A DNA stretch of 64,000 nt from Methyloprofundus sedimenti (lineage in GTDB: Bacteria; Pseudomonadota; Gammaproteobacteria; Methylococcales; Methylomonadaceae), in contig NZ_LPUF01000001.1 of the NCBI RefSeq assembly GCF_002072955.1, positions 2,068,896 to 2,132,895 on the forward strand. The letters are read 5' to 3'. Of this stretch, positions 1 to 64,000 are shown in pieces; positions within the stretch are counted from its first letter, which is position 1, and every line of letters begins with the position of its first letter. The notes under the pieces are model-generated. The model worked only from the letters and a program-made list of their open reading frames with translations, had not been told where the DNA came from and did not search any database. The translations under genes and the position numbers were made by a program.

Positions 1-2115
1 TTAGAAAGTAGCCCTGTTTACGAAGGGATTAAGACCGAGCAGAACTTACAGCAGCACCCGATTGTTTAAGTTAGAAAGTAGCCCTGTTTACGAAGGGATT
101 AAGACGGTGCTGTGAATGTAATAGAACAAGGAGGGCCGGTTAGAAAGTAGCCCTGTTTACGAAGGGATTAAGACCTATGAAATTTGTTTCCGTTTCTAGT
201 CTCTGTATGTTAGAAAGTAGCCCTGTTTACGAAGGGATTAAGACATATATATTGTAGGAGGCATGAAAGATCTATTTAGTTAGAAAGTAGCCCTGTTTAC
301 GAAGGGATTAAGACTTATGGCGTTGTGTTGTGCGGCTGTAATATTCTTGTTAGAAAGTAGCCCTGTTTACGAAGGGATTAAGACTGGTAGAATCTGTAAC
401 TCCTACACAGTCTATAAGTTAGAAAGTAGCCCTGTTTACGAAGGGATTAAGACGCCACGATATTTTTAGTTATTTTAGTCATGATAGTTAGAAAGTAGCC
501 CTGTTTACGAAGGGATTAAGACTTTATTTACGCTGAGTGATGCGATAGTTTATGTCAGTTAGAAAGTAGCCCTGTTTACGAAGGGATTAAGACGGAGAAG
601 GGAATCCCACCGAAGTGGTAATGGTGTTAGAAAGTAGCCCTGTTTACGAAGGGATTAAGACATTAATTTATAGCGATCCTGGCCGTAACTTATGTTAGAA
701 AGTAGCCCTGTTTACGAAGGGATTAAGACCAAATTTGTAGGTGAACAAATAGCAAAGTCAGTCGTTAGAAAGTAGCCCTGTTTACGAAGGGATTAAGACA
801 CAAACAATAGGTTCAATTTTATGGCTATTATTTGTTAGAAAGTAGCCCTGTTTACGAAGGGATTAAGACATCAGAGATATTGCCGCTATAATGAGTCGTT
901 TCTGTTAGAAAGTAGCCCTGTTTACGAAGGGATTAAGACATCGAGACCTGGACATTGGCAGCAACCCAACTATGTTAGAAAGTAGCCCTGTTTACGAAGG
1001 GATTAAGACAACTAAATATAGTTAAGCCTAAGAGAACGGTTAAGTTAGAAAGTAGCCCTGTTTACGAAGGGATTAAGACGTATGTGGCGCGTTGGTCTGT
1101 GCTGAATAGTACTGTTAGAAAGTAGCCCTGTTTACGAAGGGATTAAGACATAACCATATAGCCATTAGGAACGATAGCTTCTGTTAGAAAGTAGCCCTGT
1201 TTACGAAGGGATTAAGACAAACAGTCCGGAGTTTCTGTTGTTGCTGCTAAGTTAGAAAGTAGCCCTGTTTACGAAGGGATTAAGACTGCTGCTTCTGTTT
1301 GTTCTGTCATTTTCTTGCCGTTAGAAAGTAGCCCTGTTTACGAAGGGATTAAGACGAAAGCGCTTTTTCGCTTGCTCTTGTGAATTCGTTAGAAAGTAGC
1401 CCTGTTTACGAAGGGATTAAGACTGTTTTTGCAGACTTCTTAGGTGACTCATATGCGTTAGAAAGTAGCCCTGTTTACGAAGGGATTAAGACATCAAGGG
1501 TGGAGGGCCTGATTGCGTTACCTTAGTTAGAAAGTAGCCCTGTTTACGAAGGGATTAAGACAAAAAAAAGCGCATCAATCTGCTAGAACAACAAAGTTAG
1601 AAAGTAGCCCTGTTTACGAAGGGATTAAGACCGCATCAAGCTCTGTTTTTAGCTCGGCATTTTGTTAGAAAGTAGCCCTGTTTACGAAGGGATTAAGACG
1701 ACCAAACTAAATAGAAAGGTAATCTATTTAAAGTTAGAAAGTAGCCCTGTTTACGAAGGGATTAAGACAAAAAAGGAATGATGAATGAGTTATTGACCAA
1801 AGGTTAGAAAGTAGCCCTGTTTACGAAGGGATTAAGACCATTAAAAAATCTGACAGCGCACATGCCATAGCCGTTAGAAAGTAGCCCTGTTTACGAAGGG
1901 ATTAAGACGAGTATGTTTCTTCGTATTGCTGCTCTTTTGGCGTTAGAAAGTAGCCCTGTTTACGAAGGGATTAAGACGAGTATGTTTCTTCGTATTGCTG
2001 CTCTTTTGGCGTTAGAAAGTAGCCCTGTTTACGAAGGGATTAAGACGAGTATGTTTCTTCGTATTGCTGCTCTTTTGGCGTTAGAAAGTAGCCCTGTTTA
2101 CGAAGGGATTAAGAC
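1..2115 (+). CRISPR. CRISPR array, 31 repeats, truncated at the left window edge
   Basis: A 36-base repeat (starts GTTAGAAAGTAG, ends GGGATTAAGAC) recurs 31 times with a period of about 69-70 bases and spacers of about 32-35 bases. The first repeat lacks its first base at the window edge and the last repeat is 2080-2115. The repeats read are identical. A short internal CCCT/AGGG pairing is visible. The ATTAAGAC 3' end resembles the 8-base 5' handle of crRNAs, so transcription is inferred to run left to right, with the leader outside the window and this end being the oldest. The last three spacers (1909-1941, 1978-2010, 2047-2079) are identical. No cas gene is in the window. The repeat end is reminiscent of type III arrays, but the type cannot be assigned from the repeat alone. 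Confidence 0.98.
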
Positions 2116-2431
2116 TTATATCTATCGTAAGCTGTTGCGTAGCTACCCAATATAGACTGATGGCCGTGCTCTATAAAGATGGGCACGAAAAAGACCTTTG
2201 CCCATCCTACAAGTTGCTCATATTATTTCGTGCATGTTCCTTAGTGGAGCTCATTGCAACAGTTGAAAGAATGAAAAAGACATCACATTTTGCCTATTTC
2301 AGTGCAGACTTGAGTCTTTGTATATTTAGTTTTTTAGGCTGGGCGAAAAGCATTGCAATTGTAATTAAACTAGCATTAGAATTCCCATACTTTGACTACA
2401 TGGGTGAAATAGAGCGCTATCAATAACTGGA
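2116..2431. other. CRISPR trailer and non-coding flank
   Basis: This stretch follows the last CRISPR repeat. It holds an 8-bp hairpin (GATGGGCA at 2178-2185 with TGCCCATC at 2199-2206) and no convincing gene. An 88-codon open frame inside it has no recognisable family, and its left part overlaps the hairpin. It is most likely array trailer plus decayed DNA. Confidence 0.4.
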
Positions 2432-2893
2432 ATGAAAACAGATGGTTACTACGATGCACATTTGGACACTTAACGAGCTGACTCGCCCCGTATCTATCCT
2501 GACTTGAAGACGCTGTCAAGGGGGCGATGAGGTCATTCGAAAACATTGCCGCATGCACAATTCTGGGTATTGACTTGTCCGAAGGAGGAAACGCTGTTTA
2601 CGCACTAAAGCGCCTGATTGGCAACGTGCGTAGTGTGTCAAATTTAACTGTCTCGGTTTTTTCTAAGCGATTTTCCTGCGAATGATTTCAACCCTCTGTT
2701 TGCCAACTTGTTTCCGGGCGGAGACGCTGCTTTTGGAGGAGACTGTGTCTTTTCAGGCACAATTGCGGGTTCCGCATTCAATCGTTATGTCCCCGCAGAA
2801 AGCCTTAATATCGCAACGACGCTCAATGCGGTCGGATATCTCGAAATCAAGCCATCCAACAACAAGACTTGTTCACCGAACAAAGCTCAATAA
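2432..2893 (+). pseudogene. Decayed SABATH-like carboxyl methyltransferase fragment
   Basis: A protein resembling the SAM-dependent carboxyl methyltransferase family (Methyltransf_7/SABATH) can be read only by crossing lesions. It starts MKTDGYYDAHLDT and meets an in-frame TAA at 2471. It then needs one frame change in the G run near 2519 to reach a motif-I-like segment (ILGIDLSEGGNAVYALKRL), and a second in the T run near 2660 to reach SDFPANDFNPLFANLFPGG and GSAFNRYVPAESLNI. These match the family's 'DFGCSxGxN', 'NDFNxLF' and 'GSFYxRLFPxxSL' landmarks. It ends after about 150 residues where the family has about 350, so the C-terminal part is also lost. Family assignment is by motif recall. 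Confidence 0.6.
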
Positions 2894-3204
2894 ACTGGCT
2901 TAAACCAAGCTATATAAAACTGATGACTTGATTGTCATCTATTTTAAGGGTGTCAGATTAAGTGTAAGCCAGTATAAATTATTGCAAACTGCAATTTGCA
3001 TCATTCATTTTAATGCAATTACTGTAATTAAACTTATTGAGCTAAATGTGTCGTGTCTAATACTAAAATAATTAGAATAATGGTTTTTCATTTATAATAG
3101 GCAGAGATGACATATAAGTGAGTGATTGAAGTATACCAAAGGGTGTGCTAATTGTGTGAAAGACAGCTTATATCCTTGGTGTAAGCCACGTAAATCAATA
3201 AGAT
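2894..3204. other. Non-coding region upstream of sbcC
   Basis: AT-rich DNA of about 310 bases between the methyltransferase remnant and sbcC. No open frame of note, RNA gene or strong hairpin was seen. It presumably holds the sbcC promoter, but no clear -35/-10 pair stands out. Confidence 0.4.
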
Positions 3205-6200
3205 ATGAAAATACTGAACGTTTATTTTAATAATATCAATTCACTGGCAGGTGAAAACCGAATTGATTTTGATAAGGCGCCCTTTGTGGATGCGGGTGTC
3301 TTTGCGATTACTGGACCAAATGGTTCCGGGAAAACCAGTATTTTAGATGCCATTAGCCTGGCTTTATATGGCGAGACATTTCGGTTTAATAAGCCTGCGG
3401 AAAATGTCATGACTAAAAATACAGCTGTGTGCTTTGCACAAGTCGAATTTATAGTGAATGGTGAAAAATATCGTTCCAGCTGGCAGGTTAAGCGAGAGGA
3501 TGCTTCCCCTGAAGGTAAGATCATGGCAGCACAAATGCAATTGATGCATGTGAATGGTGAAGATCAGATTATAGAACGCGAGGCGTATAAGGTGCTAGCA
3601 CTTAATACTGAGATAACCGGGATGGATTTTCGCAGGTTCACTCGCTCAATTATGTTGGCGCAGGGCGATTTTGCGGCATTTTTAAATGCGCTGGATGCTG
3701 AACGTCTGGATATTCTGGAACGTATAATCAGTAATGATATTTATACTGATTATAAACAACAGATTCACGTATTAACTAAACAGGCAGAACAGCAATTAGC
3801 CAGTTTGCAAGTACGCCTGGATGAAATTGATTTGATGACAGATATTCAGCGTGAGACAGCTGAGCTGGATTTAGCGGATCAGAAATTAACTTTTGCAGAA
3901 TTAAAGCAAGAAAACACTAGCTTATTGCAGTTACAGGCTGGTTTGCAGGATTTACAGAAATTAGAGCAGAATATTAGCCAGTTAGAGCGAACTCAAACTG
4001 AAGAGCAGAAAAAATTAGTTCAAGCGCAGGCCGATTTGGTCAAGATTGCTAACGCGACAGATGTATTGGCATTCAAGCCTGGTCTGGATAGTGTCGCTGA
4101 CAAAAGGGTATTGATAGGTCAAATACATCAGCAACAAGCGACTTATCAAAAGGATTTACAGAAAATTCAAGATAAATTAGCTGTTGATGGAGTTGATGAC
4201 AGTACATTAGCTTCTTTGACCAGGCAGGATGCTACGCTTGTTCAGCAAAAGCTATCAGATTTAAGAGCTAAAACTGCTCAACTCAAGTTAGACAGGCAAT
4301 CAGAAGCAGCGCTGTTAAATGCGATAGAGGCTCAATTGCCGGATAAGCAGCAGACCTTATCGGAGGTTGATAGCTGGCTGTCTGACAGAAAAAAAGATCA
4401 TATTCTTATTGAGAATATGCCTGAATTAGGGCGTTTAAAAAATTTACGCAATCTTAGTGTTGATATACAAAAGCAACTTAAAACATTTAATAAATTACAT
4501 AAAAGTAGCTCTTACGCTTCAACTAAAAACCTCAAGCGGTTATCTGTAACAGAGAAAGAAATTGCCAGTGGTAAAAAATCTTTAGAGCAATTAGGTCATG
4601 AGCTGGAGTATATAGCTGATGGACATAGTTTTGAAGAATTCATTGCCTTGCATCAAGAGCAGAAGGAGCGTGTAGCCAATTTTGTTGAATTATTCAATTT
4701 AGCAAAAGTACATCGGAGTTTTGTTAAAAAAGGTTTTTCTAAACGCTATGAGCATTTTGATAGGGCGCAGTTAGATAAGCAGTTAGATGCTAAAAATAAT
4801 CAAATTGAATCAGCACAAAATATTCAGCAGATATTAGAAAAAGCGGTCTATCGCGAGCGACTAACTATTAAGTTAGCGGAAGATAGAACAAGGCTGGAAT
4901 ATGATACACCCTGTCCATTGTGCGGCTCTCTTGATCATCCGTATACCAGAAAATCACCTGCAATATATGATTCGCAAAAGGCTTTAAATGATCAATCTGC
5001 AACAGTAAAATCACTGCAAAATGAAGCGAGACGAATTGCACAACAGCTTGCTGCCTATATGGCTGTCAAAGACAAGAATACCGAGCATGCCGAGCGGATT
5101 AACCGGGTTAAAACAGAATGGTTGACCTTGTGTACGCGGCTAAATGCGGTGAGCGATGATTTTGATATAACGAGCTTTCGAGCTATGAATAGTCGTATAA
5201 AAAATGAAAAGCAGGATCTAAAAGAAATTGCAGCTGTGATTAAACGCTTTCAGGCAAAAAAGAAAGAAATTGCAAAAATGGATGTCTGGGTAATTAAAAA
5301 ACAGGTTCAGCTGGAAAGAATACAGGCTAAACAGAAAGTACTCGATGAAAGTGGTCAGGGACGACCTCAGGAGATTGTTAATCTGGAAGCTGAATTAGCA
5401 AAATGTATGCAGGAAGAAAGTACTCTTACAAAACTGATTAGCACCCTTTTAGCTGAATTGGGTGAAAAGTTACCAGGTGTCGGCAAAGAGGATGGTTTGT
5501 ATGATTTGCTTAGTAAGCGTAGGCAGGATTATCAAAGTTACAGTTTTCGCCAGAAATCCCTGTCGGATGAAGTTGCGCAAATAATGGCAAAAATCACTGC
5601 GAGTAATGAATTACTGCATGATCTGGATCAGCAGTTTCAGGCATTATTAGCCCAGATTCGTGAGCAAGAAATTGCACAGCTGTATTTTGCTAAATTAGAT
5701 TTACAATCTCAGTTGGCGGGACAAGAAAAATCAATTGCACAATTAGAGCTAGAGTTAAATCAGAGGCTTTCAGCTTTAAATGTGCAGTTACAACAATCAA
5801 ATTTTCAATCTTTGGATGAAGTTCAGGAATTGATTGATTTATGTGTGCGTAAGGATGAAATACAGTCCCTATTGCTAAGTTTGCAGGAAAGTATCGTGCA
5901 ATATCCTGCTCAAATTGAGGCATTGCATAGACAGTTAAATGCCGAACGCGAAAATATAGCGACTGAGGAGACGCTGGAAAGTGTTGTGATAAAACTTAGG
6001 GATAAGAAAGTACAAATGGAAATCGCCCAGCAAGAAGTCAACACATTGGAGACCAGTCTGCAAAAACAACAGCAATTACAGCAGGAAAATGCACAACTGA
6101 TCAAACATATTGAGCAGCAGGAAATTTCTGTACAGCAAATGCAGGAGCAGCAACAGAAAATTGATGCTGAGCCAGAGAATATTTTCAGGCGTCGAGTGCA

Positions 6201-6642
6201 GACAGCTGTTGCAGAAAAGTTATTGGTCTTGACCAATAGTTTTCTGGATAAAATAAACGGCCGATATCATGTCTCTAGTGTGCCTAGTGAACTTGGGCTG
6301 GCAATAGAAATTATTGATAATAAACAGCAAAAAAGCAAGCGTGCCGTAAAATCTCTATCAGGAGGCGAGGCTTTTGTCGTCAGTCTGGCGATGGCCTTAG
6401 GTTTGTCAGAGATAGCCAACAATGGCAGGGCTATTGATTCGTTATTTATTGATGAGGGTTTTGGAAACCTGGATGCAGAGACGCTTTATACAGTAGTAAC
6501 AACACTGGAATCTTTAAAGGCGCATGGGAAAACGGTTGGTATTATTTCTCACGTTCAAGGCGTAAAGGAACGCATTAAAGCGCAGATTGAATTAATTAAG
6601 GAACCTAATGGTATGAGTCGTGTTATTGCACAAGAGTATTAG
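3205..6642 (+). CDS. sbcC: Exonuclease SbcCD, SbcC (Rad50-like) ATPase subunit
   Basis: SMC/Rad50-type ATPase of 1145 residues that, with the nuclease SbcD, cleaves hairpins and protein-blocked DNA ends. Walker A GPNGSGKT lies at residues 37-44, followed by a Q-loop region (SIMLAQGDFAAFL). Long coiled coils flank a zinc hook (CPLC, C570 and C573). The ABC signature LSGGEAF is near 1051-1057 and Walker B with SLFIDEGFGNLD places D1083/E1084. Length is a little above the E. coli protein. The start ATG follows an AT-rich leader. Oddly, no sbcD lies beside it; in most bacteria sbcD directly precedes sbcC, whereas here the upstream neighbours are a pseudogene and a CRISPR array. Confidence 0.95.
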   Translation: MKILNVYFNNINSLAGENRIDFDKAPFVDAGVFAITGPNGSGKTSILDAISLALYGETFRFNKPAENVMTKNTAVCFAQVEFIVNGEKYRSSWQVKREDASPEGKIMAAQMQLMHVNGEDQIIEREAYKVLALNTEITGMDFRRFTRSIMLAQGDFAAFLNALDAERLDILERIISNDIYTDYKQQIHVLTKQAEQQLASLQVRLDEIDLMTDIQRETAELDLADQKLTFAELKQENTSLLQLQAGLQDLQKLEQNISQLERTQTEEQKKLVQAQADLVKIANATDVLAFKPGLDSVADKRVLIGQIHQQQATYQKDLQKIQDKLAVDGVDDSTLASLTRQDATLVQQKLSDLRAKTAQLKLDRQSEAALLNAIEAQLPDKQQTLSEVDSWLSDRKKDHILIENMPELGRLKNLRNLSVDIQKQLKTFNKLHKSSSYASTKNLKRLSVTEKEIASGKKSLEQLGHELEYIADGHSFEEFIALHQEQKERVANFVELFNLAKVHRSFVKKGFSKRYEHFDRAQLDKQLDAKNNQIESAQNIQQILEKAVYRERLTIKLAEDRTRLEYDTPCPLCGSLDHPYTRKSPAIYDSQKALNDQSATVKSLQNEARRIAQQLAAYMAVKDKNTEHAERINRVKTEWLTLCTRLNAVSDDFDITSFRAMNSRIKNEKQDLKEIAAVIKRFQAKKKEIAKMDVWVIKKQVQLERIQAKQKVLDESGQGRPQEIVNLEAELAKCMQEESTLTKLISTLLAELGEKLPGVGKEDGLYDLLSKRRQDYQSYSFRQKSLSDEVAQIMAKITASNELLHDLDQQFQALLAQIREQEIAQLYFAKLDLQSQLAGQEKSIAQLELELNQRLSALNVQLQQSNFQSLDEVQELIDLCVRKDEIQSLLLSLQESIVQYPAQIEALHRQLNAERENIATEETLESVVIKLRDKKVQMEIAQQEVNTLETSLQKQQQLQQENAQLIKHIEQQEISVQQMQEQQQKIDAEPENIFRRRVQTAVAEKLLVLTNSFLDKINGRYHVSSVPSELGLAIEIIDNKQQKSKRAVKSLSGGEAFVVSLAMALGLSEIANNGRAIDSLFIDEGFGNLDAETLYTVVTTLESLKAHGKTVGIISHVQGVKERIKAQIELIKEPNGMSRVIAQEY

Positions 6643-6721
6643 GTGATGGCTCTTTTTTGTCTTCAAACCCTTTTCGGAGGGTATATTGGGGATAATAAAG
6701 GCCCGTATGAAATATCAGGTT

Positions 6722-6742
6722 TCTCCTTCCAGAGGAAGGAGA
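6722..6742. other. Perfect 9-bp hairpin between convergent genes
   Basis: TCTCCTTCC and GGAAGGAGA pair perfectly around a 3-base loop, between sbcC and the convergent gene to its right. No T-tract follows on either strand, so it is not a clear intrinsic terminator. It may block read-through or protect 3' ends. Confidence 0.45.
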
Positions 6743-6796
6743 TTGTGCTTAAGTTAGAGTGTTTAGTATGATACTTGCCTATTGGCTCTGCTTGTT

Positions 6797-7306
6797 TTAA
6801 AAATCCAATACGAACATATCGTCATAGGCAGTATATACGTCTAAATAATGATTCCAGGGATAAACCGGTTGAGTAATGGATTTAGTCGCCAAGGGAAAAG
6901 TGAGTAGATCAAGTACGCCGACTGAGATACGTCCAACTGTATTTAGTATGCCTAGCCCAGTACCGCCGGTGAGACCATATAACAGATTGGTTCGGTTGGA
7001 CACTATGATGATATTTTTGGGGATCTCTATTACTCCCGCTGAAATATTAGCTAAAGCCCTTAGAGTTTTGTTTCCTATTTTAGAGCCATAAGTATCCTTA
7101 GCTTTTTTTTGTGAACCAGTTTCTGTTTCAGTTGTATTTTTTTGCGAATCAGTTTCAGCTTTTGTTGTACTTTTTTGCGAATCAGTTTCAGCTCCAGTTG
7201 TATTTTCTTGCGAACCAGTTTCAACTTCAGTTGCGTTGCTTATGCAAGAAAAAGATAGCAAAATGCTGGCTAATAGAGCTAAGACGATTGTTTTATTAAA
7301 TTTCAT
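6797..7306 (-). CDS. Exosortase system-associated protein, TIGR04073 family
   Basis: Secreted protein of 169 residues. It has an N-terminal signal peptide (hydrophobic run ending ...SCISNA) and then a Thr/Gln/Ser-rich segment of four 11-residue tandem repeats (ETGSQEN.., ETDSQKS.., ETDSQKN.., ETGSQKK..). The conserved core follows (YGSKIGNKTLRALANI, EIPKNII, NLLYGLTGG, GVLDLLTFPLATK). This core matches the TIGR04073 family found in exosortase/PEP-CTERM-bearing proteobacteria; its biochemical role is unknown. ATG at 7306 is preferred over the TTG one codon upstream because AAGG sits about seven bases before it. No exosortase gene is in the window. Confidence 0.75.
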   Translation of the reverse strand: MKFNKTIVLALLASILLSFSCISNATEVETGSQENTTGAETDSQKSTTKAETDSQKNTTETETGSQKKAKDTYGSKIGNKTLRALANISAGVIEIPKNIIIVSNRTNLLYGLTGGTGLGILNTVGRISVGVLDLLTFPLATKSITQPVYPWNHYLDVYTAYDDMFVLDF

Positions 7307-7585
7307 CAAGGGACCTTAATATGTATTGGTTATTTAATTTTTAGTATAGCAGAACTTTTGAGGAACAAAATCGCAGTAGAATAAAATAGGTTCGGCGTTT
7401 TTTGAGGCAAAACTCTGAAATCAAATATAGAGAGCAAGAATAGTTTTTTCATCAGCTCTCGTTAAGGCAAATAAGCAGTTTTAATCGTATTTTTCTGCTA
7501 TCGTTTTAGCCTAAAAAATAAGTATTTTATCAATAGAAAGAAAATATGCTAATGTACCAGAGATACGTTTTAGCCAGGGATTTTT

Positions 7586-8488
7586 ATGTCTGAATATTAC
7601 GACCCCAGAACCTACCCGGCTCAATGGAATTATCTAGAACCGGGTACCGTGGTTGATGACTATATTATCGAGCGTGAGATTGCGCATGGTGGGTTTAGTT
7701 CAGTTTACTTAGCCAGACATCGTATAACCCAGGTGCAGGTAGCGATCAAGGAATATTTACCACGTAAACTGGCGCATCGAACCTGGAACAATAATATTGT
7801 CGCAAATAGTGATGAAGCACAAAGATTATTTGTACACGGGCGAAGCCTATTTATTGAAGAAGCAAAGGTGCTGGCAACACTGAAACATCCTAACATTATA
7901 GAGGTGGTTAATTTCTTTCATGCCAATTCGACTGTTTATCTGGTGATGATGTATGCTTATGGTATTACTCTGGATAAGTTATTACTAACGCAAAAAGTCA
8001 ATATTAATAACCAGTGGTTAATACAAATTTTTAGTAGATTGCTGGAAGGTTTGCATCTGATTCATGAACATAATATGCTGCATTTAGATATCAAGCCTGC
8101 TAATTTATTGATCCGTCCTGGTAATGATCTATTGTTGCTCGATTTCGGTGCCATTCAGTCTTTTCCACTGAGTACAAATAAGCAGAAAGCACAGGTTTTA
8201 AGTAAAGGATTTTCGCCTATAGAGCAATATTCTGCGACAGGTGTTTTGGGTGCATATTCTGATATCTATGCTGTGGGCATTAGCATGCGTACCTGCCTGG
8301 ATTGTAATGTGCCGCCGCAAGCGCCGGATCGAGAAGCTCATGATGATTTTCCTTTAGCGCAAACTGCCCATGCTGGGAAGTTTGATAACAGGCTGCTAAT
8401 GATTATAGATTGGGCTATGGAAGTGGCACCGGATAAGCGACCTCAATCGGTGCAGGAATTGCAGGATGCTTTGAAAAATTTACTCTAA
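7586..8488 (+). CDS. Eukaryotic-like Ser/Thr protein kinase
   Basis: Kinase of 300 residues with a complete catalytic core. It has a glycine-rich loop (AHGGFSSV, 33-40), the VAIK lysine (K55), a catalytic loop HLDIKPAN (166-173, Leu in place of the usual Arg of HRD, D168) and DFG (186-188). There is no transmembrane segment or sensor domain after the kinase, so it looks soluble and single-domain. The HRD Arg loss suggests it may not need activation-loop phosphorylation. The start follows AGGGA at good spacing. No phosphatase or FHA gene is adjacent, so the substrate is unknown. Confidence 0.9.
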   Translation: MSEYYDPRTYPAQWNYLEPGTVVDDYIIEREIAHGGFSSVYLARHRITQVQVAIKEYLPRKLAHRTWNNNIVANSDEAQRLFVHGRSLFIEEAKVLATLKHPNIIEVVNFFHANSTVYLVMMYAYGITLDKLLLTQKVNINNQWLIQIFSRLLEGLHLIHEHNMLHLDIKPANLLIRPGNDLLLLDFGAIQSFPLSTNKQKAQVLSKGFSPIEQYSATGVLGAYSDIYAVGISMRTCLDCNVPPQAPDREAHDDFPLAQTAHAGKFDNRLLMIIDWAMEVAPDKRPQSVQELQDALKNLL

Positions 8489-8611
8489 GCAATAGGATGA
8501 ACGCATTTTGGAGTCTGGTTTCAGAGTCAATAACAATTCGATTCTGTTGATCCTGAGTGCTCATTTGTTATAAAAATGTTAATATAGTCGTTTTTTCTAA
8601 AGCAGAATTGA

Positions 8612-9541
8612 ATGCAGCTAATTCGTGGTGTACAAAAGCTACAGTCCATTGCTTCTGGATGTGTGCTTACAATCGGCAACTTCGACGGTGTACATAAAGG
8701 CCATAGTGTTGTTATCAACAAGTTAGCTGAAAAAGGGCAATTGTTAGGTTTGCCAGTGGTCGTTATGGTATTTGAGCCACAACCACTGGAATTTTTTCTT
8801 AAAGATAACGCGCCATCACGATTAACGCGATTAAGAGAAAAAATAATTCATTTCAAGGATTTGCCCGTAGATAATTTACTAATTGTCAATTTTAATCAAC
8901 GTTTTGCAGATTTAGACCCCGCGTATTTTATTCAGGAAATATTAGTGCAGCGTTTAAATGTTAAATACTTGGTCGTAGGCGATGATTTCCACTTTGGTAA
9001 AGCTCGGCGAGGTAATTTTGCGTTATTACAGGAGGCCGGGGACAAATATAATTTTAAGGTGATCGATACAGCGTCTTATTCAGTTAAGGGCAGTAGGGTC
9101 AGTAGTACTTTGATTAGAGACGCCCTTAATAATGGTGATTTAGCCAGTGCTGAGTCGATGTTAGGGCGTAATTATTCAGTATGTGGTCGAGTTGTTCATG
9201 GAGAAAAACTGGGACGAAAGATCGGTTTTCCTACGGCAAATATACAAATGCAACGAAAAAATACGCCAATACAAGGCGTATTTGCCGTGACTATGACAGG
9301 TATAGGCGAAAAGCCGGTATATGGCGTAGCAAATGTCGGCACTAAGCCAACGGTTAATGGCGGTGCAAAAGTGTTATTGGAAACACATTTGTTTGATTTT
9401 AACCAGGATATTTATGGAAAGTATGTAGAAGTGCATTTCAAATACAAAATAAGGAGTGAGATGCGCTTTCAATCAGTGGATGATTTAAAACGGCAGATTC
9501 AATTGGATACTGCACAAGCCAAGACTTTAATGCATATTTAG
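8612..9541 (+). CDS. ribF: Bifunctional riboflavin kinase/FAD synthetase
   Basis: Converts riboflavin to FMN and FMN to FAD. The N-terminal FAD synthetase domain carries the nucleotidyltransferase motif [12 protein letters not shown] (20-31). A second conserved block is [11 protein letters not shown]. The C-terminal riboflavin kinase domain begins at [20 protein letters not shown], with the conserved PTAN. The 309-residue length is normal. ileS starts 8 bases downstream, giving the common ribF-ileS-lspA arrangement, so co-transcription is likely. Confidence 0.97.
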
Positions 9542-9548
9542 CAAACTA

Positions 9549-12380
9549 ATGACCATCGATTATAAAAAGACACTAAACTTACCCAAAACAGCCTTTCCAA
9601 TGAAAGGTAATTTGGCGCAACGTGAACCTGAACGCTTAAAAAAATGGACTGAAGCGCAGCTTTACCAAAAAATTCGAGCTGAATTTGCGGGCAAACCGCA
9701 ATTTATTTTGCACGATGGCCCTCCCTATGCGAATGGTGCCATTCATATTGGTCATGCGGTAAATAAAGTTCTGAAAGATATTATTTTAAAGTCGAAGACG
9801 CTCTCCGGTTATGATGCACCTTATGTGCCTGGCTGGGATTGTCATGGTTTACCGATTGAATTAATGGTCGAAAAGAAAGTGGGCAAAGCTGGAGGTAAAG
9901 TTTCTGCAGAGGTTTTTCGTAAAGCATGTCGAGAATATGCGACCAAGCAAATCAAATTGCAAAAAGATGAGTTTGTGCGTCTGGGTGTTTTAGCCGATTG
10001 GGATAATCCTTATCTGACCATGAATTATAAATTTGAGGCTGATATCGTTCGTTCATTAGGAAAAATCAATGCCAAAGGACACTTAAGCAAAGGCTTCAAA
10101 CCTGTTCACTGGTGTACTGATTGTGGGTCTGCTTTGGCTGAAGCTGAAGTAGAGTATGAAGACAAGCATTCTCCAGCGATTGATGTGCGTTTTGAAGTTA
10201 TTGATGAAAAGAAATTTTTTGCCAGTTGCCATCACGTACCTGAACATGAGGGTGAAGGGCCATTATCGTTGGTTATTTGGACGACAACCCCATGGACCTT
10301 GCCTGCTAACCAGGCAGTGTGTTTAAATCCCAAGTACGAATATGTGGTTGTACAATGCGAAAAAGATGGACAAAAAGAGCGCTTGGTACTGGTCAGTCAA
10401 TTATGGAACGATGCCATAGCACGTTATGGCATGGAAAATAGCCGTGTACTGGCTTACTGCAATGGTGATGCGCTAGAGAATCAAATGTTGATGCATCCTT
10501 TTTATCATCGTAAAGTGCCGATTATTTTAGGGGATCATGTGACTGCAGAAGCAGGAACTGGAGCTGTGCATACGGCCCCTGGGCATGGTCAGGATGACTA
10601 TGTAGTTGGTCGACGTTACGGTTTAGCTATTGATAATCCTGTTGGCGATAATGGCGTATTTTTGCCTAATACAGAATTATTTGCCGGGGAGCATGTCTTC
10701 TCTGCTAATGATCATGTGGTTAAGGTTTTAAGTAGCAGGCATAAACTATTACACCACGAAGCATTGTTACATAGCTACCCGCATTGCTGGCGACATAAAA
10801 CCCCGATTATTTTTCGGGCAACGCCGCAATGGTTTATTTCTATGGAACAAGGTGAGTTGCGTGAAAAGGCGCTACAAGAAATAAAAAAAGTCCAATGGAT
10901 ACCTGACTGGGGACAAGCCCGAATTGAAGGTATGGTAGAAAACAGACCTGATTGGTGCATTTCAAGACAGCGTACCTGGGGTGTTCCTATCCCTTTCTTT
11001 GTGCATAAAGAAACAGGTGAGTTACACCCGGAAACAGATAAGCTGGTTGAAGATATTGCGCTACATATAGAACAAAAAGGTATAGAAGCATGGTTCGCTT
11101 TGGATAAAGCTGAATGGCTAGGGGATGAAGCGGATAATTATGAGAAAACTCAGGATACCTTAGATGTCTGGTTTGACTCAGGTGTAACCCATGAAGCGGT
11201 ATTAAATCAACGTAAGCAACTGCGTTTTCCGGCTGATTTATATCTGGAAGGCTCTGATCAACATCGTGGCTGGTTTCAATCATCATTATTAACTTCAGTT
11301 GCCATGAATGGTGAGGCTCCGTATAAATCAGTTTTAACGCACGGTTTTACTGTTGATGCCGATGGAAAAAAAATGTCCAAATCTCGCGGTAATGTAGTCG
11401 CTCCGCAAACGGTAGTGAAATCACTGGGTGCGGATGTTTTGCGACTCTGGGTATCTGGCACAGATTATCGTGGTGAGATGACCGTTTCTGATGAGATCTT
11501 AACGCGTACATCTGATGTCTATAGACGATTAAGAAACACTTCACGCTTTTTGTTATCCAATCTGGATGGCTTTGATCCGGCGCAGCATTGTGTGCAAGCA
11601 GAAGATATGCTGGCATTGGATTGCTGGATAGTCGATCGGGCATTCCAATTACAAGAGGACGTGATACAGGCCTATGAACAATATCAATTCCATGTTATTA
11701 ACCAGAAAGTACATCATTTTTGCGCGATGGATCTAGGTGGTTTCTATCTGGATATTATTAAAGATCGTCAATACACTGCAAAAGCAGATGGTTTGGCGCG
11801 TCGTTCAGCTCAAACTGCGATGTACCATGTCATGGAAGCATTAGTGCGTTGGTTGGCACCCATTACTAGTTATACAGCAGATGAGATCTGGCAGTACATG
11901 CCTGGAGAGCGCAGTGAGTCAGTGTTATTGGAAACATGGTATCAGGGTTTATTTCCCTTGGCAGAGGATGCTTTACTCTCCGGTGCAGATTGGGAAACAG
12001 TCATGTCCGTTCGTGAAGCTGTCAGTAAAGAACTTGAGCAAAAACGTAAGTCTGAAGTTATCGGTGCCTCATTAAATGCTGAAGTAACGTTATATTGCAG
12101 TGATGAATGTGCTTCAGTGCTGAATAAACTAGGGGATGAATTACACTTTATTTTTATTACCTCTAAAGCATTCGTTGCGCCTATGCAAGATGCACAGGAG
12201 GGGGCGGTAAATACTGAGTTAGAAGGATTAAAGATCAAAATCAGTGCCTCTGAGCATGATAAATGTGTCCGGTGTTGGCATTACGTAGAAAATGTTGGAA
12301 TTGATGCAGGGCATCCTGAGCTCTGTGGGCGTTGTGTGGAAAATGTTGCGGGTGAGGGTGAAGTTCGGCAATTTGCCTAA
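9549..12380 (+). CDS. ileS: Isoleucyl-tRNA synthetase
   Basis: Class I aminoacyl-tRNA synthetase of 943 residues that charges tRNA-Ile and edits mischarged Val. HIGH is at 66-69 ([11 protein letters not shown]) and KMSKS at 608-612. The CP1 editing domain contains [12 protein letters not shown] and [16 protein letters not shown]. The C-terminal zinc site is [12 protein letters not shown] ... CGRCVENV. All hallmark motifs are intact. It follows ribF by 8 bases, with lspA 238 bases downstream. Confidence 0.98.
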
Positions 12381-12618
12381 GCTATTTATTTTCAGTGCAT
12401 GGTTTTTCTAATACACAGGCCTGTAATAATGCAAAATTAAGAATTCGTTATTCCTGTATGCCGTTAGCAAGCATCAGTGAAGTTAAATATTGACTCCTGA
12501 TTAAACACCAGGAATGACGATTTTATGCACAAGTGCCTGGATTATGGCGCAGGTTAACTAAAGTACACACTGTGGATATTACTTTTACAAGCTATCCACC
12601 CTTTTTTAAAAGAAGATT

Positions 12619-13086
12619 ATGATGAAATGGCTGTGGCTATCTGTCTTGGCGGTAATATTAGATCAGCTAAGCAAGATCTGGATTGCCAGTAATATGAATT
12701 TGTATCAATCTATGCCGGTATTTCCAGGTTTTAATATTACTTACGTGCATAATTTTGGCGCTGCCTTTAGTTTTTTAAGTGAAGCAGGCGGCTGGCAACG
12801 TTGGTTCTTTGCACTACTTGCCGCATCAATTAGTGTCGGAATTGTCATCTGGTTAAAGCGGCTGAAACCCGAAGAAACTTTATCGGCAATTTCTCTCGGT
12901 TTGATTCTGGGTGGAGCTATTGGTAATTTAATTGACCGGGTTATTTATGGCTATGTGATAGATTTTTTTGATGTCTATTATCAGGTATGGCATTGGCCTG
13001 TGTTTAATATTGCAGACTCCGCAATTACACTTGGAGTGGCTTTAATGTTATATGAATCTTTTATGCATAAACAACAAGAAGGTTAA
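12619..13086 (+). CDS. lspA: Prolipoprotein signal peptidase II
   Basis: Inner-membrane aspartic protease that removes lipoprotein signal peptides after diacylglyceryl modification. It has 155 residues and four predicted membrane helices. The catalytic aspartates lie in IGNLIDRV and FNIADSAI. An ATG immediately followed by another ATG leaves the start uncertain by one codon. It fits the ribF-ileS-lspA cluster. Several lipoproteins elsewhere in the window (48667, 51259, 53835) would be substrates. Confidence 0.96.
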   Translation: MMKWLWLSVLAVILDQLSKIWIASNMNLYQSMPVFPGFNITYVHNFGAAFSFLSEAGGWQRWFFALLAASISVGIVIWLKRLKPEETLSAISLGLILGGAIGNLIDRVIYGYVIDFFDVYYQVWHWPVFNIADSAITLGVALMLYESFMHKQQEG

Positions 13087-13187
13087 TGGCTACCCTCATG
13101 CGACAGGTGAGCTTTTCATTACTTGAATCCTTAAAGATAATAAAAAAGCTACTAAAGAAAACGAAAATAGTAAACAACAGGAAAACA

Positions 13188-13373
13188 ATGTCTGAACTAG
13201 CAGAAAAGCGTATTAATTTTATTGCGCAATTACATGAAATTTTTATGATAAATAAAGGTTATGGTGCTTTGGCGTATATTTCTCTTAACGAAGTTATGGA
13301 TCTATTTAATAGTTATCTGGAGTCAGGCGAGTCAGCTGAGATATTTATTAATCGATATGTCAAGTCTTTTTGA
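13188..13373 (+). CDS. Small conserved-looking hypothetical protein
   Basis: Hypothetical protein of 61 residues (starts MSELAEKRINFIAQLHEIF, ends EIFINRYVKSF), helical with no membrane segment. The ATG at 13188 follows CAGGAAAACA, a fair ribosome site. The same frame stays open back to 13086, overlapping the lspA stop, but that extension is Lys-rich and looks untranslated. It may be the last gene of the lspA operon. No family was recognised. Confidence 0.5.
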   Translation: MSELAEKRINFIAQLHEIFMINKGYGALAYISLNEVMDLFNSYLESGESAEIFINRYVKSF

Positions 13374-13392
13374 TAGCCGCTTTACGGATTTT

Positions 13393-13953
13393 TCAAGTTA
13401 GCAATTCTAAATTTTTTAACTGCTGATTAAGTTTTTCCCAATCAAAATACTTTCCCGGGTCGGTTTTTCGTTGTGGAGCAATATCACTATGCCCTGTTAT
13501 GTCCTTCTGGCTTAGGTTTGGATATGACTGGATTAAGCATTGAATTAAAGTAGCAAGTTGTGAATATTGTTCCTCGGTATAGGGGCTGTATTCTGTTCCT
13601 TCCAATTCTATGCCAATAGAGAAATCATTGCATTTTGTTCGTCCATGGTACTCTGAAGCGCCAGCATGCCAGGCGCGTTTATTGAATGGGACATATTGAG
13701 TCATAGCTCCATTACGCTGGATTACGATATGACTGGATACTTGTAATTTGCATATTTCTGTAAAACTGGGATGAGCCACGGCATCAAGCTGATTTGTAAA
13801 TAATTGCTCAATAAAAGGCGTGTCGAATTGCCCCTCTGGCAAGCTAATGCAATGTATGACAATGAGAGAAATATCGTTTTCATTTTCACGGTTATCGCAA
13901 TTTGGCGAGCATGTTTTGCGAGCTGATGTTAGCCAGTGATTGTTGATTTTCAT
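13393..13953 (-). CDS. ampD: 1,6-anhydro-N-acetylmuramyl-L-alanine amidase AmpD
   Basis: Cytoplasmic zinc amidase of peptidoglycan recycling, 186 residues. The zinc ligands expected from the family are visible as H34 (VIHCISLPEG), H155 and D165 (TGHSDIAPQRKTDPG). Other conserved blocks are SSHIVIQRNG, RAWHAGAS and FSIGIELEG. It is convergent with the preceding small gene. By releasing stem peptides from anhydromuropeptides it would control inducers of AmpR-type systems; no ampE or ampC is adjacent. Confidence 0.95.
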   Translation of the reverse strand: MKINNHWLTSARKTCSPNCDNRENENDISLIVIHCISLPEGQFDTPFIEQLFTNQLDAVAHPSFTEICKLQVSSHIVIQRNGAMTQYVPFNKRAWHAGASEYHGRTKCNDFSIGIELEGTEYSPYTEEQYSQLATLIQCLIQSYPNLSQKDITGHSDIAPQRKTDPGKYFDWEKLNQQLKNLELLT

Positions 13954-14112
13954 TGTTAACTATGGCTTAAAAAGAATAAAAAATCTATTACTATCCGCTT
14001 TATTATATGGAATAATGCTGCTCGAGTAATGGGTATTTTTTAAGGGCGTTCACTGGGCGTGTTCTTTAATCCCATATTATAATAAAAATATGTGTAATAG
14101 AAGGGGAAGATT

Positions 14113-14688
14113 GTGATTGAAATTGGGGTGATTTTAGCTGTGATTGTTGCAGCATGGTTTTATCTGCGCGTAAAAAAAGAAAAACAAGGTTCAGTAACAC
14201 AGTCTGCAACGATGCAGACGGTTACACCAAAACCTAAAGTTATGCAAGAGCAAGAGCCTGAGCCAGTAAAAGCTAAGCCTGTAGAAACAAAAAAGGTAAG
14301 TAAACCTGCTATTGTTATTCCAGAAGACTCTATGTTAAGACGGCATTATATGCAGAACTTAACGGCAACAAAAGAATGTCGGGAAACGCCATTCCCTGAG
14401 GATTCAACCCTAAGGCGCCATTATCTACAGAATTTGGCGGCTCAACAGGATAAAAATGTAATCAGTAAAGCAGATAGCAAAGTCGCTGCTGCTGAAGACT
14501 TAATCATACCAGCAAGCAAAAAAACAAATATTCCTGAAGAAGCGGAATTAAAACGTGATGTCATTCAGCAGTTAGTTGCAGAAACAGAGGCAACTATGCC
14601 GCCTCGCCCTACAGATTCTACTCTAAAGCGTCATTATGATACTCAATTAATGAGTGTTGTACTGAGCAAATTGCAAGCATCAAAATAA
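14113..14688 (+). CDS. Membrane-anchored protein with four D-S-T-L-[RK]-R-H-Y repeats
   Basis: Unknown protein of 191 residues starting at GTG (ribosome site AGGGGAAG). It has one N-terminal membrane helix (IGVILAVIVAAWFYLRV), then a cytoplasmic Pro/Glu/Lys-rich linker. A motif of about 15 residues follows in four copies near 70-84 (PEDSMLRRHYMQNL), 95-109 (PEDSTLRRHYLQNL), 141-155 (PEEAELKRDVIQQL) and 166-180 (PTDSTLKRHYDTQL). The third copy is the most diverged. The repeats resemble short docking helices spaced on a flexible tether. No function can be assigned. Confidence 0.8.
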   Translation: MIEIGVILAVIVAAWFYLRVKKEKQGSVTQSATMQTVTPKPKVMQEQEPEPVKAKPVETKKVSKPAIVIPEDSMLRRHYMQNLTATKECRETPFPEDSTLRRHYLQNLAAQQDKNVISKADSKVAAAEDLIIPASKKTNIPEEAELKRDVIQQLVAETEATMPPRPTDSTLKRHYDTQLMSVVLSKLQASK

Positions 14689-14783
14689 CAATTGTGTAGT
14701 CTATAGTTTTTGAGCTCATTGCGCGAAAAGCGCACTGCGTATCTCCTGTCTCCCAGCGGTTTTATCGGCTTGAGTCAGGTTGT

Positions 14784-15659
14784 ATGCAGCTTTTCTCTAT
14801 TATTTCCACGTTAAATATGACCTATTCAAGCCCTATTAATGTTCAAGCTTTTCTGGATGAAGATATAGGCAGTGGTGATATTACTGCATTAATTATTCCT
14901 GAAACCAGTATGGCTGTAGCGGAAATAATCACTCGTGAAGCCATGGTGTGTTGTGGGCAAGACTGGTTTAATGCGGTTTTTAAAATATTACAAACAGACC
15001 TGTATGTGCAGTGGCATGTTCAGGAAGGGCAATGGTTAGAAGCAGATACCTTGCTATGCACACTAAAAGGTAATGCGCGATCATTATTGACAGGTGAGCG
15101 TACTGCGCTGAATTTATTGCAAACACTTTCAGCAACTGCCACACAAGCTCGCTTATATGCTAATGCAATTGCAGGAACGGGGTGTAAAATTCTGGATACA
15201 CGTAAAACCATTCCGGGTTTGCGTGACGCGCAGAAATATGCAGTAATCTGTGGCGGTTGCCATAATCATCGTATCGGTTTGTATGATGGTATTTTAATTA
15301 AAGAAAATCATATTATGGCAGCAGGTTCTATTGCTCTGGCAATCGCTCAGGCAAGACAAATTAGCGATAAATTAGTTGAAGTTGAAGTTGAATCAATGAC
15401 TGAACTGGAACAGGCTTTAGCAGCTAAACCAGACAGAATTATGCTGGATAATTTTTCTATTCCCCAATTGCGGTTGGCGGTTAACAAGGTAGCAGGGTGT
15501 TGTGCTCTGGAAGCTTCGGGTAATATTTTATTAACTAATATTCGCGAGATTGCAGAAACAGGAGTTGACTATATTTCTGTCGGTGCTTTAACTAAAAATG
15601 TACAGGCAATAGATTTATCCATGCGTATCGTTTTGGAGAAAGACTTATGCATAATATAG
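14784..15659 (+). CDS. nadC: Nicotinate-nucleotide pyrophosphorylase (quinolinate PRTase)
   Basis: Converts quinolinate and PRPP to nicotinate mononucleotide in de novo NAD synthesis. It has 291 residues from the first ATG, or 280 from the ATG at 14817, which is closer to the family norm. Visible family blocks are DEDIGSGDIT, GERTALNLLQ, ILDTRKTIPGLR, GGCHNHRIGLYDGILIKENH, VEVEVESM, IMLDNFS and DYISVGALT. These include the conserved RKT, HR and KENH residues. The 3' end overlaps the flavin reductase start by 13 bases, implying translational coupling. Confidence 0.96.
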   Translation: MQLFSIISTLNMTYSSPINVQAFLDEDIGSGDITALIIPETSMAVAEIITREAMVCCGQDWFNAVFKILQTDLYVQWHVQEGQWLEADTLLCTLKGNARSLLTGERTALNLLQTLSATATQARLYANAIAGTGCKILDTRKTIPGLRDAQKYAVICGGCHNHRIGLYDGILIKENHIMAAGSIALAIAQARQISDKLVEVEVESMTELEQALAAKPDRIMLDNFSIPQLRLAVNKVAGCCALEASGNILLTNIREIAETGVDYISVGALTKNVQAIDLSMRIVLEKDLCII

Positions 15660-16126
15660 ACAGTATACTGCAGCAGTACATTACTCAAGGCGTTTACGTA
15701 GTTGGAGTCGCCGATGGCGATAAAACTAATGCCTTTACTGCTGCATGGGTGATGCAGGTTTCCTTTTCCCCCGTGTTATTAGCGATCAGTATTAATCCCG
15801 AGCACTATTCTTATCAATTACTTAAACAAGGCAGTGTCTGTAGCGTGAATGTCTTAAGTCAGGAACAAATGCAAATGGCCGCACATTTTGGCCGGTCTGG
15901 GGTTCCCGATAAAATGTTAGTTGGAACCTGGGCGGCGGCAGTGACAGGGGCACCTGTATTGCAAGAGAGTCTTGCATATTTTGATTGTAAAGTAAGTCAT
16001 GAAGTCTCAGCGGGTGATCACCAGTTGGTGATCTGTGAAGTTCTGGAAGCCAGGCAGCTTAATGTTGGTGCTGCAATGCTTTATAGCGAGACAGGCAATA
16101 TGGATAATAGTACTGCGCTATATTAA
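15647..16126 (+). CDS. Flavin reductase-like FMN-binding protein
   Basis: A 159-residue flavin reductase domain protein (FMN-binding split barrel). Family features include the N-terminal GVYVVGVADGDKTNAFTAAW block, SPVLLAISINPEHYS, SVNVLS and the C-terminal DHQLVICEVLEA. Proteins of this type reduce or bind FMN, often for a partner oxygenase. No oxygenase is next to it here, and the only linkage is the overlap with nadC. The physiological partner is unknown. Confidence 0.85.
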   Translation: MHNIDSILQQYITQGVYVVGVADGDKTNAFTAAWVMQVSFSPVLLAISINPEHYSYQLLKQGSVCSVNVLSQEQMQMAAHFGRSGVPDKMLVGTWAAAVTGAPVLQESLAYFDCKVSHEVSAGDHQLVICEVLEARQLNVGAAMLYSETGNMDNSTALY

Positions 16127-16447
16127 TATTATTTTTGTTATATTAAATTTCTCTTTTAAGAAAAATTATGCAAGCAGGATAGGCGAGGTGTAACGAATCC
16201 ATTTGCTGATAATGCATCTGAGTTTCAGTATGACGAAAAACCTTTGTCCAACTTTGGATGTCTTATTTAGATGAAATATAATAGTAGATAAATGGTTTTT
16301 TCAAAATCTTAATGACCGCGCCCTGATAATTCAGTAAAATTAAACAAATAATTCGGTTATCCGAGTGACGCTTTTGTTGGGCGTATTTATTCTATAACGG
16401 GAAGGGCCGCAAGGTGCTTCCCGTTTTGCACATTTAAGGTGGCTACA
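16127..16447. other. Leader region upstream of carA
   Basis: About 320 bases with no gene. The right end contains a strong hairpin (annotated separately) just before carA. No convincing sigma-70 hexamers or ARG-box-like palindrome could be picked by eye. Confidence 0.4.
16396..16427 (+). terminator. Terminator-like hairpin in the carA leader (possible attenuator)
   Basis: AACGGGAAG (16396-16404) pairs with CTTCCCGTT (16417-16425) around a GC-rich 12-base loop and is followed by a short T run. It ends about 20 bases before the carA start, so as a terminator it can only act on the carA message itself. Attenuation by pyrimidine or arginine supply is a reasonable idea, but no leader peptide or antiterminator was identified. 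Confidence 0.5.
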
Positions 16448-17575
16448 TTGAACAAACCTGCATTATTAATGTTGGAAGATGGAACAGTATTTAATGGCAT
16501 ATCGATAGGCGCGGATGGTTGTTCGGCTGGAGAAGTGGTGTTTAATACATCCTTAACCGGGTATCAGGAAATTCTTAGCGATCCTTCATATGCGAAACAA
16601 ATCGTAACCTTAACCTATCCGCATATTGGTAATGTCGGAACTAATGATGAAGATAATGAATCGACTGGTGTGTTTGCCAGTGGCCTGGTTATTCGTGATT
16701 TACCGATACTGGCTAGTAATTTTCGTTCTAAAAAAAGCTTATCCGATTATTTGCAGGCCAATAATGTGGTTGCCATTGCTGATATTGATACACGTCAATT
16801 AACGCGCTTATTACGAGATAAAGGAGCGCAACGTGGATGTATCATCGCTGGTGACACGATTGATGCAGCGCTTGCAAAGGCCGCGATAGAAGCATTTCCG
16901 GGATTGAAAGGGATGGATCTAGCTAAAGAGGTTACGGTTAAGGAGACTTATGAATGGATGGAAAATACCTGGACTTTAGGGCAAGGCTATACCCAGACTA
17001 GTATCCCAACTAAACATGTTGTTGCTTATGATTTTGGTGTTAAGCGTAATATATTACGTTTATTAGTTAATCGCGGTTGTCGAGTAACAGTGGTGCCAGC
17101 AATGACACCAGCAGGTGATGTTTTGGCTATGAATCCAGATGGCGTTTTTCTATCTAATGGTCCGGGAGATCCAGAACCTTGCACATACGCAATTGCAGCA
17201 ATTCAAACTATATTAGAGAAAAAAATACCTGTATTTGGTATTTGCTTAGGCCATCAGTTATTAGCTTTGGCATGTGGTGCCAAAACAGAAAAAATGAAGT
17301 TTGGTCATCATGGTGCTAACCATCCGGTGCAAGAAAAAGCGTCCGGACGAGTAATGATTAGTAGTCAGAATCATGGCTTTGCGGTTGATGAAAAATCATT
17401 ACCCGATAATTTAACGGCAACCTATCATTCTTTATTTGATGGCAGCTTGCAAGGTATAGCACGTACCGATATTCCTGCAATGAGTTTTCAGGGACACCCT
17501 GAAGCAAGTCCAGGGCCGCATGATGTAGAGTCATTATTTGATGACTTTATCGAAATGATGAATCAAGCTAATTAA
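16448..17575 (+). CDS. carA: Carbamoyl-phosphate synthase small (glutaminase) subunit
   Basis: Glutamine amidotransferase subunit that supplies ammonia to CarB for carbamoyl phosphate, feeding arginine and pyrimidine synthesis. It has 375 residues from the TTG at 16448, chosen because AAGGTGG lies five bases before it; the GTG at 16439 overlaps that ribosome site. The N-terminal CarA domain holds [17 protein letters not shown] and [11 protein letters not shown]. The class I GATase domain holds FLSNGPGDP, the nucleophile block [13 protein letters not shown] and the catalytic His/Glu in [12 protein letters not shown]. carB follows after 24 bases. Confidence 0.96.
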
Positions 17576-17599
17576 TCAAAGCAGAGTAATTATACTAAT

Positions 17600-20500
17600 A
17601 TGCCAAAAAGAACCGACATAAAATCCATCTTATTATTAGGCGCGGGCCCTATTGTGATTGGTCAAGCCTGTGAGTTTGATTATTCAGGTACGCAAGCCTG
17701 TAAAGCGCTACGTGAAGAAGGTTACCGTATTATTTTGGTCAATTCTAATCCGGCAACGATTATGACTGACCCGGATATGGCGGATGCGATTTATATCGAG
17801 CCGATTGATTGGCAAACCGTCGAAAAAATTATCGAAAAAGAACGTCCTGATGCGGTTTTGCCAACTATGGGGGGGCAGACAGCGTTAAATTGTGCCTTGG
17901 ATTTAGATAAGCACGGTGTATTGGAAAAATATGGCGTGGAAATGATCGGTGCAACAAAAAAAGCCATTAATATGGCGGAAGATAGAGAGCTATTTAACCA
18001 GGCGATGGGAAGGCTTGGTTTTGAAGTGGCAAAATCTAAAACTGCACATAACATGGAAGATGCTTTTGCTGCGCAAGCAGAAGTTGGTTACCCCACTGTA
18101 ATTCGACCGTCGTTTACTATGGGTGGGAGTGGTGGAGGAATCGCTTATAATAAAGAAGAATTTGTTGAAATTTGTGAACGCGGTTTGTATTTATCGCCCA
18201 CCAACGAATTATTGATTGAAGAATCTGTTCTCGGCTGGAAAGAATTCGAAATGGAAGTAGTGCGTGATCGTAACGATAACTGCATCATTATCTGTTCAAT
18301 TGAAAATTTTGACCCGATGGGTGTACATACGGGTGATTCGATTACCGTTGCCCCCGCACAGACTTTAACAGATAAAGAATATCAGATTCTGCGTAATGTT
18401 TCCGTGGCAGTGCTACGTGAAATTGGCGTTGATACTGGTGGATCTAATGTTCAGGTTGCGATAAATCCAGCTGATGGACGTATGGTTGTCATTGAAATGA
18501 ATCCTCGAGTTTCACGTTCTTCAGCCTTGGCCTCTAAAGCAACCGGTTTTCCAATTGCCAAAGTAGCGGCAAAGTTAGCTGTCGGTTATACACTGGATGA
18601 ATTGAAGAATGAGATTACAGGCGGTGTGACTCCTGCCTCTTTTGAACCCACAATTGATTATGTGGTTACAAAAGTACCACGTTTTACGTTTGAAAAATTC
18701 CCGCAAGCGGATGATCGTTTAACTACACAGATGAAATCTGTAGGTGAAGTGATGGCGATTGGCCGTACTTTTCAAGAGTCTTTACAAAAAGCCTTGCGTG
18801 GACTGGAAATAGGTGTCGATGGTTTAGATGAAATTGTAGATTTTAGTGAATCTGATGCAAGCGATAGAATGCAGCGTGAAATGCGACATCCAGGACCTGA
18901 ACGACTATGGTATGTTGCAGATGCGTTTCGTAGTGGCATGTCACTTGACACGATACATGAGGCTAGCAAAATTGATCTGTGGTTTTTAGCGCAAGTGGAA
19001 GACCTGATACTGACGGAGAAATCTTTAGCAACAAAAACCCTGGCAACGATAAAGAGTGAAGAGTTATTCCGCTTAAAGCAAAAGGGGTTTTCTGATGCGC
19101 GTTTAGCAAAATTGCTGGATACTAACGAGTCGGATATACGCAATACACGCCATAAGCTGAATATACGCCCAGTATATAAGCGTATTGATTCCTGTGCCGC
19201 AGAGTTTTCCTCAGATACCGCATATCTGTATTCCACTTATGAGCATGAGTGTGAAGCACGTGTCTCGGATAAAGAAAAAATTATTATTTTAGGGGGTGGG
19301 CCTAATCGCATTGGACAAGGTATCGAGTTTGACTATTGTTGTGTACATGCAGCTTTAGCATTGCGTGAAGCAGGTTATGAAACCATCATGGTGAATTGTA
19401 ATCCGGAAACAGTTTCTACTGACTTTGATACTTCAGATCGCTTGTATTTTGAATCACTCACATTTGAAGATGTGATGGAAATTATTCAGCTAGAAAATCC
19501 TAAAGGTGTTATCGTGCAGTACGGTGGTCAAACGCCACTAAAGTTAGCACGTGCCTTAGAAGCAGCTGGTGCGCCCATTATTGGCACTTCACCTGATGCG
19601 ATTGACCTGGCAGAAGATAGAGAACGTTTTCAGAAATTACTGACAAAATTAGACTTGAAACAACCACCTAATGGCACGGCTTCTTCATCAGAACAGGCCA
19701 TGAATGTTGCTAAAGAATTAGGTTTTCCTTTAGTGGTGCGTCCTTCTTATGTGTTAGGTGGACGTGGTATGGAAATCGTATATAACGAAGAAGCTCTACA
19801 GCGTTATATGAAGGATGCGATTAGCGTGTCTAATGATTCACCCGTGCTTTTGGATCGTTTTCTGGATGATGCAATTGAAATGGACGTGGATGCTATTTAT
19901 GATGGCGAAACCTTATTAATTGGTGGCTTAATGCAGCATGTTGAGCAAGCCGGGGTGCATTCTGGCGATTCAGCTTGTTCGATTCCACCTTATGATTTAG
20001 CGCCACATTTGCAAGATGAATTGCGTATTCAAGTTGCAAAAATGGCGGAAGCGCTAGGTGTAATTGGCTTAATGAATACCCAGTTTGCGATTCAAGGTGA
20101 AACCATTTATGTTTTAGAGGTTAACCCGCGAGCCTCACGAACTGCACCTTTTGTCTCTAAAGCAACAGGTTATCCTTTAGCGAAGATTGCTGCGCTGTGT
20201 ATGGCAGGCAAGTCACTAATAGAGCAGGGCATAACTGAAGAACGCATTCCAGAGTATTTTTCAGTTAAAGAAGCCGTATTTCCTTTTGTTAAGTTTCCAG
20301 GTGTAGATCCCTTGTTGGGGCCAGAAATGAAGTCAACAGGTGAAGTCATGGGTGTTGGCAAAACCTTTGGTGAGGCCTTTGCTAAATCACAACGCGCAGC
20401 TGGAGTAGATTTAAGTCATAGTGGTAAAGTGCTAATCAGCATAAGGGAAGCAGATAAGCCTAAAATAGTTGAAATAGCACAAATGCTGATTGCCAAAAAT

Positions 20501-20818
20501 TATGCAATTGTTGCTACACGTGGTACAGCAAAAGTACTTCAGAAGGCTGGAATTGATTGCGAAGTAGTTTGTAAAGTAAATGAGGGTCGCCCTAATACCG
20601 TTGATATGATTAAAAATGATCAGATTCAGTTGATTGTTAATACCACTGAGGGCGTTAAAGCAGTAGCAGATTCTTTTACTATGCGCAGAGAAGCATTGCA
20701 GCATCATGTGACATATTACACAACCATGGCAGGAGCAAAAGCTGCCTGCTATGCACTAGGTGAATTAGATGCGGGTGATGTCAATTGTTTGCAGGATTTG
20801 CATAAAAAAATACATTAA
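17600..20818 (+). CDS. carB: Carbamoyl-phosphate synthase large subunit
   Basis: A 1072-residue synthase with two homologous ATP-grasp halves. The first starts at [20 protein letters not shown] and the second near [20 protein letters not shown]. Both ATP-binding cores are visible ([12 protein letters not shown] and [14 protein letters not shown]). An oligomerisation region follows the first half, and a C-terminal MGS-like allosteric domain ([20 protein letters not shown]...) would bind effectors. Length and motifs are standard. It forms a carAB operon; greA lies 152 bases downstream. Confidence 0.97.
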
Positions 20819-20970
20819 GATTAATAAATCCGGATAATTTAAGGACATGGCTTTGGCCATTTTATTGGCGAGCCAAAGTCTCGTTCTGCAAGTTTGATAA
20901 TACCCTGTCTTAAGTTGAGAGCCTTGTTTTTAAATGATTGAATATAAAATTTTAAAGTTTGGAGTTTTGG

Positions 20971-21447
20971 ATGGATAAAGTACCTCTTACAATAGCGGGA
21001 GCTAACAAGTTAAAAGCTGAGTTAGAAGAGCTAAAAACAGTGATACGACCACGTATAGTCGAAGCAATTGCAACGGCAAGAGCGCATGGTGATCTAAAAG
21101 AAAATGCAGAATATCATGCTGCGCGTGAACAACAGAGTTTTTCAGAAGGACGTATTAATGAAATTGAAACAAAATTGTCTAATGCACAAATTATAGATGT
21201 CACAACAATTGATGCTAAAGGTAAGGTTATTTTTGGTGCAACGGTAGAAATTGAAGATTTAGAGTCCGAGAAAAAAGTGACTTACCAAATTGTTGGTCAA
21301 GATGAAGCTGATATTAAGCAAGGGCGTATTTCTGTAGGATCACCTATTGCCAGAGCGTTAATTGGTAAAGAAGAAGAAGATGTCGTGACTGTTAAAACGC
21401 CTGGCGGTGAAGTGGACTATGAGATTTTGTCTATTAAGTATATTTAA
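20971..21447 (+). CDS. greA: Transcription elongation factor GreA
   Basis: A 158-residue factor that rescues backtracked RNA polymerase by stimulating transcript cleavage. The N-terminal coiled coil carries the acidic tip [15 protein letters not shown], with the conserved D and E residues. The C-terminal FKBP-like domain includes [17 protein letters not shown]. The start ATG at 20971 is chosen because GGAG at 20961-20964 is well spaced; a frame opening at TTG 20959 would add four unsupported residues. carAB-greA order is common in gammaproteobacteria. Confidence 0.96.
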
Positions 21448-21502
21448 ATAACTTTTATGAAACGCTATTAGCATTTATTTAAGCTCATAATAAAAGGCGC
21501 AA

Positions 21503-21546
21503 GTTGGGTTAGATTTATTTCTGCAGTCATAAAATTCTAACCCAAC
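21503..21546. other. 11-bp inverted repeat between convergent greA and yhbY
   Basis: GTTGGGTTAGA (21503-21513) and TCTAACCCAAC (21536-21546) are perfect inverted repeats separated by 22 bases, at the junction of two convergent genes. There is no T run on either side. It is a plausible bidirectional transcription barrier. Confidence 0.4.
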
Positions 21547-21557
21547 CAGGTTACTAT

Positions 21558-21872
21558 TTAACGAGTTCCATCTCTTCTTCTGGTATGTGGTGCGGGTTTT
21601 TTCTTGGCTTCTTCGGGTTTCTTGCGATAAATAACAATAATCTGACCGATACCCTGAATGAGTTCAGCCTTAGTTTCTGTGCAGATTTGCTGCTGGATCT
21701 GTTTTCGAGCTTCTCGTTCAGCGCGAATTTTTATTTTAATCAATTCGTGAGTATCAAGTGCAATCTCAATTTCTTTTAGTACTGCTACTGTCAATCCGGC
21801 TTGACCTATCATAATAACTGGCTTAAGTTCATGGGCCAGGGCTTTCATTTGTTTCAGTTGTTCAGAATTCAC
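21558..21872 (-). CDS. yhbY: CRM-domain ribosome assembly RNA-binding protein YhbY
   Basis: A 104-residue CRS1/YhbY (CRM) domain protein associated with 50S assembly. Family blocks are LKQMKALAHELKPVIMIGQAGLT, the HELIKIKIRAE segment and GQIIVIYRKKPE, with a basic C-terminal tail (KKKPAPHTRRRDGTR). The start is GTG at 21872 with GAAGGA upstream. It is divergent from rlmE, which is the classic gammaproteobacterial arrangement, so the two probably share a promoter region of about 56 bases. Confidence 0.94.
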   Translation of the reverse strand: MNSEQLKQMKALAHELKPVIMIGQAGLTVAVLKEIEIALDTHELIKIKIRAEREARKQIQQQICTETKAELIQGIGQIIVIYRKKPEEAKKKPAPHTRRRDGTR

Positions 21873-21928
21873 TCTGTATTTCCTTCAATATAAATAATTA
21901 ATGCAATTCTACACTAATAATATGATAT

Positions 21929-22552
21929 ATGGCGCGCAGTAAAAGTAGTAATCAATGGATGCAAGAACATCTTAATGATGAATATGTTAAAAAGGCAAAA
22001 GCACTGGGCTATAGATCGCGGGCTACTTTTAAACTGATTGAAATCATCGAAAAAGATAAGCTGGTGCAAACAGGTATGAATGTTGTTGATCTTGGGGCAG
22101 CGCCCGGTGGGTGGTCTGAATATGTGCGCGGCATTGTAGGTAAAAAACAAAAAGTTGTAGCACTGGATATTCTGGATATAGACCCTATTGATGGGGTGAA
22201 TTTTATTCAGGGTGATTTTAGGGATAACGAGGTCTACGAACAGCTGTATAGGATTCTGGATGGAGCTCCTATCGATGTGGTCTTATCCGATATGGCACCT
22301 AATTTAAGCGGTAATAAGGCTATAGATCAGCCTGGCACGATGTATTTGTGCGAATTAGCATTAGAGGCTGCAGAGGCTATTTTAGTCGAGGGCGGTTCAT
22401 TTCTGGTAAAGGTCTTTCAAGGGACTGGTTTTGATGCGTATAAAAAGCAAGTAGCAAACTCATTTGATAAAGTGCTGATAAGAAAACCTAAGTCTTCAAG
22501 GGCACGGAGTAACGAGGTTTATATTTTAGCAAAGGGCTTTAAAAAGCAATAA
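21929..22552 (+). CDS. rlmE: 23S rRNA (uridine-2552-2'-O)-methyltransferase
   Basis: RlmE/FtsJ, 207 residues, methylates U2552 of 23S rRNA late in 50S assembly using SAM. The SAM motif VVDLGAAPGGWSEYV is clear. The K-D-K-E type catalytic residues lie in RSRATFKLIE, VLSDMAPNLSG and GSFLVKVFQG plus the C-terminal SRARSNEVYILA. ftsH lies downstream in the same direction, as in many relatives. Confidence 0.96.
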   Translation: MARSKSSNQWMQEHLNDEYVKKAKALGYRSRATFKLIEIIEKDKLVQTGMNVVDLGAAPGGWSEYVRGIVGKKQKVVALDILDIDPIDGVNFIQGDFRDNEVYEQLYRILDGAPIDVVLSDMAPNLSGNKAIDQPGTMYLCELALEAAEAILVEGGSFLVKVFQGTGFDAYKKQVANSFDKVLIRKPKSSRARSNEVYILAKGFKKQ

Positions 22553-22692
22553 CAGCCCTTATTGTAAGTATTTACTGGTTTATTTGCGATAAACCAGAAT
22601 GAGAATAGTGATAAGTCAGAGTTCACAACCCTGATATAATCACTATCTAATGAATTTTTGATAAGGACTGTTCTGGTCAGGGGCGAAAGAAA

Positions 22693-24621
22693 TTGAACGA
22701 TATGTTTAAAAATATACTTTTATGGGTAGTCATTGCCGTTGTTTTGATGTCCGTATTTAATAATTTTGGTTCTCGGGGAACCCAAAAAAGTGAAGCGCTT
22801 TCCTATTCGCAGTTTATTGATGCGGTAAAATCAGGACAAGTACAGAGTGTTGTATTAGATGATGAAAATGGCATAAAAGGAGACTTGCAAGGTGGTGAGA
22901 AGTTTACCTCATATGCGCCGAACGATCCTCATCTGGTTGATGATCTATTAGCAAATGGTGTGGAAATAAAAGCCCAAGCAGCTCAAGAAGAGTCGATGTT
23001 AATGCAGATATTTATTTCCTGGTTTCCTATGTTATTACTGATTGGTGTGTGGGTGTTTTTTATGCGCCAGATGCAAGGTGGTGCCGGTGGTAAAGGTGGG
23101 CCAATGAGTTTTGGTAAAAGCAAGGCCCGGATGCTTGAAGAGGACCAGATAAAAGTGACTTTTGCCGATGTTGCAGGCTGCGATGAAGCTAAAGAAGAAG
23201 TGGAAGAAATGGTCGATTTTCTTAGAGATCCTTCAAAATATCAAAAACTGGGTGGTAAAATACCTCGTGGTGCATTGATGATAGGACCACCAGGAACAGG
23301 TAAGACCTTATTAGCTAGAGCAATTGCGGGTGAAGCTAAGGTGCCATTTTTCACTATTTCTGGTTCTGATTTTGTGGAAATGTTTGTTGGTGTTGGTGCT
23401 TCGCGTGTACGTGATATGTTCGAACAGGCAAAGCGTCATGCCCCGTGTATTATTTTTATTGATGAAATTGATGCAGTTGGTCGTCAACGTGGCGCAGGTT
23501 TGGGAGGCGGAAATGATGAGCGCGAACAAACCTTGAATCAACTCTTAGTTGAAATGGATGGATTTGAAGGCAATGAAGGCGTCATTGTTATTGCAGCAAC
23601 CAACAGGCCTGATGTATTAGATGCAGCACTTTTACGTCCTGGGCGTTTTGATCGTCAGGTGACAGTGAGTCTGCCGGATGTAAAAGGTCGTGAAAGAATT
23701 CTGGCTGTGCATATGGGCAAAGTTCCTGCAGCTGATGATGTGCAGATCAAATATATCGCACAAGGCACGCCAGGTTTTTCTGGCGCTGATTTGGCAAACC
23801 TAGTGAATGAAGCAGCTTTATATGCTGCTAGAATGAATAAACGTCTGGTCAGTATGTTTGATCTCGAGAAAGCGAAAGACAAGCTCATCATGGGAGCAGA
23901 AAAACGCTCGATGGTCATGGATGAAAAAGAAAAGAGAATGACTGCTTATCATGAGGCAGGTCATGCCATTGTCGGTAAAATAGTACCTGAACATGATCCT
24001 GTTTATAAAGTCAGCATTATGCCGCGAGGTCGTGCTTTAGGTGTTACTATGTTCTTGCCTGAAAAAGATCAATACAGTGCCAGTAAGCGTAAACTGGATA
24101 GCATGATTTCCAGCTTATATGGCGGGCGTATTGCTGAGGCGCAGATTTTTGGTTGGGAACAAGTCTCTACCGGTGCTTCTAATGATATAGAACGTGCGAC
24201 CGAACTTGCAAGAAATATGGTAACCAAATGGGGTTTATCTCAACGTTTAGGTCCCCTGGCTTATAGCGAAGAAGAAGGTGAGGTGTTTTTAGGGCGCTCG
24301 GTAACTCAGCATAAAAGTGTTGCCGATGAAACCTCGCACACTATTGATGAAGAGATACGTTCTATTATTGATAAGAATTATGAGCGTGCAGAAAAAATCT
24401 TAAAAGAGAATGAAGATATACTCCATGCCATGGCTGATGCTTTAATGAAATATGAGACCATTGATAAAGATCAGATTGATGATCTGATGTCGCGTAGGCC
24501 AGTAAGGGATCCGCAGGGATGGGATGATAGTGCACCGCCTAATTCAGGTGTTAAGGTGCCAAGTGCTACTGAAGCTAAAGAACCACAAGCTCCAAACATT
24601 AATACCGCTAAGCAAAACTAA
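22693..24621 (+). CDS. ftsH: ATP-dependent zinc metalloprotease FtsH
   Basis: Membrane AAA+ protease of 642 residues that degrades membrane and regulatory proteins such as LpxC and sigma-32 in relatives. Two N-terminal membrane helices are seen ([14 protein letters not shown] and [18 protein letters not shown]) with a periplasmic segment between. Walker A GPPGTGKT is at 198-205, Walker B is IIFIDEID, and the SRH region follows. The zinc site HEAGH is at 420-424. The start TTG at 22693 is supported by AGGGG upstream and by the family N-terminus NDMxKN; an ATG lies three codons in. A strong terminator follows. Confidence 0.96.
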
Positions 24622-24630
24622 ATAAATAAG

Positions 24631-24658
24631 GGAGCAGTCGAAACTGCTCCTTTTTTTT
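24631..24658 (+). terminator. Intrinsic terminator after ftsH
   Basis: GGAGCAGT pairs with ACTGCTCC around a CGAA tetraloop, directly followed by eight T. A textbook rho-independent terminator 9 bases after the ftsH stop, separating it from glmM. Confidence 0.92.
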
Positions 24659-24680
24659 GTTATGGATAAACAGGATATAT

Positions 24681-26018
24681 ATGAAGAAATATTTTGGTAC
24701 TGATGGTATTCGAGGTACAGTCGGTGAACAACCTATTACGCCCGATTTTTTTCTAAAATTAGGCTGGGCAACTGGAAGAGTTTTTGCTGACTCAGGACAG
24801 GGGTTTGTATTAGTAGGTAAAGACACTCGTATTTCAGGGTATATGTTTGAATCTGCTCTAGAAGCCGGCCTTTCAGCTGCGGGTGTTAATACACGTTTAT
24901 TAGGGCCTATGCCTACACCAGGAATTGCATATTTAACACGAACATTACGCGCGCAGGCAGGTATTGTTATTAGTGCCTCACATAACCCTTATTATGATAA
25001 TGGTATTAAGTTCTTTTCTACAGAGGGTACAAAATTAGCTGATGAGTTAGAGCATCAGATTGAGTATTTTCTGGACCAGTCTATGACAACCGTCGCCTCT
25101 GATAAACTGGGTAAAGCTAAAAGACTTCCTGATGCGGCAGGTCGATATATAGAATTTTGTAAAGCTAGTATTTCTGCAAGTATCGATTTTAAAGGACTTA
25201 GAGTTGTTGTCGATTGTGCGAATGGCTCAACTTATCATATTGCACCTCATGTCTTTAGCGAGGTAGGGGCAGAAGTTATTAAGATTGCATCTGATCCTGA
25301 TGGCTTGAATATTAATGAGAAATGCGGAGCAACTAAACCTGAACATTTACAAGAGGCGGTTATAGAGTTTCGTGCAGATTTAGGGATTGCATTAGATGGT
25401 GATGGTGATCGTCTGATAATGGTAGATCATAAAGGTGAAGTCGTTGACGGGGATGAGTTGATTTTTATCATTGCTAAAGCTCGCCAGGCTTCAGGTGATC
25501 TTCAAGGGCCGGTAGTCGGGACGTCAATGAGCAATCTAGGCATGGAACATGCACTTCAAAAATTAAATATCAATTTACTGCGTGCAAATGTTGGAGATCG
25601 ATATGTTATGGAGTTAATGAAGCAGCATAAGAGTGTTCTAGGTGGTGAAGGTTCAGGGCATATTATATGCCTAGACAGAACAACTACGGGTGATGGCATA
25701 GTGGCAGCCTTGCAGATATTAGCTGAAATACATGCGACGGGAAAGACTTTACATGAGCTTAAATCTGAGATGCGTAAATATCCACAAATTTTACTGAATT
25801 TAAAGGTCAGTAAAAAAGTAAACCTGAAAGATAATGAAGCTATTCAAAATGCGGTGAAGTCCGTAGAAAAAGTATTAGGAGTTCAAGGTAGAGTATTGCT
25901 TCGTGCTTCAGGAACAGAGCCGTTGATAAGAGTAATGGTTGAAGGCTCGGATGAAGCGCAAGTTAAAAAATATGCCCATTCCTTAATTGACGATGTTAAG
26001 AATGCAATCACTGCTTGA
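24681..26018 (+). CDS. glmM: Phosphoglucosamine mutase
   Basis: Interconverts glucosamine-6-P and glucosamine-1-P for UDP-GlcNAc, peptidoglycan and LPS synthesis. It has 445 residues from the ATG at 24681 (AGGA upstream; [12 protein letters not shown] is the canonical N-terminus). The phosphoserine loop ISASHNP places the active serine at about residue 100. The metal site DGDGDRL and the C-terminal [12 protein letters not shown] phosphate-binding loop are intact. folP, often found between ftsH and glmM, is absent here. Confidence 0.97.
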
Positions 26019-26072
26019 AATGCAAAGCCATAATAGCTATGATAAGCGGTTTATTCGATTCTGGAGTGAGTG

Positions 26073-26825
26073 ATGCGTAGAGATCTTGTTGTTGGCAACT
26101 GGAAAATGAAAATTAATCAGCAAAGTGCACAAAAGCTGGTTGATGAAATTATTGCGGGTATGCCTGATATAGATGCCGATCTTGCAGTTTGCCCTCCGTA
26201 TTTGTATATCCCTGAAGTTAGTCAGCGGCTTGCGAATACTTCGATAGGTCTTGGTGCGCAAAATGTTGCAACACACCTGGAAGGGGCTTATACGGGCGAA
26301 ATTTCAGCACTGATGCTAAAAGACTTTAATTGCAAATATGCGATCGTTGGACACTCTGAGCGTAGAGCAAACTATGCGGATACAGATGTTACAGTTGCTC
26401 AGCGATTTAAGCAGGCTATAGATGCAGATATAATCCCTATTCTTGCTATCGGCGAGTTATTAGAGCAAAGAGAGCAAGGCATTACATTTGACATTGTTGC
26501 AAAACAACTCAATGCAGTTATCGATTTTGCTGGAATCGAAAGTTTTCAACATGCTGTTATTGCATATGAACCTGTGTGGGCAATAGGCACTGGGTTGACT
26601 GCCTCAGCAGAACAGGCGCAAGAAGTGCACCTCTTTATTCGTCAATTATTAGCGGATAAAAATCAGCAAATTGCCGAAAATATTCAGATTATTTATGGTG
26701 GTAGCGTTAAACCCCAAAACGCAGAAGCATTATTTGCAATGCCTGATATTGATGGCGCGTTAGTTGGCGGAGATTCGTTAAATGCGGACTCTTTTTTAAA
26801 GATTTATTCTTCATTTCAAAAATAA
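26073..26825 (+). CDS. tpiA: Triosephosphate isomerase
   Basis: A 250-residue TIM-barrel enzyme interconverting dihydroxyacetone phosphate and glyceraldehyde-3-P. It has the N-terminal GNWKMK with catalytic Lys, the electrophilic His in IVGHSERR and the catalytic base Glu in AYEPVWAIGTG. The phosphate-binding IYGGSVKP and GALVGGDSL are also present. The start ATG at 26073 has GGAG six bases before it. secG begins one base after its stop, a common pairing. Confidence 0.97.
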   Translation: MRRDLVVGNWKMKINQQSAQKLVDEIIAGMPDIDADLAVCPPYLYIPEVSQRLANTSIGLGAQNVATHLEGAYTGEISALMLKDFNCKYAIVGHSERRANYADTDVTVAQRFKQAIDADIIPILAIGELLEQREQGITFDIVAKQLNAVIDFAGIESFQHAVIAYEPVWAIGTGLTASAEQAQEVHLFIRQLLADKNQQIAENIQIIYGGSVKPQNAEALFAMPDIDGALVGGDSLNADSFLKIYSSFQK

Positions 26826-26826
26826 A

Positions 26827-27285
26827 ATGTATCAAGTTATCATCATAGGTCATGTATTAGTCGGTTTAGCCGTTATAGGATTAGTTTTAATGCAGCACGG
26901 GAAAGGTGCTGATGCAGGTGCTGCTTTTGGTAGTGGTTCATCTGGTACAGTATTCGGCGCACAAGGCTCAGCTTCATTTTTATCCAGGACAACTGCGATA
27001 CTTGCAGCAGTTTTTTTCTCAACCAGCTTAGCCCTTGCCGTTCTTAGTGGTAGCACTGGAGGTGATGTGGATATTATGGATGTTCCCGTTGTTCAGGTAA
27101 TAGAAACAGATGTGCCTGTGATTGAGGGTGAGCAAGCCACTATTGATGCGCCGCCGGTTATCGAAGCAGACATACCAGAAACTGGACAAGAAGTCATCAT
27201 AGAAGATGTCGTTACGAAAGAAGAAGGGGTACCTGAGATTGTAGTTGACGAAGATGTCATTGAAGAAGGCGTAGTAACTCCATAA
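26827..27285 (+). CDS. secG: Preprotein translocase subunit SecG with acidic C-terminal tail
   Basis: Small SecYEG subunit with two membrane helices (VIIIGHVLVGLAVIGLVLMQ and TTAILAAVFFSTSLALAVLSG) around the conserved GKGADAGAAFGSGSSGTVFG loop. At 152 residues it is longer than the usual ~110 because of a Val/Glu/Asp-rich tail (VVQVIETDVPVIEGEQ... to the end). Tails of this kind vary between species. It lies in tpiA-secG-tRNA-Leu order, a common gammaproteobacterial arrangement. Confidence 0.93.
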   Translation: MYQVIIIGHVLVGLAVIGLVLMQHGKGADAGAAFGSGSSGTVFGAQGSASFLSRTTAILAAVFFSTSLALAVLSGSTGGDVDIMDVPVVQVIETDVPVIEGEQATIDAPPVIEADIPETGQEVIIEDVVTKEEGVPEIVVDEDVIEEGVVTP

Positions 27286-27293
27286 TAGAAAAA

Positions 27294-27378
27294 GCCGATG
27301 TGGTGAAATTGGTAGACACGCCATCTTGAGGGGGTGGTGACGCAAGTCGTGCCGGTTCAACTCCGGCCATCGGCACCA
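27294..27378 (+). tRNA. tRNA-Leu (anticodon GAG)
   Basis: An 85-base class II tRNA with encoded CCA. The acceptor stem is GCCGATG/CATCGGC. The anticodon stem CCATC/GGTGG closes the loop TTGAGGG with anticodon GAG. A variable arm and the T-arm GCCGG TTCAACT CCGGC are visible. Its 3' end is the integration site of the satellite element that follows. Confidence 0.97.
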
Positions 27379-27385
27379 ATAGAAA
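27365..27385 (+). repeat. Left attachment site repeat (attL), tRNA-Leu 3' end
   Basis: GGCCATCGGCACCAATAGAAA at the tRNA 3' end is repeated, with one base missing, at 39780-39799. Similarity continues to about 27500 on the left and 39914 on the right, with four substitutions over about 135 bases. The long extension is explained if the right site is followed by the left end of a second related element. Confidence 0.85.
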
Positions 27386-27411
27386 AACCGGTACAGTCCG
27401 GAGAAGTCCAG

Positions 27412-27447
27412 AAAGCCCACGCCAAATAAGGCCTTGGGCTTTTTTTA
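27412..27447 (+). terminator. Terminator at the element's left end (serves tRNA-Leu)
   Basis: AAAGCCCA (27412-27419) pairs with TGGGCTTT (27435-27442), followed by a T run. It lies inside the element, so integration supplies the tRNA transcript with a terminator. A near-identical copy is at 39826-39860. Confidence 0.75.
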
Positions 27448-27492
27448 TGTCCGCTAGTGTCCGATGAAAGCCATTGACAACCGCGTCTTATT

Positions 27493-27575
27493 GGCGGTAC
27501 ATTTGGCGGTACAAATTAAAATATTTTTAAAATGTACCGCCAGATACCGCCAACATGACTTTAAAATGTACCGCC
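27493..27575. repeat. GGCGGTAC / GTACCGCC octamer array before int
   Basis: Two direct copies (27493-27500, 27505-27512) are followed by inverted copies at 27534-27541 and 27568-27575, and one copy with ATACCGCC at 27544-27551. The last exact copy lies inside the int coding start. Two further direct copies sit at the right end of the element (39698-39705, 39710-39717). The pattern fits integrase arm-type or excisionase/AlpA binding sites; this function is inferred. Confidence 0.65.
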
Positions 27576-28739
27576 ATAAAAGCCGCAAAGCCACAGGATA
27601 AGCAGTATAAGCTTGCCGATGAAAAAGGCATGTATTTACTGATTATGCCAAATGGAAGTAAATATTTTCGTTTTAATTACCGTATACACGGAAAACGAAA
27701 AACATTACCTTTAGGCGTATATCCTGATATATCGCTAAAACAAGCCAGGGAAAAACGAGATACAGCCAGACATCAAATTGCTGAAGGTATCGACCCAATG
27801 GCCACAAAAAAAACCGAAAGCAAATTATTTACCGATATTGCTTTGAAGTGGTTTAAATCCAAACAGCACAGCATTGATGAAAAAACCCATATTAAAAAAC
27901 TACGGCGTTTTGAATTGCATGTATTTCCTATTATCGGTCATCTTGCCATTGGTGATGTAAAGTCCCCTGATGTATTTGACGTAGTAAGGCCGCTGGTAGA
28001 TCGACTGAAAATCGATACAGCGCACAGACTACGAGCAGAAATAAGCGAAATATACGCCTATGCTATAGCGCATGGCTATACAGAATACGATCCAGCGCAG
28101 GCAGTAGCAAAACAAATTCCAGCACATAAAGCAAAGCATAGAGCAGCACTGACAGAACCCAAAGAAGTTGCACAGCTCCTTCGGGATATTTACGCTTATG
28201 AAGGAACTTTTATTGTGCAGCAGGCTTTACGCATTACCCCGTTATTATTCCAGCGCCCCGGAGAAATAAGGAAAATGTTATGGCAAGACGTAGACCTTGA
28301 CGCTAAAGAATGGCGGTATCTGGTCACAAAAACCAAAATACAGCATATTGTTCCCTTATCAGATCAGGCGATAAAAATATTTAAGGAATTGAAACAGGTC
28401 ACTGGTAATCAACATTATGTATTTCCATCGAGCCGCAATGATGGAAGGCCTATGTCAGATAATGCAGTTAGAACAGCACTGAGAACGCTGGGTTATGGTA
28501 ACGAGGATATGTCACCACACGGGTTCCGAACAACAGCCAGCACATTATTAAACGAGCAAGGATGGTCACCTGATGCCATTGAGCGACAATTAAGCCACAT
28601 GCCAAAAGACCAGGTGAGGGCGGCTTATAATCGAGCGCAATATTTAGATGAACGCAGGAAATTAATGCAGTCATGGGCTAATTACCTGGATCAATTAAAA
28701 AGTGGCTCAAATGTAATACCGTTTAAAAGGGTATTGTAA
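27555..28739 (+). CDS. int: Tyrosine recombinase, P4-type integrase
   Basis: A 394-residue integrase with an N-terminal DUF4102 arm-binding domain (ADEKGMYLLIMPNGSKYFRF, TLPLGVYPDISLKQAR), a core-binding domain (~90-190) and a C-terminal catalytic domain. Catalytic residues are R234 (FQRPGEIR), H322 and R325 (HGFR), H348 (LSHMP) and nucleophile Y358 (AAYNR). It is read away from the tRNA gene it targets, as in P4-like elements. Octamer repeats overlap its start, suggesting self-regulation. It looks intact. Confidence 0.96.
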   Translation: MTLKCTAIKAAKPQDKQYKLADEKGMYLLIMPNGSKYFRFNYRIHGKRKTLPLGVYPDISLKQAREKRDTARHQIAEGIDPMATKKTESKLFTDIALKWFKSKQHSIDEKTHIKKLRRFELHVFPIIGHLAIGDVKSPDVFDVVRPLVDRLKIDTAHRLRAEISEIYAYAIAHGYTEYDPAQAVAKQIPAHKAKHRAALTEPKEVAQLLRDIYAYEGTFIVQQALRITPLLFQRPGEIRKMLWQDVDLDAKEWRYLVTKTKIQHIVPLSDQAIKIFKELKQVTGNQHYVFPSSRNDGRPMSDNAVRTALRTLGYGNEDMSPHGFRTTASTLLNEQGWSPDAIERQLSHMPKDQVRAAYNRAQYLDERRKLMQSWANYLDQLKSGSNVIPFKRVL

Positions 28740-28756
28740 CTTCAGGTATAATCAAA

Positions 28757-28812
28757 TTTCAGGCTACCTTTAGCGGGGGAACCGGCGGACTCATTACCCG
28801 CCTTGCCTGAAA
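28757..28812. other. Nested palindromic hairpin downstream of int
   Basis: TTTCAGGC (28757-28764) pairs with GCCTGAAA (28805-28812), enclosing GCGGG/CCCGC (28773-28777 with 28797-28801). A long stem-loop between int and the next gene; possibly a terminator without a T run, or a regulatory RNA. Confidence 0.4.
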
Positions 28813-28847
28813 CCTATCAGTAATGATTGCACTTTAATGGAGTGTTT

Positions 28848-29233
28848 ATGCCTTTAATTATTGATTCAAAATATACCATTGCTAAAAATAGGTATATAGA
28901 AACAGGTGATAAAGAATTGATTATTAAGTTACTTCGCTCAAAAGAACCTTTTCCTGATGATTTTAGAGACTTTGTTGCGGACTTGCTTGAAGGAAAAGTA
29001 AAAATGCCTGTAGGTCGTGTAAAAAAAAGCTCTTGGAATAAAGCAAAAGAGCAGGCATTTATTCAATGTGAATATGAAGAGCTTTTAGGTTTTTTCAAAA
29101 AAAAGGGAAAAGTATTAATGGAACTCCAAAAGAACAAGCGATTGAATTGCTTGCAGAAAGATATCATAAATCAGAGAGTGCTATAAGTTATATTATCTAC
29201 CCACGAAAAAAGCGACAAAAACAAGGTAATTAA
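28848..29233 (+). CDS. Small HTH-like regulator read through a possible -1 frameshift
   Basis: From the ATG at 28848 (TGGAG upstream) the zero frame runs 112 residues to 29186. After A AAA AAG (29099-29105, in the correct slippery phase, inside a run of eight A) the -1 frame continues GKSINGTPKEQAIELLAERY... to a stop at 29231-29233, giving a 128-residue product. The -1 tail looks like genuine protein (a helix-turn-helix-like TPKEQAIELLAERYHKSESA and a basic end), while the zero-frame tail does not. Either this is a programmed -1 frameshift or slippage gene, or an indel has broken the gene. The N-terminal family was not recognised. Confidence 0.6.
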
Positions 29234-29314
29234 TTATTTTTTTAAATGCCCTGATAAATAAAAAAATGTGATTAGAATGGATAACCATGTTAACAACGTC
29301 CTAAGGAGGGCAAC

Positions 29315-29533
29315 ATGGTTCAACTACCCGAAACCGGATTTTTACGCTTACCCCAGATCATAGGCGACCCAAAAGCAAAACCACCAATCCCCGCAATTAT
29401 CCCGATTTGCAAATCTAGTTGGTATGCTGGAATTAAAGAAGGGCGTTACCCAAAACCAATAAAATTATCTAAGCGATCAAGCGCGTGGAGAGTTGAAGAT
29501 ATACGTGACCTCATTAGTGAGGTTGCAGCTTAA
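29315..29533 (+). CDS. alpA: AlpA-family phage regulatory protein
   Basis: A 72-residue MerR-like winged HTH of the AlpA family: GFLRLPQIIG, KSSWYAGIKEGRYPKPIKLSKRSSAWRVEDIRDLI. In P4-like elements and Gram-negative PICIs, AlpA activates integrase/excision or replication modules. It has a strong AAGGAGGG ribosome site. The stop overlaps the next start (TAATG), implying coupling. Confidence 0.92.
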   Translation: MVQLPETGFLRLPQIIGDPKAKPPIPAIIPICKSSWYAGIKEGRYPKPIKLSKRSSAWRVEDIRDLISEVAA

Positions 29534-30171
29534 TGTTGAATTCCTTATTGACACACCGCGACCAACTGACTAATATAGCTATGCCCTTGACACATTCAGG
29601 GGACGGGATTTGCAGCCCGGTACGAGGTCGAAAGGCCGCTTTTAATGCGGTTTTTTATTGTCCATCAAAAATAATTGAAGCTGGATTAGTCCGTTTTAAC
29701 ACATCTTTGGTGGATTGTATTGAGCAACCCTTAATTGGGTTGGCCGTCTCCTTGTACGGTACTGCAAACTTGATACAGTCCACCTCCAAAAAAATTGCAG
29801 TTTTAAGAGGTGGTTTATTCCAAAAACAAGGACATAAGCCAATGCTTAACTACACTCAAAATCCGCATAACATTTCTGTTAGCGCAATCAAAAAACAATC
29901 CATACAAAAACAACTCGAAATTATTAGCCAGGCGCTAACTATTTTTTGTTTTGATTCCAGCAAAATCAACAAAGATCAATTAAAGCAGGATGCGCTCGAA
30001 TTGGCGCGCATGCTTGACGAAATCGAGCACGACAATCAACGCAAAACTTCCCGTTTTAACGTATTGGCAAAAGGCACCCGCCGATTAATTGCTGAACGCG
30101 TAACGTTTAACCAAGCCAAACAATATCCCGACTGCATTGTAAAATTTTCTTGCATGGAAGCGTCGCTATGA
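29533..30171 (+). CDS. Ash/Icd-like satellite protein (start uncertain)
   Basis: Open frame of 212 residues whose ATG overlaps the alpA stop. The first ~100 residues contain HSGDGICSPVRGRKAAFNAV, reminiscent of the Ash/Icd-like proteins of P4-like elements. An intrinsic terminator lies inside this part (29636-29656). The second part, from the ATG at 29842 (AAGGAC upstream; MLNYTQNPHNISV...), is a more conventional 109-residue protein with a helical, charged C-terminal half. Either one long protein is made, or the first part is a regulatory RNA leader and translation starts at 29842. The overlapping ATGA at 30168 couples it to the next gene. Confidence 0.5.
   Translation: MLNSLLTHRDQLTNIAMPLTHSGDGICSPVRGRKAAFNAVFYCPSKIIEAGLVRFNTSLVDCIEQPLIGLAVSLYGTANLIQSTSKKIAVLRGGLFQKQGHKPMLNYTQNPHNISVSAIKKQSIQKQLEIISQALTIFCFDSSKINKDQLKQDALELARMLDEIEHDNQRKTSRFNVLAKGTRRLIAERVTFNQAKQYPDCIVKFSCMEASL
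29636..29656 (+). terminator. Intrinsic terminator inside the Ash-like frame
   Basis: CCGC (29636-29639) pairs with GCGG (29647-29650) and six T follow. Directly upstream is a small GGTC/GGCC hairpin. Its place just after alpA and inside a coding frame resembles the premature-termination leader of phage P4, where a short processed RNA gives immunity. That comparison is inferred. Confidence 0.5.
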
Positions 30172-30365
30172 GCCAATTAACGGAACAAAATCTAATAGAT
30201 GCTGCGTTAGCCATTGGCAATATTGCAGATTCTAACGGCCATTACACCGCCGGACTTGCGGCGCGAATTGATGCGACGGGTAAAACAGTTTTTCAACTAA
30301 CTATCATTGAATTATTGGCCCTGGATCATTTGCAGCGCATTCAGTTCAACGGGAGAACATCATGA
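30168..30365 (+). CDS. Small satellite protein, unknown
   Basis: A 65-residue protein (MSQLTEQNLIDAALAIGNIA...) starting at an ATGA overlap with the gene before it and ending in another ATGA overlap with the gene after it. It is mostly helical with no membrane segment. No family was recognised. The chain of overlaps shows it belongs to the alpA-linked operon. Confidence 0.65.
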   Translation: MSQLTEQNLIDAALAIGNIADSNGHYTAGLAARIDATGKTVFQLTIIELLALDHLQRIQFNGRTS

Positions 30366-30721
30366 ACAATTTAATTATAGACGGCAAAGAAATAAATCAA
30401 CCTGGATCATCTAGCGCTGCAAAATTCATTTTTTCAGTTGCCTACGCGTATCATGCAAAAAAACGAAACCCCAAAACAGGCCGCATGGAGTTAAATGCCA
30501 ATTTAGATAGCCATGAAGAATTGCATGCTCAAATTGAGAGCTTAGAAATTTTTCTGAATGATTCCTTGAGTGGTGTTGGTGAAGCGTTGGCCATACAGGA
30601 CGCGCTTAGTAATGAAGCCATTCAAAAACTCGGCTTTTTAATTTCTGGTTTAGCTGACCTTCAAGCGTTAGTTAGCGATACTCGCAATCTTGTTAACAGG
30701 GGGAGTCATGAGCATTTCTAG
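30362..30721 (+). CDS. Satellite protein, unknown
   Basis: A 119-residue protein, helical in its second half (HEELHAQIESLEIFL..., LGFLISGLADLQALVSD), preceded by a basic segment (KKRNPKTGRMELN). It overlaps the genes on both sides (ATGA at 30362; the next ATG at 30708 lies inside it). No family was recognised. Confidence 0.65.
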   Translation: MNNLIIDGKEINQPGSSSAAKFIFSVAYAYHAKKRNPKTGRMELNANLDSHEELHAQIESLEIFLNDSLSGVGEALAIQDALSNEAIQKLGFLISGLADLQALVSDTRNLVNRGSHEHF

Positions 30722-30959
30722 TTTTACCAAAATGAAATCAACTGAGTTGATCGAGATCCTGGCCGCGTTATCTGTCGTTAACAATGTTTCTGAAAAACTG
30801 CGCATGCACCTGAATGGAGAATGTGAAATTGATAATGTTGACGAGTTGGCGAATTTTTACGTTTTAGGCGGGCTGGGTGCCTCAATAAAATATCTCGCTA
30901 AGTCCGCCGCGTTCCGTGCTGAATGGATCGAGCAGAACTCAACAGATTTACAATCATAA
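30708..30959 (+). CDS. Satellite protein, unknown
   Basis: An 83-residue soluble protein (MSISSFTKMKSTELIEILAAL...), chosen from the ATG at 30708 with AGGGGGA before it. It overlaps the preceding gene by 14 bases. It is the last gene before a strong terminator. No family was recognised. Confidence 0.65.
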   Translation: MSISSFTKMKSTELIEILAALSVVNNVSEKLRMHLNGECEIDNVDELANFYVLGGLGASIKYLAKSAAFRAEWIEQNSTDLQS

Positions 30960-30965
30960 AAAAAA

Positions 30966-31000
30966 CCCTGAGCAATGACGAGTTGCTCAGGGCCTTTATT
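30966..31000 (+). terminator. Intrinsic terminator closing the alpA operon
   Basis: CCCTGAGCAA (30966-30975) pairs perfectly with TTGCTCAGGG (30983-30992), followed by CCTTTATTT. It starts 6 bases after the stop of the small-ORF operon. Confidence 0.85.
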
Positions 31001-31080
31001 TGTAACCAAAACAAAAAGATATACACCTTTTATATCTTATCATTTTTGGTTATTGGTTCCAACAAATAACTGATATTCAA

Positions 31081-31230
31081 ATGACTAAAAAATATAGAAA
31101 ATCTGTATGTGGTAATTGCGGAGCAAATGAACGCAGCTATAACGGATTATGTAAACAGTGCAATGCCTGGCTTAAGATTTTAAAGCATGTGAGATCCATT
31201 AAAGTTCTTCTATCTAACGCAGGGGGTTGA
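31081..31230 (+). CDS. Zinc-ribbon microprotein
   Basis: A 49-residue frame with two CxxC pairs (VCGNCGANERSYNGLCKQCN), typical of a zinc ribbon, and a Lys-rich C-terminus. It ends two bases before the primase start, so it is probably translated with it. Such small ribbons are common beside satellite replication genes. Function unknown. Confidence 0.6.
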   Translation: MTKKYRKSVCGNCGANERSYNGLCKQCNAWLKILKHVRSIKVLLSNAGG

Positions 31231-31467
31231 TATGGGTGTAATTGATCAAATGGCTGATGTTGGTCTAACAGGTCTTGCAAAGCAAAATTTAATTGTTGAT
31301 GGGTTGTTACATCGTTTTAGACCCGATTGGGAGCCAAAGGCAGCTAAAAAAAGAGCGTGGTATATCTTATTTCCTTTTAAAACTGATTCTGGAGCAGACT
31401 TAATTGCCGGTTCTTTTGGATGGTTTAAAGGGGCTGATTCTTACGCGTTCAATGTGTCTTTAAAATC

Positions 31468-32523
31468 GGCTATGTCACCGTTAAGTATTGAAAATCACCC
31501 AGAGCAGAATGTAACAATTGCTCAGGGGTTAGATTGTGGTTCCGATCCATAATTCTGCACCAAGCCAAATAATTAGGTAAATACTTGGTGGCTACACCAT
31601 GAAAGCGGTCTAGCCATGATTTAAAACGGTGGTGGTATGCATTGACATTTTGTATATGATAGGCCCCTTTAGTCACCCGCTGCCCTTGACTCATGTTAAC
31701 GATTTCATGAGATACTTTTTCAGCTTTACAAAATGCACCATAAGTTGGATTGCCATCACTCACAAGGAGGGCATCCTGGTCTAGTATTGGCTTTAAATGC
31801 GTATCAAGAACAATTTTGCTTATTGGGCCATTACCTGTCACAAAATCTACGGTTTGTTTTGAGCGATCACGAGCAATTAAAATGCAAATTTGCTCATCAG
31901 AAATCCCTCGCTTAGTCGCACAGCCCCCTCGTTTCCTTGGTTGACGATTGAGATGGCGTTCTCCTTTATGTGACTCAAGTAAGTAGGTTTCATCAGCTTC
32001 TGTAATGCCATGAAGAGCACTGGGACGATCCTGCTGAATCCAGCTTAAAAAACGGTGCCGCCATCGAAAGGTTGTATTTCGATGCACATTAATTTCTTTA
32101 GCTGCCTGCCGGACAGTCAATGATTCTGCGATAGCTCCTAAGTAATCAAGCCACTTTGACTTGAGGCGTAGATGAGCAAGAGGCGTTCCTGTCAAAGCAT
32201 TAAATGTCTTTTTGCAGGCTTTACAGCGGTAGCGCTGAAGGCCATCTTTTATTCCATGCCTGTGGCTTTCGGTATGGGAGCAATGAGGGCATTTACCTTT
32301 GCTATCAAATATTGTTTCAATTAAATCAAAAACCTTAGGTTCGTCCTCTAGTTGATCCAGTGCTTTCGTTAGAACAGTGCGTTGATGGTGGTCAAGTTGA
32401 TTTATTTCGGAAATGAACTCTAAAAACTCTGGGGCTTTCATAACTATCTCCTTAATTTACATGGGCTTTATTTACTTATACGCTCTTGTTATATGAAATT
32501 CCATACTTTACGGTGACATAGCC
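31468..32523 (-). mobile_element. IS1595-family insertion sequence, complete (1056 bp)
   Basis: Ends are inverted repeats: GGCTATGTCACCGTTAAGTAT on the left and, read inward from the right, GGCTATGTCACCGTAAAGTAT (one mismatch). An 8-bp direct repeat TTAAAATC flanks it (31460-31467 and 32524-32531), the size expected for IS1595. It carries one intact transposase. A decayed relative lies at 45019-45763. Confidence 0.93.
31470..32441 (-). CDS. IS1595-family transposase
   Basis: A 323-residue transposase. An N-terminal zinc ribbon (CPHCSHTESHRHG ... YRCKACKKTFNALTGT) is followed by an HTH (VRQAAKEINVHRNTTFRWRHRF) and an ISXO2-like DDE domain (ITEADETYLLES..., LLVSDGNPTYGAF, NVNAYHHRFKSWLDRFHGV). 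The stop codon lies within the terminal inverted repeat. It looks intact and is the only gene of the element. Confidence 0.93.
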   Translation of the reverse strand: MKAPEFLEFISEINQLDHHQRTVLTKALDQLEDEPKVFDLIETIFDSKGKCPHCSHTESHRHGIKDGLQRYRCKACKKTFNALTGTPLAHLRLKSKWLDYLGAIAESLTVRQAAKEINVHRNTTFRWRHRFLSWIQQDRPSALHGITEADETYLLESHKGERHLNRQPRKRGGCATKRGISDEQICILIARDRSKQTVDFVTGNGPISKIVLDTHLKPILDQDALLVSDGNPTYGAFCKAEKVSHEIVNMSQGQRVTKGAYHIQNVNAYHHRFKSWLDRFHGVATKYLPNYLAWCRIMDRNHNLTPEQLLHSALGDFQYLTVT

Positions 32524-33143
32524 TTAAAATCTGATGCGGTGCTTTCACCAGCAGAAAAAACGCGTTATGCAAAAGAGCAGGAAGAAAAACGGAAACTTGC
32601 CGACCAGGAGAGAAAAAAAGAAATTGAAGCCACCGCAAGGCGTGCGACCGAGATATGGGAGAAATTACCGAAACACGGCCACTCTAAATATTTACAACGT
32701 AAAAAAATTGCGGCATTTAATATTCGATTCACAAGAGGATCGATTGTTTTACCTGTCTATGGTTTTGATCGTGTTTTATCTGGTTTACAGTTTATTGATC
32801 CTGATGGCAATAAGAAGTTTTTGACAGGAACCATTAAAAAGGGCCGGTTTTGTATCCTGGGGAATTCATTAAAGCCTGATGGTTTTATGGCGATTACTGA
32901 AGGTTATGCAACTGGAGCAAGCGTCCGTATGGCTACACATTGGCCGGTATATATCGCGTTTGATGCGGGTAATTTGATTTATGTTGCGAAAGCAGTTAGA
33001 GAAAAATACCTAAGAGCAAAGATTGTAATTGCTGGGGATGATGATTTTGGTAATCCTGATAATCCTGGACGTAAAAAGGCAATACAAGCGGCTAAAGCGG
33101 TAGGTGCTTTAGCTATATTTCCTAATAGAGAGGTTGTTGCTTA

Positions 33144-34592
33144 ATGAGTAATTCTTTAGATTTTAATGATTTTCATGTTGAGCATGGTATTGAACAAACA
33201 AAAGCGGCCATTATTGAGCCTGCTAAGCAGTTTTATGAACGTAAGCAAGATAAAAATTCTGGAATTACTGATGAAGAAGATGCTGAAGCAGATAATGATT
33301 TATTAAATTTACCGCCTGAGCTTGCTGCAGAAGGGTTTCATGGTGTGTTAAAGGAGGCATGCGCTATATCTACACGCTACAGCGAAGCTTCAGCGGTTGC
33401 CATTGCAGCAAATATAATTGCTACGTTTAGCGCGATGATTGGTCGAGTTGCGTATCAGCCTATTGGTGATGGTATTTGTCATGCCCGACCATTTTTTATT
33501 TTAGCGGGTAAAACCGGAAAAGCACGAAAGGGCACTTCAGAATATACACCTTATCGAATCTTTGATGAAGTCGAGACTATGTTAGGCAAAGACCACCCTA
33601 AGCTTAATAGGCATAATGGCGGACTTTCAACGGGTGAGGGTTTGGGCTGGGCTATTCGTGATGCCATTATCACCACGGATAAAGATGGTAATGAGTCCGT
33701 TGCTGATGAAGGAATTAATGATAAGCGGCTCTATGTAACTGAAGCAGAATTTGCAGGGGCTATGGCTTCAGCAAGCCGTGAAAAGAATAATCTAAGTGCA
33801 ACTATAAGAACTGTATGGGATGGGCGTTCAATCAGTCCATTGGTGAAAAATGCGAAGTGGTGCGCTAGCGATCCGCATGTGGTTATTAGTGCGCATATTA
33901 CAGCGGCGGAACTTATAGACCGTATGACTGATGTAGATGCGCAAAGCGGTTTTATGAACCGGTTTATTATTTTGCATATTGTACGGCCTAAGCTGGTCCC
34001 ATTACCCAAGAGAACATCGATTGAAGATATACAGCGCGTGGCAATAAAAATAGCTGAAGCGGTAGATTTTGCAACATATGAAGCAGGTAGTGAAAACAAT
34101 AGTCTGGAAATAAAGCTATCACCTGAAGCAGCAAAGTATTGGTGCGGTCAGTATAGAGAACTAACCAAAGAGCTGAATGGTTTACCTGGCAATCTATTAG
34201 TAAGGACTGAGATTTATTGTCGAATGCTGGCCATGATATTTGCTCTATTAGATTGCTCAAAAGTTATTGAGCCGCAACACATTAAAGCCGCATTAGCCTG
34301 GATCAACTATTGGAAGGATTCAGTTATTTATATCTTTGGCACTTTAGCCGCAAAAGCAGAAAGTAATAAATTGAATGAGAACGCAAAAAGCGTTTATGAA
34401 TTTATCACCAAGAACCCTGGATGCACTCGAACAAATTTAACCACGTTTTTTAGAGGGAAGATATTGAGTCCTGAAATGACGGGCGTGCTTAATCATTTGA
34501 TGAATGCAGCGCCACCATTAATAAGACAGGAAACCAGACCACGACCAGATAATAAACCAGGGAAAGGATCAATTTTATTTTGGAAGGTGTAA
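33144..34592 (+). CDS. DUF3987 helicase-like replication protein
   Basis: A 482-residue DUF3987-type protein. A modified P-loop GKTGKARKGTS lies near 122-132, the family's variant of Walker A. A helical C-terminal region ends in a winged-helix-like segment (NPGCTRTNLTTFFRGK). Its ATG overlaps the primase stop (TAATG), so primase and this protein form a replication pair like the primase-helicase modules of satellites. Iterons lie directly downstream and may be its targets (inference). Confidence 0.85.
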   Translation: MSNSLDFNDFHVEHGIEQTKAAIIEPAKQFYERKQDKNSGITDEEDAEADNDLLNLPPELAAEGFHGVLKEACAISTRYSEASAVAIAANIIATFSAMIGRVAYQPIGDGICHARPFFILAGKTGKARKGTSEYTPYRIFDEVETMLGKDHPKLNRHNGGLSTGEGLGWAIRDAIITTDKDGNESVADEGINDKRLYVTEAEFAGAMASASREKNNLSATIRTVWDGRSISPLVKNAKWCASDPHVVISAHITAAELIDRMTDVDAQSGFMNRFIILHIVRPKLVPLPKRTSIEDIQRVAIKIAEAVDFATYEAGSENNSLEIKLSPEAAKYWCGQYRELTKELNGLPGNLLVRTEIYCRMLAMIFALLDCSKVIEPQHIKAALAWINYWKDSVIYIFGTLAAKAESNKLNENAKSVYEFITKNPGCTRTNLTTFFRGKILSPEMTGVLNHLMNAAPPLIRQETRPRPDNKPGKGSILFWKV

Positions 34593-35168
34593 CTAATAAT
34601 TAAAGCCTCGTGAGTAACTTAGGTAACTTAGGTAACTTAGTTATATAGCAAGGCTTAGAGCATTGTAGCTTAGGTGTAACTTAGCTGTAACTTAGCTTTC
34701 ATTAAAACAGTAATTCTTCCTAAGTTACAGCTGAGTTACCTAAGTTACAACCTCTACAGGCCGCGCCATTGCTCTATGTTACCTAAGTTACCTAAGTTAC
34801 AGGGTAATAATATATTAAGGATTCATTTTATGAACAAAACATCATCATTAGATTTTTAAAATGATGTTGCTGTGGATAACAAAAAGGTACTTTCCTGAGT
34901 TTGGTCAGTGCGGGGAAAAAAGAGCGCAATAATTTTGAGTTTTTGTACTTCCATAGGTCTCGACTGCATTGTGTTGTATAGCCTACAGACCTCTATTTTA
35001 AAGGCTTTCAGTGTTTAGGCATAAATTGACCCGAGATTATTATCTTGGCTAAATAATAAAAGGTACTTCTGAAGACTCAACCCACTGCGGGTGATAGAAA
35101 GTGCGGTATTTGTCTGATTATGAGCATCCTCTAATGGGGTTGCATAGCATTAATTAAGGAAATGAATA
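34593..35168. other. Non-coding region holding the candidate replication origin
   Basis: 576 bases without a convincing gene. The first 210 hold the iteron array annotated separately. The rest (34801-35168) contains only very short frames, and no RNA gene was recognised. Confidence 0.5.
34614..34800. repeat. Palindromic iteron array, candidate origin of replication
   Basis: GTAACTTAG occurs five times on the + strand: three in exact 9-bp tandem (34614-34640), then 34676-34684 and 34687-34695. Its complement CTAAGTTAC follows four times (34720-34728, 34740-34748, 34783-34791, 34792-34800). Two near-copies are at 34731-34739 and 34774-34782; the last three units are again in 9-bp tandem. The layout is a mirror image around AT-rich DNA. 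Position right after the primase/helicase genes matches satellite origins. Confidence 0.8.
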
Positions 35169-35678
35169 GTGAATACAATTGAAACTCTATTAGCTCACCA
35201 GGTAACCAGGTCTGAACTGGGGCGTGTTATCAGCGCTAGCAGGCAAACAGTAGACGGTTTAATTAAGCGCGGTGTGGTTGATTCTCATGCGCCGCTTGGC
35301 GAACAACTGGAACTGTATATTAACCATTTACGTGAAATTGCCGCCGGTCGTGCCACAAATTGCGATCTTAACCTTGCTACTGAGAGAGCAGGGCTTGCAA
35401 AAGAGCAGCGGTTACGGCTGGAAATGCAAAACGCTGTAGCCAGGCGCGAATACGGCCCAATTATTGAAATGGAATTAGGCCTTGCTGATGTGCTGGCAAT
35501 GGCTGGATCTAAACTTGACACAATCGTGGGCAAGTTAAAAAAGCAGTCTGATATCTTAACTGCGGATGATCTGGATATTGTCGGGAAAATTATTGCGGAT
35601 GTCAGAAATGATATTGCAGATACCGTCATAGACTGGTTTCCGGCAGAATCAGATACTGATGATAATGACGACCTCTAA
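35169..35678 (+). CDS. Terminase small subunit, Nu1-like DNA packaging protein
   Basis: A 169-residue protein starting at GTG (TAAGGA upstream). It has an N-terminal winged HTH (VTRSELGRVISASRQTVDGLIKRGVV), a central coiled coil (ATERAGLAKEQRLRLEMQNAVARRE), a helical C-terminal region and an acidic tail. This matches lambda Nu1/small terminase architecture. There is no large terminase in the element, so it probably recognises satellite DNA and recruits a helper phage's large subunit, as PICI TerS proteins do (inference). Confidence 0.85.
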   Translation: MNTIETLLAHQVTRSELGRVISASRQTVDGLIKRGVVDSHAPLGEQLELYINHLREIAAGRATNCDLNLATERAGLAKEQRLRLEMQNAVARREYGPIIEMELGLADVLAMAGSKLDTIVGKLKKQSDILTADDLDIVGKIIADVRNDIADTVIDWFPAESDTDDNDDL

Positions 35679-35697
35679 AAGAGCACTGGAAAAATGA

Positions 35698-36108
35698 ATG
35701 GAAATTTCTAAGATCAAACAGCAATTAATTTCGCAAAAACCACTAACTCAGCCACAACAAAATTATTTAATTAATGTAGCGACAAGCATCGAGCAGGGCT
35801 TACCACTGGATTTTATTTTTGAACACACAAAAATCATACCCCTGGCCCGTGGTAAAAAATCGGCACAATACCAGCATTTTAAGAAGCAAAGGGATTTAAT
35901 TTTAAAACGCGCGACATCATTACTACAGGGCAGTGATTATGGCCGCTGTACTGAACTTGCGGAGGTGGTGAAAACGATTAATAAGGCCCTGAAATCGGGC
36001 GCATTTGAGCCAAAAACCGAGCTTGAAACGCTTATCATCGAGATTATTAAAACTGGCGTTAAAATCCCATCAACGCCACGCCAACTTTATAACATTATTT
36101 ACAGCTGA
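35698..36108 (+). CDS. Satellite protein, unknown
   Basis: A 136-residue basic, helical protein (MEISKIKQQLISQKPLTQPQQ ...). It ends in a small alpha/beta-like stretch with PSTPRQLYNIIYS. It starts 19 bases after TerS in the same direction, so it is probably in the packaging operon. No family was recognised. Confidence 0.65.
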   Translation: MEISKIKQQLISQKPLTQPQQNYLINVATSIEQGLPLDFIFEHTKIIPLARGKKSAQYQHFKKQRDLILKRATSLLQGSDYGRCTELAEVVKTINKALKSGAFEPKTELETLIIEIIKTGVKIPSTPRQLYNIIYS

Positions 36109-36192
36109 AAAATTAAACTAATCAATTATTTCTGTTTAAGCTATTGATTTTGATTGATATAATTGAAATTAATTAAAAAACAAAGGATAAAT

Positions 36193-36654
36193 ATGAAATT
36201 TAATTTACTAAAATGGCAATCCATTCAAGATCGGCGCAATGATCTTCATGTAGCGCTGATGAACATCAACGAGGAGCTATATTTTGTCAGGCGGGAATAT
36301 CACAAACACCGAGACTCTTTTTTGCGGGGGCATGACACTAGGCGTGATTATCCATTAACGAGCATTATTGATAATGATCGAAAATTATCCTATCCACAGC
36401 TAATTGAGCGCGTTGAGGAAATAAAATCCGATTGGCCAAACGTTTGCGAAGAATTCACACTTCCAGAAGAATCATCGGCAAAACCCGCACTTATTGCCTT
36501 GTACAATCGCCTACTTGACTTAAAGCGGCTTGAGCAACGCTATGACCTGGTGCAATCCGAATGGAAAAGCTACGGGCAATCATTCAATACGCTACAAGAA
36601 TTCGCTACAAAACATACCAAAATTTCGAGTCAAATCGTAAGTCCTGTAAATTAA
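36193..36654 (+). CDS. Coiled-coil satellite protein, unknown
   Basis: A 153-residue protein rich in charged helices (DRRNDLHVALMNINEELYFV, LYNRLLDLKRLEQRYDLVQ). ATG 36193 is preferred over the upstream frame because AAAGGAT precedes it. No family was recognised. Its place between TerS and the protease suggests a role in packaging or capsid manipulation, but that rests only on position. Confidence 0.6.
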   Translation: MKFNLLKWQSIQDRRNDLHVALMNINEELYFVRREYHKHRDSFLRGHDTRRDYPLTSIIDNDRKLSYPQLIERVEEIKSDWPNVCEEFTLPEESSAKPALIALYNRLLDLKRLEQRYDLVQSEWKSYGQSFNTLQEFATKHTKISSQIVSPVN

Positions 36655-36671
36655 ATTAAGGTTTTCAAATT

Positions 36672-37259
36672 ATGATTAATCCAGAAAAATTAGAGTCTGC
36701 ACTAGCAAAAAACGCGGTAAATGCTAAAAAGGCATTGGACGCCATTCGAGTGGAGATTGATAACATTGACGATGAAATACATTGGCTAGAAAATTCCCCG
36801 CTTTGCTTGGATGATGCAAAGGCGAAGATCCGGAGTTTTATTAAAAAAAATACCACGGCCAATGGTATAGAACAGTTTTTTTACGATCATGAGTTACAGG
36901 CGAATGGAGTATTTGATGTCAGAGTGAAGCTTGATTCAGAGATTCGTGTGGTGGATAGCTTCCTAACCGGAAGAGGTGGTATTGCAGATCTGTCACAGAT
37001 AATGTGTAGCCTGTTTGGCCAAAACCTACAGCGTATCTTAGAAGATATGGCGACAAAGGCAGCAAAAAATATTCAAAGCGGCCCCATGCTTCATGAACGC
37101 CCAAAACTCAAAACTGAGCTATTAACCAAAAAGCGCACGCTGGAGATTGAGGAGGAAGCAATAATCTGCGCGTCAGAACGCTTGGGTGGCCGTGGCTTCT
37201 ATCGTCGTCATGATTGTAACCCAGAAGTTGTACTTATGATGGAGAAAGAAGATGCTTAA
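36672..37259 (+). CDS. Satellite protein upstream of the capsid protease, unknown
   Basis: A 195-residue protein with N-terminal and C-terminal helical, charged segments (EKLESALAKNAVNAKKALDAI, KKRTLEIEEEAII). It overlaps the S49 protease start by 8 bases, implying coupled translation. No family was recognised. Confidence 0.6.
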   Translation: MINPEKLESALAKNAVNAKKALDAIRVEIDNIDDEIHWLENSPLCLDDAKAKIRSFIKKNTTANGIEQFFYDHELQANGVFDVRVKLDSEIRVVDSFLTGRGGIADLSQIMCSLFGQNLQRILEDMATKAAKNIQSGPMLHERPKLKTELLTKKRTLEIEEEAIICASERLGGRGFYRRHDCNPEVVLMMEKEDA

Positions 37260-38154
37260 TGAAACTATATTTGCAATTCGTCAAGGTGATCTGCAAGGTA
37301 TTTTCGATCTGGAGGCGAAGCTTTTAGCAGCAGGAGCAGCAGACGCACCAACGCCAACAGGCTCAACCATTGAAAAAGTCGGCAATACAGTAATTATTCC
37401 CATAACCGGCGTATTATTCCGGGACATCAACATTTTAACGCTGTTTGGTTATGGTACCGCACTGTCATCAATACAAAACCAGCTTTACCAGGCGGTTAAT
37501 GATTCAGGTGTGAGTAAAATCATCCTTACCTTTGATTCGCCTGGCGGCGCTGTGAATGGAATTCATGAGCTGGCTAACACAATAAACGACTTAGCCAAGC
37601 CTTGCAGCGCTTATGTTACGGGAACCGCCGCAAGTGCCGCGTTTTGGTTAGCGGCCGCCTGTAATGAAATTATTGTGGATAAAACCGCGGTGATAGGTTC
37701 GGTGGGGATCGTCTCAACCTATCAAAAAAATGGTAGTAAATCTGAAATTGAAATCGTGTCCAGCCATGCCCAGGATAAGCTTCCCAATGCAGAAAGTGAG
37801 CAAGGTAGAGCAACGATCCTAAAAACATTAAATGCGATTGAAGCGGTTTTTATTAGCTCATTGACAACCTTACGCCCTGTATTGACCAAGGAAAAGATAA
37901 CCGGCGAAAACGGCGGAGTGTTAGTTGGGGCCAATGCGGTCAATGCAGGTTTTGCAGATAGCACCGGATCACTTCAGGCGCTTATTTCGGGGTTACCTAA
38001 AAATAAGACACTGAACAATGATTCAGGTAATCAAGCAGGCAATCAAGCCGCCGATCATGGATGGAATAGTATTTTTGCGAATGTGAACAGCACTGCCAGC
38101 CCAGAAAAAACTAAAAATAGTGTGTGGGCTGAAGAGATTTCAAGAATATCATAA
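37252..38154 (+). CDS. S49 family (SppA/phage capsid-type) serine peptidase
   Basis: A 300-residue ClpP-fold protease with the oxyanion loop DSPGGAV (95-101) and nucleophile region GTAASAAFWLAAA (S128 expected as the catalytic Ser), then AVIGSVGIV and GGVLVGANAVNAGFAD. There is no signal peptide, and length and form match phage prohead proteases rather than SppA. No major capsid or scaffold gene is nearby, so it may act on a helper phage's prohead (inference). Confidence 0.88.
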   Translation: MLNETIFAIRQGDLQGIFDLEAKLLAAGAADAPTPTGSTIEKVGNTVIIPITGVLFRDINILTLFGYGTALSSIQNQLYQAVNDSGVSKIILTFDSPGGAVNGIHELANTINDLAKPCSAYVTGTAASAAFWLAAACNEIIVDKTAVIGSVGIVSTYQKNGSKSEIEIVSSHAQDKLPNAESEQGRATILKTLNAIEAVFISSLTTLRPVLTKEKITGENGGVLVGANAVNAGFADSTGSLQALISGLPKNKTLNNDSGNQAGNQAADHGWNSIFANVNSTASPEKTKNSVWAEEISRIS

Positions 38155-38224
38155 AACTAAGATCATAAAGTTAATTTTTATGACAACCAAATTCATGCAA
38201 TCATTCCGCGATGGTTGTATGGAT

Positions 38225-38252
38225 CCGCTGCCGTCGCTAAATCCGGCAGCGG
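38225..38252 (+). terminator. Hairpin after the protease gene
   Basis: CCGCTGCCG (38225-38233) pairs with CGGCAGCGG (38244-38252), followed by only TTTCC. It stands directly before a stronger terminator, so the two may act in tandem. Confidence 0.5.
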
Positions 38253-38260
38253 TTTCCTAG

Positions 38261-38292
38261 TAGCCCGACACTATGCCGGGCTATTTTTTTTT
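38261..38292 (+). terminator. Intrinsic terminator after the packaging operon
   Basis: TAGCCCG (38261-38267) pairs with CGGGCTA (38277-38283), followed by a run of nine T. A strong rho-independent terminator. Confidence 0.85.
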
Positions 38293-38308
38293 ATTCAGGA
38301 TATGACTA

Positions 38309-38404
38309 ATGAATGACGAGAACGTGAAGCCTTCACGACTGAATCGCAGACAAAAAAAACGATGGCAAAGGCAGCGCAAAAAACCGGCAAACCTTGAGCA
38401 ATGA
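38309..38404 (+). CDS. Basic microprotein (31 aa)
   Basis: A 31-residue, extremely basic peptide (RLNRRQKKRWQRQRKK) with AGGA nine bases before the ATG. Its stop overlaps the next start (ATGA). It could bind nucleic acid. Similar tiny basic ORFs occur in phages, but no family was recognised. Confidence 0.45.
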   Translation: MNDENVKPSRLNRRQKKRWQRQRKKPANLEQ

Positions 38405-38535
38405 ACTATTTAAAAGCACTCCGGCAGGCGATCGGGGGCGCTGTTGGTAGAGCAACTGGTCCGGCAGTGTCGGCCAAGAAAAAAGCCCCTGTAAATCCTG
38501 CGCCAGAGCCTAACCCACCTGTAGGCACGGTGTAA
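38401..38535 (+). CDS. Small Pro-rich microprotein (44 aa)
   Basis: A 44-residue frame (MNYLKALRQAIGGAVGRATG, then a Lys/Pro-rich tail ending PNPPVGTV). It is coupled to the previous microprotein by ATGA. The N-terminal half could be an amphipathic, glycine-rich helix. Function unknown. Confidence 0.45.
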   Translation: MNYLKALRQAIGGAVGRATGPAVSAKKKAPVNPAPEPNPPVGTV

Positions 38536-38651
38536 TCGGTTGAGGGTGCGTGTGGAACTTCTTAAGTGCTATAATGTCCTTTAAAGTCCATAGAATTATT
38601 ATTTATGTAATATTATGATAATGATCAGGTTAATGTTACATGGGGGTGAAT

Positions 38652-39212
38652 ATGTATTCTGAAGAACGTACAGCACAAATGGCAGCCTATTTTCTCTCTA
38701 AAAAAGGCTTGCAGATGGCATATATAAAGCTAATTAAATTACTCTATTTAGCTGATAGAGCCGCTCTACTAAAATGGGGAGAGTCAATAACAGGGGATTG
38801 TTTTGTATCGATGCCACAGGGTCCTGTTTTATCCCAAACTTATGACTTAATCAAAGGTGCAAGCTTTTCATCTAATGATGGCTGGGATTACTGGATTAGG
38901 GATGAAAAAAATTATGAAGTTTCATTAAGACAGGAAAATGTAATCAGGGATAATTTTGATGAGCTTAGTGATGCTGAACTTGAAATATTAGATGATGTTT
39001 TATTAGAGTTTGGCAACATGGAAAAGTTTGATATTGTTAAATATACTCATGATCATTGTGCTGAATGGGAAAACCCCAATGGCAGCTCCTACCCTATAAA
39101 GCCAGAGACTATATTTCGAGCACTGGGAAAAAATGAAGATGAAGTGAATGCACTAGTGCATCATAACCACACTCAACAGCAACTTGATTCAGTTATTAAT
39201 CAATTGAAGTGA
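38652..39212 (+). CDS. Panacea-domain (SocA/DUF4065-like) putative antitoxin
   Basis: A 186-residue protein with the Panacea/SocA-like fold signature: AAYFLSKKGLQMAYIKLIKLLYLADRAAL, FVSMPQGPVLSQTYDLI, and a C-terminal helix with LGKNEDEV. ATG 38652 is preferred (GGGGG upstream). Panacea domains are antitoxins for many unrelated toxins and are enriched in mobile elements. It overlaps the following small gene by 4 bases, as toxin-antitoxin pairs do. Confidence 0.8.
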   Translation: MYSEERTAQMAAYFLSKKGLQMAYIKLIKLLYLADRAALLKWGESITGDCFVSMPQGPVLSQTYDLIKGASFSSNDGWDYWIRDEKNYEVSLRQENVIRDNFDELSDAELEILDDVLLEFGNMEKFDIVKYTHDHCAEWENPNGSSYPIKPETIFRALGKNEDEVNALVHHNHTQQQLDSVINQLK

Positions 39213-39610
39213 ATAATACTCAAGTGCTGCGCAAAGGAACCATACTTATTCCTACAGGCCCTTGTGATCACCTCCATGTTATCTGCAATAATCCAGTTTT
39301 TTACCCATACCTTGTGAAGGAGTGTGTTCTAGCGGTTAATATAAGTACAGTTAATGCTCTAATTGATTACGACAATACCTGTATATTAAAAATAGGCGAA
39401 CACCCTTTTATAAAACACGATAGTTATATTCTTTATAGAAAAGCTGATATTTTTGGAGTGAATTCCATATCAAGAAACATTGATGATGGGTCGTTTTCTA
39501 CTCACCAACCATTTGATGATAATACTTTTGAAAAGATATTAGCTGGATTTGCAATTTCTAAAGAAGTAAGACCAAAAATTAAGTCTTTTTATAATAAATT
39601 TTGTATTTAA
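39209..39610 (+). CDS. Panacea-linked small protein, candidate toxin
   Basis: A 133-residue protein with a GTG start inside the stop of the Panacea gene (GTGA). The N-terminal half reads like a small beta-barrel (GTILIPTGPCDHLHVICNNP, CVLAVNISTV, YILYRKADIFGV), loosely like PemK/MazF-type SH3 barrels. The C-terminal half is helical. No family is assigned with confidence. The arrangement suggests it is the partner neutralised by the Panacea protein. Confidence 0.55.
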   Translation: MNNTQVLRKGTILIPTGPCDHLHVICNNPVFYPYLVKECVLAVNISTVNALIDYDNTCILKIGEHPFIKHDSYILYRKADIFGVNSISRNIDDGSFSTHQPFDDNTFEKILAGFAISKEVRPKIKSFYNKFCI

Positions 39611-39697
39611 CAGTGAGTTTCTAATTTCCTGGTACTTATGAGTATTAAAAAAATTCTATTTAATTTTTAATAAAAATACAGGTGACTTTAATCACTT

Positions 39698-39717
39698 GGC
39701 GGTACATTTGGCGGTAC
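39698..39717 (+). repeat. Two GGCGGTAC octamers at the right end of the element
   Basis: Copies at 39698-39705 and 39710-39717 have the same 12-base spacing as the direct pair before int. They are probably the right-arm binding sites for the integrase or its accessory factor. Confidence 0.6.
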
Positions 39718-39779
39718 ATTGAATTTATATTTTTTATAAGTAACTGATTAATATAATATATAAGGCTCTATTCAAGACA

Positions 39780-39799
39780 GGCCATCGCACCAATAGAAA
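39780..39799 (+). repeat. Right attachment site repeat (attR)
   Basis: GGCCATCGCACCAATAGAAA matches the left site with one G missing. It marks the right end of the satellite, and the sequence just beyond it resembles the satellite's own left end. Confidence 0.82.
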
Positions 39800-40140
39800 T
39801 ACCGGTACAGTCCGGAGAAGTCCAGAAAGCCCACGCCAAATAAGGCCTTGGGCTTTTTTTATGTCCGCTAGTGTCCGAGGAAAACCATTGACAACCGCGC
39901 CTTATTGGCGGTACTTATTTTAAAGATAGGAAAAAGTACCGCCAGGTACCGCCAATATGACTTTATCAAGTACCGCCATAAAAGCCGCAAAGCCACAGGA
40001 ATGCTGTATAGGCTTGCTATTGAAATGGCATGTATTTATTAATTCTTAAGAGTTGTAGTAAATACTTTAGGCTTGATTATCGAATTTTTAGCAAGCGAAA
40101 AGCTTTAGCTATTGGGGCTTATCCTGATATTTAGTGGTTT
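39800..40140 (+). pseudogene. Left end and integrase remnant of a second, related element
   Basis: From 39800 the sequence repeats the satellite's left end: terminator copy at 39826-39860 and octamers at 39907-39914, 39936-39943, 39946-39953 and 39970-39977. An integrase start at 39958 then reads MTLSSTAIKAAKPQ. The integrase then decays by indels and stops; homology to the intact int fades near 40130. This is the trace of a second island that sat in tandem at the same tRNA. Confidence 0.85.
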
Positions 40141-40383
40141 GCTAATAGTTGTCGCGCCATATAAAAAAAGAAGCTTTCCGTGCCTTTCTGATTATATTGA
40201 GTGGCAAACAAATGAAATAGGGAGAAATCATTTACTAATCAAGTATATCGACAGGGGGATGGATTTTCTTTTTAATGCAGGAAATATTTGGTTGCTACTC
40301 TTCTGATGAGTTGGTGAATTTACAGGAAACAGCATTGGGAAGTATCGTCCACATACAATTATAAGAGCTCAGTTACATTGTGT
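40141..40383. other. Remnant DNA between tandem island and bpt
   Basis: About 240 bases after the integrase remnant. A 64-codon frame here has no recognised family and lies in decayed island DNA. Nothing else is seen. Confidence 0.35.
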
Positions 40384-41091
40384 TTACGGTATTAGTCGCC
40401 ACTGATTATCAAGTAGCCCTTGCAGAGGTTGATAGTTGATTTTATAGGACATTTTTTGGCAGCTTTCTATCCAGTAACCCAGATAAAGCCAGTCTAACCC
40501 AAGTGATTTGGCGTATTCTATTTGCCAAAGTACAGCATATACTCCGAGGCTTCGAGCTGAAAACTTAGGGTCAAAAAAAGTATACACAGCGGATAGGGCA
40601 TTATCAAGCAGATCAATTACGGCGACACCAGCTAGTTCATTATTGCAGGAAAACTCGACAAACAGAGTATTACACCAGTCACTACTTAAAAAATTAATAT
40701 AGTTTTCTTCAGTGGTATTAGCCATGTCACCACCAGTGTGACGGCTTAATTGATAAAGTTGATAGAGGTCATAATGCGCTTGTTCATATTTAGCGGGTTT
40801 GATTTTAGCTTCAATATCAGTGTTCTTTTTTAAGGTTCTGCGCTGCTGTCGAGATAGTTGGAAATCTTCTACAGCTAGGCGTGCCGGAATACATTTTTTA
40901 CAAGTAGCGCAGTAGGGTTTATAGGCATAATCACCGCTACGTCGAAATCCCTGGCTAATCAGCTGGGAATAAATATCGGTATTTACTGAAAAATCCGGGT
41001 GTATATAAGCGAATTGTGCGCTGTGATCCGCTAAATAACTGCATTTATGCGGCTTATCAAGATATAAAGGAATAGAAATCATGTTTGCCAT
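40384..41091 (-). CDS. bpt: Aspartate/glutamate leucyltransferase (arginyltransferase family)
   Basis: A 235-residue Bpt/Ate-family aminoacyl-tRNA-protein transferase of the N-end rule pathway. It carries the N-terminal Cys cluster region (YCATCKKCIPARLAV) and FRRSGDYAYKPYC. The C-terminal GNAT-like half shows GVAVIDLLDNALSAVYTFFDP, SLGVYAVLWQIEYAKSLGL and YLGYWIESCQKMSYK. In gammaproteobacteria it lies downstream of aat, here overlapping it by 13 bases, so the two transferases are co-expressed. Confidence 0.93.
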   Translation of the reverse strand: MANMISIPLYLDKPHKCSYLADHSAQFAYIHPDFSVNTDIYSQLISQGFRRSGDYAYKPYCATCKKCIPARLAVEDFQLSRQQRRTLKKNTDIEAKIKPAKYEQAHYDLYQLYQLSRHTGGDMANTTEENYINFLSSDWCNTLFVEFSCNNELAGVAVIDLLDNALSAVYTFFDPKFSARSLGVYAVLWQIEYAKSLGLDWLYLGYWIESCQKMSYKINYQPLQGLLDNQWRLIP

Positions 41092-41768
41092 GCATGAACC
41101 GCAGGTTTACGTTGCTTATAAAGTTGCAGTAATGAGCAAAACCGGGTGCGTCTAATTTCTTCTGCGCCCATGCTGACCAGGTGTTGGGTGTGAACCTGAC
41201 AATCGATCAGCTGAAAGTCCCATAATGAAAGTTGCTGAATAAGGCTGACAAAAGCCACTTTTGAGGCATCAGTTTTGCTATGAAACATGGATTCGCCAAA
41301 AAATACCTGACCAATAGCTATCCCATATAAGCCACCTACTAGCTTATTATCATGCCATGCCTCCACTGAATGAGCGTAGCCTTCATCATGTAAGCGTATA
41401 TAAGCCACTTGCATTTCAGCCGTTAGCCAGGTGCCCGATTCTTGTGATCTAGGCGCTGCACAGGCTTTGATTACTTCGGTAAACGCAGTATCAAAGCTGA
41501 TTTTGAAGTCTTGTTTGCGTAGAGTTTTTTGCAAGCTCCTGGAAATATGTAATTGTTTAGGAAAAATAACTAACCTGGGGTCGGGTGACCACCATAAAAT
41601 AGGGTCTTCATTACTATACCAGGGAAAAATTCCCTGGCTATATGCGTTAATAATTCGCTGGGTTGATAGGCAGCCGCCCACGGCTAACAAACCATCTGGA
41701 TCGCGTAAAGCGAGGTGAGTTGATGGGAAGTCCTGATTCGCAAAGTTTGGGTCAAGAAGTGTTAACAT
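41079..41768 (-). CDS. aat: Leucyl/phenylalanyl-tRNA-protein transferase
   Basis: Adds Leu or Phe to N-terminal Arg/Lys of proteins, marking them for ClpAP. It has 229 residues from the ATG at 41768. The frame extends upstream to 41870, but that part encodes a hydrophobic stretch foreign to the family. Motifs include LLAVGGCLSTQRIINAYSQG, IFPWYSNEDPILWWSPDPR, YIRLHDEGYAHSVEAW, GGLYGIAIGQVFFGESMFH and LIDCQVHTQHLVSMGAEEI. bpt follows with overlap. Confidence 0.95.
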   Translation of the reverse strand: MLTLLDPNFANQDFPSTHLALRDPDGLLAVGGCLSTQRIINAYSQGIFPWYSNEDPILWWSPDPRLVIFPKQLHISRSLQKTLRKQDFKISFDTAFTEVIKACAAPRSQESGTWLTAEMQVAYIRLHDEGYAHSVEAWHDNKLVGGLYGIAIGQVFFGESMFHSKTDASKVAFVSLIQQLSLWDFQLIDCQVHTQHLVSMGAEEIRRTRFCSLLQLYKQRKPAVHAWQT

Positions 41769-42028
41769 GATTAAGGGTATTAGAAATAATACAAGTATTA
41801 TAAAGGAATAATGACTAGATGTAGAAAGAGGAGCAAGGAAAGTTGTTGATTTAAGCTTTGTTAGCCACAAGATAGTTGACTAATGAGAATAACTTCTATT
41901 CCCTGATCCCCCACTATCTCCTCCTGCAACAGCGTATTTTTTCCTTTTTTATTTGAATAACTGCTTTTTCCAGGATAAGTAAGAAAAAAAGGATTTTTTT
42001 TTTGGAATATGCTATATTCAATACCATT

Positions 42029-42047
42029 AATGAGAATGATTATTAAT
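42029..42047. promoter_or_regulatory. Fur box upstream of feoA
   Basis: AATGAGAATGATTATTAAT closely matches the 19-bp Fur consensus (GATAATGATAATCATTATC), especially the central GAATGATTAT. It ends 33 bases before feoA, where iron-loaded Fur would block the promoter. Assignment is by consensus and gene context. Confidence 0.75.
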
Positions 42048-42080
42048 TAGATAGGTGTTTACTCTTAATTGGAGAAGTAA

Positions 42081-42323
42081 ATGGATATGAGAATATTTGA
42101 TTTAAAAGATATGGCTATAGGCGATAAAGGGCGAGTTACAGGTTTTAGCAAGCAAGGCAGAGCGTATAGAAAGCGTTTGTTGGCAATGGGCTTAACTCCA
42201 GGGACCGAGTTTTCTATCGTACGTTATGCTCCAATGGGTGATCCGGTGGAAATTGCCCTGAGAGGTTTTTCTTTGACTTTACGTAAAAATGAAGCCGATA
42301 TTTTAAGTATAGAGAAGGTTTGA
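42081..42323 (+). CDS. feoA: Ferrous iron transport protein A
   Basis: An 80-residue SH3-like cytosolic protein that assists FeoB. Family blocks are GDKGRVTGFSKQGRAYRKRLLAMGLTPGTEF and GDPVEIALRGFSLTLRKNEADILSIE. A ribosome site TGGAG is at good distance. The stop overlaps the feoB start. Likely Fur-controlled through the box just upstream. Confidence 0.95.
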   Translation: MDMRIFDLKDMAIGDKGRVTGFSKQGRAYRKRLLAMGLTPGTEFSIVRYAPMGDPVEIALRGFSLTLRKNEADILSIEKV

Positions 42324-44635
42324 TGCAGATTGATTATACAGTCGCTGTTGTCGGCAATCCTAACTGTGGTAAGACGACACTTTTTAATGCGTTAACGGGC
42401 GCACGTCAGCACGTTGGCAATTGGCCTGGCGTGACTGTAGAGAAGAAAACCGGCGAGTATACGCATGAAGAGAAGCAGGTTGAAGTTGTCGATTTACCAG
42501 GTACTTATTCTTTAGAAGCCGATAATGATATTTCTCTGGATGAGCGTGTTGCCAGAGATTTCGTAGCTGCTAAAGAAGCAGATTTAATTATTAATATTCT
42601 GGATGCGTCTAATATTGAGCGTAATTTGTATTTAACTTCTCAGTTAATAGAAATGCGTGTGCCGATGATTATTGTGCTGAATATGATGGATGTCGTTGCA
42701 CAGCGTGGCCTGGAAATTGATATCGAGCAATTGGCTGAGCAGGTCGCATGTCCAGTTGTCGCCATTTCTGCTTCTATGCGTCAGGGTATCAAAGAGCTGA
42801 AAACGAGTATTAACCTTGCTGCTTTTAAAAAGCCTGTTCCGCATTTAGATATTGAGTATCATCCAGAAATCGAAAAGGCAATTTATACTTTAACTGTTGC
42901 TTTGCAACAAAAAGCCATTGAGCACCATTGTGATACACGCTGGTTAGCGATACGTTTATTAGAAAGAGATACTTTGGCTCGGAAAATTGCTGGCAGCGAG
43001 CTCATTCATCAGGCAGAGGTGCTGGAGCAGGCGATTGAAGATGCAACTGACGATGAAGTAGATATTTTAGCCGCTGATGCGCGTTATGGTTTTGTTAATA
43101 AAATGACGCAGAGTTGTGTTAATAAAATAAATGAAGTTAGTCGGGGTATGACTAATAAAATCGATCAATGGGTTTTGAATCGTTATTTAGGTATCCCCAT
43201 TTTTCTGTTAGTCATGTATTTGATGTTTATGATCACTATTAATATAGGTAGCGCCTTTATTGATTTTTTTGATCAAGTTGCCGGAAGCGTGTTTGTTGAT
43301 GGTTTTGCAGTGCTATTAAACGCTCTGTCATTGCCTGAATGGTTTGTGGTTTTATTAGCAAGTGGCGCAGGAGGAGGTGTGCAGGTTGTTGCTACTTTTA
43401 TTCCTATTATTGGCTTTTTGTTTCTGGTCTTATCCTTACTGGAGGATTCAGGTTATATGGCGCGTGCAGCGTTTGTTGTTGATCGTTTTATGCGTATGAT
43501 CGGGTTGCCCGGTAAATCTTTTGTACCGATGATAGTTGGCTTTGGCTGTAATGTCCCTGCGATTATGGCTACCCGTACCCTGGAAAGCCAGCGAGACAGG
43601 ATATTAACCAATATTATGAACCCTTTTATGTCTTGCGGGGCGCGCTTACCGGTTTATGCTTTATTTGCAGCCGCATTTTTTCCCGTAGGTGGGCAGAACC
43701 TGGTGTTTGCCTTGTATGTTTTTGGTATTATGGTGGCGGTTTTTACCGGTTTAATTATGCGTCATACCTTGTTTAAAGGTGAATCTACACCTTTTATTAT
43801 GGAGTTGCCGAATTATCATTTACCCACTTTGCAAAGTATTGCTATTCGCACATGGGATCGTTTAAAAACTTTTCTGGTTAATGCGGGTAAAGTTATTGTA
43901 CCCATGGTTCTGGTTCTGAATTTTTTGAATTCTTTAGGTATCGATGGTAGTTTTGGTAAGGAAAACACGCAAAAATCTGTGTTGAGTGAAATAGGACGTA
44001 CCTTAGTACCCGTATTTCAACCTATGGGTATCCGTGAAGATAACTGGCCTGCAACGGTAGGTATTTTTACTGGAATTCTGGCAAAAGAAGCTGTCGTTGG
44101 TACGCTGGATGCTTTATACACTCAACTGGCTTTAGAAGGCGTAGAACAAGAACCAACAGTTTTTGATTTTCAACAAAGCTTGATTGATGCGGCGCTGACT
44201 ATTCCAGAAAATTTGGCTGCTGTTGCAGATAATTTGCTCGATCCATTAGGGCTTAATATTGGTAATGTAGGTGATATGCAATCTGCTGCAGAAGAGCAGG
44301 AAGTGAGTCATGGCACCTTTGGGGAAATGCAGGCGCGTTTTGATGGTCAGGCGGGTGCCTTTGCGTATTTATTATTTATCCTGCTGTATGCGCCCTGTGT
44401 CGCGGCAACAGCTGCAATTCAACGTGAAACAGGCACTAAGTGGACGATATTTGTTGTTTCATGGACTACAGGTATTGCCTATATGACAGCAACTATCTTC
44501 TATCAACTGGCTACCTTTACACAGCACAGAGAGGCTTCTTTATTCTGGGTTATTGGCTTATTAATGTGCTTTTCTGGAGTAATATTTGCTTTTTGGATAG
44601 CGGGAAGGACTGAGCTAAGGGGGAAAACAGCATGA
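42323..44635 (+). CDS. feoB: Ferrous iron transporter FeoB
   Basis: A 770-residue inner-membrane Fe(II) permease with an N-terminal G-protein domain: G1 GNPNCGKTT (from residue 11), G3 DLPG, and G4 LNMMD. A helical domain follows, then a polytopic membrane part with the two Gate motifs, including GFGCNVPAIMATRTLE and PFMSCGARLPVYALFAAAFF. The start ATG at 42323 overlaps the feoA stop; the preceding TTG is less likely. feoC overlaps its end. Confidence 0.96.
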   Translation: MQIDYTVAVVGNPNCGKTTLFNALTGARQHVGNWPGVTVEKKTGEYTHEEKQVEVVDLPGTYSLEADNDISLDERVARDFVAAKEADLIINILDASNIERNLYLTSQLIEMRVPMIIVLNMMDVVAQRGLEIDIEQLAEQVACPVVAISASMRQGIKELKTSINLAAFKKPVPHLDIEYHPEIEKAIYTLTVALQQKAIEHHCDTRWLAIRLLERDTLARKIAGSELIHQAEVLEQAIEDATDDEVDILAADARYGFVNKMTQSCVNKINEVSRGMTNKIDQWVLNRYLGIPIFLLVMYLMFMITINIGSAFIDFFDQVAGSVFVDGFAVLLNALSLPEWFVVLLASGAGGGVQVVATFIPIIGFLFLVLSLLEDSGYMARAAFVVDRFMRMIGLPGKSFVPMIVGFGCNVPAIMATRTLESQRDRILTNIMNPFMSCGARLPVYALFAAAFFPVGGQNLVFALYVFGIMVAVFTGLIMRHTLFKGESTPFIMELPNYHLPTLQSIAIRTWDRLKTFLVNAGKVIVPMVLVLNFLNSLGIDGSFGKENTQKSVLSEIGRTLVPVFQPMGIREDNWPATVGIFTGILAKEAVVGTLDALYTQLALEGVEQEPTVFDFQQSLIDAALTIPENLAAVADNLLDPLGLNIGNVGDMQSAAEEQEVSHGTFGEMQARFDGQAGAFAYLLFILLYAPCVAATAAIQRETGTKWTIFVVSWTTGIAYMTATIFYQLATFTQHREASLFWVIGLLMCFSGVIFAFWIAGRTELRGKTA

Positions 44636-44859
44636 TTTTATCTGAGTTGCGTGATTATTTAAAACAACAGCAGCGACTTTCTTTGCTCGAGATGGCTAAT
44701 CATTTTGATATTGAGGCAGATGCTTTACGCGGTATGTTACTTAAATGGATTAGTAAAGGTAAAGTTAGACAATTGGATAAAGGATCTGCCTGTGGTACAG
44801 GTTGTTGTAAATGTGACCCTGCAATGACCGAGCTTTATGAGTGGGTGGATAAAGTTTAG
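44632..44859 (+). CDS. feoC: FeoC-like winged-helix protein
   Basis: A 75-residue FeoC: a winged helix (LSELRDYLKQQQRLSLLEMAN, DALRGMLLKWISKGKVRQL) with a wing carrying four cysteines (CGTGCCKC), the family's Fe-S or redox-sensitive loop. It overlaps the feoB stop by 4 bases. FeoC tunes FeoB stability in relatives. Confidence 0.92.
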   Translation: MILSELRDYLKQQQRLSLLEMANHFDIEADALRGMLLKWISKGKVRQLDKGSACGTGCCKCDPAMTELYEWVDKV

Positions 44860-45018
44860 AGTTCTTTCATCCATATGATAATTTCAAATGCGTAAGCCAG
44901 CTCTGCTGGGGGACTAGTAAAGTTTTACAATTACGGGAATCGTCGTGAGTCTCCTTATCCGTGAACCTCTTAAAGTTCAATAGATAAGGAAACAAACGAT
45001 GAATACCTCATATAATTT
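44860..45018 (+). other. Probable left end of a decayed IS200/IS605 element
   Basis: After feoC there is a hairpin-forming stretch (CCTTATC ... GATAAGG, within about 44952-44988), then GGAAACAAACG and an ATG at 44999 (MNTSYNL) cut off by the IS1595 remnant. The matching transposase C-terminus resumes at 45767, so this is probably the start of tnpA. Confidence 0.4.
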
Positions 45019-45763
45019 GGCTATGCACCGTTAAGTATTGAAAATCACCCAGAGCGGAATGTAACATTGCTCAGGTGTTAGATTGTGGTTCCGACCCATA
45101 ATTCTGCACCAAACCAAATAATTAGGTAAATCCTTGGTTGCTACACCATGACTGCAGTCTAGCCATGCTTTAAAGTGGTGGTATGCATTTTCATTTTATA
45201 TATTGATGGGCCTCTTTAGTAATTCGGCTGCCCTTGACGCATATTAACGATTTTATGAGATACTTTTCAGCTTTACAAAATGCACCATAAGTTGGATTGC
45301 CATCACTCACAATGAGAGCATCCTGGTCTAGCATTAGCTTAAACCTAGAAATATCAGTTGAGCACGGATTTTTAGAAAATCTGAGTGTGAAAGACACTGC
45401 ACTGTACGCAGGTAATGGCCCGTAACCCTTGGCAAGAGCTGTAACGCAGTATTTCGTGCTCAGGTTTATCCTCAAAACTGTGAAGCGGAGTAGAGTCACT
45501 CAACAGGTGACAAGCATTTACGATCATTATATTTTTATTCAGTCACTTATAATGTTTTATAGCGGTCAACTGCGGTTTCTAGGTTTAAATGAGTATCAAG
45601 AACAATTTTGCTTATTGGGCTATTGCCTGTTGCAAAATCTACTGTTTGTTTTGAATGATCACGAGCAATTAGAATGCAAACTTGCTCATCAGAAATTCCC
45701 CCGCTTAGTCGCACAGCCCCTTTTTCTAGCTAGATAAAATCCACATTTAACAGTGACATAGCC
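45019..45763 (-). mobile_element. Decayed IS1595-family copy, internally deleted
   Basis: The left end GGCTATGCACCGTTAAGTATTG (one base lost) and the right end ..AACAGTGACATAGCC match the intact IS1595 at 31468. About half of the transposase is deleted, and the rest has frameshifts. A 242-bp MITE is inserted in it (45343-45584). No clean 8-bp target duplication remains. Confidence 0.85.
45343..45584. mobile_element. 242-bp MITE with TTAA target duplication
   Basis: Terminal inverted repeats read ACCTAGAAA-TAT-CAGTTGA on the left and ACCTAGAAA-CCG-CAGTTGA inward from the right. TTAA flanks both sides (45339-45342 and 45585-45588). The intact IS1595 copy shows the uninterrupted target (CTTTAAATG). 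It encodes no transposase. CCTAG-type ends and TTAA targets suggest an IS1380-like parent, which is an inference. Confidence 0.8.
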
Positions 45764-45766
45764 TAT

Positions 45767-46022
45767 TTTAATCTCGATTCCTCCCAAATATTCAGTGTCA
45801 CAGGTTGTTGTATTTATTAAAGGGCAATGTGCTATATCGATTACCCGAACCTATATGGGGCGAAGCAAGAATTTTACAGGGCAGAGTTTCTGGGCAAGAG
45901 GTTACTATTTTTCCATAGTGGATAGAAATGAGAAAACGGTGAGAAATTATATTAAGCATCAGGAAGACGAGGATAAGCGAATAGGTCGATTCGATTTAAA
46001 TAAAGCTACTTACCACCTTTAG
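45767..46022 (+). pseudogene. tnpA: IS200/IS605 transposase TnpA, C-terminal fragment
   Basis: Reads ISIPPKYSVSQVVVFIKG, then FTGQSFWARGYYFSIVDRN, then TVRNYIKHQEDEDKR, the typical C-terminal half of Y1-type TnpA (the FWARGYY and VRNYIxxQE landmarks). The N-terminal half with HUH is missing. The break coincides with the end of the decayed IS1595, which therefore inserted into this gene. Confidence 0.8.
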
Positions 46023-46199
46023 TTGGTAAATGAATTAACCCACTTCGAGCGGTTCACGATTACAAGCCTCCTGCTTGGCCGAAGGTATTTGACTTAATCA
46101 GCTGGAGTAAAAAAGCGTCGGCGTTTTTAGCACGCTCTCTTAACTAAAACAGAAAACTGGGCTAAGCTAACATCATTATCTAAATAATAGGGAATCTTA

Positions 46200-47858
46200 A
46201 TGGCAGAGCAGCAATCCAATATTTTAATCGGTATTCTAACGGAAGTGAGGGGCGATGGCATGGAAGCTCGTGTCGTCGAAGAATTCGCGACTGAAACCCC
46301 CGTACTGATTATTGGTGACGAGCAAATGTTGGCTGCCAGTATTGGCTCCTACGTGGTTATTCGACAGGCCAATATAGCCGTTTTGGCGATGGTTTTTAAA
46401 ATGCGTGAGCAAGATCGTTTTGAACATGGAGAGCGACGAACTGATCGTTTCTTTGCTTTAATTCCCGTGGGTGAATTAAAAGGAAATGAAACCTTTATTC
46501 GAGGCGTGCGCCATTATCCAACACCGGGGGCCAAAGTTTATGCCGTGGGTCTTGCCGAAATTAATGCTATTTTTTCACAATATAGAAGCTATGAGTTCTT
46601 TATTGGACAACTTTCTGCGCACAAAGATTATCATTTAAGTCTTGATCCTCGTGCCTTATTTGGACGGCATTTTGCCATTGTTGGGCAAACAGGATCAGGT
46701 AAGTCCTGGACTGTCACCAGTTTAATTCAGAATACCATAAAATCCATGCCCAAATGCAACCTTCTGTTGCTGGATTTACATGGTGAATATTGCTGGAAAG
46801 ATGAATCAGGCAACATTCAATCGGCTTTTCCTCCTGCGGCAGTTAATTATGTTGCAGCAACAGAATTGGAAATGCCATACTGGATGATGACTTATGCGGA
46901 ATTAGTCGACTTATTTATTGACCGATCAGAATCAGGCGCATCCATTCAAATGGCTTTTATGCGTGAGATATTACAACACTTAAAGCGTGAGACTGCTAAA
47001 GAACTAAACTTGGGTGTTGTCTCAGTTGATACGCCTATTTATTTTTCATTAGCTGAAATGTACCGTCAATTTAAAAATGCCAATGAAGAAAGGAAAGAAT
47101 TTGGCAAAGTGACAGGCCCGTTATTTGGACAGTTCGATGAGTTTTTAGTGCGCATGCAAAGCCGTTTCAATGATGTGCGTTACGACTTTTTACTAAAACC
47201 CAAAAAACGTACTAGTTCAGATACCATGGCAGATTTATTACGTGAATTTGTAGGTATAGGAGCGTATAACTCTAACGTGACCGTGATCGATTTAAGTGCT
47301 ATTCCTACCGATGTAAGGCCCGCTGTTTGTGCACAGGTGGGTAGACTTGCTTTTGAATTTAATTACTGGAACCCAAGACGACGTGAGTTTCCGATTACTT
47401 TGATTTGTGAAGAAGCACATGCCTATATTCCCAGAGAAAAGTATGGTCAATATGAAGGAACCAAGCGCCAGATGGAGCGTATAGCGAAAGAAGGGCGTAA
47501 ATATGGAGTTTCGATAGGAGTCGTCAGTCAACGACCTACAGAGTTATCAGAAACTATGCTGGCCCAATGCAGTTCGTTTATTTGTTTGCGTACCACTAAT
47601 CCGGACGATCAGGATTATATTCGGGGTCTGGTACCAGAAGCTGAAGGCGATTTAGCGGATATTTTGGCTTCATTAGGCCGAGGAGAGGCGTTAGTGTTAG
47701 GTGAGGCCGCACCATTGCCTACGCGAGTCCAAATTTATAAACCTGATCCTGAGCCGAAAAGTAATGATGTAGACTATTTTACCAGTTGGCGAAAAGGAGT
47801 AGATGATATAGATGTGGATGAAATCGTACATCTATGGCGAACTCAAACACATAAATAA
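46200..47858 (+). CDS. herA: HerA-type DNA translocase ATPase
   Basis: A 552-residue FtsK/HerA-family ATPase. An N-terminal HAS-barrel (GILTEVRGDGMEARVVEEF, GSYVVIRQANIAVLAMVF) is followed by Walker A GQTGSGKS (162-169), Walker B LICEEAHAY (E404/E405) and sensor/Arg regions (GVVSQRPTELSETMLAQCSSF). HerA hexamers drive DNA-end processing with NurA in archaea; in bacteria they pair with Sir2 or DUF4297-type effectors in phage defence. Neither kind of partner is visible: upstream is IS debris and downstream is a membrane protein. The gene is intact. Confidence 0.9.
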   Translation: MAEQQSNILIGILTEVRGDGMEARVVEEFATETPVLIIGDEQMLAASIGSYVVIRQANIAVLAMVFKMREQDRFEHGERRTDRFFALIPVGELKGNETFIRGVRHYPTPGAKVYAVGLAEINAIFSQYRSYEFFIGQLSAHKDYHLSLDPRALFGRHFAIVGQTGSGKSWTVTSLIQNTIKSMPKCNLLLLDLHGEYCWKDESGNIQSAFPPAAVNYVAATELEMPYWMMTYAELVDLFIDRSESGASIQMAFMREILQHLKRETAKELNLGVVSVDTPIYFSLAEMYRQFKNANEERKEFGKVTGPLFGQFDEFLVRMQSRFNDVRYDFLLKPKKRTSSDTMADLLREFVGIGAYNSNVTVIDLSAIPTDVRPAVCAQVGRLAFEFNYWNPRRREFPITLICEEAHAYIPREKYGQYEGTKRQMERIAKEGRKYGVSIGVVSQRPTELSETMLAQCSSFICLRTTNPDDQDYIRGLVPEAEGDLADILASLGRGEALVLGEAAPLPTRVQIYKPDPEPKSNDVDYFTSWRKGVDDIDVDEIVHLWRTQTHK

Positions 47859-48091
47859 AACCACGCCTACTTTATGAGTTTGAGTAGGTGCAAATATATC
47901 AACATGGGTATAATAGAATTCTAATAATCCTGAGTAGTTTAGGCAAGATGATGTAGTATGTTATTAATGTACCAAGTTTTATTTGATAGCTTGAATATCC
48001 GCTTATTCTAAAGGTTTATGTATATGCTCTTTAATATTATCAGTGAGTCATTAAACATGGCGAATCTTTAAGCAATACCAAGATTAAAAGT

Positions 48092-48595
48092 ATGGAACAG
48101 CCAAATAATTTTGATAAAGAAAATGCTGTTGAGAATGATATAAAACTTGATATGCATGCACCTCATTCCGATAAGGAAATGCTGATACATGTGGCCCTAA
48201 AATTTCTTTTAGTGTTTATCATCATCCTGAGTTTTGATTTTCTGATAGATTTAACACTTATGGCGCTAGAACTCATTTTTGAAGTCATTCATTTACTGAT
48301 TGAATTTATTGAGGAAATTCTGGAATCAGTAATAGCAGAGACTTTTTCGACCGCTAAGCATCATAATGAAGTAATTATTGTTAATGTAGCACTGATTATT
48401 GTTTTGTTTGGTTTATACAAACTATTTCATGGCGTAAGATTTGTCTATCGTCTGAAAAGGCATCTCACGGTTGACTGGTTAAACTATAAAAAGCGTAAAT
48501 CTTCACACTGGCAGTCGCTTTCATTAGCTAGCAAGATTAAATTGGTCTGTGCTTATTGTTTGGGTTTTACGCTGATTTTTTTGTTTGCTTTTTGA
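48092..48595 (+). CDS. Membrane protein of unknown function
   Basis: A 167-residue protein with an acidic N-terminus, then hydrophobic helices (LLVFIIILSFDFLIDLTLMA and the adjacent ELIFEVIHLLIEFIEEIL). A further helix is VIIVNVALIIVLFGLYKLF and a last one is at the C-terminus (YCLGFTLIFLFAF). It lies 233 bases downstream of herA in the same direction. No family was recognised, and partnership with HerA is not shown. Confidence 0.7.
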   Translation: MEQPNNFDKENAVENDIKLDMHAPHSDKEMLIHVALKFLLVFIIILSFDFLIDLTLMALELIFEVIHLLIEFIEEILESVIAETFSTAKHHNEVIIVNVALIIVLFGLYKLFHGVRFVYRLKRHLTVDWLNYKKRKSSHWQSLSLASKIKLVCAYCLGFTLIFLFAF

Positions 48596-48666
48596 TGGGA
48601 ATGGTTTTTATATGAACTTATATCAAAGCAAGTTATTTTTTTAAGTGACTATAAATATAGGATAGT

Positions 48667-49269
48667 ATGTCAATTTTTCAGCTAATCAAAATACCGATCA
48701 TAACTTTCTCAGTCTTTAATCTACTAGCGTGTGTTCAACAGGTAGATCAGCAAGAAAATATCCCGATAATCTGTGTATTTCCGAATCAGCAGGCGGCGCC
48801 TGGCTGGATCTGTGGTGGGCCTGTTTCTGGATTAGATATTCAAGCTGTTGGTGTTGTAGATAAATCGGTTGCAGGAATAAATTATATGCAAGATATGGCT
48901 GAAATAGCTGCACTTAAAAATCTTACCGAGTTATTTAAATTGAAAGCGGGTAAATCAGTCACCCAATATCTCACTTCGCTTGGAGTAGAGAATAAAAAAG
49001 CGATTAAAGCCGGAGCGAGTACAATTAATAATATTTCGGTGGAAACACTGGATGTAGCTAAGCCATATAAGTCGCAACTTGGGCCAGAGGGCAGGATGTA
49101 TGTGCTGGTCGGCCTGGATAAAAATACCAGTAAGACTTTACTAGAAAATGCAGTAAAAACCAGTATGAAAAATGATATTGTTATATGGCAAAAGATGCAA
49201 ACGCAAAAATCTCTGGATGAAATGACAGCTGGTATAGTCGCAATGGAAAGCGTTAACGCTAAGCAATAA
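48667..49269 (+). CDS. LPP20-family lipoprotein
   Basis: A 200-residue lipoprotein with signal peptide and lipobox LLAC (Cys at about residue 22). After a Cys-containing segment (APGWICGGPVSG) comes the LPP20-like domain: IQAVGVVDKS, MAEIAALKNLTELFKLKAG, EGRMYVLVGLDK. Processed by LspA and expected to sit in the envelope. The IS30 copy that follows begins 10 bases after its stop. Confidence 0.8.
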   Translation: MSIFQLIKIPIITFSVFNLLACVQQVDQQENIPIICVFPNQQAAPGWICGGPVSGLDIQAVGVVDKSVAGINYMQDMAEIAALKNLTELFKLKAGKSVTQYLTSLGVENKKAIKAGASTINNISVETLDVAKPYKSQLGPEGRMYVLVGLDKNTSKTLLENAVKTSMKNDIVIWQKMQTQKSLDEMTAGIVAMESVNAKQ

Positions 49270-49278
49270 GCGTGTGAA

Positions 49279-50372
49279 CCCGAATTCATATAATAACTGC
49301 AACACCTCTTTAAAGGGTTAGATGGTATAGTTTCCGTCGACTAAAACCTGAAACTAAAAAGAGGTGCTCAATGAACACGTTTAACCATCTAACCCAAGAG
49401 GAAAGATTTTACATTTATACGCAACTAAAACAAGGCGTTTCTAAGAATCAAATAGCCATCACATTGGGGCGTCATAAATCGACTATTGGACGTGAAATTA
49501 CGCGTAATACAGGTCAGTGTGGTTATCGTTACAAGCAAGCTGAGAGAATAGCTAAACAACGCCATATTGATAAGCCCAAAAACATCAAGATGACGGCTGA
49601 GTTACAACAGATAATAACGCCTTTAATCAAAGAGAAATGGAGTCCTGACTGTATTTCAGGACGCTTAAAACAACAAGGTAAGGACTCCGTCAGTCATGAG
49701 ACTATTTACCGTTATATTTTAGCTAACAAAGCAGCCGGTGGCGATTTGTATACTTATTTGAGGCATCAAGCCAAACCTTATCGTAAGCGATATGGAAAAA
49801 ATGATTATCGCGGAACGATACCCAGCCGTGTTGATATTGATGAGCGACCAAAAGTGGTTGATGATAAAACGCGTTTAGGTGATTGGGAAGCAGATACTGT
49901 TATCGGTAAAGGACATAAAGGCGTATTGGTGACGCTGACTGAACGGGTCTCAAGGCTCAACTTCGCCATCTCAATTGAGCGTAAAGAATCTGAATTAACG
50001 AAAGAGGCGATTATCAATGCTCTTGAGCCTTTTAAACGTTGGGTTCACACGATTACCTTTGATAATGGACGTGAGTTTTGTGGGCATGAAGCCATTGCAA
50101 AAACACTCGACTGCGGCACTTATTTGCCAAACCGTATCATTCGTGGCAACGAGGTTTAAATGAAAACCACAATGGCTTATTAAGGCAATACTTCCCTAAA
50201 AAAGAACCTTTGGATAAGGTAACTCAAGATGAGGTTGATAGTGCAATTACAGCACTTAATCATCGTCCAAGAAAAGGGTTAAATTACAGAACTCCATGGG
50301 AAGTATTTTGCCAAATAACGGGGGTTGATATAAATAAATCACAGGGTGTTGCATTAATTGCTTGAATTCGCG
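49279..50372 (+). mobile_element. IS30-family insertion, copy 1 (1094 bp)
   Basis: Ends are CCCGAATTCATATAAT... on the left and ...GCTTGAATTCGCG on the right (imperfect inverted repeats, both with GCAACACC further in). It is flanked by GAA on both sides (49276-49278 and 50373-50375), a 3-bp duplication as expected for IS30. Nearly identical to copy 2 at 58928 but one base shorter. Confidence 0.92.
49371..50365 (+). pseudogene. IS30 transposase broken by a one-base deletion
   Basis: Same gene as the intact 331-residue transposase at 59020, but the T4 run in ACTTATTTTGCC is T3 here (near 50122). The frame shifts and stops after 262 residues (..TYLPNRIIRGNEV), losing the end of the DDE domain. 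Otherwise the two copies differ by only a few substitutions, so the break is recent. Confidence 0.92.
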
Positions 50373-50375
50373 GAA

Positions 50376-51258
50376 GTTTAATGTTTAGTTATTTTGAATA
50401 CAATAATTGAGGATAGCTACTTTCCTAGTTTACGCTTTATTGATTTGCTGAGTTGGGGAATACCTCGTAGACTTAAAATAAGCTTTTTACCTGCGATAAA
50501 GATTTTTACTTCTCGTTTGAATACATTCAAATTTCAACCTGATTACCCACAAGCTTCAGCTATCTTTAAAAATGCGTATAAATCTAATGTAGACCGTATG
50601 GGGTTTACGGAATGTGAGGAATAGATGCCATGAATATCCCCTATTCCGCTAGCACCATAACGGGCTACAAAGAATTTTAGTTATAGGCTGACGTTATACG
50701 TATTTAGGAATATTATTGCTTTCATTACATTTTTTGTAGTTACAATCGCTATCGCAGGAAAGTTACTCAAGAAAATTAATAATCTCATTTGTTTTATGTC
50801 TCTCTATAGATTTATTTATAGCAGTGATGACAGTATCCATTTTCGGTTTCAATCTATCAAACTTTAACGCTATACTTCGCGTGGCCACATATGCGGTTTT
50901 CTAGCGGCCGACTTTAGCCGATAGCCGCGTTGCTGAAACAGTTGCGTAGCTTGCTATACATCAGTTTCACCGCCTTTCTCTCGACTAAAATCAATTCGTT
51001 ATAAATTCCGCACTCGCGACCACACGTAGTATATATTAAACAGGTATTTATCCAGGCTCCAGATTTCCGACATTAGCTGTTTACAATACCAGAATAACCA
51101 AATGTGGAAAAAACTCAACACAGAATGGGATATAATTAGCAGTTATAATAATTAGGTCCGTGTGAGTTATTTATTTTTATGAATAATTATGTAATGAGTT
51201 GTTGTTCTTGGATAATTATTTTCAATGTGTTGTGTTGTTTCAATAAACTATTTTTAAT
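50376..51258. other. Region without a recognisable intact gene
   Basis: Nearly 900 bases between the IS30 copy and the next lipoprotein. A frame at 50394-50624 (TTG start; 76 residues, ..SYFPSLRFIDLLSWGIPRRLKI..) matches no family I know and may be a gene fragment. Around 50875-51000, short GC-richer inverted segments on the minus strand interrupt the AT-rich DNA. These look like mobile-element or gene debris. Confidence 0.4.
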
Positions 51259-51822
51259 ATGAAAAAAAAAATTACGTTACTTGTTTGTATTGCCTGGCTA
51301 TTAGCCGGTTGTAGCAGTTTTGGCAGTAAGCAAGCTCCCGCGCCTGTTTATGAGAAAATTGACCGCTCCGCCAATAAGGAAAAAAAGTCTACAATTAATA
51401 CAATCCCGGATCAAACAACACAGATTAAGACCGTGCAAGATCCTGTTATTATTAAGCAGCAAGACCTTGACCCTGCTGTTAATGTTAATTCTCAGCCAAA
51501 ATCATCGACTGTGGTTATCGCATTACTTTCAGAAGCAGATTCCAGTTATAAGCAGGGCAACCTGAATGAATCAGTGGCAACTATTGAGCGCGCATTGCGT
51601 ATAGAACCACGCAATGCATTGTTACTGTATAAATTAGCTACATTACGATTGCAGCAAGGTCAGCCTGACATGGCTGAGAACCTGGCAAAGAAATCTGAAT
51701 TATTAGCTGAAGGCAATGCACAGTTAAAGAGACAGAACTGGTTATTAATTGCAGAGGCGCGTAAACAACTGGGAAATATGGCAGGGGCAGAACAGGCTAG
51801 AAAGAAAGCCAGTCAGTATTAG
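51259..51822 (+). CDS. TPR-containing lipoprotein
   Basis: A 187-residue lipoprotein with signal peptide and lipobox LAGC (Cys at residue 18). A low-complexity linker follows, then two TPR-like helix pairs (EADSSYKQGNLNESVATIERAL, NALLLYKLATLRLQQGQPDMAE, NWLLIAEARKQLGNMAGAEQAR). Probably a periplasmic protein-protein adaptor. The fructosamine-kinase-family gene starts 20 bases later in the same direction, so an operon is likely. Confidence 0.85.
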   Translation: MKKKITLLVCIAWLLAGCSSFGSKQAPAPVYEKIDRSANKEKKSTINTIPDQTTQIKTVQDPVIIKQQDLDPAVNVNSQPKSSTVVIALLSEADSSYKQGNLNESVATIERALRIEPRNALLLYKLATLRLQQGQPDMAENLAKKSELLAEGNAQLKRQNWLLIAEARKQLGNMAGAEQARKKASQY

Positions 51823-51842
51823 GTTTACGAGGTTTTTCGGTA

Positions 51843-52733
51843 ATGCAGATGCAAGAGTGGCAAATAGTTATTGAAGCGATCGAACAGGCGACAGGAAGAA
51901 GCTTTACCCTGTTAAAAGCCAATGCAATACATGGTGGAGATATTAATCAGGTTTTTCATTTGCAAGGCGCAGAGCAAAGTTACTTTGTTAAGCTGAATCG
52001 TGCTGATTTACTGGCTATGTTTGAAATGGAAGCTTTGGGGCTACAAGAATTAGCGCAAACTAAAACTTTACGCATTCCAGAAGCTATTGCATACGGGATA
52101 TCAGGTCTATTTGCCTTTTTAGTACTGGAGTATGTTGAATTAAAGTCGGCACTACAATCGACCCAGCAACAGTTAGGCAGCAAGTTAGCAGAATTACATG
52201 AAATAAAGCGAGATTATTTTGGCTGGCATCATGATAATTTTATCGGTAGTAACCAGCAAAAAAATACCAGGGATAATAACTGGGTAAATTTTTGGCAGGA
52301 ACAGCGATTAACTGCACAGCTTAAATTGGCAGCAGACAATGGTTATACGGGTAAAATTCAATCGCAAGGTGAGAAGCTATGTCAGCTAATCCCTGTTTTT
52401 TTCTCTGATTACCAACCTCAAGCCTCTTTATTGCATGGCGATTTATGGTCCGGTAATGCAGCCGCAGATTTAGCTGGCCAAGCGATTATTTACGATCCAG
52501 CTTGCTATTATGGAGATCGAGAGGCGGATATAGCGATGACCGAATTATTTGGCGGATTTAGTGCAAATTTCTATGCAGCTTATAGTGAACACTGGCCTTT
52601 AGATTCAGGGTATAAAACACGAAAGAATTTATATAATTTATATCATATTCTGAATCACCTGAATTTATTTGGTAACGGTTATTTGCGTCAGGTAGAAGTG
52701 ATGATGCAGCAATTAATAAGTGAAAGTACTTAA
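51843..52733 (+). CDS. Fructosamine kinase family protein
   Basis: A 296-residue FN3K/APH-fold kinase. Family marks are NAIHGGDINQVFHL at the N-terminus, FVKLN (ATP-binding Lys), FLVLEYVEL, FGWHHDNFIGSNQQ, the catalytic loop LLHGDLWSGN (D200) and the metal site IYDPACYYGDREADIAM. It phosphorylates glycated amino groups so they detach (deglycation). All catalytic residues are present. Confidence 0.93.
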   Translation: MQMQEWQIVIEAIEQATGRSFTLLKANAIHGGDINQVFHLQGAEQSYFVKLNRADLLAMFEMEALGLQELAQTKTLRIPEAIAYGISGLFAFLVLEYVELKSALQSTQQQLGSKLAELHEIKRDYFGWHHDNFIGSNQQKNTRDNNWVNFWQEQRLTAQLKLAADNGYTGKIQSQGEKLCQLIPVFFSDYQPQASLLHGDLWSGNAAADLAGQAIIYDPACYYGDREADIAMTELFGGFSANFYAAYSEHWPLDSGYKTRKNLYNLYHILNHLNLFGNGYLRQVEVMMQQLISEST

Positions 52734-52789
52734 AAATTACGGCTAGAATTTGTATCTAGGGTATATTGCTCATGTGTACAAGCAAAATT

Positions 52790-52821
52790 GGTTGCTAGCC
52801 CTTGAAGAAGGGCTAGCAACC
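52790..52821. terminator. Bidirectional terminator between convergent genes
   Basis: A perfect 14-bp stem (GGTTGCTAGCCCTT with AAGGGCTAGCAACC) with a GAAG loop. It is followed by ATGATTTTT on the + strand and AATTTTG on the minus strand. It separates the fructosamine kinase gene from the convergent ppiC-like gene. Confidence 0.85.
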
Positions 52822-52848
52822 ATGATTTTTCATCTGGGTTAAACAATA

Positions 52849-53835
52849 CTACTCTGCAGTAGGTACTGCTTCTACTTCATCTACTGTTTCAGTGACAGTA
52901 TCCGAGGTAGGTGTTATTTCTTCTACTGTGTCAGTGACAGTGTCAGTTGTTGGGGTTGCTTCCTCAGTGACTGTTTCAATAACAGCTACTGGTTCAGGTT
53001 GTTCGTCTGAAATAAGAATTTCAACTTTTGCATCTTTAAGTAGTGAATCTAGATAAGCCGTCATTTTTTGTCTTTGAACTAAAGGTTCTAGCTGTGCCTT
53101 AACTGCTTCAAATGGAGGTGGTGTTTGCTCTCTTGAATCTTCGCGTAAAATGACATGCCAGCCAAACTGAGTTTTAACCGGTGTTTCAGTATATTTGCCA
53201 TTTTCTAAAGCAACCACGGCCGCTGAAAATTCTGGAACCATTTGCTTAGCAGCAAACCAGCCTAAATCACCGCCTTGTGTTTTGGACGGGCCGGTAGATT
53301 TTGTTTTAGCCAACTCTGCAAAATCAGCACCTTTATCAAGTTCAGCAATAATTAATACAGCCTCACTCTCTTCAGGTACTAAAATATGACTTGCTTTATA
53401 TTCTGTTCCAGCAACTGCAGCGATTTGTTTATCATATTCAGCTTTTAGTTCAGAATCTGTAACAGGGTTTGCTTTCATGTAATCTTCAATAGCAAGCTGT
53501 GATAACAGCGCATTTTTCATCATGGCTAGACGTTCTTGTGTTTCAGGTGTCTGGTCAAGGTGCTTGCTTTCAGCTTGCTGAACTAATAACTTACGTCGTA
53601 CGAGTTCATCTATAAGTTTCTCAGTTGGAATTTTTTGTCCACGAGCACGTTCGCTAACTTCTTCGGTCAAAGTTTCCAGAGCAAATTTGCTGATATATTG
53701 ACCATTAACAACCGCAACTGCATCTTCTTTCTGAATGGTAGGTGAAGTAATGTTATTGGCATTTTGTTGACAAGCAGTTAATAAAACAGATCCTGCTAGT
53801 AAAAAAGGGATTACTTTTAATTTCATAATGGTCAT
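52849..53835 (-). CDS. Parvulin-type peptidyl-prolyl isomerase lipoprotein
   Basis: A 328-residue envelope foldase. A lipoprotein signal (LLTAC) is followed by a SurA-N-like helical domain (~40-135), then a parvulin domain (YKASHILVPEESEAVLII, GDLGWFAAKQMVPEFSAAV, TQFGWHVILRED). A Thr/Val/Glu-rich C-terminal tail contains imperfect repeats (EEATPTTDTVTDTVEE, ITPTSDTVTETVDE). Two in-frame ATGs compete as start. It sits last in the yciB-yciI-bolA cluster. Confidence 0.92.
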   Translation of the reverse strand: MTIMKLKVIPFLLAGSVLLTACQQNANNITSPTIQKEDAVAVVNGQYISKFALETLTEEVSERARGQKIPTEKLIDELVRRKLLVQQAESKHLDQTPETQERLAMMKNALLSQLAIEDYMKANPVTDSELKAEYDKQIAAVAGTEYKASHILVPEESEAVLIIAELDKGADFAELAKTKSTGPSKTQGGDLGWFAAKQMVPEFSAAVVALENGKYTETPVKTQFGWHVILREDSREQTPPPFEAVKAQLEPLVQRQKMTAYLDSLLKDAKVEILISDEQPEPVAVIETVTEEATPTTDTVTDTVEEITPTSDTVTETVDEVEAVPTAE

Positions 53836-53841
53836 TTTCCT

Positions 53842-54108
53842 CTAGTGTGACTCAGTTGGTGTGAAAGCATCTATACCCAGGGCATGAATTTCGTGTTTCA
53901 TCAAATCGCCCAGGGCTTTATAAATTAGTTGGTGGCGCTGTACTAATGATTTACCTTCAAAAGCACTGGATACAATTCGCACATGATAATGGCCACCACC
54001 ACTTCGAGCACCGGCATGGCCAGCGTGAGCCTGACTATTATCGGCTACTTCAAGTTGCTCGGGTGTTAAGGATACTGTAAGTAATGATTTAATTAAATCA
54101 ACGGTCAT
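53842..54108 (-). CDS. bolA: BolA-family protein
   Basis: An 88-residue BolA/IbaG-type protein ([34 protein letters not shown]..., [27 protein letters not shown]). BolA proteins bind monothiol glutaredoxins through a conserved His and act in iron-sulfur trafficking or transcription control. It overlaps the yciI stop by 4 bases and precedes the PPIase. Confidence 0.92.
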
Positions 54109-54407
54109 TGTGGGAATACCTGCTTAAAAGGTTTAACGGAAACTTTTGCATAAACACCTGCATCAATATAAGGGTCATTATCAGCCCAGTTTTTTGCCGC
54201 TGTTAAATTATCAAATTCGGCAATGACCAGGCTGCCAGTAAAGCCTGTATCACCTGATGTGTTACTGTCAACGGCTGGGTGCGGGCCTGCGATGACGAGG
54301 CGACCTTCATTCTGAAGGGCCTGCAAGCGTTCTAGATGTGCAGGGCGTGCAGACATTCTTTTTTCCAGGCTTTCAGCAATATCCTCACTTAGGATAGCGT
54401 ATAACAT
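54105..54407 (-). CDS. yciI: YciI-like protein
   Basis: A 100-residue ferredoxin-fold YCII protein: [74 protein letters not shown] with the conserved His-Asp pair. The precise reaction is unknown. yciB lies directly upstream and bolA overlaps downstream, as in many proteobacteria. Confidence 0.92.
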
Positions 54408-54412
54408 GATAT

Positions 54413-54964
54413 TTATTCCTTTGATTCAGATTCCGTGTCAGGCATGAAGCGATACATAAAAATAACCTGTAGCAAAATAAAGACGGACATTAATGCAGGG
54501 ACTCCAAAAGTTTTAAACTCAACCCAGGTTTCAGTATCGTAATTAAACATCACATAAATATTGATACAGCCAACACTAATAAAGAATAGCGCCCATACAA
54601 AATTTAAAATAGACCAGATTTTATTTGGTAATTCAATATTACCCCCCATCATTTTTTCAATAATGGTTTTTTTGCCGATAAAATGGCTGCCAAGAATGAC
54701 TATGCCAAATAACCATTCAATAATGGTTAATTTCCATTTGATAAATTGCTCATCTTGCAAATATAAGGTTGCTCCACCCATGACAACCATTAAGCCTAAA
54801 GTAACCCACTGCATTGTTTCTACTTTTCTGTGCCTAAACCAGTTATAGCCAACCTGTACGAAGGTTGCGGCAATAACAACAGCAGTGGCAACAAATAAGT
54901 CGTAGGTTTTATAAGCGATAAAAAACAGGACGATAGGGAAAAAATCAAAAAGTAGTTTATTCAT
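54413..54964 (-). CDS. yciB: Inner membrane septation protein A (YciB/IspZ)
   Basis: A 183-residue membrane protein with about five helices. Family marks are [64 protein letters not shown] and the C-terminal [15 protein letters not shown]. Involved in envelope/septum functions in relatives. First gene of the yciB-yciI-bolA-ppiC cluster. Confidence 0.94.
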
Positions 54965-55234
54965 GAAAATAGAAGTGGGGACTGGTGAGTAAAAATCAAT
55001 ACTTTTATTGGGTAATGGAGATAAATTCTAAACATAATTGTTAACCAGAATGTTTTTAATTAAGCACCTAAGAATAAATGTCTGGCATAGGGCATATTAT
55101 TCAAAAAAAAATTTATAACTAATAATGTCAGGTTTATAGGAAAACTTTTATGTGATTGTAGGTGTTTTTTTTACTTTTGTACATGATCTGCTTAGGCTTT
55201 CTGCTAGAATAAATCTTTTTTTTGGAGGGTAATC

Positions 55235-55528
55235 ATGGACGTTAATACGCAAACGCAACTTGAAGCAGCCGCTTTTCGGCAATTAATAGTGCATTTACAA
55301 GAACATACAGAAGTACAAAATATTGATTTAATGAATTTAGCCGATTTTTGCCGTAATTGTCTGGCAAAATGGTATATGGCTGCTGCACAGGCAGAAGGCG
55401 TGCCTATGAATTATGATGTTGCGCGAGAATATGTTTATGGTATGCCTTATGACGAATGGAAAGATCAATTTCAAAAACAGGCAACCGCTGAACAACTCGC
55501 TATATTTGAAAGTAAAAAACAACAGTAA
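55235..55528 (+). CDS. DUF1244 family protein
   Basis: A 97-residue helical protein matching DUF1244: AAAFRQLIVHLQEH, LADFCRNCLAKWYMAAAQ, YDVAREYVYGMPYDEWKDQFQ. Two nearby Cys lie in CRNC. Function unknown. It has a strong ribosome site (TTGGAGGG) and stands alone, divergent from the yciB cluster. Confidence 0.9.
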   Translation: MDVNTQTQLEAAAFRQLIVHLQEHTEVQNIDLMNLADFCRNCLAKWYMAAAQAEGVPMNYDVAREYVYGMPYDEWKDQFQKQATAEQLAIFESKKQQ

Positions 55529-55944
55529 TCAAGAGGGAATGTCATCCAGTTTGATGCCATTTTTTAGGTGTGGTATGTCATGAATGCAACACTTTAAAAT
55601 TACTTTTCCATTAGCGACAACACTGAATTAATTGTTAGGGGAGACTGTTAAAAATTATGCCGATGCATATTCGAGCTCGCGTTTTATGCTCTGGAGTTGA
55701 GCAATATTACCGGGTATTTACTACTTTATTATTTCTTTTGGCAAATGAATCGCTTTTTTTATGTTGATAGTGAACAAACAATACAAAACCAGGCAAGATT
55801 AACGTTTAAGGAAATGGACAGAACGGGACGACTCACTAGCCTTCCTTATTAGTTCATTTTTGGATTATACTGTTCAGGTTTTATTTAACTGATTTTTAAT
55901 GCTGTCCATAGCAGGCTAGAATCTACTTTACAAAATATAAATTT
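55529..55944. other. Non-coding region before the ABC permease
   Basis: About 416 bases. Only short frames (the longest about 36 codons) are present. No RNA gene or clear promoter is recognised. The missing second permease and binding-protein genes expected for an oligopeptide transporter are not here. Confidence 0.45.
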
Positions 55945-57276
55945 ATGATCATTTTATGGACTGATGCACTGATTTATATACTTATATCGGTCATCACCTT
56001 ACTTTTACTGAATTTACGCGGCAAAGAACATTTTGTACGCCCATGGGAAAAAATTACACATAACAGAACAGCAATGACTGCGCTAGTTTTTCTGGTATTT
56101 TTTCTGTTTATTGGTTTATTAGACTCAATACATTTTAGACCGAGTGGCAGTCAAAATAATGACATTATCAGTGTATTTGATTATTGGGCTAACCCGATAC
56201 GTTTACGTCATGAAAAAACTTATTCTGCTCCTTTTTCGGCATATTTATACAGTAAGGAATTAATAATGGTCGCTGATCAGGCGCCTTATTGGGGGTACCC
56301 CCGCTTGGAATATGGGGGTAGTCATTTAAGTGATGTTCAAGCAGAAAAAATTGCTGATATATTACACAAAGCGTGGATCGGTTTTGTTAAAGGTTCGTCC
56401 GTTATCATAATCTTTTTTTATGCTTATCACTGGTTATGGCATCAAACGAGTTTTAATAATAAAACAGTCAATACGGTTTTTTCCACCCTTTTATTTTTGA
56501 GTACTCTCAGTTATATGTTAGTGGAGCTTTCTGCTGATTATCATGTGATGGGTACGGATAAAGTGGGAGAAGATGTTTTTTATCAGACACTTAAAAGTAT
56601 CCGCACAGGGTTGGTGATAGGCTCTTTAACCACGCTTATTATGCTGCCTTTAGCTATAATTTTCGGTATTTTAGCGGGTTTTTTTCGCGGCTGGGTAGAT
56701 GATATTATTCAGTATGTTTACACTACGTTAAACTCAATTCCCGGGGTATTGCTAATTGCCGCATCTATTCTAATGGTACAAGTGTATATGGCGAACCATC
56801 AGGAGCAGTTTACCAGTCTGGTGGTGCGAGCCGATATGCGCCTGCTATTTCTTTGTTTAATTTTAGGTGTGACTAGCTGGACCGGCCTGTGTCGTATGCT
56901 CCGCGCGGAAACCTTAAAGTTGCGTGAAATGGAATATGTACTGGCTGCACAGGCATTAGGTGTTCCTCGCTATGCTATTTTGTATCGTCATATTCTGCCC
57001 AATGTGATGCATATCGTACTTATTTCTGTGGTCCTGGATTTCAGTTCTTTGGTGCTGGCCGAAGCGGTGTTGTCATACGTCAATATCGGCGTTGATCCAA
57101 CGACTTATAGCTGGGGAAACATGATAAACGGTGCACGTCTGGAAATGGCACGTGAGCCAATAGTCTGGTGGTCATTGTCGGCATCTTTTGTGTTTATGTT
57201 TACCCTGGTTCTTGCGGCAAATCTATTTGCAGATAGTGTGCGAGATGCTTTTGATCCGAGGCTTGCGCAATCATGA
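55945..57276 (+). CDS. Oligopeptide-type ABC transporter permease (DppC/OppC/YejE-like)
   Basis: A 443-residue permease. An N-terminal extension with a first membrane helix is followed by an OppC N-terminal-type segment (ITHNRTAMTALVFLVFFLFIGLLD) and then HVMGTDKVGEDVFYQTLKSIRTGLVIG. The BPD_transp_1 domain has its EAA loop (AAQALGVPRYAILYRHILPNV) and the C-terminal block YSWGNMINGARLEM. Its stop overlaps the ATPase start. It is longer than usual DppC (~300) owing to the extra central insert. No DppB-type partner or substrate-binding protein is adjacent. Confidence 0.88.
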   Translation: MIILWTDALIYILISVITLLLLNLRGKEHFVRPWEKITHNRTAMTALVFLVFFLFIGLLDSIHFRPSGSQNNDIISVFDYWANPIRLRHEKTYSAPFSAYLYSKELIMVADQAPYWGYPRLEYGGSHLSDVQAEKIADILHKAWIGFVKGSSVIIIFFYAYHWLWHQTSFNNKTVNTVFSTLLFLSTLSYMLVELSADYHVMGTDKVGEDVFYQTLKSIRTGLVIGSLTTLIMLPLAIIFGILAGFFRGWVDDIIQYVYTTLNSIPGVLLIAASILMVQVYMANHQEQFTSLVVRADMRLLFLCLILGVTSWTGLCRMLRAETLKLREMEYVLAAQALGVPRYAILYRHILPNVMHIVLISVVLDFSSLVLAEAVLSYVNIGVDPTTYSWGNMINGARLEMAREPIVWWSLSASFVFMFTLVLAANLFADSVRDAFDPRLAQS

Positions 57277-58871
57277 GCACGCCTTTATTAACTGTTGAAA
57301 ATCTGCAATTAAGCTTTGCTACGGAGCGTGTCATTAAGGGTATTAGCTTTTATATTAATAAAGGTGAAACCTTTGCCTTGGTAGGTGAGTCTGGCTCTGG
57401 AAAATCTCTGGCAGCACTTTCAGTTATACGACTACACCCTGCTCAAGCTACTTTGCAGGCTGATAGCATACAGCTTGCAGATATTGATATATTACGTACT
57501 CCTGAAGCCGATTTATGTCGTGTTCGTGGACAGCGTGTCGCTATGATATTCCAGGACCCGATGAGCTCTCTCAATCCTGTAATGAGCATTGGTCAGCAAA
57601 TCGCAGAAACCATACAGCTGCATTTTTCTTTAACTAAAGCACAATGCTCTGAAAAAGTTCTGCTTCTTTTAGAACAAGTCGGCATTCCTGATGCATCACG
57701 ACGCATTAATGAATATCCACATCAATTGTCGGGAGGGCAACGTCAGCGGGTAATGATTGCGATTGCTCTGGCAGGTGAGCCGGACTTATTGATTGCCGAT
57801 GAACCTACGACTGCTTTGGATGTCACAATTCAAGCGCAGATATTACAATTATTAAAGAAAATTCAGCAGGAAAATGGCATGGCTTTATGGCTAATCAGTC
57901 ATGATCTGGCACTGGTGTCGAATATGGCTGATCGGGTTGCAGTAATGCAATCCGGCCGTATTGTTGAAGTCGCAGAGAATAAAGATATTTTTAGTCATGC
58001 TCAACATCAATATACGCAAAAATTACTCAATGCCTTGCCAGATATAAATTATCGTGCAGAAAAAGCAAAGCCGGAATCAACTGCTATTCTAAAATTAACC
58101 GGTTTTAAAGTGTATTATCCCATTAGAAAAGGATTGTTTAAGCGCATTGTCGATCATGTTAAAGCCGTTGATGATGTGAGTTTTACACTAGAAGCAGGTA
58201 AGACTTTAGCATTAGTGGGTGAATCCGGTTGTGGTAAAACAACCTTAGGAAAAGGGCTCTTAAATCTGCTTCCCAGCACGGCAGGACAGGTTGAGTTTGC
58301 CGGGGTAGATCTAGCATCTCTTTCAAGTGAAGAACTACGCGCGCAACGTTCAGCGATGCAAATTGTCTTCCAGGACCCCTTTGCTGCGATGAACCCAAGA
58401 ATGCTGATCGTGGATATTATTGCTGAAGGACTCCGGACTTTGCATGCTGAGTTAGAGGAGTCAGAGTGCATTGTTATTGTATCCGGCTTATTAAAACAAG
58501 TAGGCCTGGATGAAACGGCACTATATCGTTACCCGCATGAATTCTCAGGCGGACAAAGACAAAGGATTTGTATTGCCCGTGCCTTGGCTGTTAAGCCTAA
58601 GTTAATTGTTTGCGATGAGCCGACCTCAGCTTTAGATGTCTCGGTACAAAAACAAATTATTGCATTATTAAAGCATCTACAGCAAACTGAAAATATAAGT
58701 TACTTATTTATTACTCATGATCTTGCCGTAGTTGCTGAAATAGCCGATGAGATTGCTGTCATGTATCAAGGTAAAATTGTTGAGTATGGCACAGTCGATC
58801 AAGTATTAAGGCATGCTGAACACCCGTATACGCAAAAACTGTTAAGTGCTGTGCCAGTGTTAATGCATTGA
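57273..58871 (+). CDS. Fused double ATPase of an oligopeptide ABC transporter (YejF-like)
   Basis: A 532-residue tandem ABC ATPase (DppD plus DppF). The first domain has Walker A GESGSGKS, signature LSGGQRQR and Walker B LLIADEPTTALD. The second has GESGCGKT, FSGGQRQR and LIVCDEPTSALD. Both have H-loops (LISHDLALV, FITHDLAVV) and the oligopeptide C-terminal tail HPYTQKLL. Overlaps the permease by 4 bases. In relatives it pairs with YejA/B/E for peptide or microcin C uptake. Confidence 0.92.
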   Translation: MSTPLLTVENLQLSFATERVIKGISFYINKGETFALVGESGSGKSLAALSVIRLHPAQATLQADSIQLADIDILRTPEADLCRVRGQRVAMIFQDPMSSLNPVMSIGQQIAETIQLHFSLTKAQCSEKVLLLLEQVGIPDASRRINEYPHQLSGGQRQRVMIAIALAGEPDLLIADEPTTALDVTIQAQILQLLKKIQQENGMALWLISHDLALVSNMADRVAVMQSGRIVEVAENKDIFSHAQHQYTQKLLNALPDINYRAEKAKPESTAILKLTGFKVYYPIRKGLFKRIVDHVKAVDDVSFTLEAGKTLALVGESGCGKTTLGKGLLNLLPSTAGQVEFAGVDLASLSSEELRAQRSAMQIVFQDPFAAMNPRMLIVDIIAEGLRTLHAELEESECIVIVSGLLKQVGLDETALYRYPHEFSGGQRQRICIARALAVKPKLIVCDEPTSALDVSVQKQIIALLKHLQQTENISYLFITHDLAVVAEIADEIAVMYQGKIVEYGTVDQVLRHAEHPYTQKLLSAVPVLMH

Positions 58872-58927
58872 TAGTTAAAGAGACCTCAAGCTCTTTTCTT
58901 TTCATAATTGCGGACCATTTCAATTGT

Positions 58928-60022
58928 CCCGAATTCATATAATAACTGCAACACCTCTTTAAAGGGTTAGATGGTATAGTTTCCGTCGACTAAAACCTGA
59001 AACTAAAAAGAGGTGCTCAATGAACACGTTTAACCATCTAACCCAAGAGGAAAGATTTTACATTTATACGCAACTAAAACAAGGCGTTTCTAAGAATCAA
59101 ATAGCCATCACATTGGGGCGTCATAAATCGACTATTGGACGTGAAATTACGCGTAATACAGGTCAGTGTGGTTATCGTTACAAGCAAGCTGAGAGAATAG
59201 CTAAACAACGCCATATTGATAAGCCCAAAAACATCAAGATGACGGCTGAGTTACAACAGATAATAACGCCTTTAATCAAAGAGAAATGGAGCCCTGACTG
59301 TATTTCAGGACGCTTAAAACAACAAGGTAAGGACTCCGTCAGTCATGAGACTATTTACCGTTATATTTTAGCTAACAAAGCAGCCGGTGGCGATTTGTAT
59401 ACTTATTTGAGGCATCAAGCCAAACCTTATCGTAAGCGATATGGAAAAAATGATTATCGCGGAACGATACCCAGCCGTGTTGATATTGATGAGCGACCAC
59501 AAGTGGTTGATGATAAAACGCGTTTAGGTGATTGGGAAGCAGATACTGTTATCGGTAAAGGACATAAAGGCGTATTGGTGACGCTGACTGAACGGGTCTC
59601 AAAGCTCAACTTCGCCATCTCAATTGAGCGTAAAGAATCTGAATTAACGAAAGAGGCGATTATCAATGCTCTTGAGCCTTTTAAACGTTGGGTTCACACG
59701 ATTACCTTTGATAATGGACGTGAGTTTTGTGGGCATGAAGCCATTGCAAAAACACTTGACTGCGGCACTTATTTTGCCAAACCGTATCATTCGTGGCAAC
59801 GAGGTTTAAATGAAAACCACAATGGCTTATTAAGGCAATACTTCCCTAAAAAAGAACCTTTGGATAAGGTAACTCAAGATGAGGTTGATAGTGCCATTAC
59901 AGCACTTAATCATCGTCCAAGAAAAGGGTTAAATTACAGAACTCCATGGGAAGTATTTTGCCAAATAACGGGGGTTGATATAAATAAATCACAGGGTGTT
60001 GCATTAATTGCTTGAATTCGCG
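58928..60022 (+). mobile_element. IS30-family insertion, copy 2 (1095 bp, intact)
   Basis: Same ends as copy 1 (CCCGAATTCA... and ...GAATTCGCG), flanked by TGT on both sides (58925-58927 and 60023-60025). It carries a complete transposase, so it is a potential source of further copies. Confidence 0.93.
59020..60015 (+). CDS. IS30-family transposase
   Basis: A 331-residue transposase. An N-terminal HTH_38 domain (MNTFNHLTQEERFYIYTQLK, GVSKNQIAITLGRHKSTIGREI) is followed by a second HTH-like region (SPDCISGRLKQQG, VSHETIYRYI) and a DDE integrase core (GDWEADTVIG, HTITFDNGREFCGHE, WQRGLNENHNGLLRQYFPK with the catalytic Glu). Complete and intact. Confidence 0.94.
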   Translation: MNTFNHLTQEERFYIYTQLKQGVSKNQIAITLGRHKSTIGREITRNTGQCGYRYKQAERIAKQRHIDKPKNIKMTAELQQIITPLIKEKWSPDCISGRLKQQGKDSVSHETIYRYILANKAAGGDLYTYLRHQAKPYRKRYGKNDYRGTIPSRVDIDERPQVVDDKTRLGDWEADTVIGKGHKGVLVTLTERVSKLNFAISIERKESELTKEAIINALEPFKRWVHTITFDNGREFCGHEAIAKTLDCGTYFAKPYHSWQRGLNENHNGLLRQYFPKKEPLDKVTQDEVDSAITALNHRPRKGLNYRTPWEVFCQITGVDINKSQGVALIA

Positions 60023-60059
60023 TGTCATTCACAGGCAAAGTTTTACTGAATTGCGGATA

Positions 60060-61499
60060 TCAAACAGAAATATGTAATGAACGCCCGCTTAAGGATAATG
60101 CACTTTCGTGAATTGCTTCAGAGAGAGTCGGGTGGGCATGGATTGTCCGTGCCAGATCTTCAGCGGTTGCCGAAAACTCCATTGCTAAAACAGCCTCGGC
60201 TATTAATTCAGAGGCCAGAAAACCGATGATATGAACGCCTAATATGACTTCTGTATCAGCCTGCATAATCATTTTCACCATACCTGACGTTGTGCCCTTA
60301 ATTTGCGAGCGACTGGTTGAGCTGAAAGGGAAGTTGCTGGTCTTGATATTCTCGCCTATGGCAAGCAGGTCTTGTTCCGTTTGACCTACCCAGGCAATTT
60401 CAGGGTCGGTATAAATGACATTAGGAATAGTGTGATAGTTAATCGGGGATTGCTGGCCTGCGATCAGTTCAGCGACAAAAATTCCCTCTTCAATACCTTT
60501 ATGCGCTAACATTGGTCCTGATAATGTCAGGTCACCTATTGCATAAACGCCCGGTAGTGTTGAACAGCAATTCTCGTCGACATGCACAAAGCCTTCTTCA
60601 TCGAGCAGCAAATCTGCGGATGCTGCTATGAGAGTTTCCGTATTGGGTTTTCTGCCTGAAGCGACTACCAGTTTTTCAAAAAAACATTGATGTCGTCCTT
60701 GCTTGTCTTCATATTCCACATTTACCTGGTTTTGTTCTATATTAGTGGAAATAACCCGTGCGCCCAGACGAATATCCATGCCTTGTTTACAGTAGAGTTT
60801 AAAAGCTTCATCAGATATTTCCTGATCAGCCATGGTCATAAAAGATTCTTGTGCTTCAAGCAGAACCACTTTTGTACCTAATTTATTCCAGATACCAGCC
60901 AGCTCGATACCTATTGCGCCGGCACCAATAATTCCCAGTGTCTTTGGGACACTTTGTAAATTCAATGCCTTTTGCACATCAATAATAAATTCATTGTCTA
61001 TCGGGGCGAATTTCAGCTCCACAGGGCTAGAGCCTGCAGCAAGAATGATTTTATCAGCGGTAATGACTTTGGGTAAGTTGTCGCTAAAGGGAATTATTTC
61101 TACTCGATTAGGATTGATAAGTTGAGCATGGGCTTTAATGGTTTTAACTTTATTATCGATAAATATTTGTTCCACTTGTTGATTTAATAAGGCAACTATA
61201 GCTTCTTTGCGCTTCTGCATTTTGGGAATATCAGCCTTTATATTGTCTGCACTGATACCATGATCAGCCAGGCCATGATTGGCTAGATGAAATAATTTAG
61301 CTGACTCTAATAGTGCGACGGCAGAAATACATCCTCCATTGACATAATTGCCACCAAGACAAGGAGTAGATTTTTTTGAGTCCCAATTATCAATACAAGC
61401 CGTTTTAAGACCAAGTTGAGTAGCGCGGGTCGCCGCAACATATCCTGCGGGTCCGGCACCTATGACAATAACATCGAAATCATTTTTTTGTTGAGACAT
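60060..61499 (-). CDS. lpd: Dihydrolipoyl dehydrogenase-like E3 lacking the first redox cysteine
   Basis: A 479-residue pyridine nucleotide-disulfide oxidoreductase, third gene after sucA-sucB, where the E3 of 2-oxoglutarate dehydrogenase is expected. FAD motif GAGPAG (14-19), NAD motif GAGAIGIELAG, the FAD-contact block GVYAIGDLTLSGPMLAHKGIEEG, and the C-terminal HAHPTLSE with H456/E461 are all present. The redox site, normally C-x4-C in GGTCLNVGCIPSKAL, reads GGNYVNGGCISAVAL: Y52 replaces the first Cys and only C57 remains. The standard disulfide mechanism should therefore be impossible, or the missing thiol must be supplied otherwise (C47 lies five residues before Y52). Confidence 0.88.
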   Translation of the reverse strand: MSQQKNDFDVIVIGAGPAGYVAATRATQLGLKTACIDNWDSKKSTPCLGGNYVNGGCISAVALLESAKLFHLANHGLADHGISADNIKADIPKMQKRKEAIVALLNQQVEQIFIDNKVKTIKAHAQLINPNRVEIIPFSDNLPKVITADKIILAAGSSPVELKFAPIDNEFIIDVQKALNLQSVPKTLGIIGAGAIGIELAGIWNKLGTKVVLLEAQESFMTMADQEISDEAFKLYCKQGMDIRLGARVISTNIEQNQVNVEYEDKQGRHQCFFEKLVVASGRKPNTETLIAASADLLLDEEGFVHVDENCCSTLPGVYAIGDLTLSGPMLAHKGIEEGIFVAELIAGQQSPINYHTIPNVIYTDPEIAWVGQTEQDLLAIGENIKTSNFPFSSTSRSQIKGTTSGMVKMIMQADTEVILGVHIIGFLASELIAEAVLAMEFSATAEDLARTIHAHPTLSEAIHESALSLSGRSLHISV

Positions 61500-61513
61500 G
61501 AGGTAATCCTAAC

Positions 61514-62752
61514 TTAAATATTAAGTAGTAAATGAGCAGGCGATTCCAGACCTTCTTTAATTGCATATAGAAACTGCACTGCATCACGTCCATCTACCAG
61601 GCGATGATCATAAGATAAAGCAAGATACATGATTGGGCGAATAACAATTTCCCCGTTTTCTACGATGGGTCGCTCGGTAATTGCATGCATACCTAAAATT
61701 GCACACTGTGGCGGGTTTAGAATAGGAGTAGACAGCATAGAGCCAAAAATACCTCCATTGGTAATTGTGAAAGTGCCACCATTGAGTTCTTCATAAGTAA
61801 GTTTACCGGCTTTGGCTTTCTGGCCAAAATCAACAATATTCTTTTCAATACCCGAGAAATCGAGCTGATCTGCATCACGTAACACAGGCACTATCAAACC
61901 ACGGGGGGAAGATACAGCGATTCCCACATCATAATAACCATGATAAATGATATCTTCACCATCAATGGAAGCGTTAATAGCAGGAAAGCGCTTAAGTGCT
62001 TCGATCGAGGCTTTAATAAAAAAGGACATAAAGCCCAATTTAACATCGTGTTTAGCAATAAAACGCTCCTGGTACTGCTTACGCAGGTTAATTACGCTTT
62101 GCATATTTACCTCATTGAAGGTAGTCAACATGGCCGCGTTTTGCTGCGCCTGCAATAAACGTTCCGCGACTTTAGCACGTAAACGCGTCATAGGTACACG
62201 TTGTTCAGGACGTGCACCGTTAGTATTTAACAGTGGGCTAACCTGATTAACAATGGATTCTTTTTCCGGTGCTGCGGGTTCTGGATCTATTTTTGCTTCA
62301 GGGAGAGCGGGAGGTGTTGAGTTTTGTGCTAAATAATCTATTACATCACTTTTGGTGAGGCGACCACCTTTACCCGTACCTGTAATCATGGCTGGGTCGA
62401 GATTATTTTCAAAAATAATATGCCGTACAGCAGGACTTAACGGGATATCACTATTTGTAACTTCGGTCTTGGCGGGTTCTTGCACTGGATCCTGAGTTGC
62501 TGATTCAGTTTCAGTTTCAGTGTTAATTTTAGCCAGCAAATCACCACTGACGACCAGACTCCCGTCTTGTACAAGTATTTCACTTAATACGCCTGAGATC
62601 GGGGAAGGAACTTCAAGTACTACTTTATCAGTTTCCAGATCTACCAGATTATCGTCTTTCTGAATAGTGTCACCTACTTGTTTATGCCAGGTGATTAAAG
62701 TCGCATCTGCAACTGATTCGGGTAAAGCTGGAACGCGTATTTCAATGCTCAT
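61514..62752 (-). CDS. sucB: Dihydrolipoyllysine-residue succinyltransferase (OGDH E2)
   Basis: A 412-residue E2 with an N-terminal lipoyl domain (lipoylated K43 in [11 protein letters not shown]), a Pro/Glu-rich linker and a peripheral-subunit-binding domain ([32 protein letters not shown]). After a second linker comes the catalytic domain ([39 protein letters not shown]) ending in [13 protein letters not shown] with H383 and D387. All catalytic residues are intact. It overlaps sucA by 4 bases; lpd follows 14 bases after its stop. Confidence 0.95.
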
Positions 62753-64000
62753 GATGTTTTCCTTGCTGCAGCAGCTTGGCCGTATAAAGCCATTTCTACA
62801 ACTTCTTTTTGTTGTTCTAAATGTTTGGCCAAATTACCGACAGCCGGTGATGCAGACGCCTGGCGACCACAGTAAATTAGTTTCAAATGATCAGGTTTGA
62901 ATATATAAAAATTATGTCGTGATTGATACCAGGCACCTTGATTTTGAGGCTCTTCCTGGCACCAGATGACTTTTTCTAAATTGGGGTACTTGGTAAATTC
63001 TGCGGAATAGTCTCTAATCGGGAAAGGATATAATTGCTCAATTCTCACTATGGCGACGTTATCTGGATTATTCTGGGTTCGTGCTTCTAGCAAATCATAA
63101 TAAACTTTACCCGAACAAAGTATTAACCGGGTAACTTTGTTAGCATCTATTGTTGTATCTATCTCGGAAATAACCGTATGAAAATGGCCATCAACCAGAT
63201 CTTCCAGAGTTGAAACAGCCGCTTTATGCCTTAATAAACTTTTCGGCGACATAACAATAAGTGGTTTACGGTAATCACGTATCACTTGTCTGCGTAATAA
63301 ATGAAATATCTGTGCCGGGGTTGACGGTATGCAAACCTGCATGTTCTGGTCAGCACATAATTGTAAATAGCGCTCCAGACGGGCAGATGAATGTTCCGGA
63401 CCTTGTCCTTCCATACCATGAGGCAAGAGCATGACCAGCCCCGATAAACGTCCCCATTTGCTTTCACCAGAACTAATAAACTGGTCTATTAATACTTGTG
63501 CGCCATTTGCAAAATCACCAAACTGAGCTTCCCATATAGTTAAAGTTTCAGGAACTGTTGAACTGTATCCATATTCAAAGCCTAAAACACCCGCTTCAGA
63601 TAGAATTGAGTCAAAAATTTGTGCATGGCCTTGTTTAATATCCAGGTGCTTAACAGGAATATAGGATTCTCCATTGATTTGATTATGCAAAATAATATGC
63701 CGATGAAAAAAGGTACCACGCCCAACATCCTGCCCCACCAAACGCACATTGAATTGATTCATAAGCAGGGTTGCATAAGCCATGTTTTCAGCAAAACCCC
63801 AGTCTAATGGCATTGCTCCAGCCGCCATTTTGCGTCGATTTTCCATAATTTTAGAAACCCGAGGATGTAATTCAAATCCTGGTGGTAAACGTTGAGACTG
63901 GTTATTACAAAAGCGTATCCGTTCCAGAGGAACCCTGGTATCACAAGATATATCCCATTGTTGGCCGACATACTTGTCCCAAAGCTTGGAATAGGAGTAG
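62749..64000 (-). CDS. sucA: 2-oxoglutarate dehydrogenase E1 component, C-terminal part (cut by window edge)
   Basis: The C-terminal ~417 residues of SucA; the frame is open to the window edge and the start lies outside. Clear E1 blocks are [88 protein letters not shown]-like RQASASPA and [12 protein letters not shown]. This thiamine-dependent subunit decarboxylates 2-oxoglutarate and passes the succinyl group to SucB. An internal ATG at 63846 is not the start. Confidence 0.95.

Follow-up and report, generated by a model that had tools for sequence, protein, structure and literature searches.

A disulfide-free homologue of dihydrolipoyl dehydrogenase in the 2-oxoglutarate dehydrogenase operon of Methyloprofundus sedimenti and its family

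The gene that follows sucA and sucB in Methyloprofundus sedimenti codes for a relative of dihydrolipoyl dehydrogenase (E3) in which the first cysteine of the redox-active disulfide (Cys1) is missing. This loss is real and family-wide, and purifying selection acts on the gene about as strongly as on sucB. Judged from its sequence, the protein is an E3 by score and by descent and not by its defining disulfide, and it is best filed as a disulfide-free E3 homologue rather than as a functional dihydrolipoyl dehydrogenase; it would descend, by vertical inheritance and with loss of the disulfide, from the E3 of 2-oxoglutarate dehydrogenase. Among the matches listed for the open-licence PMC literature, no title or abstract described such a variant. 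The term window is used here for the whole stretch analysed, 64,000 nucleotides of contig NZ_LPUF01000001.1, and positions are those of this stretch.

The gene and its operon

The original prediction placed an intact gene in a normal sucAB-lpd operon, and we found the same. The reading frame runs from ATG to TGA and encodes 479 amino acids without internal stops (list of open reading frames and codon reading), and family models name all three genes. The features are as follows.

60060..61499, minus strand: lpd-like gene for a flavoprotein of the E3 fold without the CxxxxC disulfide, the putative pseudo-E3 (TIGR01350, PF07992, PF02852)
60117..60134, minus strand: codons 456-461, catalytic-type His...Glu, retained (family alignment)
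60525..60527, minus strand: codon 325, single extra residue following the FAD-binding Asp (GDL-T-LSGPMLAHK; alignment)
61317..61325, minus strand: codons 59-61, Ser-Ala-Val replacing Pro-Ser-Lys (alignment with comparison E3s)
61329..61331, minus strand: codon 57, TGT, Cys, the remaining (flavin-side) cysteine (codon reading)
61344..61346, minus strand: codon 52, TAT, Tyr replacing the first redox Cys (codon reading)
61514..62752, minus strand: sucB, E2 of 2-oxoglutarate dehydrogenase (NF004309, 577.6 bits, cut-off 449)
62342..62443, minus strand: E3-binding (peripheral subunit-binding) domain of SucB, predicted E3 docking site (PF02817, residues 104-137, 44.1 bits)
62749..63999, minus strand: sucA, C-terminal part of E1 of 2-oxoglutarate dehydrogenase, continuing beyond the window end

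The window protein scores 450.1 bits against TIGR01350, above the cut-off of 408.8. Its gene lies directly downstream of sucB and sucA on the same strand, sucA overlapping the start of sucB, and is encoded with them as a subunit of 2-oxoglutarate dehydrogenase would be. The full SucA frame (950 codons, in locus L053) reaches 1220 bits against TIGR00239 (cut-off 770), and SucB has its lipoyl, E3-binding and catalytic domains (PF00364, PF02817, PF00198) and the DHRxxDG motif. On the other side, a transposase-like gene, which we take to be of the IS30 type, occupies 59020-60015 on the plus strand, with HTH_38 over its cut-off and an integrase core just under. Its end is 44 bases from the lpd end, so an insertion sequence may adjoin the operon downstream.

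Where canonical E3s read G-G-T-C-L-N-V-G-C-I-P-S-K, the window protein reads G-G-N-Y-V-N-G-G-C-I-S-A-V. The redox-active CxxxxC is thus reduced to Y52 and C57, and the Lys of CIPSK is replaced by Val61 (codon GTC). Both the missing first cysteine and the altered PSK had been pointed out in the original prediction, as had the retention of the FAD, NAD and His-Glu sites. Residue comparison bears this out, the FAD- and NAD-binding residues being retained along with H456 and E461.

Loss of the redox cysteine across the family

Our sample comprised 161 genomes of the GTDB family of the host, 123 of which gave a match to the E3 gene at E<=1e-90; with three further same-genus copies, 126 loci were read. 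One partial locus missing the motif (L022) was a gap row, leaving 125 readable rows. The 124-row family alignment and tree exclude L016 and L022. A broken copy from genome G025 (L048) was excluded from the E3 alignments, and one open fragment entered one alignment as L061.

The Cys1 position is occupied by Tyr in 65 of the 125 readable rows, by His in 31, Phe in 27, Asn in 1 and Val in 1, and by Cys in none. As to whether Tyr is fixed among relatives, a check suggested with the original prediction, the absence of Cys1 held throughout and the identity of the replacement did not. The Lys of CIPSK is likewise absent from all 125 rows, with Met, Ile, Leu, Val or Phe instead. The second cysteine (Cys2, C57) survives in 97 rows; the other 28 have Ser (16), Gly (8), Asn (2), Asp (1) or Thr (1). 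H456 is present in 102 and E461 in 108 of the 126 family rows, and the catalytic His is changed to Arg or Tyr in 23. Cys1 is also missing at nine of nine loci from named public genomes: the named relatives Methylovulum psychrotolerans Sph1 (L089) and Crenothrix polyspora (L090), and seven loci from Methylobacter, Methylovulum, Methylococcaceae or Methylococcales MAGs. Among the nine, at least two (L090 and L132) are identical to rows from the genome sample, so they contribute names and not extra data. Three family members fetched later (L313-L315) lack Cys1 too.

Seven further members without Cys1 were scored against TIGR01350; five pass and two, L260 and L261, fall below the cut-off. These two (from G084 and G106) are the most diverged family copies, 44% identical to the window protein and with sucB on the same stretch, and they perhaps represent a further step of divergence. 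In G025, the E3 gene after sucAB is split into two fragments, and the sucA and sucB frames are open.

The comparison set contained 78 E3s, 71 from named gammaproteobacterial loci (Pseudomonas in many cases) and seven from f7 and f8, two families of the same order. Cys1, Cys2, Pro and Lys are present in 78 of 78, whereas in the 124 host-family rows of the same alignment Cys1 and Lys occur in none and Pro in 10. With 13 more f7 copies, the motif is canonical in 18 of 18 proteins from f7 and 2 of 2 from f8. In other families of the order, one f2 protein (G037) has Phe at Cys1 and retains Cys2, and one f5 protein (G040) has Tyr and Ser at the two cysteine positions. Two E3-like proteins from f6 (L047 in G052 and L300 in G193) have Ser at Cys1 and retain Cys2 and a Lys, and no sucB was found in the fetched stretch.

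Canonical E3s have 158 columns conserved to at least 95%. The family retains 57 of these columns in at least 97% of its rows, and just nine are altered in at least 90% of its rows; these nine include Cys1, Pro, Lys and Arg327. The NAD motif GxGxxG and the FAD Asp323 are invariant in all 124 family rows. After the FAD Asp, every one of the 124 family rows has the extra residue, and all 78 comparison rows are gapped at that position. Mean column entropy in the disulfide region rises from 0.24 bits in the comparison set to 0.98 bits in the family. Entropy also rises in residues 69-150 (1.36 to 2.0), 150-185 (0.94 to 1.35) and 8-45 (0.66 to 0.94), in the interface domain (0.82 to 1.06) and in the NAD region (0.90 to 1.05), and it falls in residues 286-350 (0.84 to 0.72). 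In relative terms the disulfide region changes most, though other regions also shift.

A 99-row tree was built by a quick method with Pseudomonas thinned and with L003, L005, L012, L016, L056, L057, L060 and L061 left out. A single branch (SH-aLRT 99) separates all 40 rows without Cys1 from the rest, and they adjoin the canonical f7 and f8 rows (fork support 97); the f6 protein L047 has a branch length of 1.86 and its placement is unsure. When the motif columns were removed, a tree of the 124 family rows against seven outgroup rows needed one change. On the 124-row tree, position 52 changes at least nine times, with only two rows leaving Tyr, His or Phe, and Cys2 changes at least 13 times. This pattern indicates a single loss of Cys1 in the sample without regain, constraint of position 52 to aromatic side chains or His, and repeated loss of Cys2.

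Pairwise dN/dS is 0.025-0.137 for E3 (18 pairs compared, 16 giving a value) and 0.039-0.122 for SucB (17 pairs), most pairs being rough because dS exceeds 1 and is near saturation. The pairs with E3 dS under 0.75 give 0.025, 0.040, 0.029, 0.093 and 0.137. It is extremely unlikely that the gene is a pseudogene or that its motif reflects sequencing error. The fragmented gene in G025, and the three genera that seem to have lost the gene (see below), would fit decay; however, the single change on the tree and an E3 dN/dS about as low as that of SucB, far below 1, argue against a pseudogene, and sequencing error is ruled out by the same loss in all 125 readable rows, drawn from many assemblies. In four of the 126 loci (G033, G105, G096 and G111) the gene is intact on a non-edge contig apart from sucB, next to unrelated genes: AIM24 in G033 and G105, a competence gene in G096 and a cytochrome c assembly gene in G111. 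Two further loci without sucB (L022 and L216) are contig edges, and sucB is on the same stretch in 120 of 126. Intact copies at new sites argue that the E3 gene is selected in trans.

Other E3s and the possible role of the protein

A second lpd with an intact CxxxxC, which it had been proposed to look for, is found in the aceE-aceF-lpd operon of the host. Its genes score 1498.9 bits for aceE (cut-off 859.9), 644.9 for E2 (552.1) and 497.5 for E3 (408.8), and the motif of this pyruvate dehydrogenase (PDH) E3 is the canonical GGVCLNVGCIPSK. In all 21 family loci that were read, the host included, the PDH-type E3 has GGVCLNVGCIPSK, and an E2-like gene is adjacent in 19 of them.

SucB matches at E<=1e-90 were obtained in 154 of the 161 family genomes and the E3 without Cys1 in 123; all 123 have sucB, an overlap inflated by adjacency and assembly gaps. 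The 31 genomes with SucB and no match to the Cys1-less E3 at this threshold belong to g12 (13), g14 (12) and g31 (4), together with G025 and G140. In G140 the contig ends just after sucB, and in G025 the E3 gene is the fragmented one described above, while the three genera seem to have lost the gene. The surroundings of sucB in two of the 29 genomes of these genera (G028 and G030) contained no Cys1-less E3, and at a looser threshold the best matches there were PDH-type. Outside the family, sucB with at best PDH-type E3 matches occurs in f4 (G039, G046, G051, G054, G057 and G060) and in f6 (G041, G047, G055 and G058). The E3-binding domain of SucB is nevertheless over its cut-off in seven of seven loci from genomes without the Cys1-less E3. 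Since the docking domain is kept without an E3 of its own, the complex presumably uses the PDH E3 in such genomes. Of the options raised in the original prediction, a borrowed E3 is the one that fares best, given the canonical PDH E3 throughout and SucB without its own E3 elsewhere.

The host has other flavoproteins with CxxxxC. Locus L005 is a glutathione reductase by score, and L003/L004 reaches 396.8 bits against TIGR01350, just under the cut-off, with no family model over cut-off among those shown. L003/L004 could serve SucB instead of the PDH E3. L003 and L004 are two gene copies on two contigs of the host assembly (C1 and C3 of G000); the stretches that carry them agree at 3396 of 4344 positions in an ungapped comparison, which suggests recent duplication or a mobile element.

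Loss of the interchange cysteine is expected to abolish lipoamide turnover. The reading we prefer, in which we have about even confidence, is that the protein is a disulfide-free pseudo-E3 on 2-oxoglutarate dehydrogenase, that the lipoyl groups would be reoxidised by the PDH E3, and that the pseudo-E3 would shape assembly or rate of the complex. Its disulfide pocket appears to be refilled with Tyr, His or Phe and a hydrophobic residue. Such a protein would be unable to oxidise dihydrolipoyl groups through the normal thiol-disulfide relay, and SucB would then be served by the PDH E3. On the E3-docking domain the pseudo-E3 would persist as a non-catalytic or weakly catalytic dimer that binds FAD and NAD(H). 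It may aid assembly there, and it might also set or gate how fast the complex works by competing with active E3; such competition by an inactive E3 is conjecture. Conservation of the NAD site and the His-Glu pair exceeds purely structural need, so some redox role may remain.

A possible though doubtful alternative is a neofunctionalised redox subunit, which would pass electrons to or from a partner other than a disulfide, such as a quinone or another acceptor, with the complex, or the subunit by itself, functioning independently of NAD+-linked lipoamide chemistry. The nearly invariant FAD and NAD residues are consistent with this, as are the remodelled loop by the FAD Asp, with its fixed insertion and lost Arg327, and a position 52 that is Tyr, Phe or His in all but two of the 125 rows despite its many changes on the tree; disulfide-poor relatives with other acceptors (SthA and LpdA) also exist. 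However, no row keeps the active-site Lys, whereas Glu199, which we take to be its partner, stays; this would be uncommon in a functional reductase with such a fold. Scores against the transhydrogenase model PRK05249 (290.4 of 465 bits) and the NAD(P)H-quinone dehydrogenase model PRK07845 (227 of 479) are far below cut-off, Arg or Tyr replaces the catalytic His in some rows, and the sequence points to no acceptor. One version of this idea, that the disulfide-free E3 passes electrons via its FAD to a non-NAD acceptor such as a quinone, or senses NADH, we consider unlikely; if it were true, the TCA cycle would run though an NAD+-linked assay finds little or no activity.

The protein might instead still be an E3 that performs lipoamide chemistry without an enzyme disulfide, with dihydrolipoyl groups reacting with the flavin directly or through a mixed disulfide on Cys57. 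Retention of Cys57 and His456 in most rows would fit such chemistry, and His is missing in 17 of the 28 rows without Cys57 and in 7 of the 96 with it (kinship ignored), as if the two residues were functionally linked. Yet the gene is still intact in the 28 of 125 rows that lack Cys57, which also tells against the mixed disulfide of the original prediction as a general mechanism, and a bulky Tyr, His or Phe should fill the pocket. Nor is there a family-wide replacement thiol for Cys1 among C47, C35, C311, C26 and C164, no other Cys exceeding 63% of the family unless it is already common in canonical E3s. At C47, the substitute named originally, only 12 of the 126 rows of the family have a Cys. 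C35 and C311 are each present in 117 of 126, but canonical E3s have them too (97% and 90%); C26 and C164 are enriched in the family (61% and 63%, against 24% and 5% in canonical E3s) and absent from the window protein. Taken together, we regard this chemistry as improbable. A role unrelated to 2-oxoglutarate dehydrogenase, the place in the operon being historical, is a still more remote prospect. The four intact genes among unrelated neighbours would suit it, and against it stand sucB on 120 of the 126 stretches and in all gene-bearing genomes, figures that adjacency and assembly gaps inflate.

2-Oxoglutarate dehydrogenase in methanotrophs and known relatives of the protein

The suggestion that the host is a methanotroph gained support, as TIGR03080 (PmoA-type) is over cut-off in its genome. 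We asked whether loss of Cys1 is tied to methanotrophy and rejected this: among 35 genomes searched, TIGR03080 matches in 28 (26 over cut-off), including six of the seven canonical f7 and f8 genomes (four over cut-off), and gave no match in the Cys1-less G020, G037 and G040. 2-Oxoglutarate:ferredoxin oxidoreductase was also rejected as an alternative route. TIGR03710 is over cut-off in only two of the 35 genomes (G027 and G043), the host not among them, and this model is not specific, since it matches in all 14 control genomes, six of them over cut-off.

We take strains 20Z(R), 5GB1 and DH-1 to belong to the family of the host, and the f4 genomes to be relatives of Methylococcus capsulatus. 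If M. capsulatus is indeed of f4, the absence of such an E3 from the f4 genomes means that the pseudo-E3 cannot be a general cause of missing 2-oxoglutarate dehydrogenase activity in methanotrophs. Passages in three papers describe type I methanotrophs as lacking this activity despite having the genes (PMC517821, PMC10602362, PMC6373157); the statement in the first is taken from a 1996 review and also covers Methylococcus capsulatus, for which this genome paper gives MCA1952 and MCA1953 as the 2-oxoglutarate dehydrogenase homologues (PMC517821). For Methylomicrobium alcaliphilum 20ZR grown on methane, the portion of PMC5802761 that reports enzyme activities gives 120 +/- 20 nmol/min/mg for pyruvate dehydrogenase with NAD+, and for NAD+-linked 2-oxoglutarate dehydrogenase the entry N.D., an abbreviation that stands there without expansion. 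According to the same portion, succinate semialdehyde dehydrogenase and glutamate decarboxylase are active in this strain, on which its authors base their case for a branched cycle (PMC5802761); these two enzymes are a possible bypass. On the other hand, a passage in PMC6456754 cites isotope work (Fu 2017) by which the oxidative cycle operates on methane in M. buryatense 5GB1, and in Methylomonas DH-1, as a section of PMC6373157 relates, the complex is highly expressed and is the sole enzyme at the 2-oxoglutarate node, and an sdh mutant accumulates succinate. The isotope work and the DH-1 data indicate that the complex is not simply off.

A link between the pseudo-E3 and weak 2-oxoglutarate dehydrogenase activity is possible. 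Within the family of the host, a family-wide disulfide-free E3 is a concrete candidate cause of weak or unassayable NAD+-linked activity and could serve as a target for metabolic engineering. TIGR01350 names these proteins dihydrolipoyl dehydrogenase despite the missing disulfide, and annotations and metabolic models may therefore count an E3 that possibly does not work.

The best solved relatives of the window protein are E3s of the LpdG type, 5u8u (473 bits) and 1lpf (472.1 bits), which we take to be Pseudomonas chains. The window protein resembles this type in its place in a sucAB-lpd operon, in fold family, in its FAD, NAD and dimer regions and in its match to TIGR01350. Unlike the LpdG type, it has no CxxxxC and no CIPSK Lys, carries the extra residue after the FAD Asp and has lost Arg327. 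The PDH E3 of the host (L002, also L278) belongs to the same TIGR01350 family and is 35-36% identical to the window protein, but it sits with aceE and aceF and retains its motif. The soluble transhydrogenase SthA and the mycobacterial quinone reductase LpdA share the fold, are not known to carry a complete redox disulfide and use other acceptors; their genes are not known to be encoded with sucAB, and the window protein is below cut-off for their models (NF003585 and NF005883). A further parallel to the putative pseudo-E3 is the mammalian E3-binding protein, a catalytically silent homologue of a complex subunit that is kept for structure and docking. Both would be pseudoenzyme subunits of a 2-oxoacid dehydrogenase complex, the mammalian protein being derived from E2 and the pseudo-E3, by descent, from E3.
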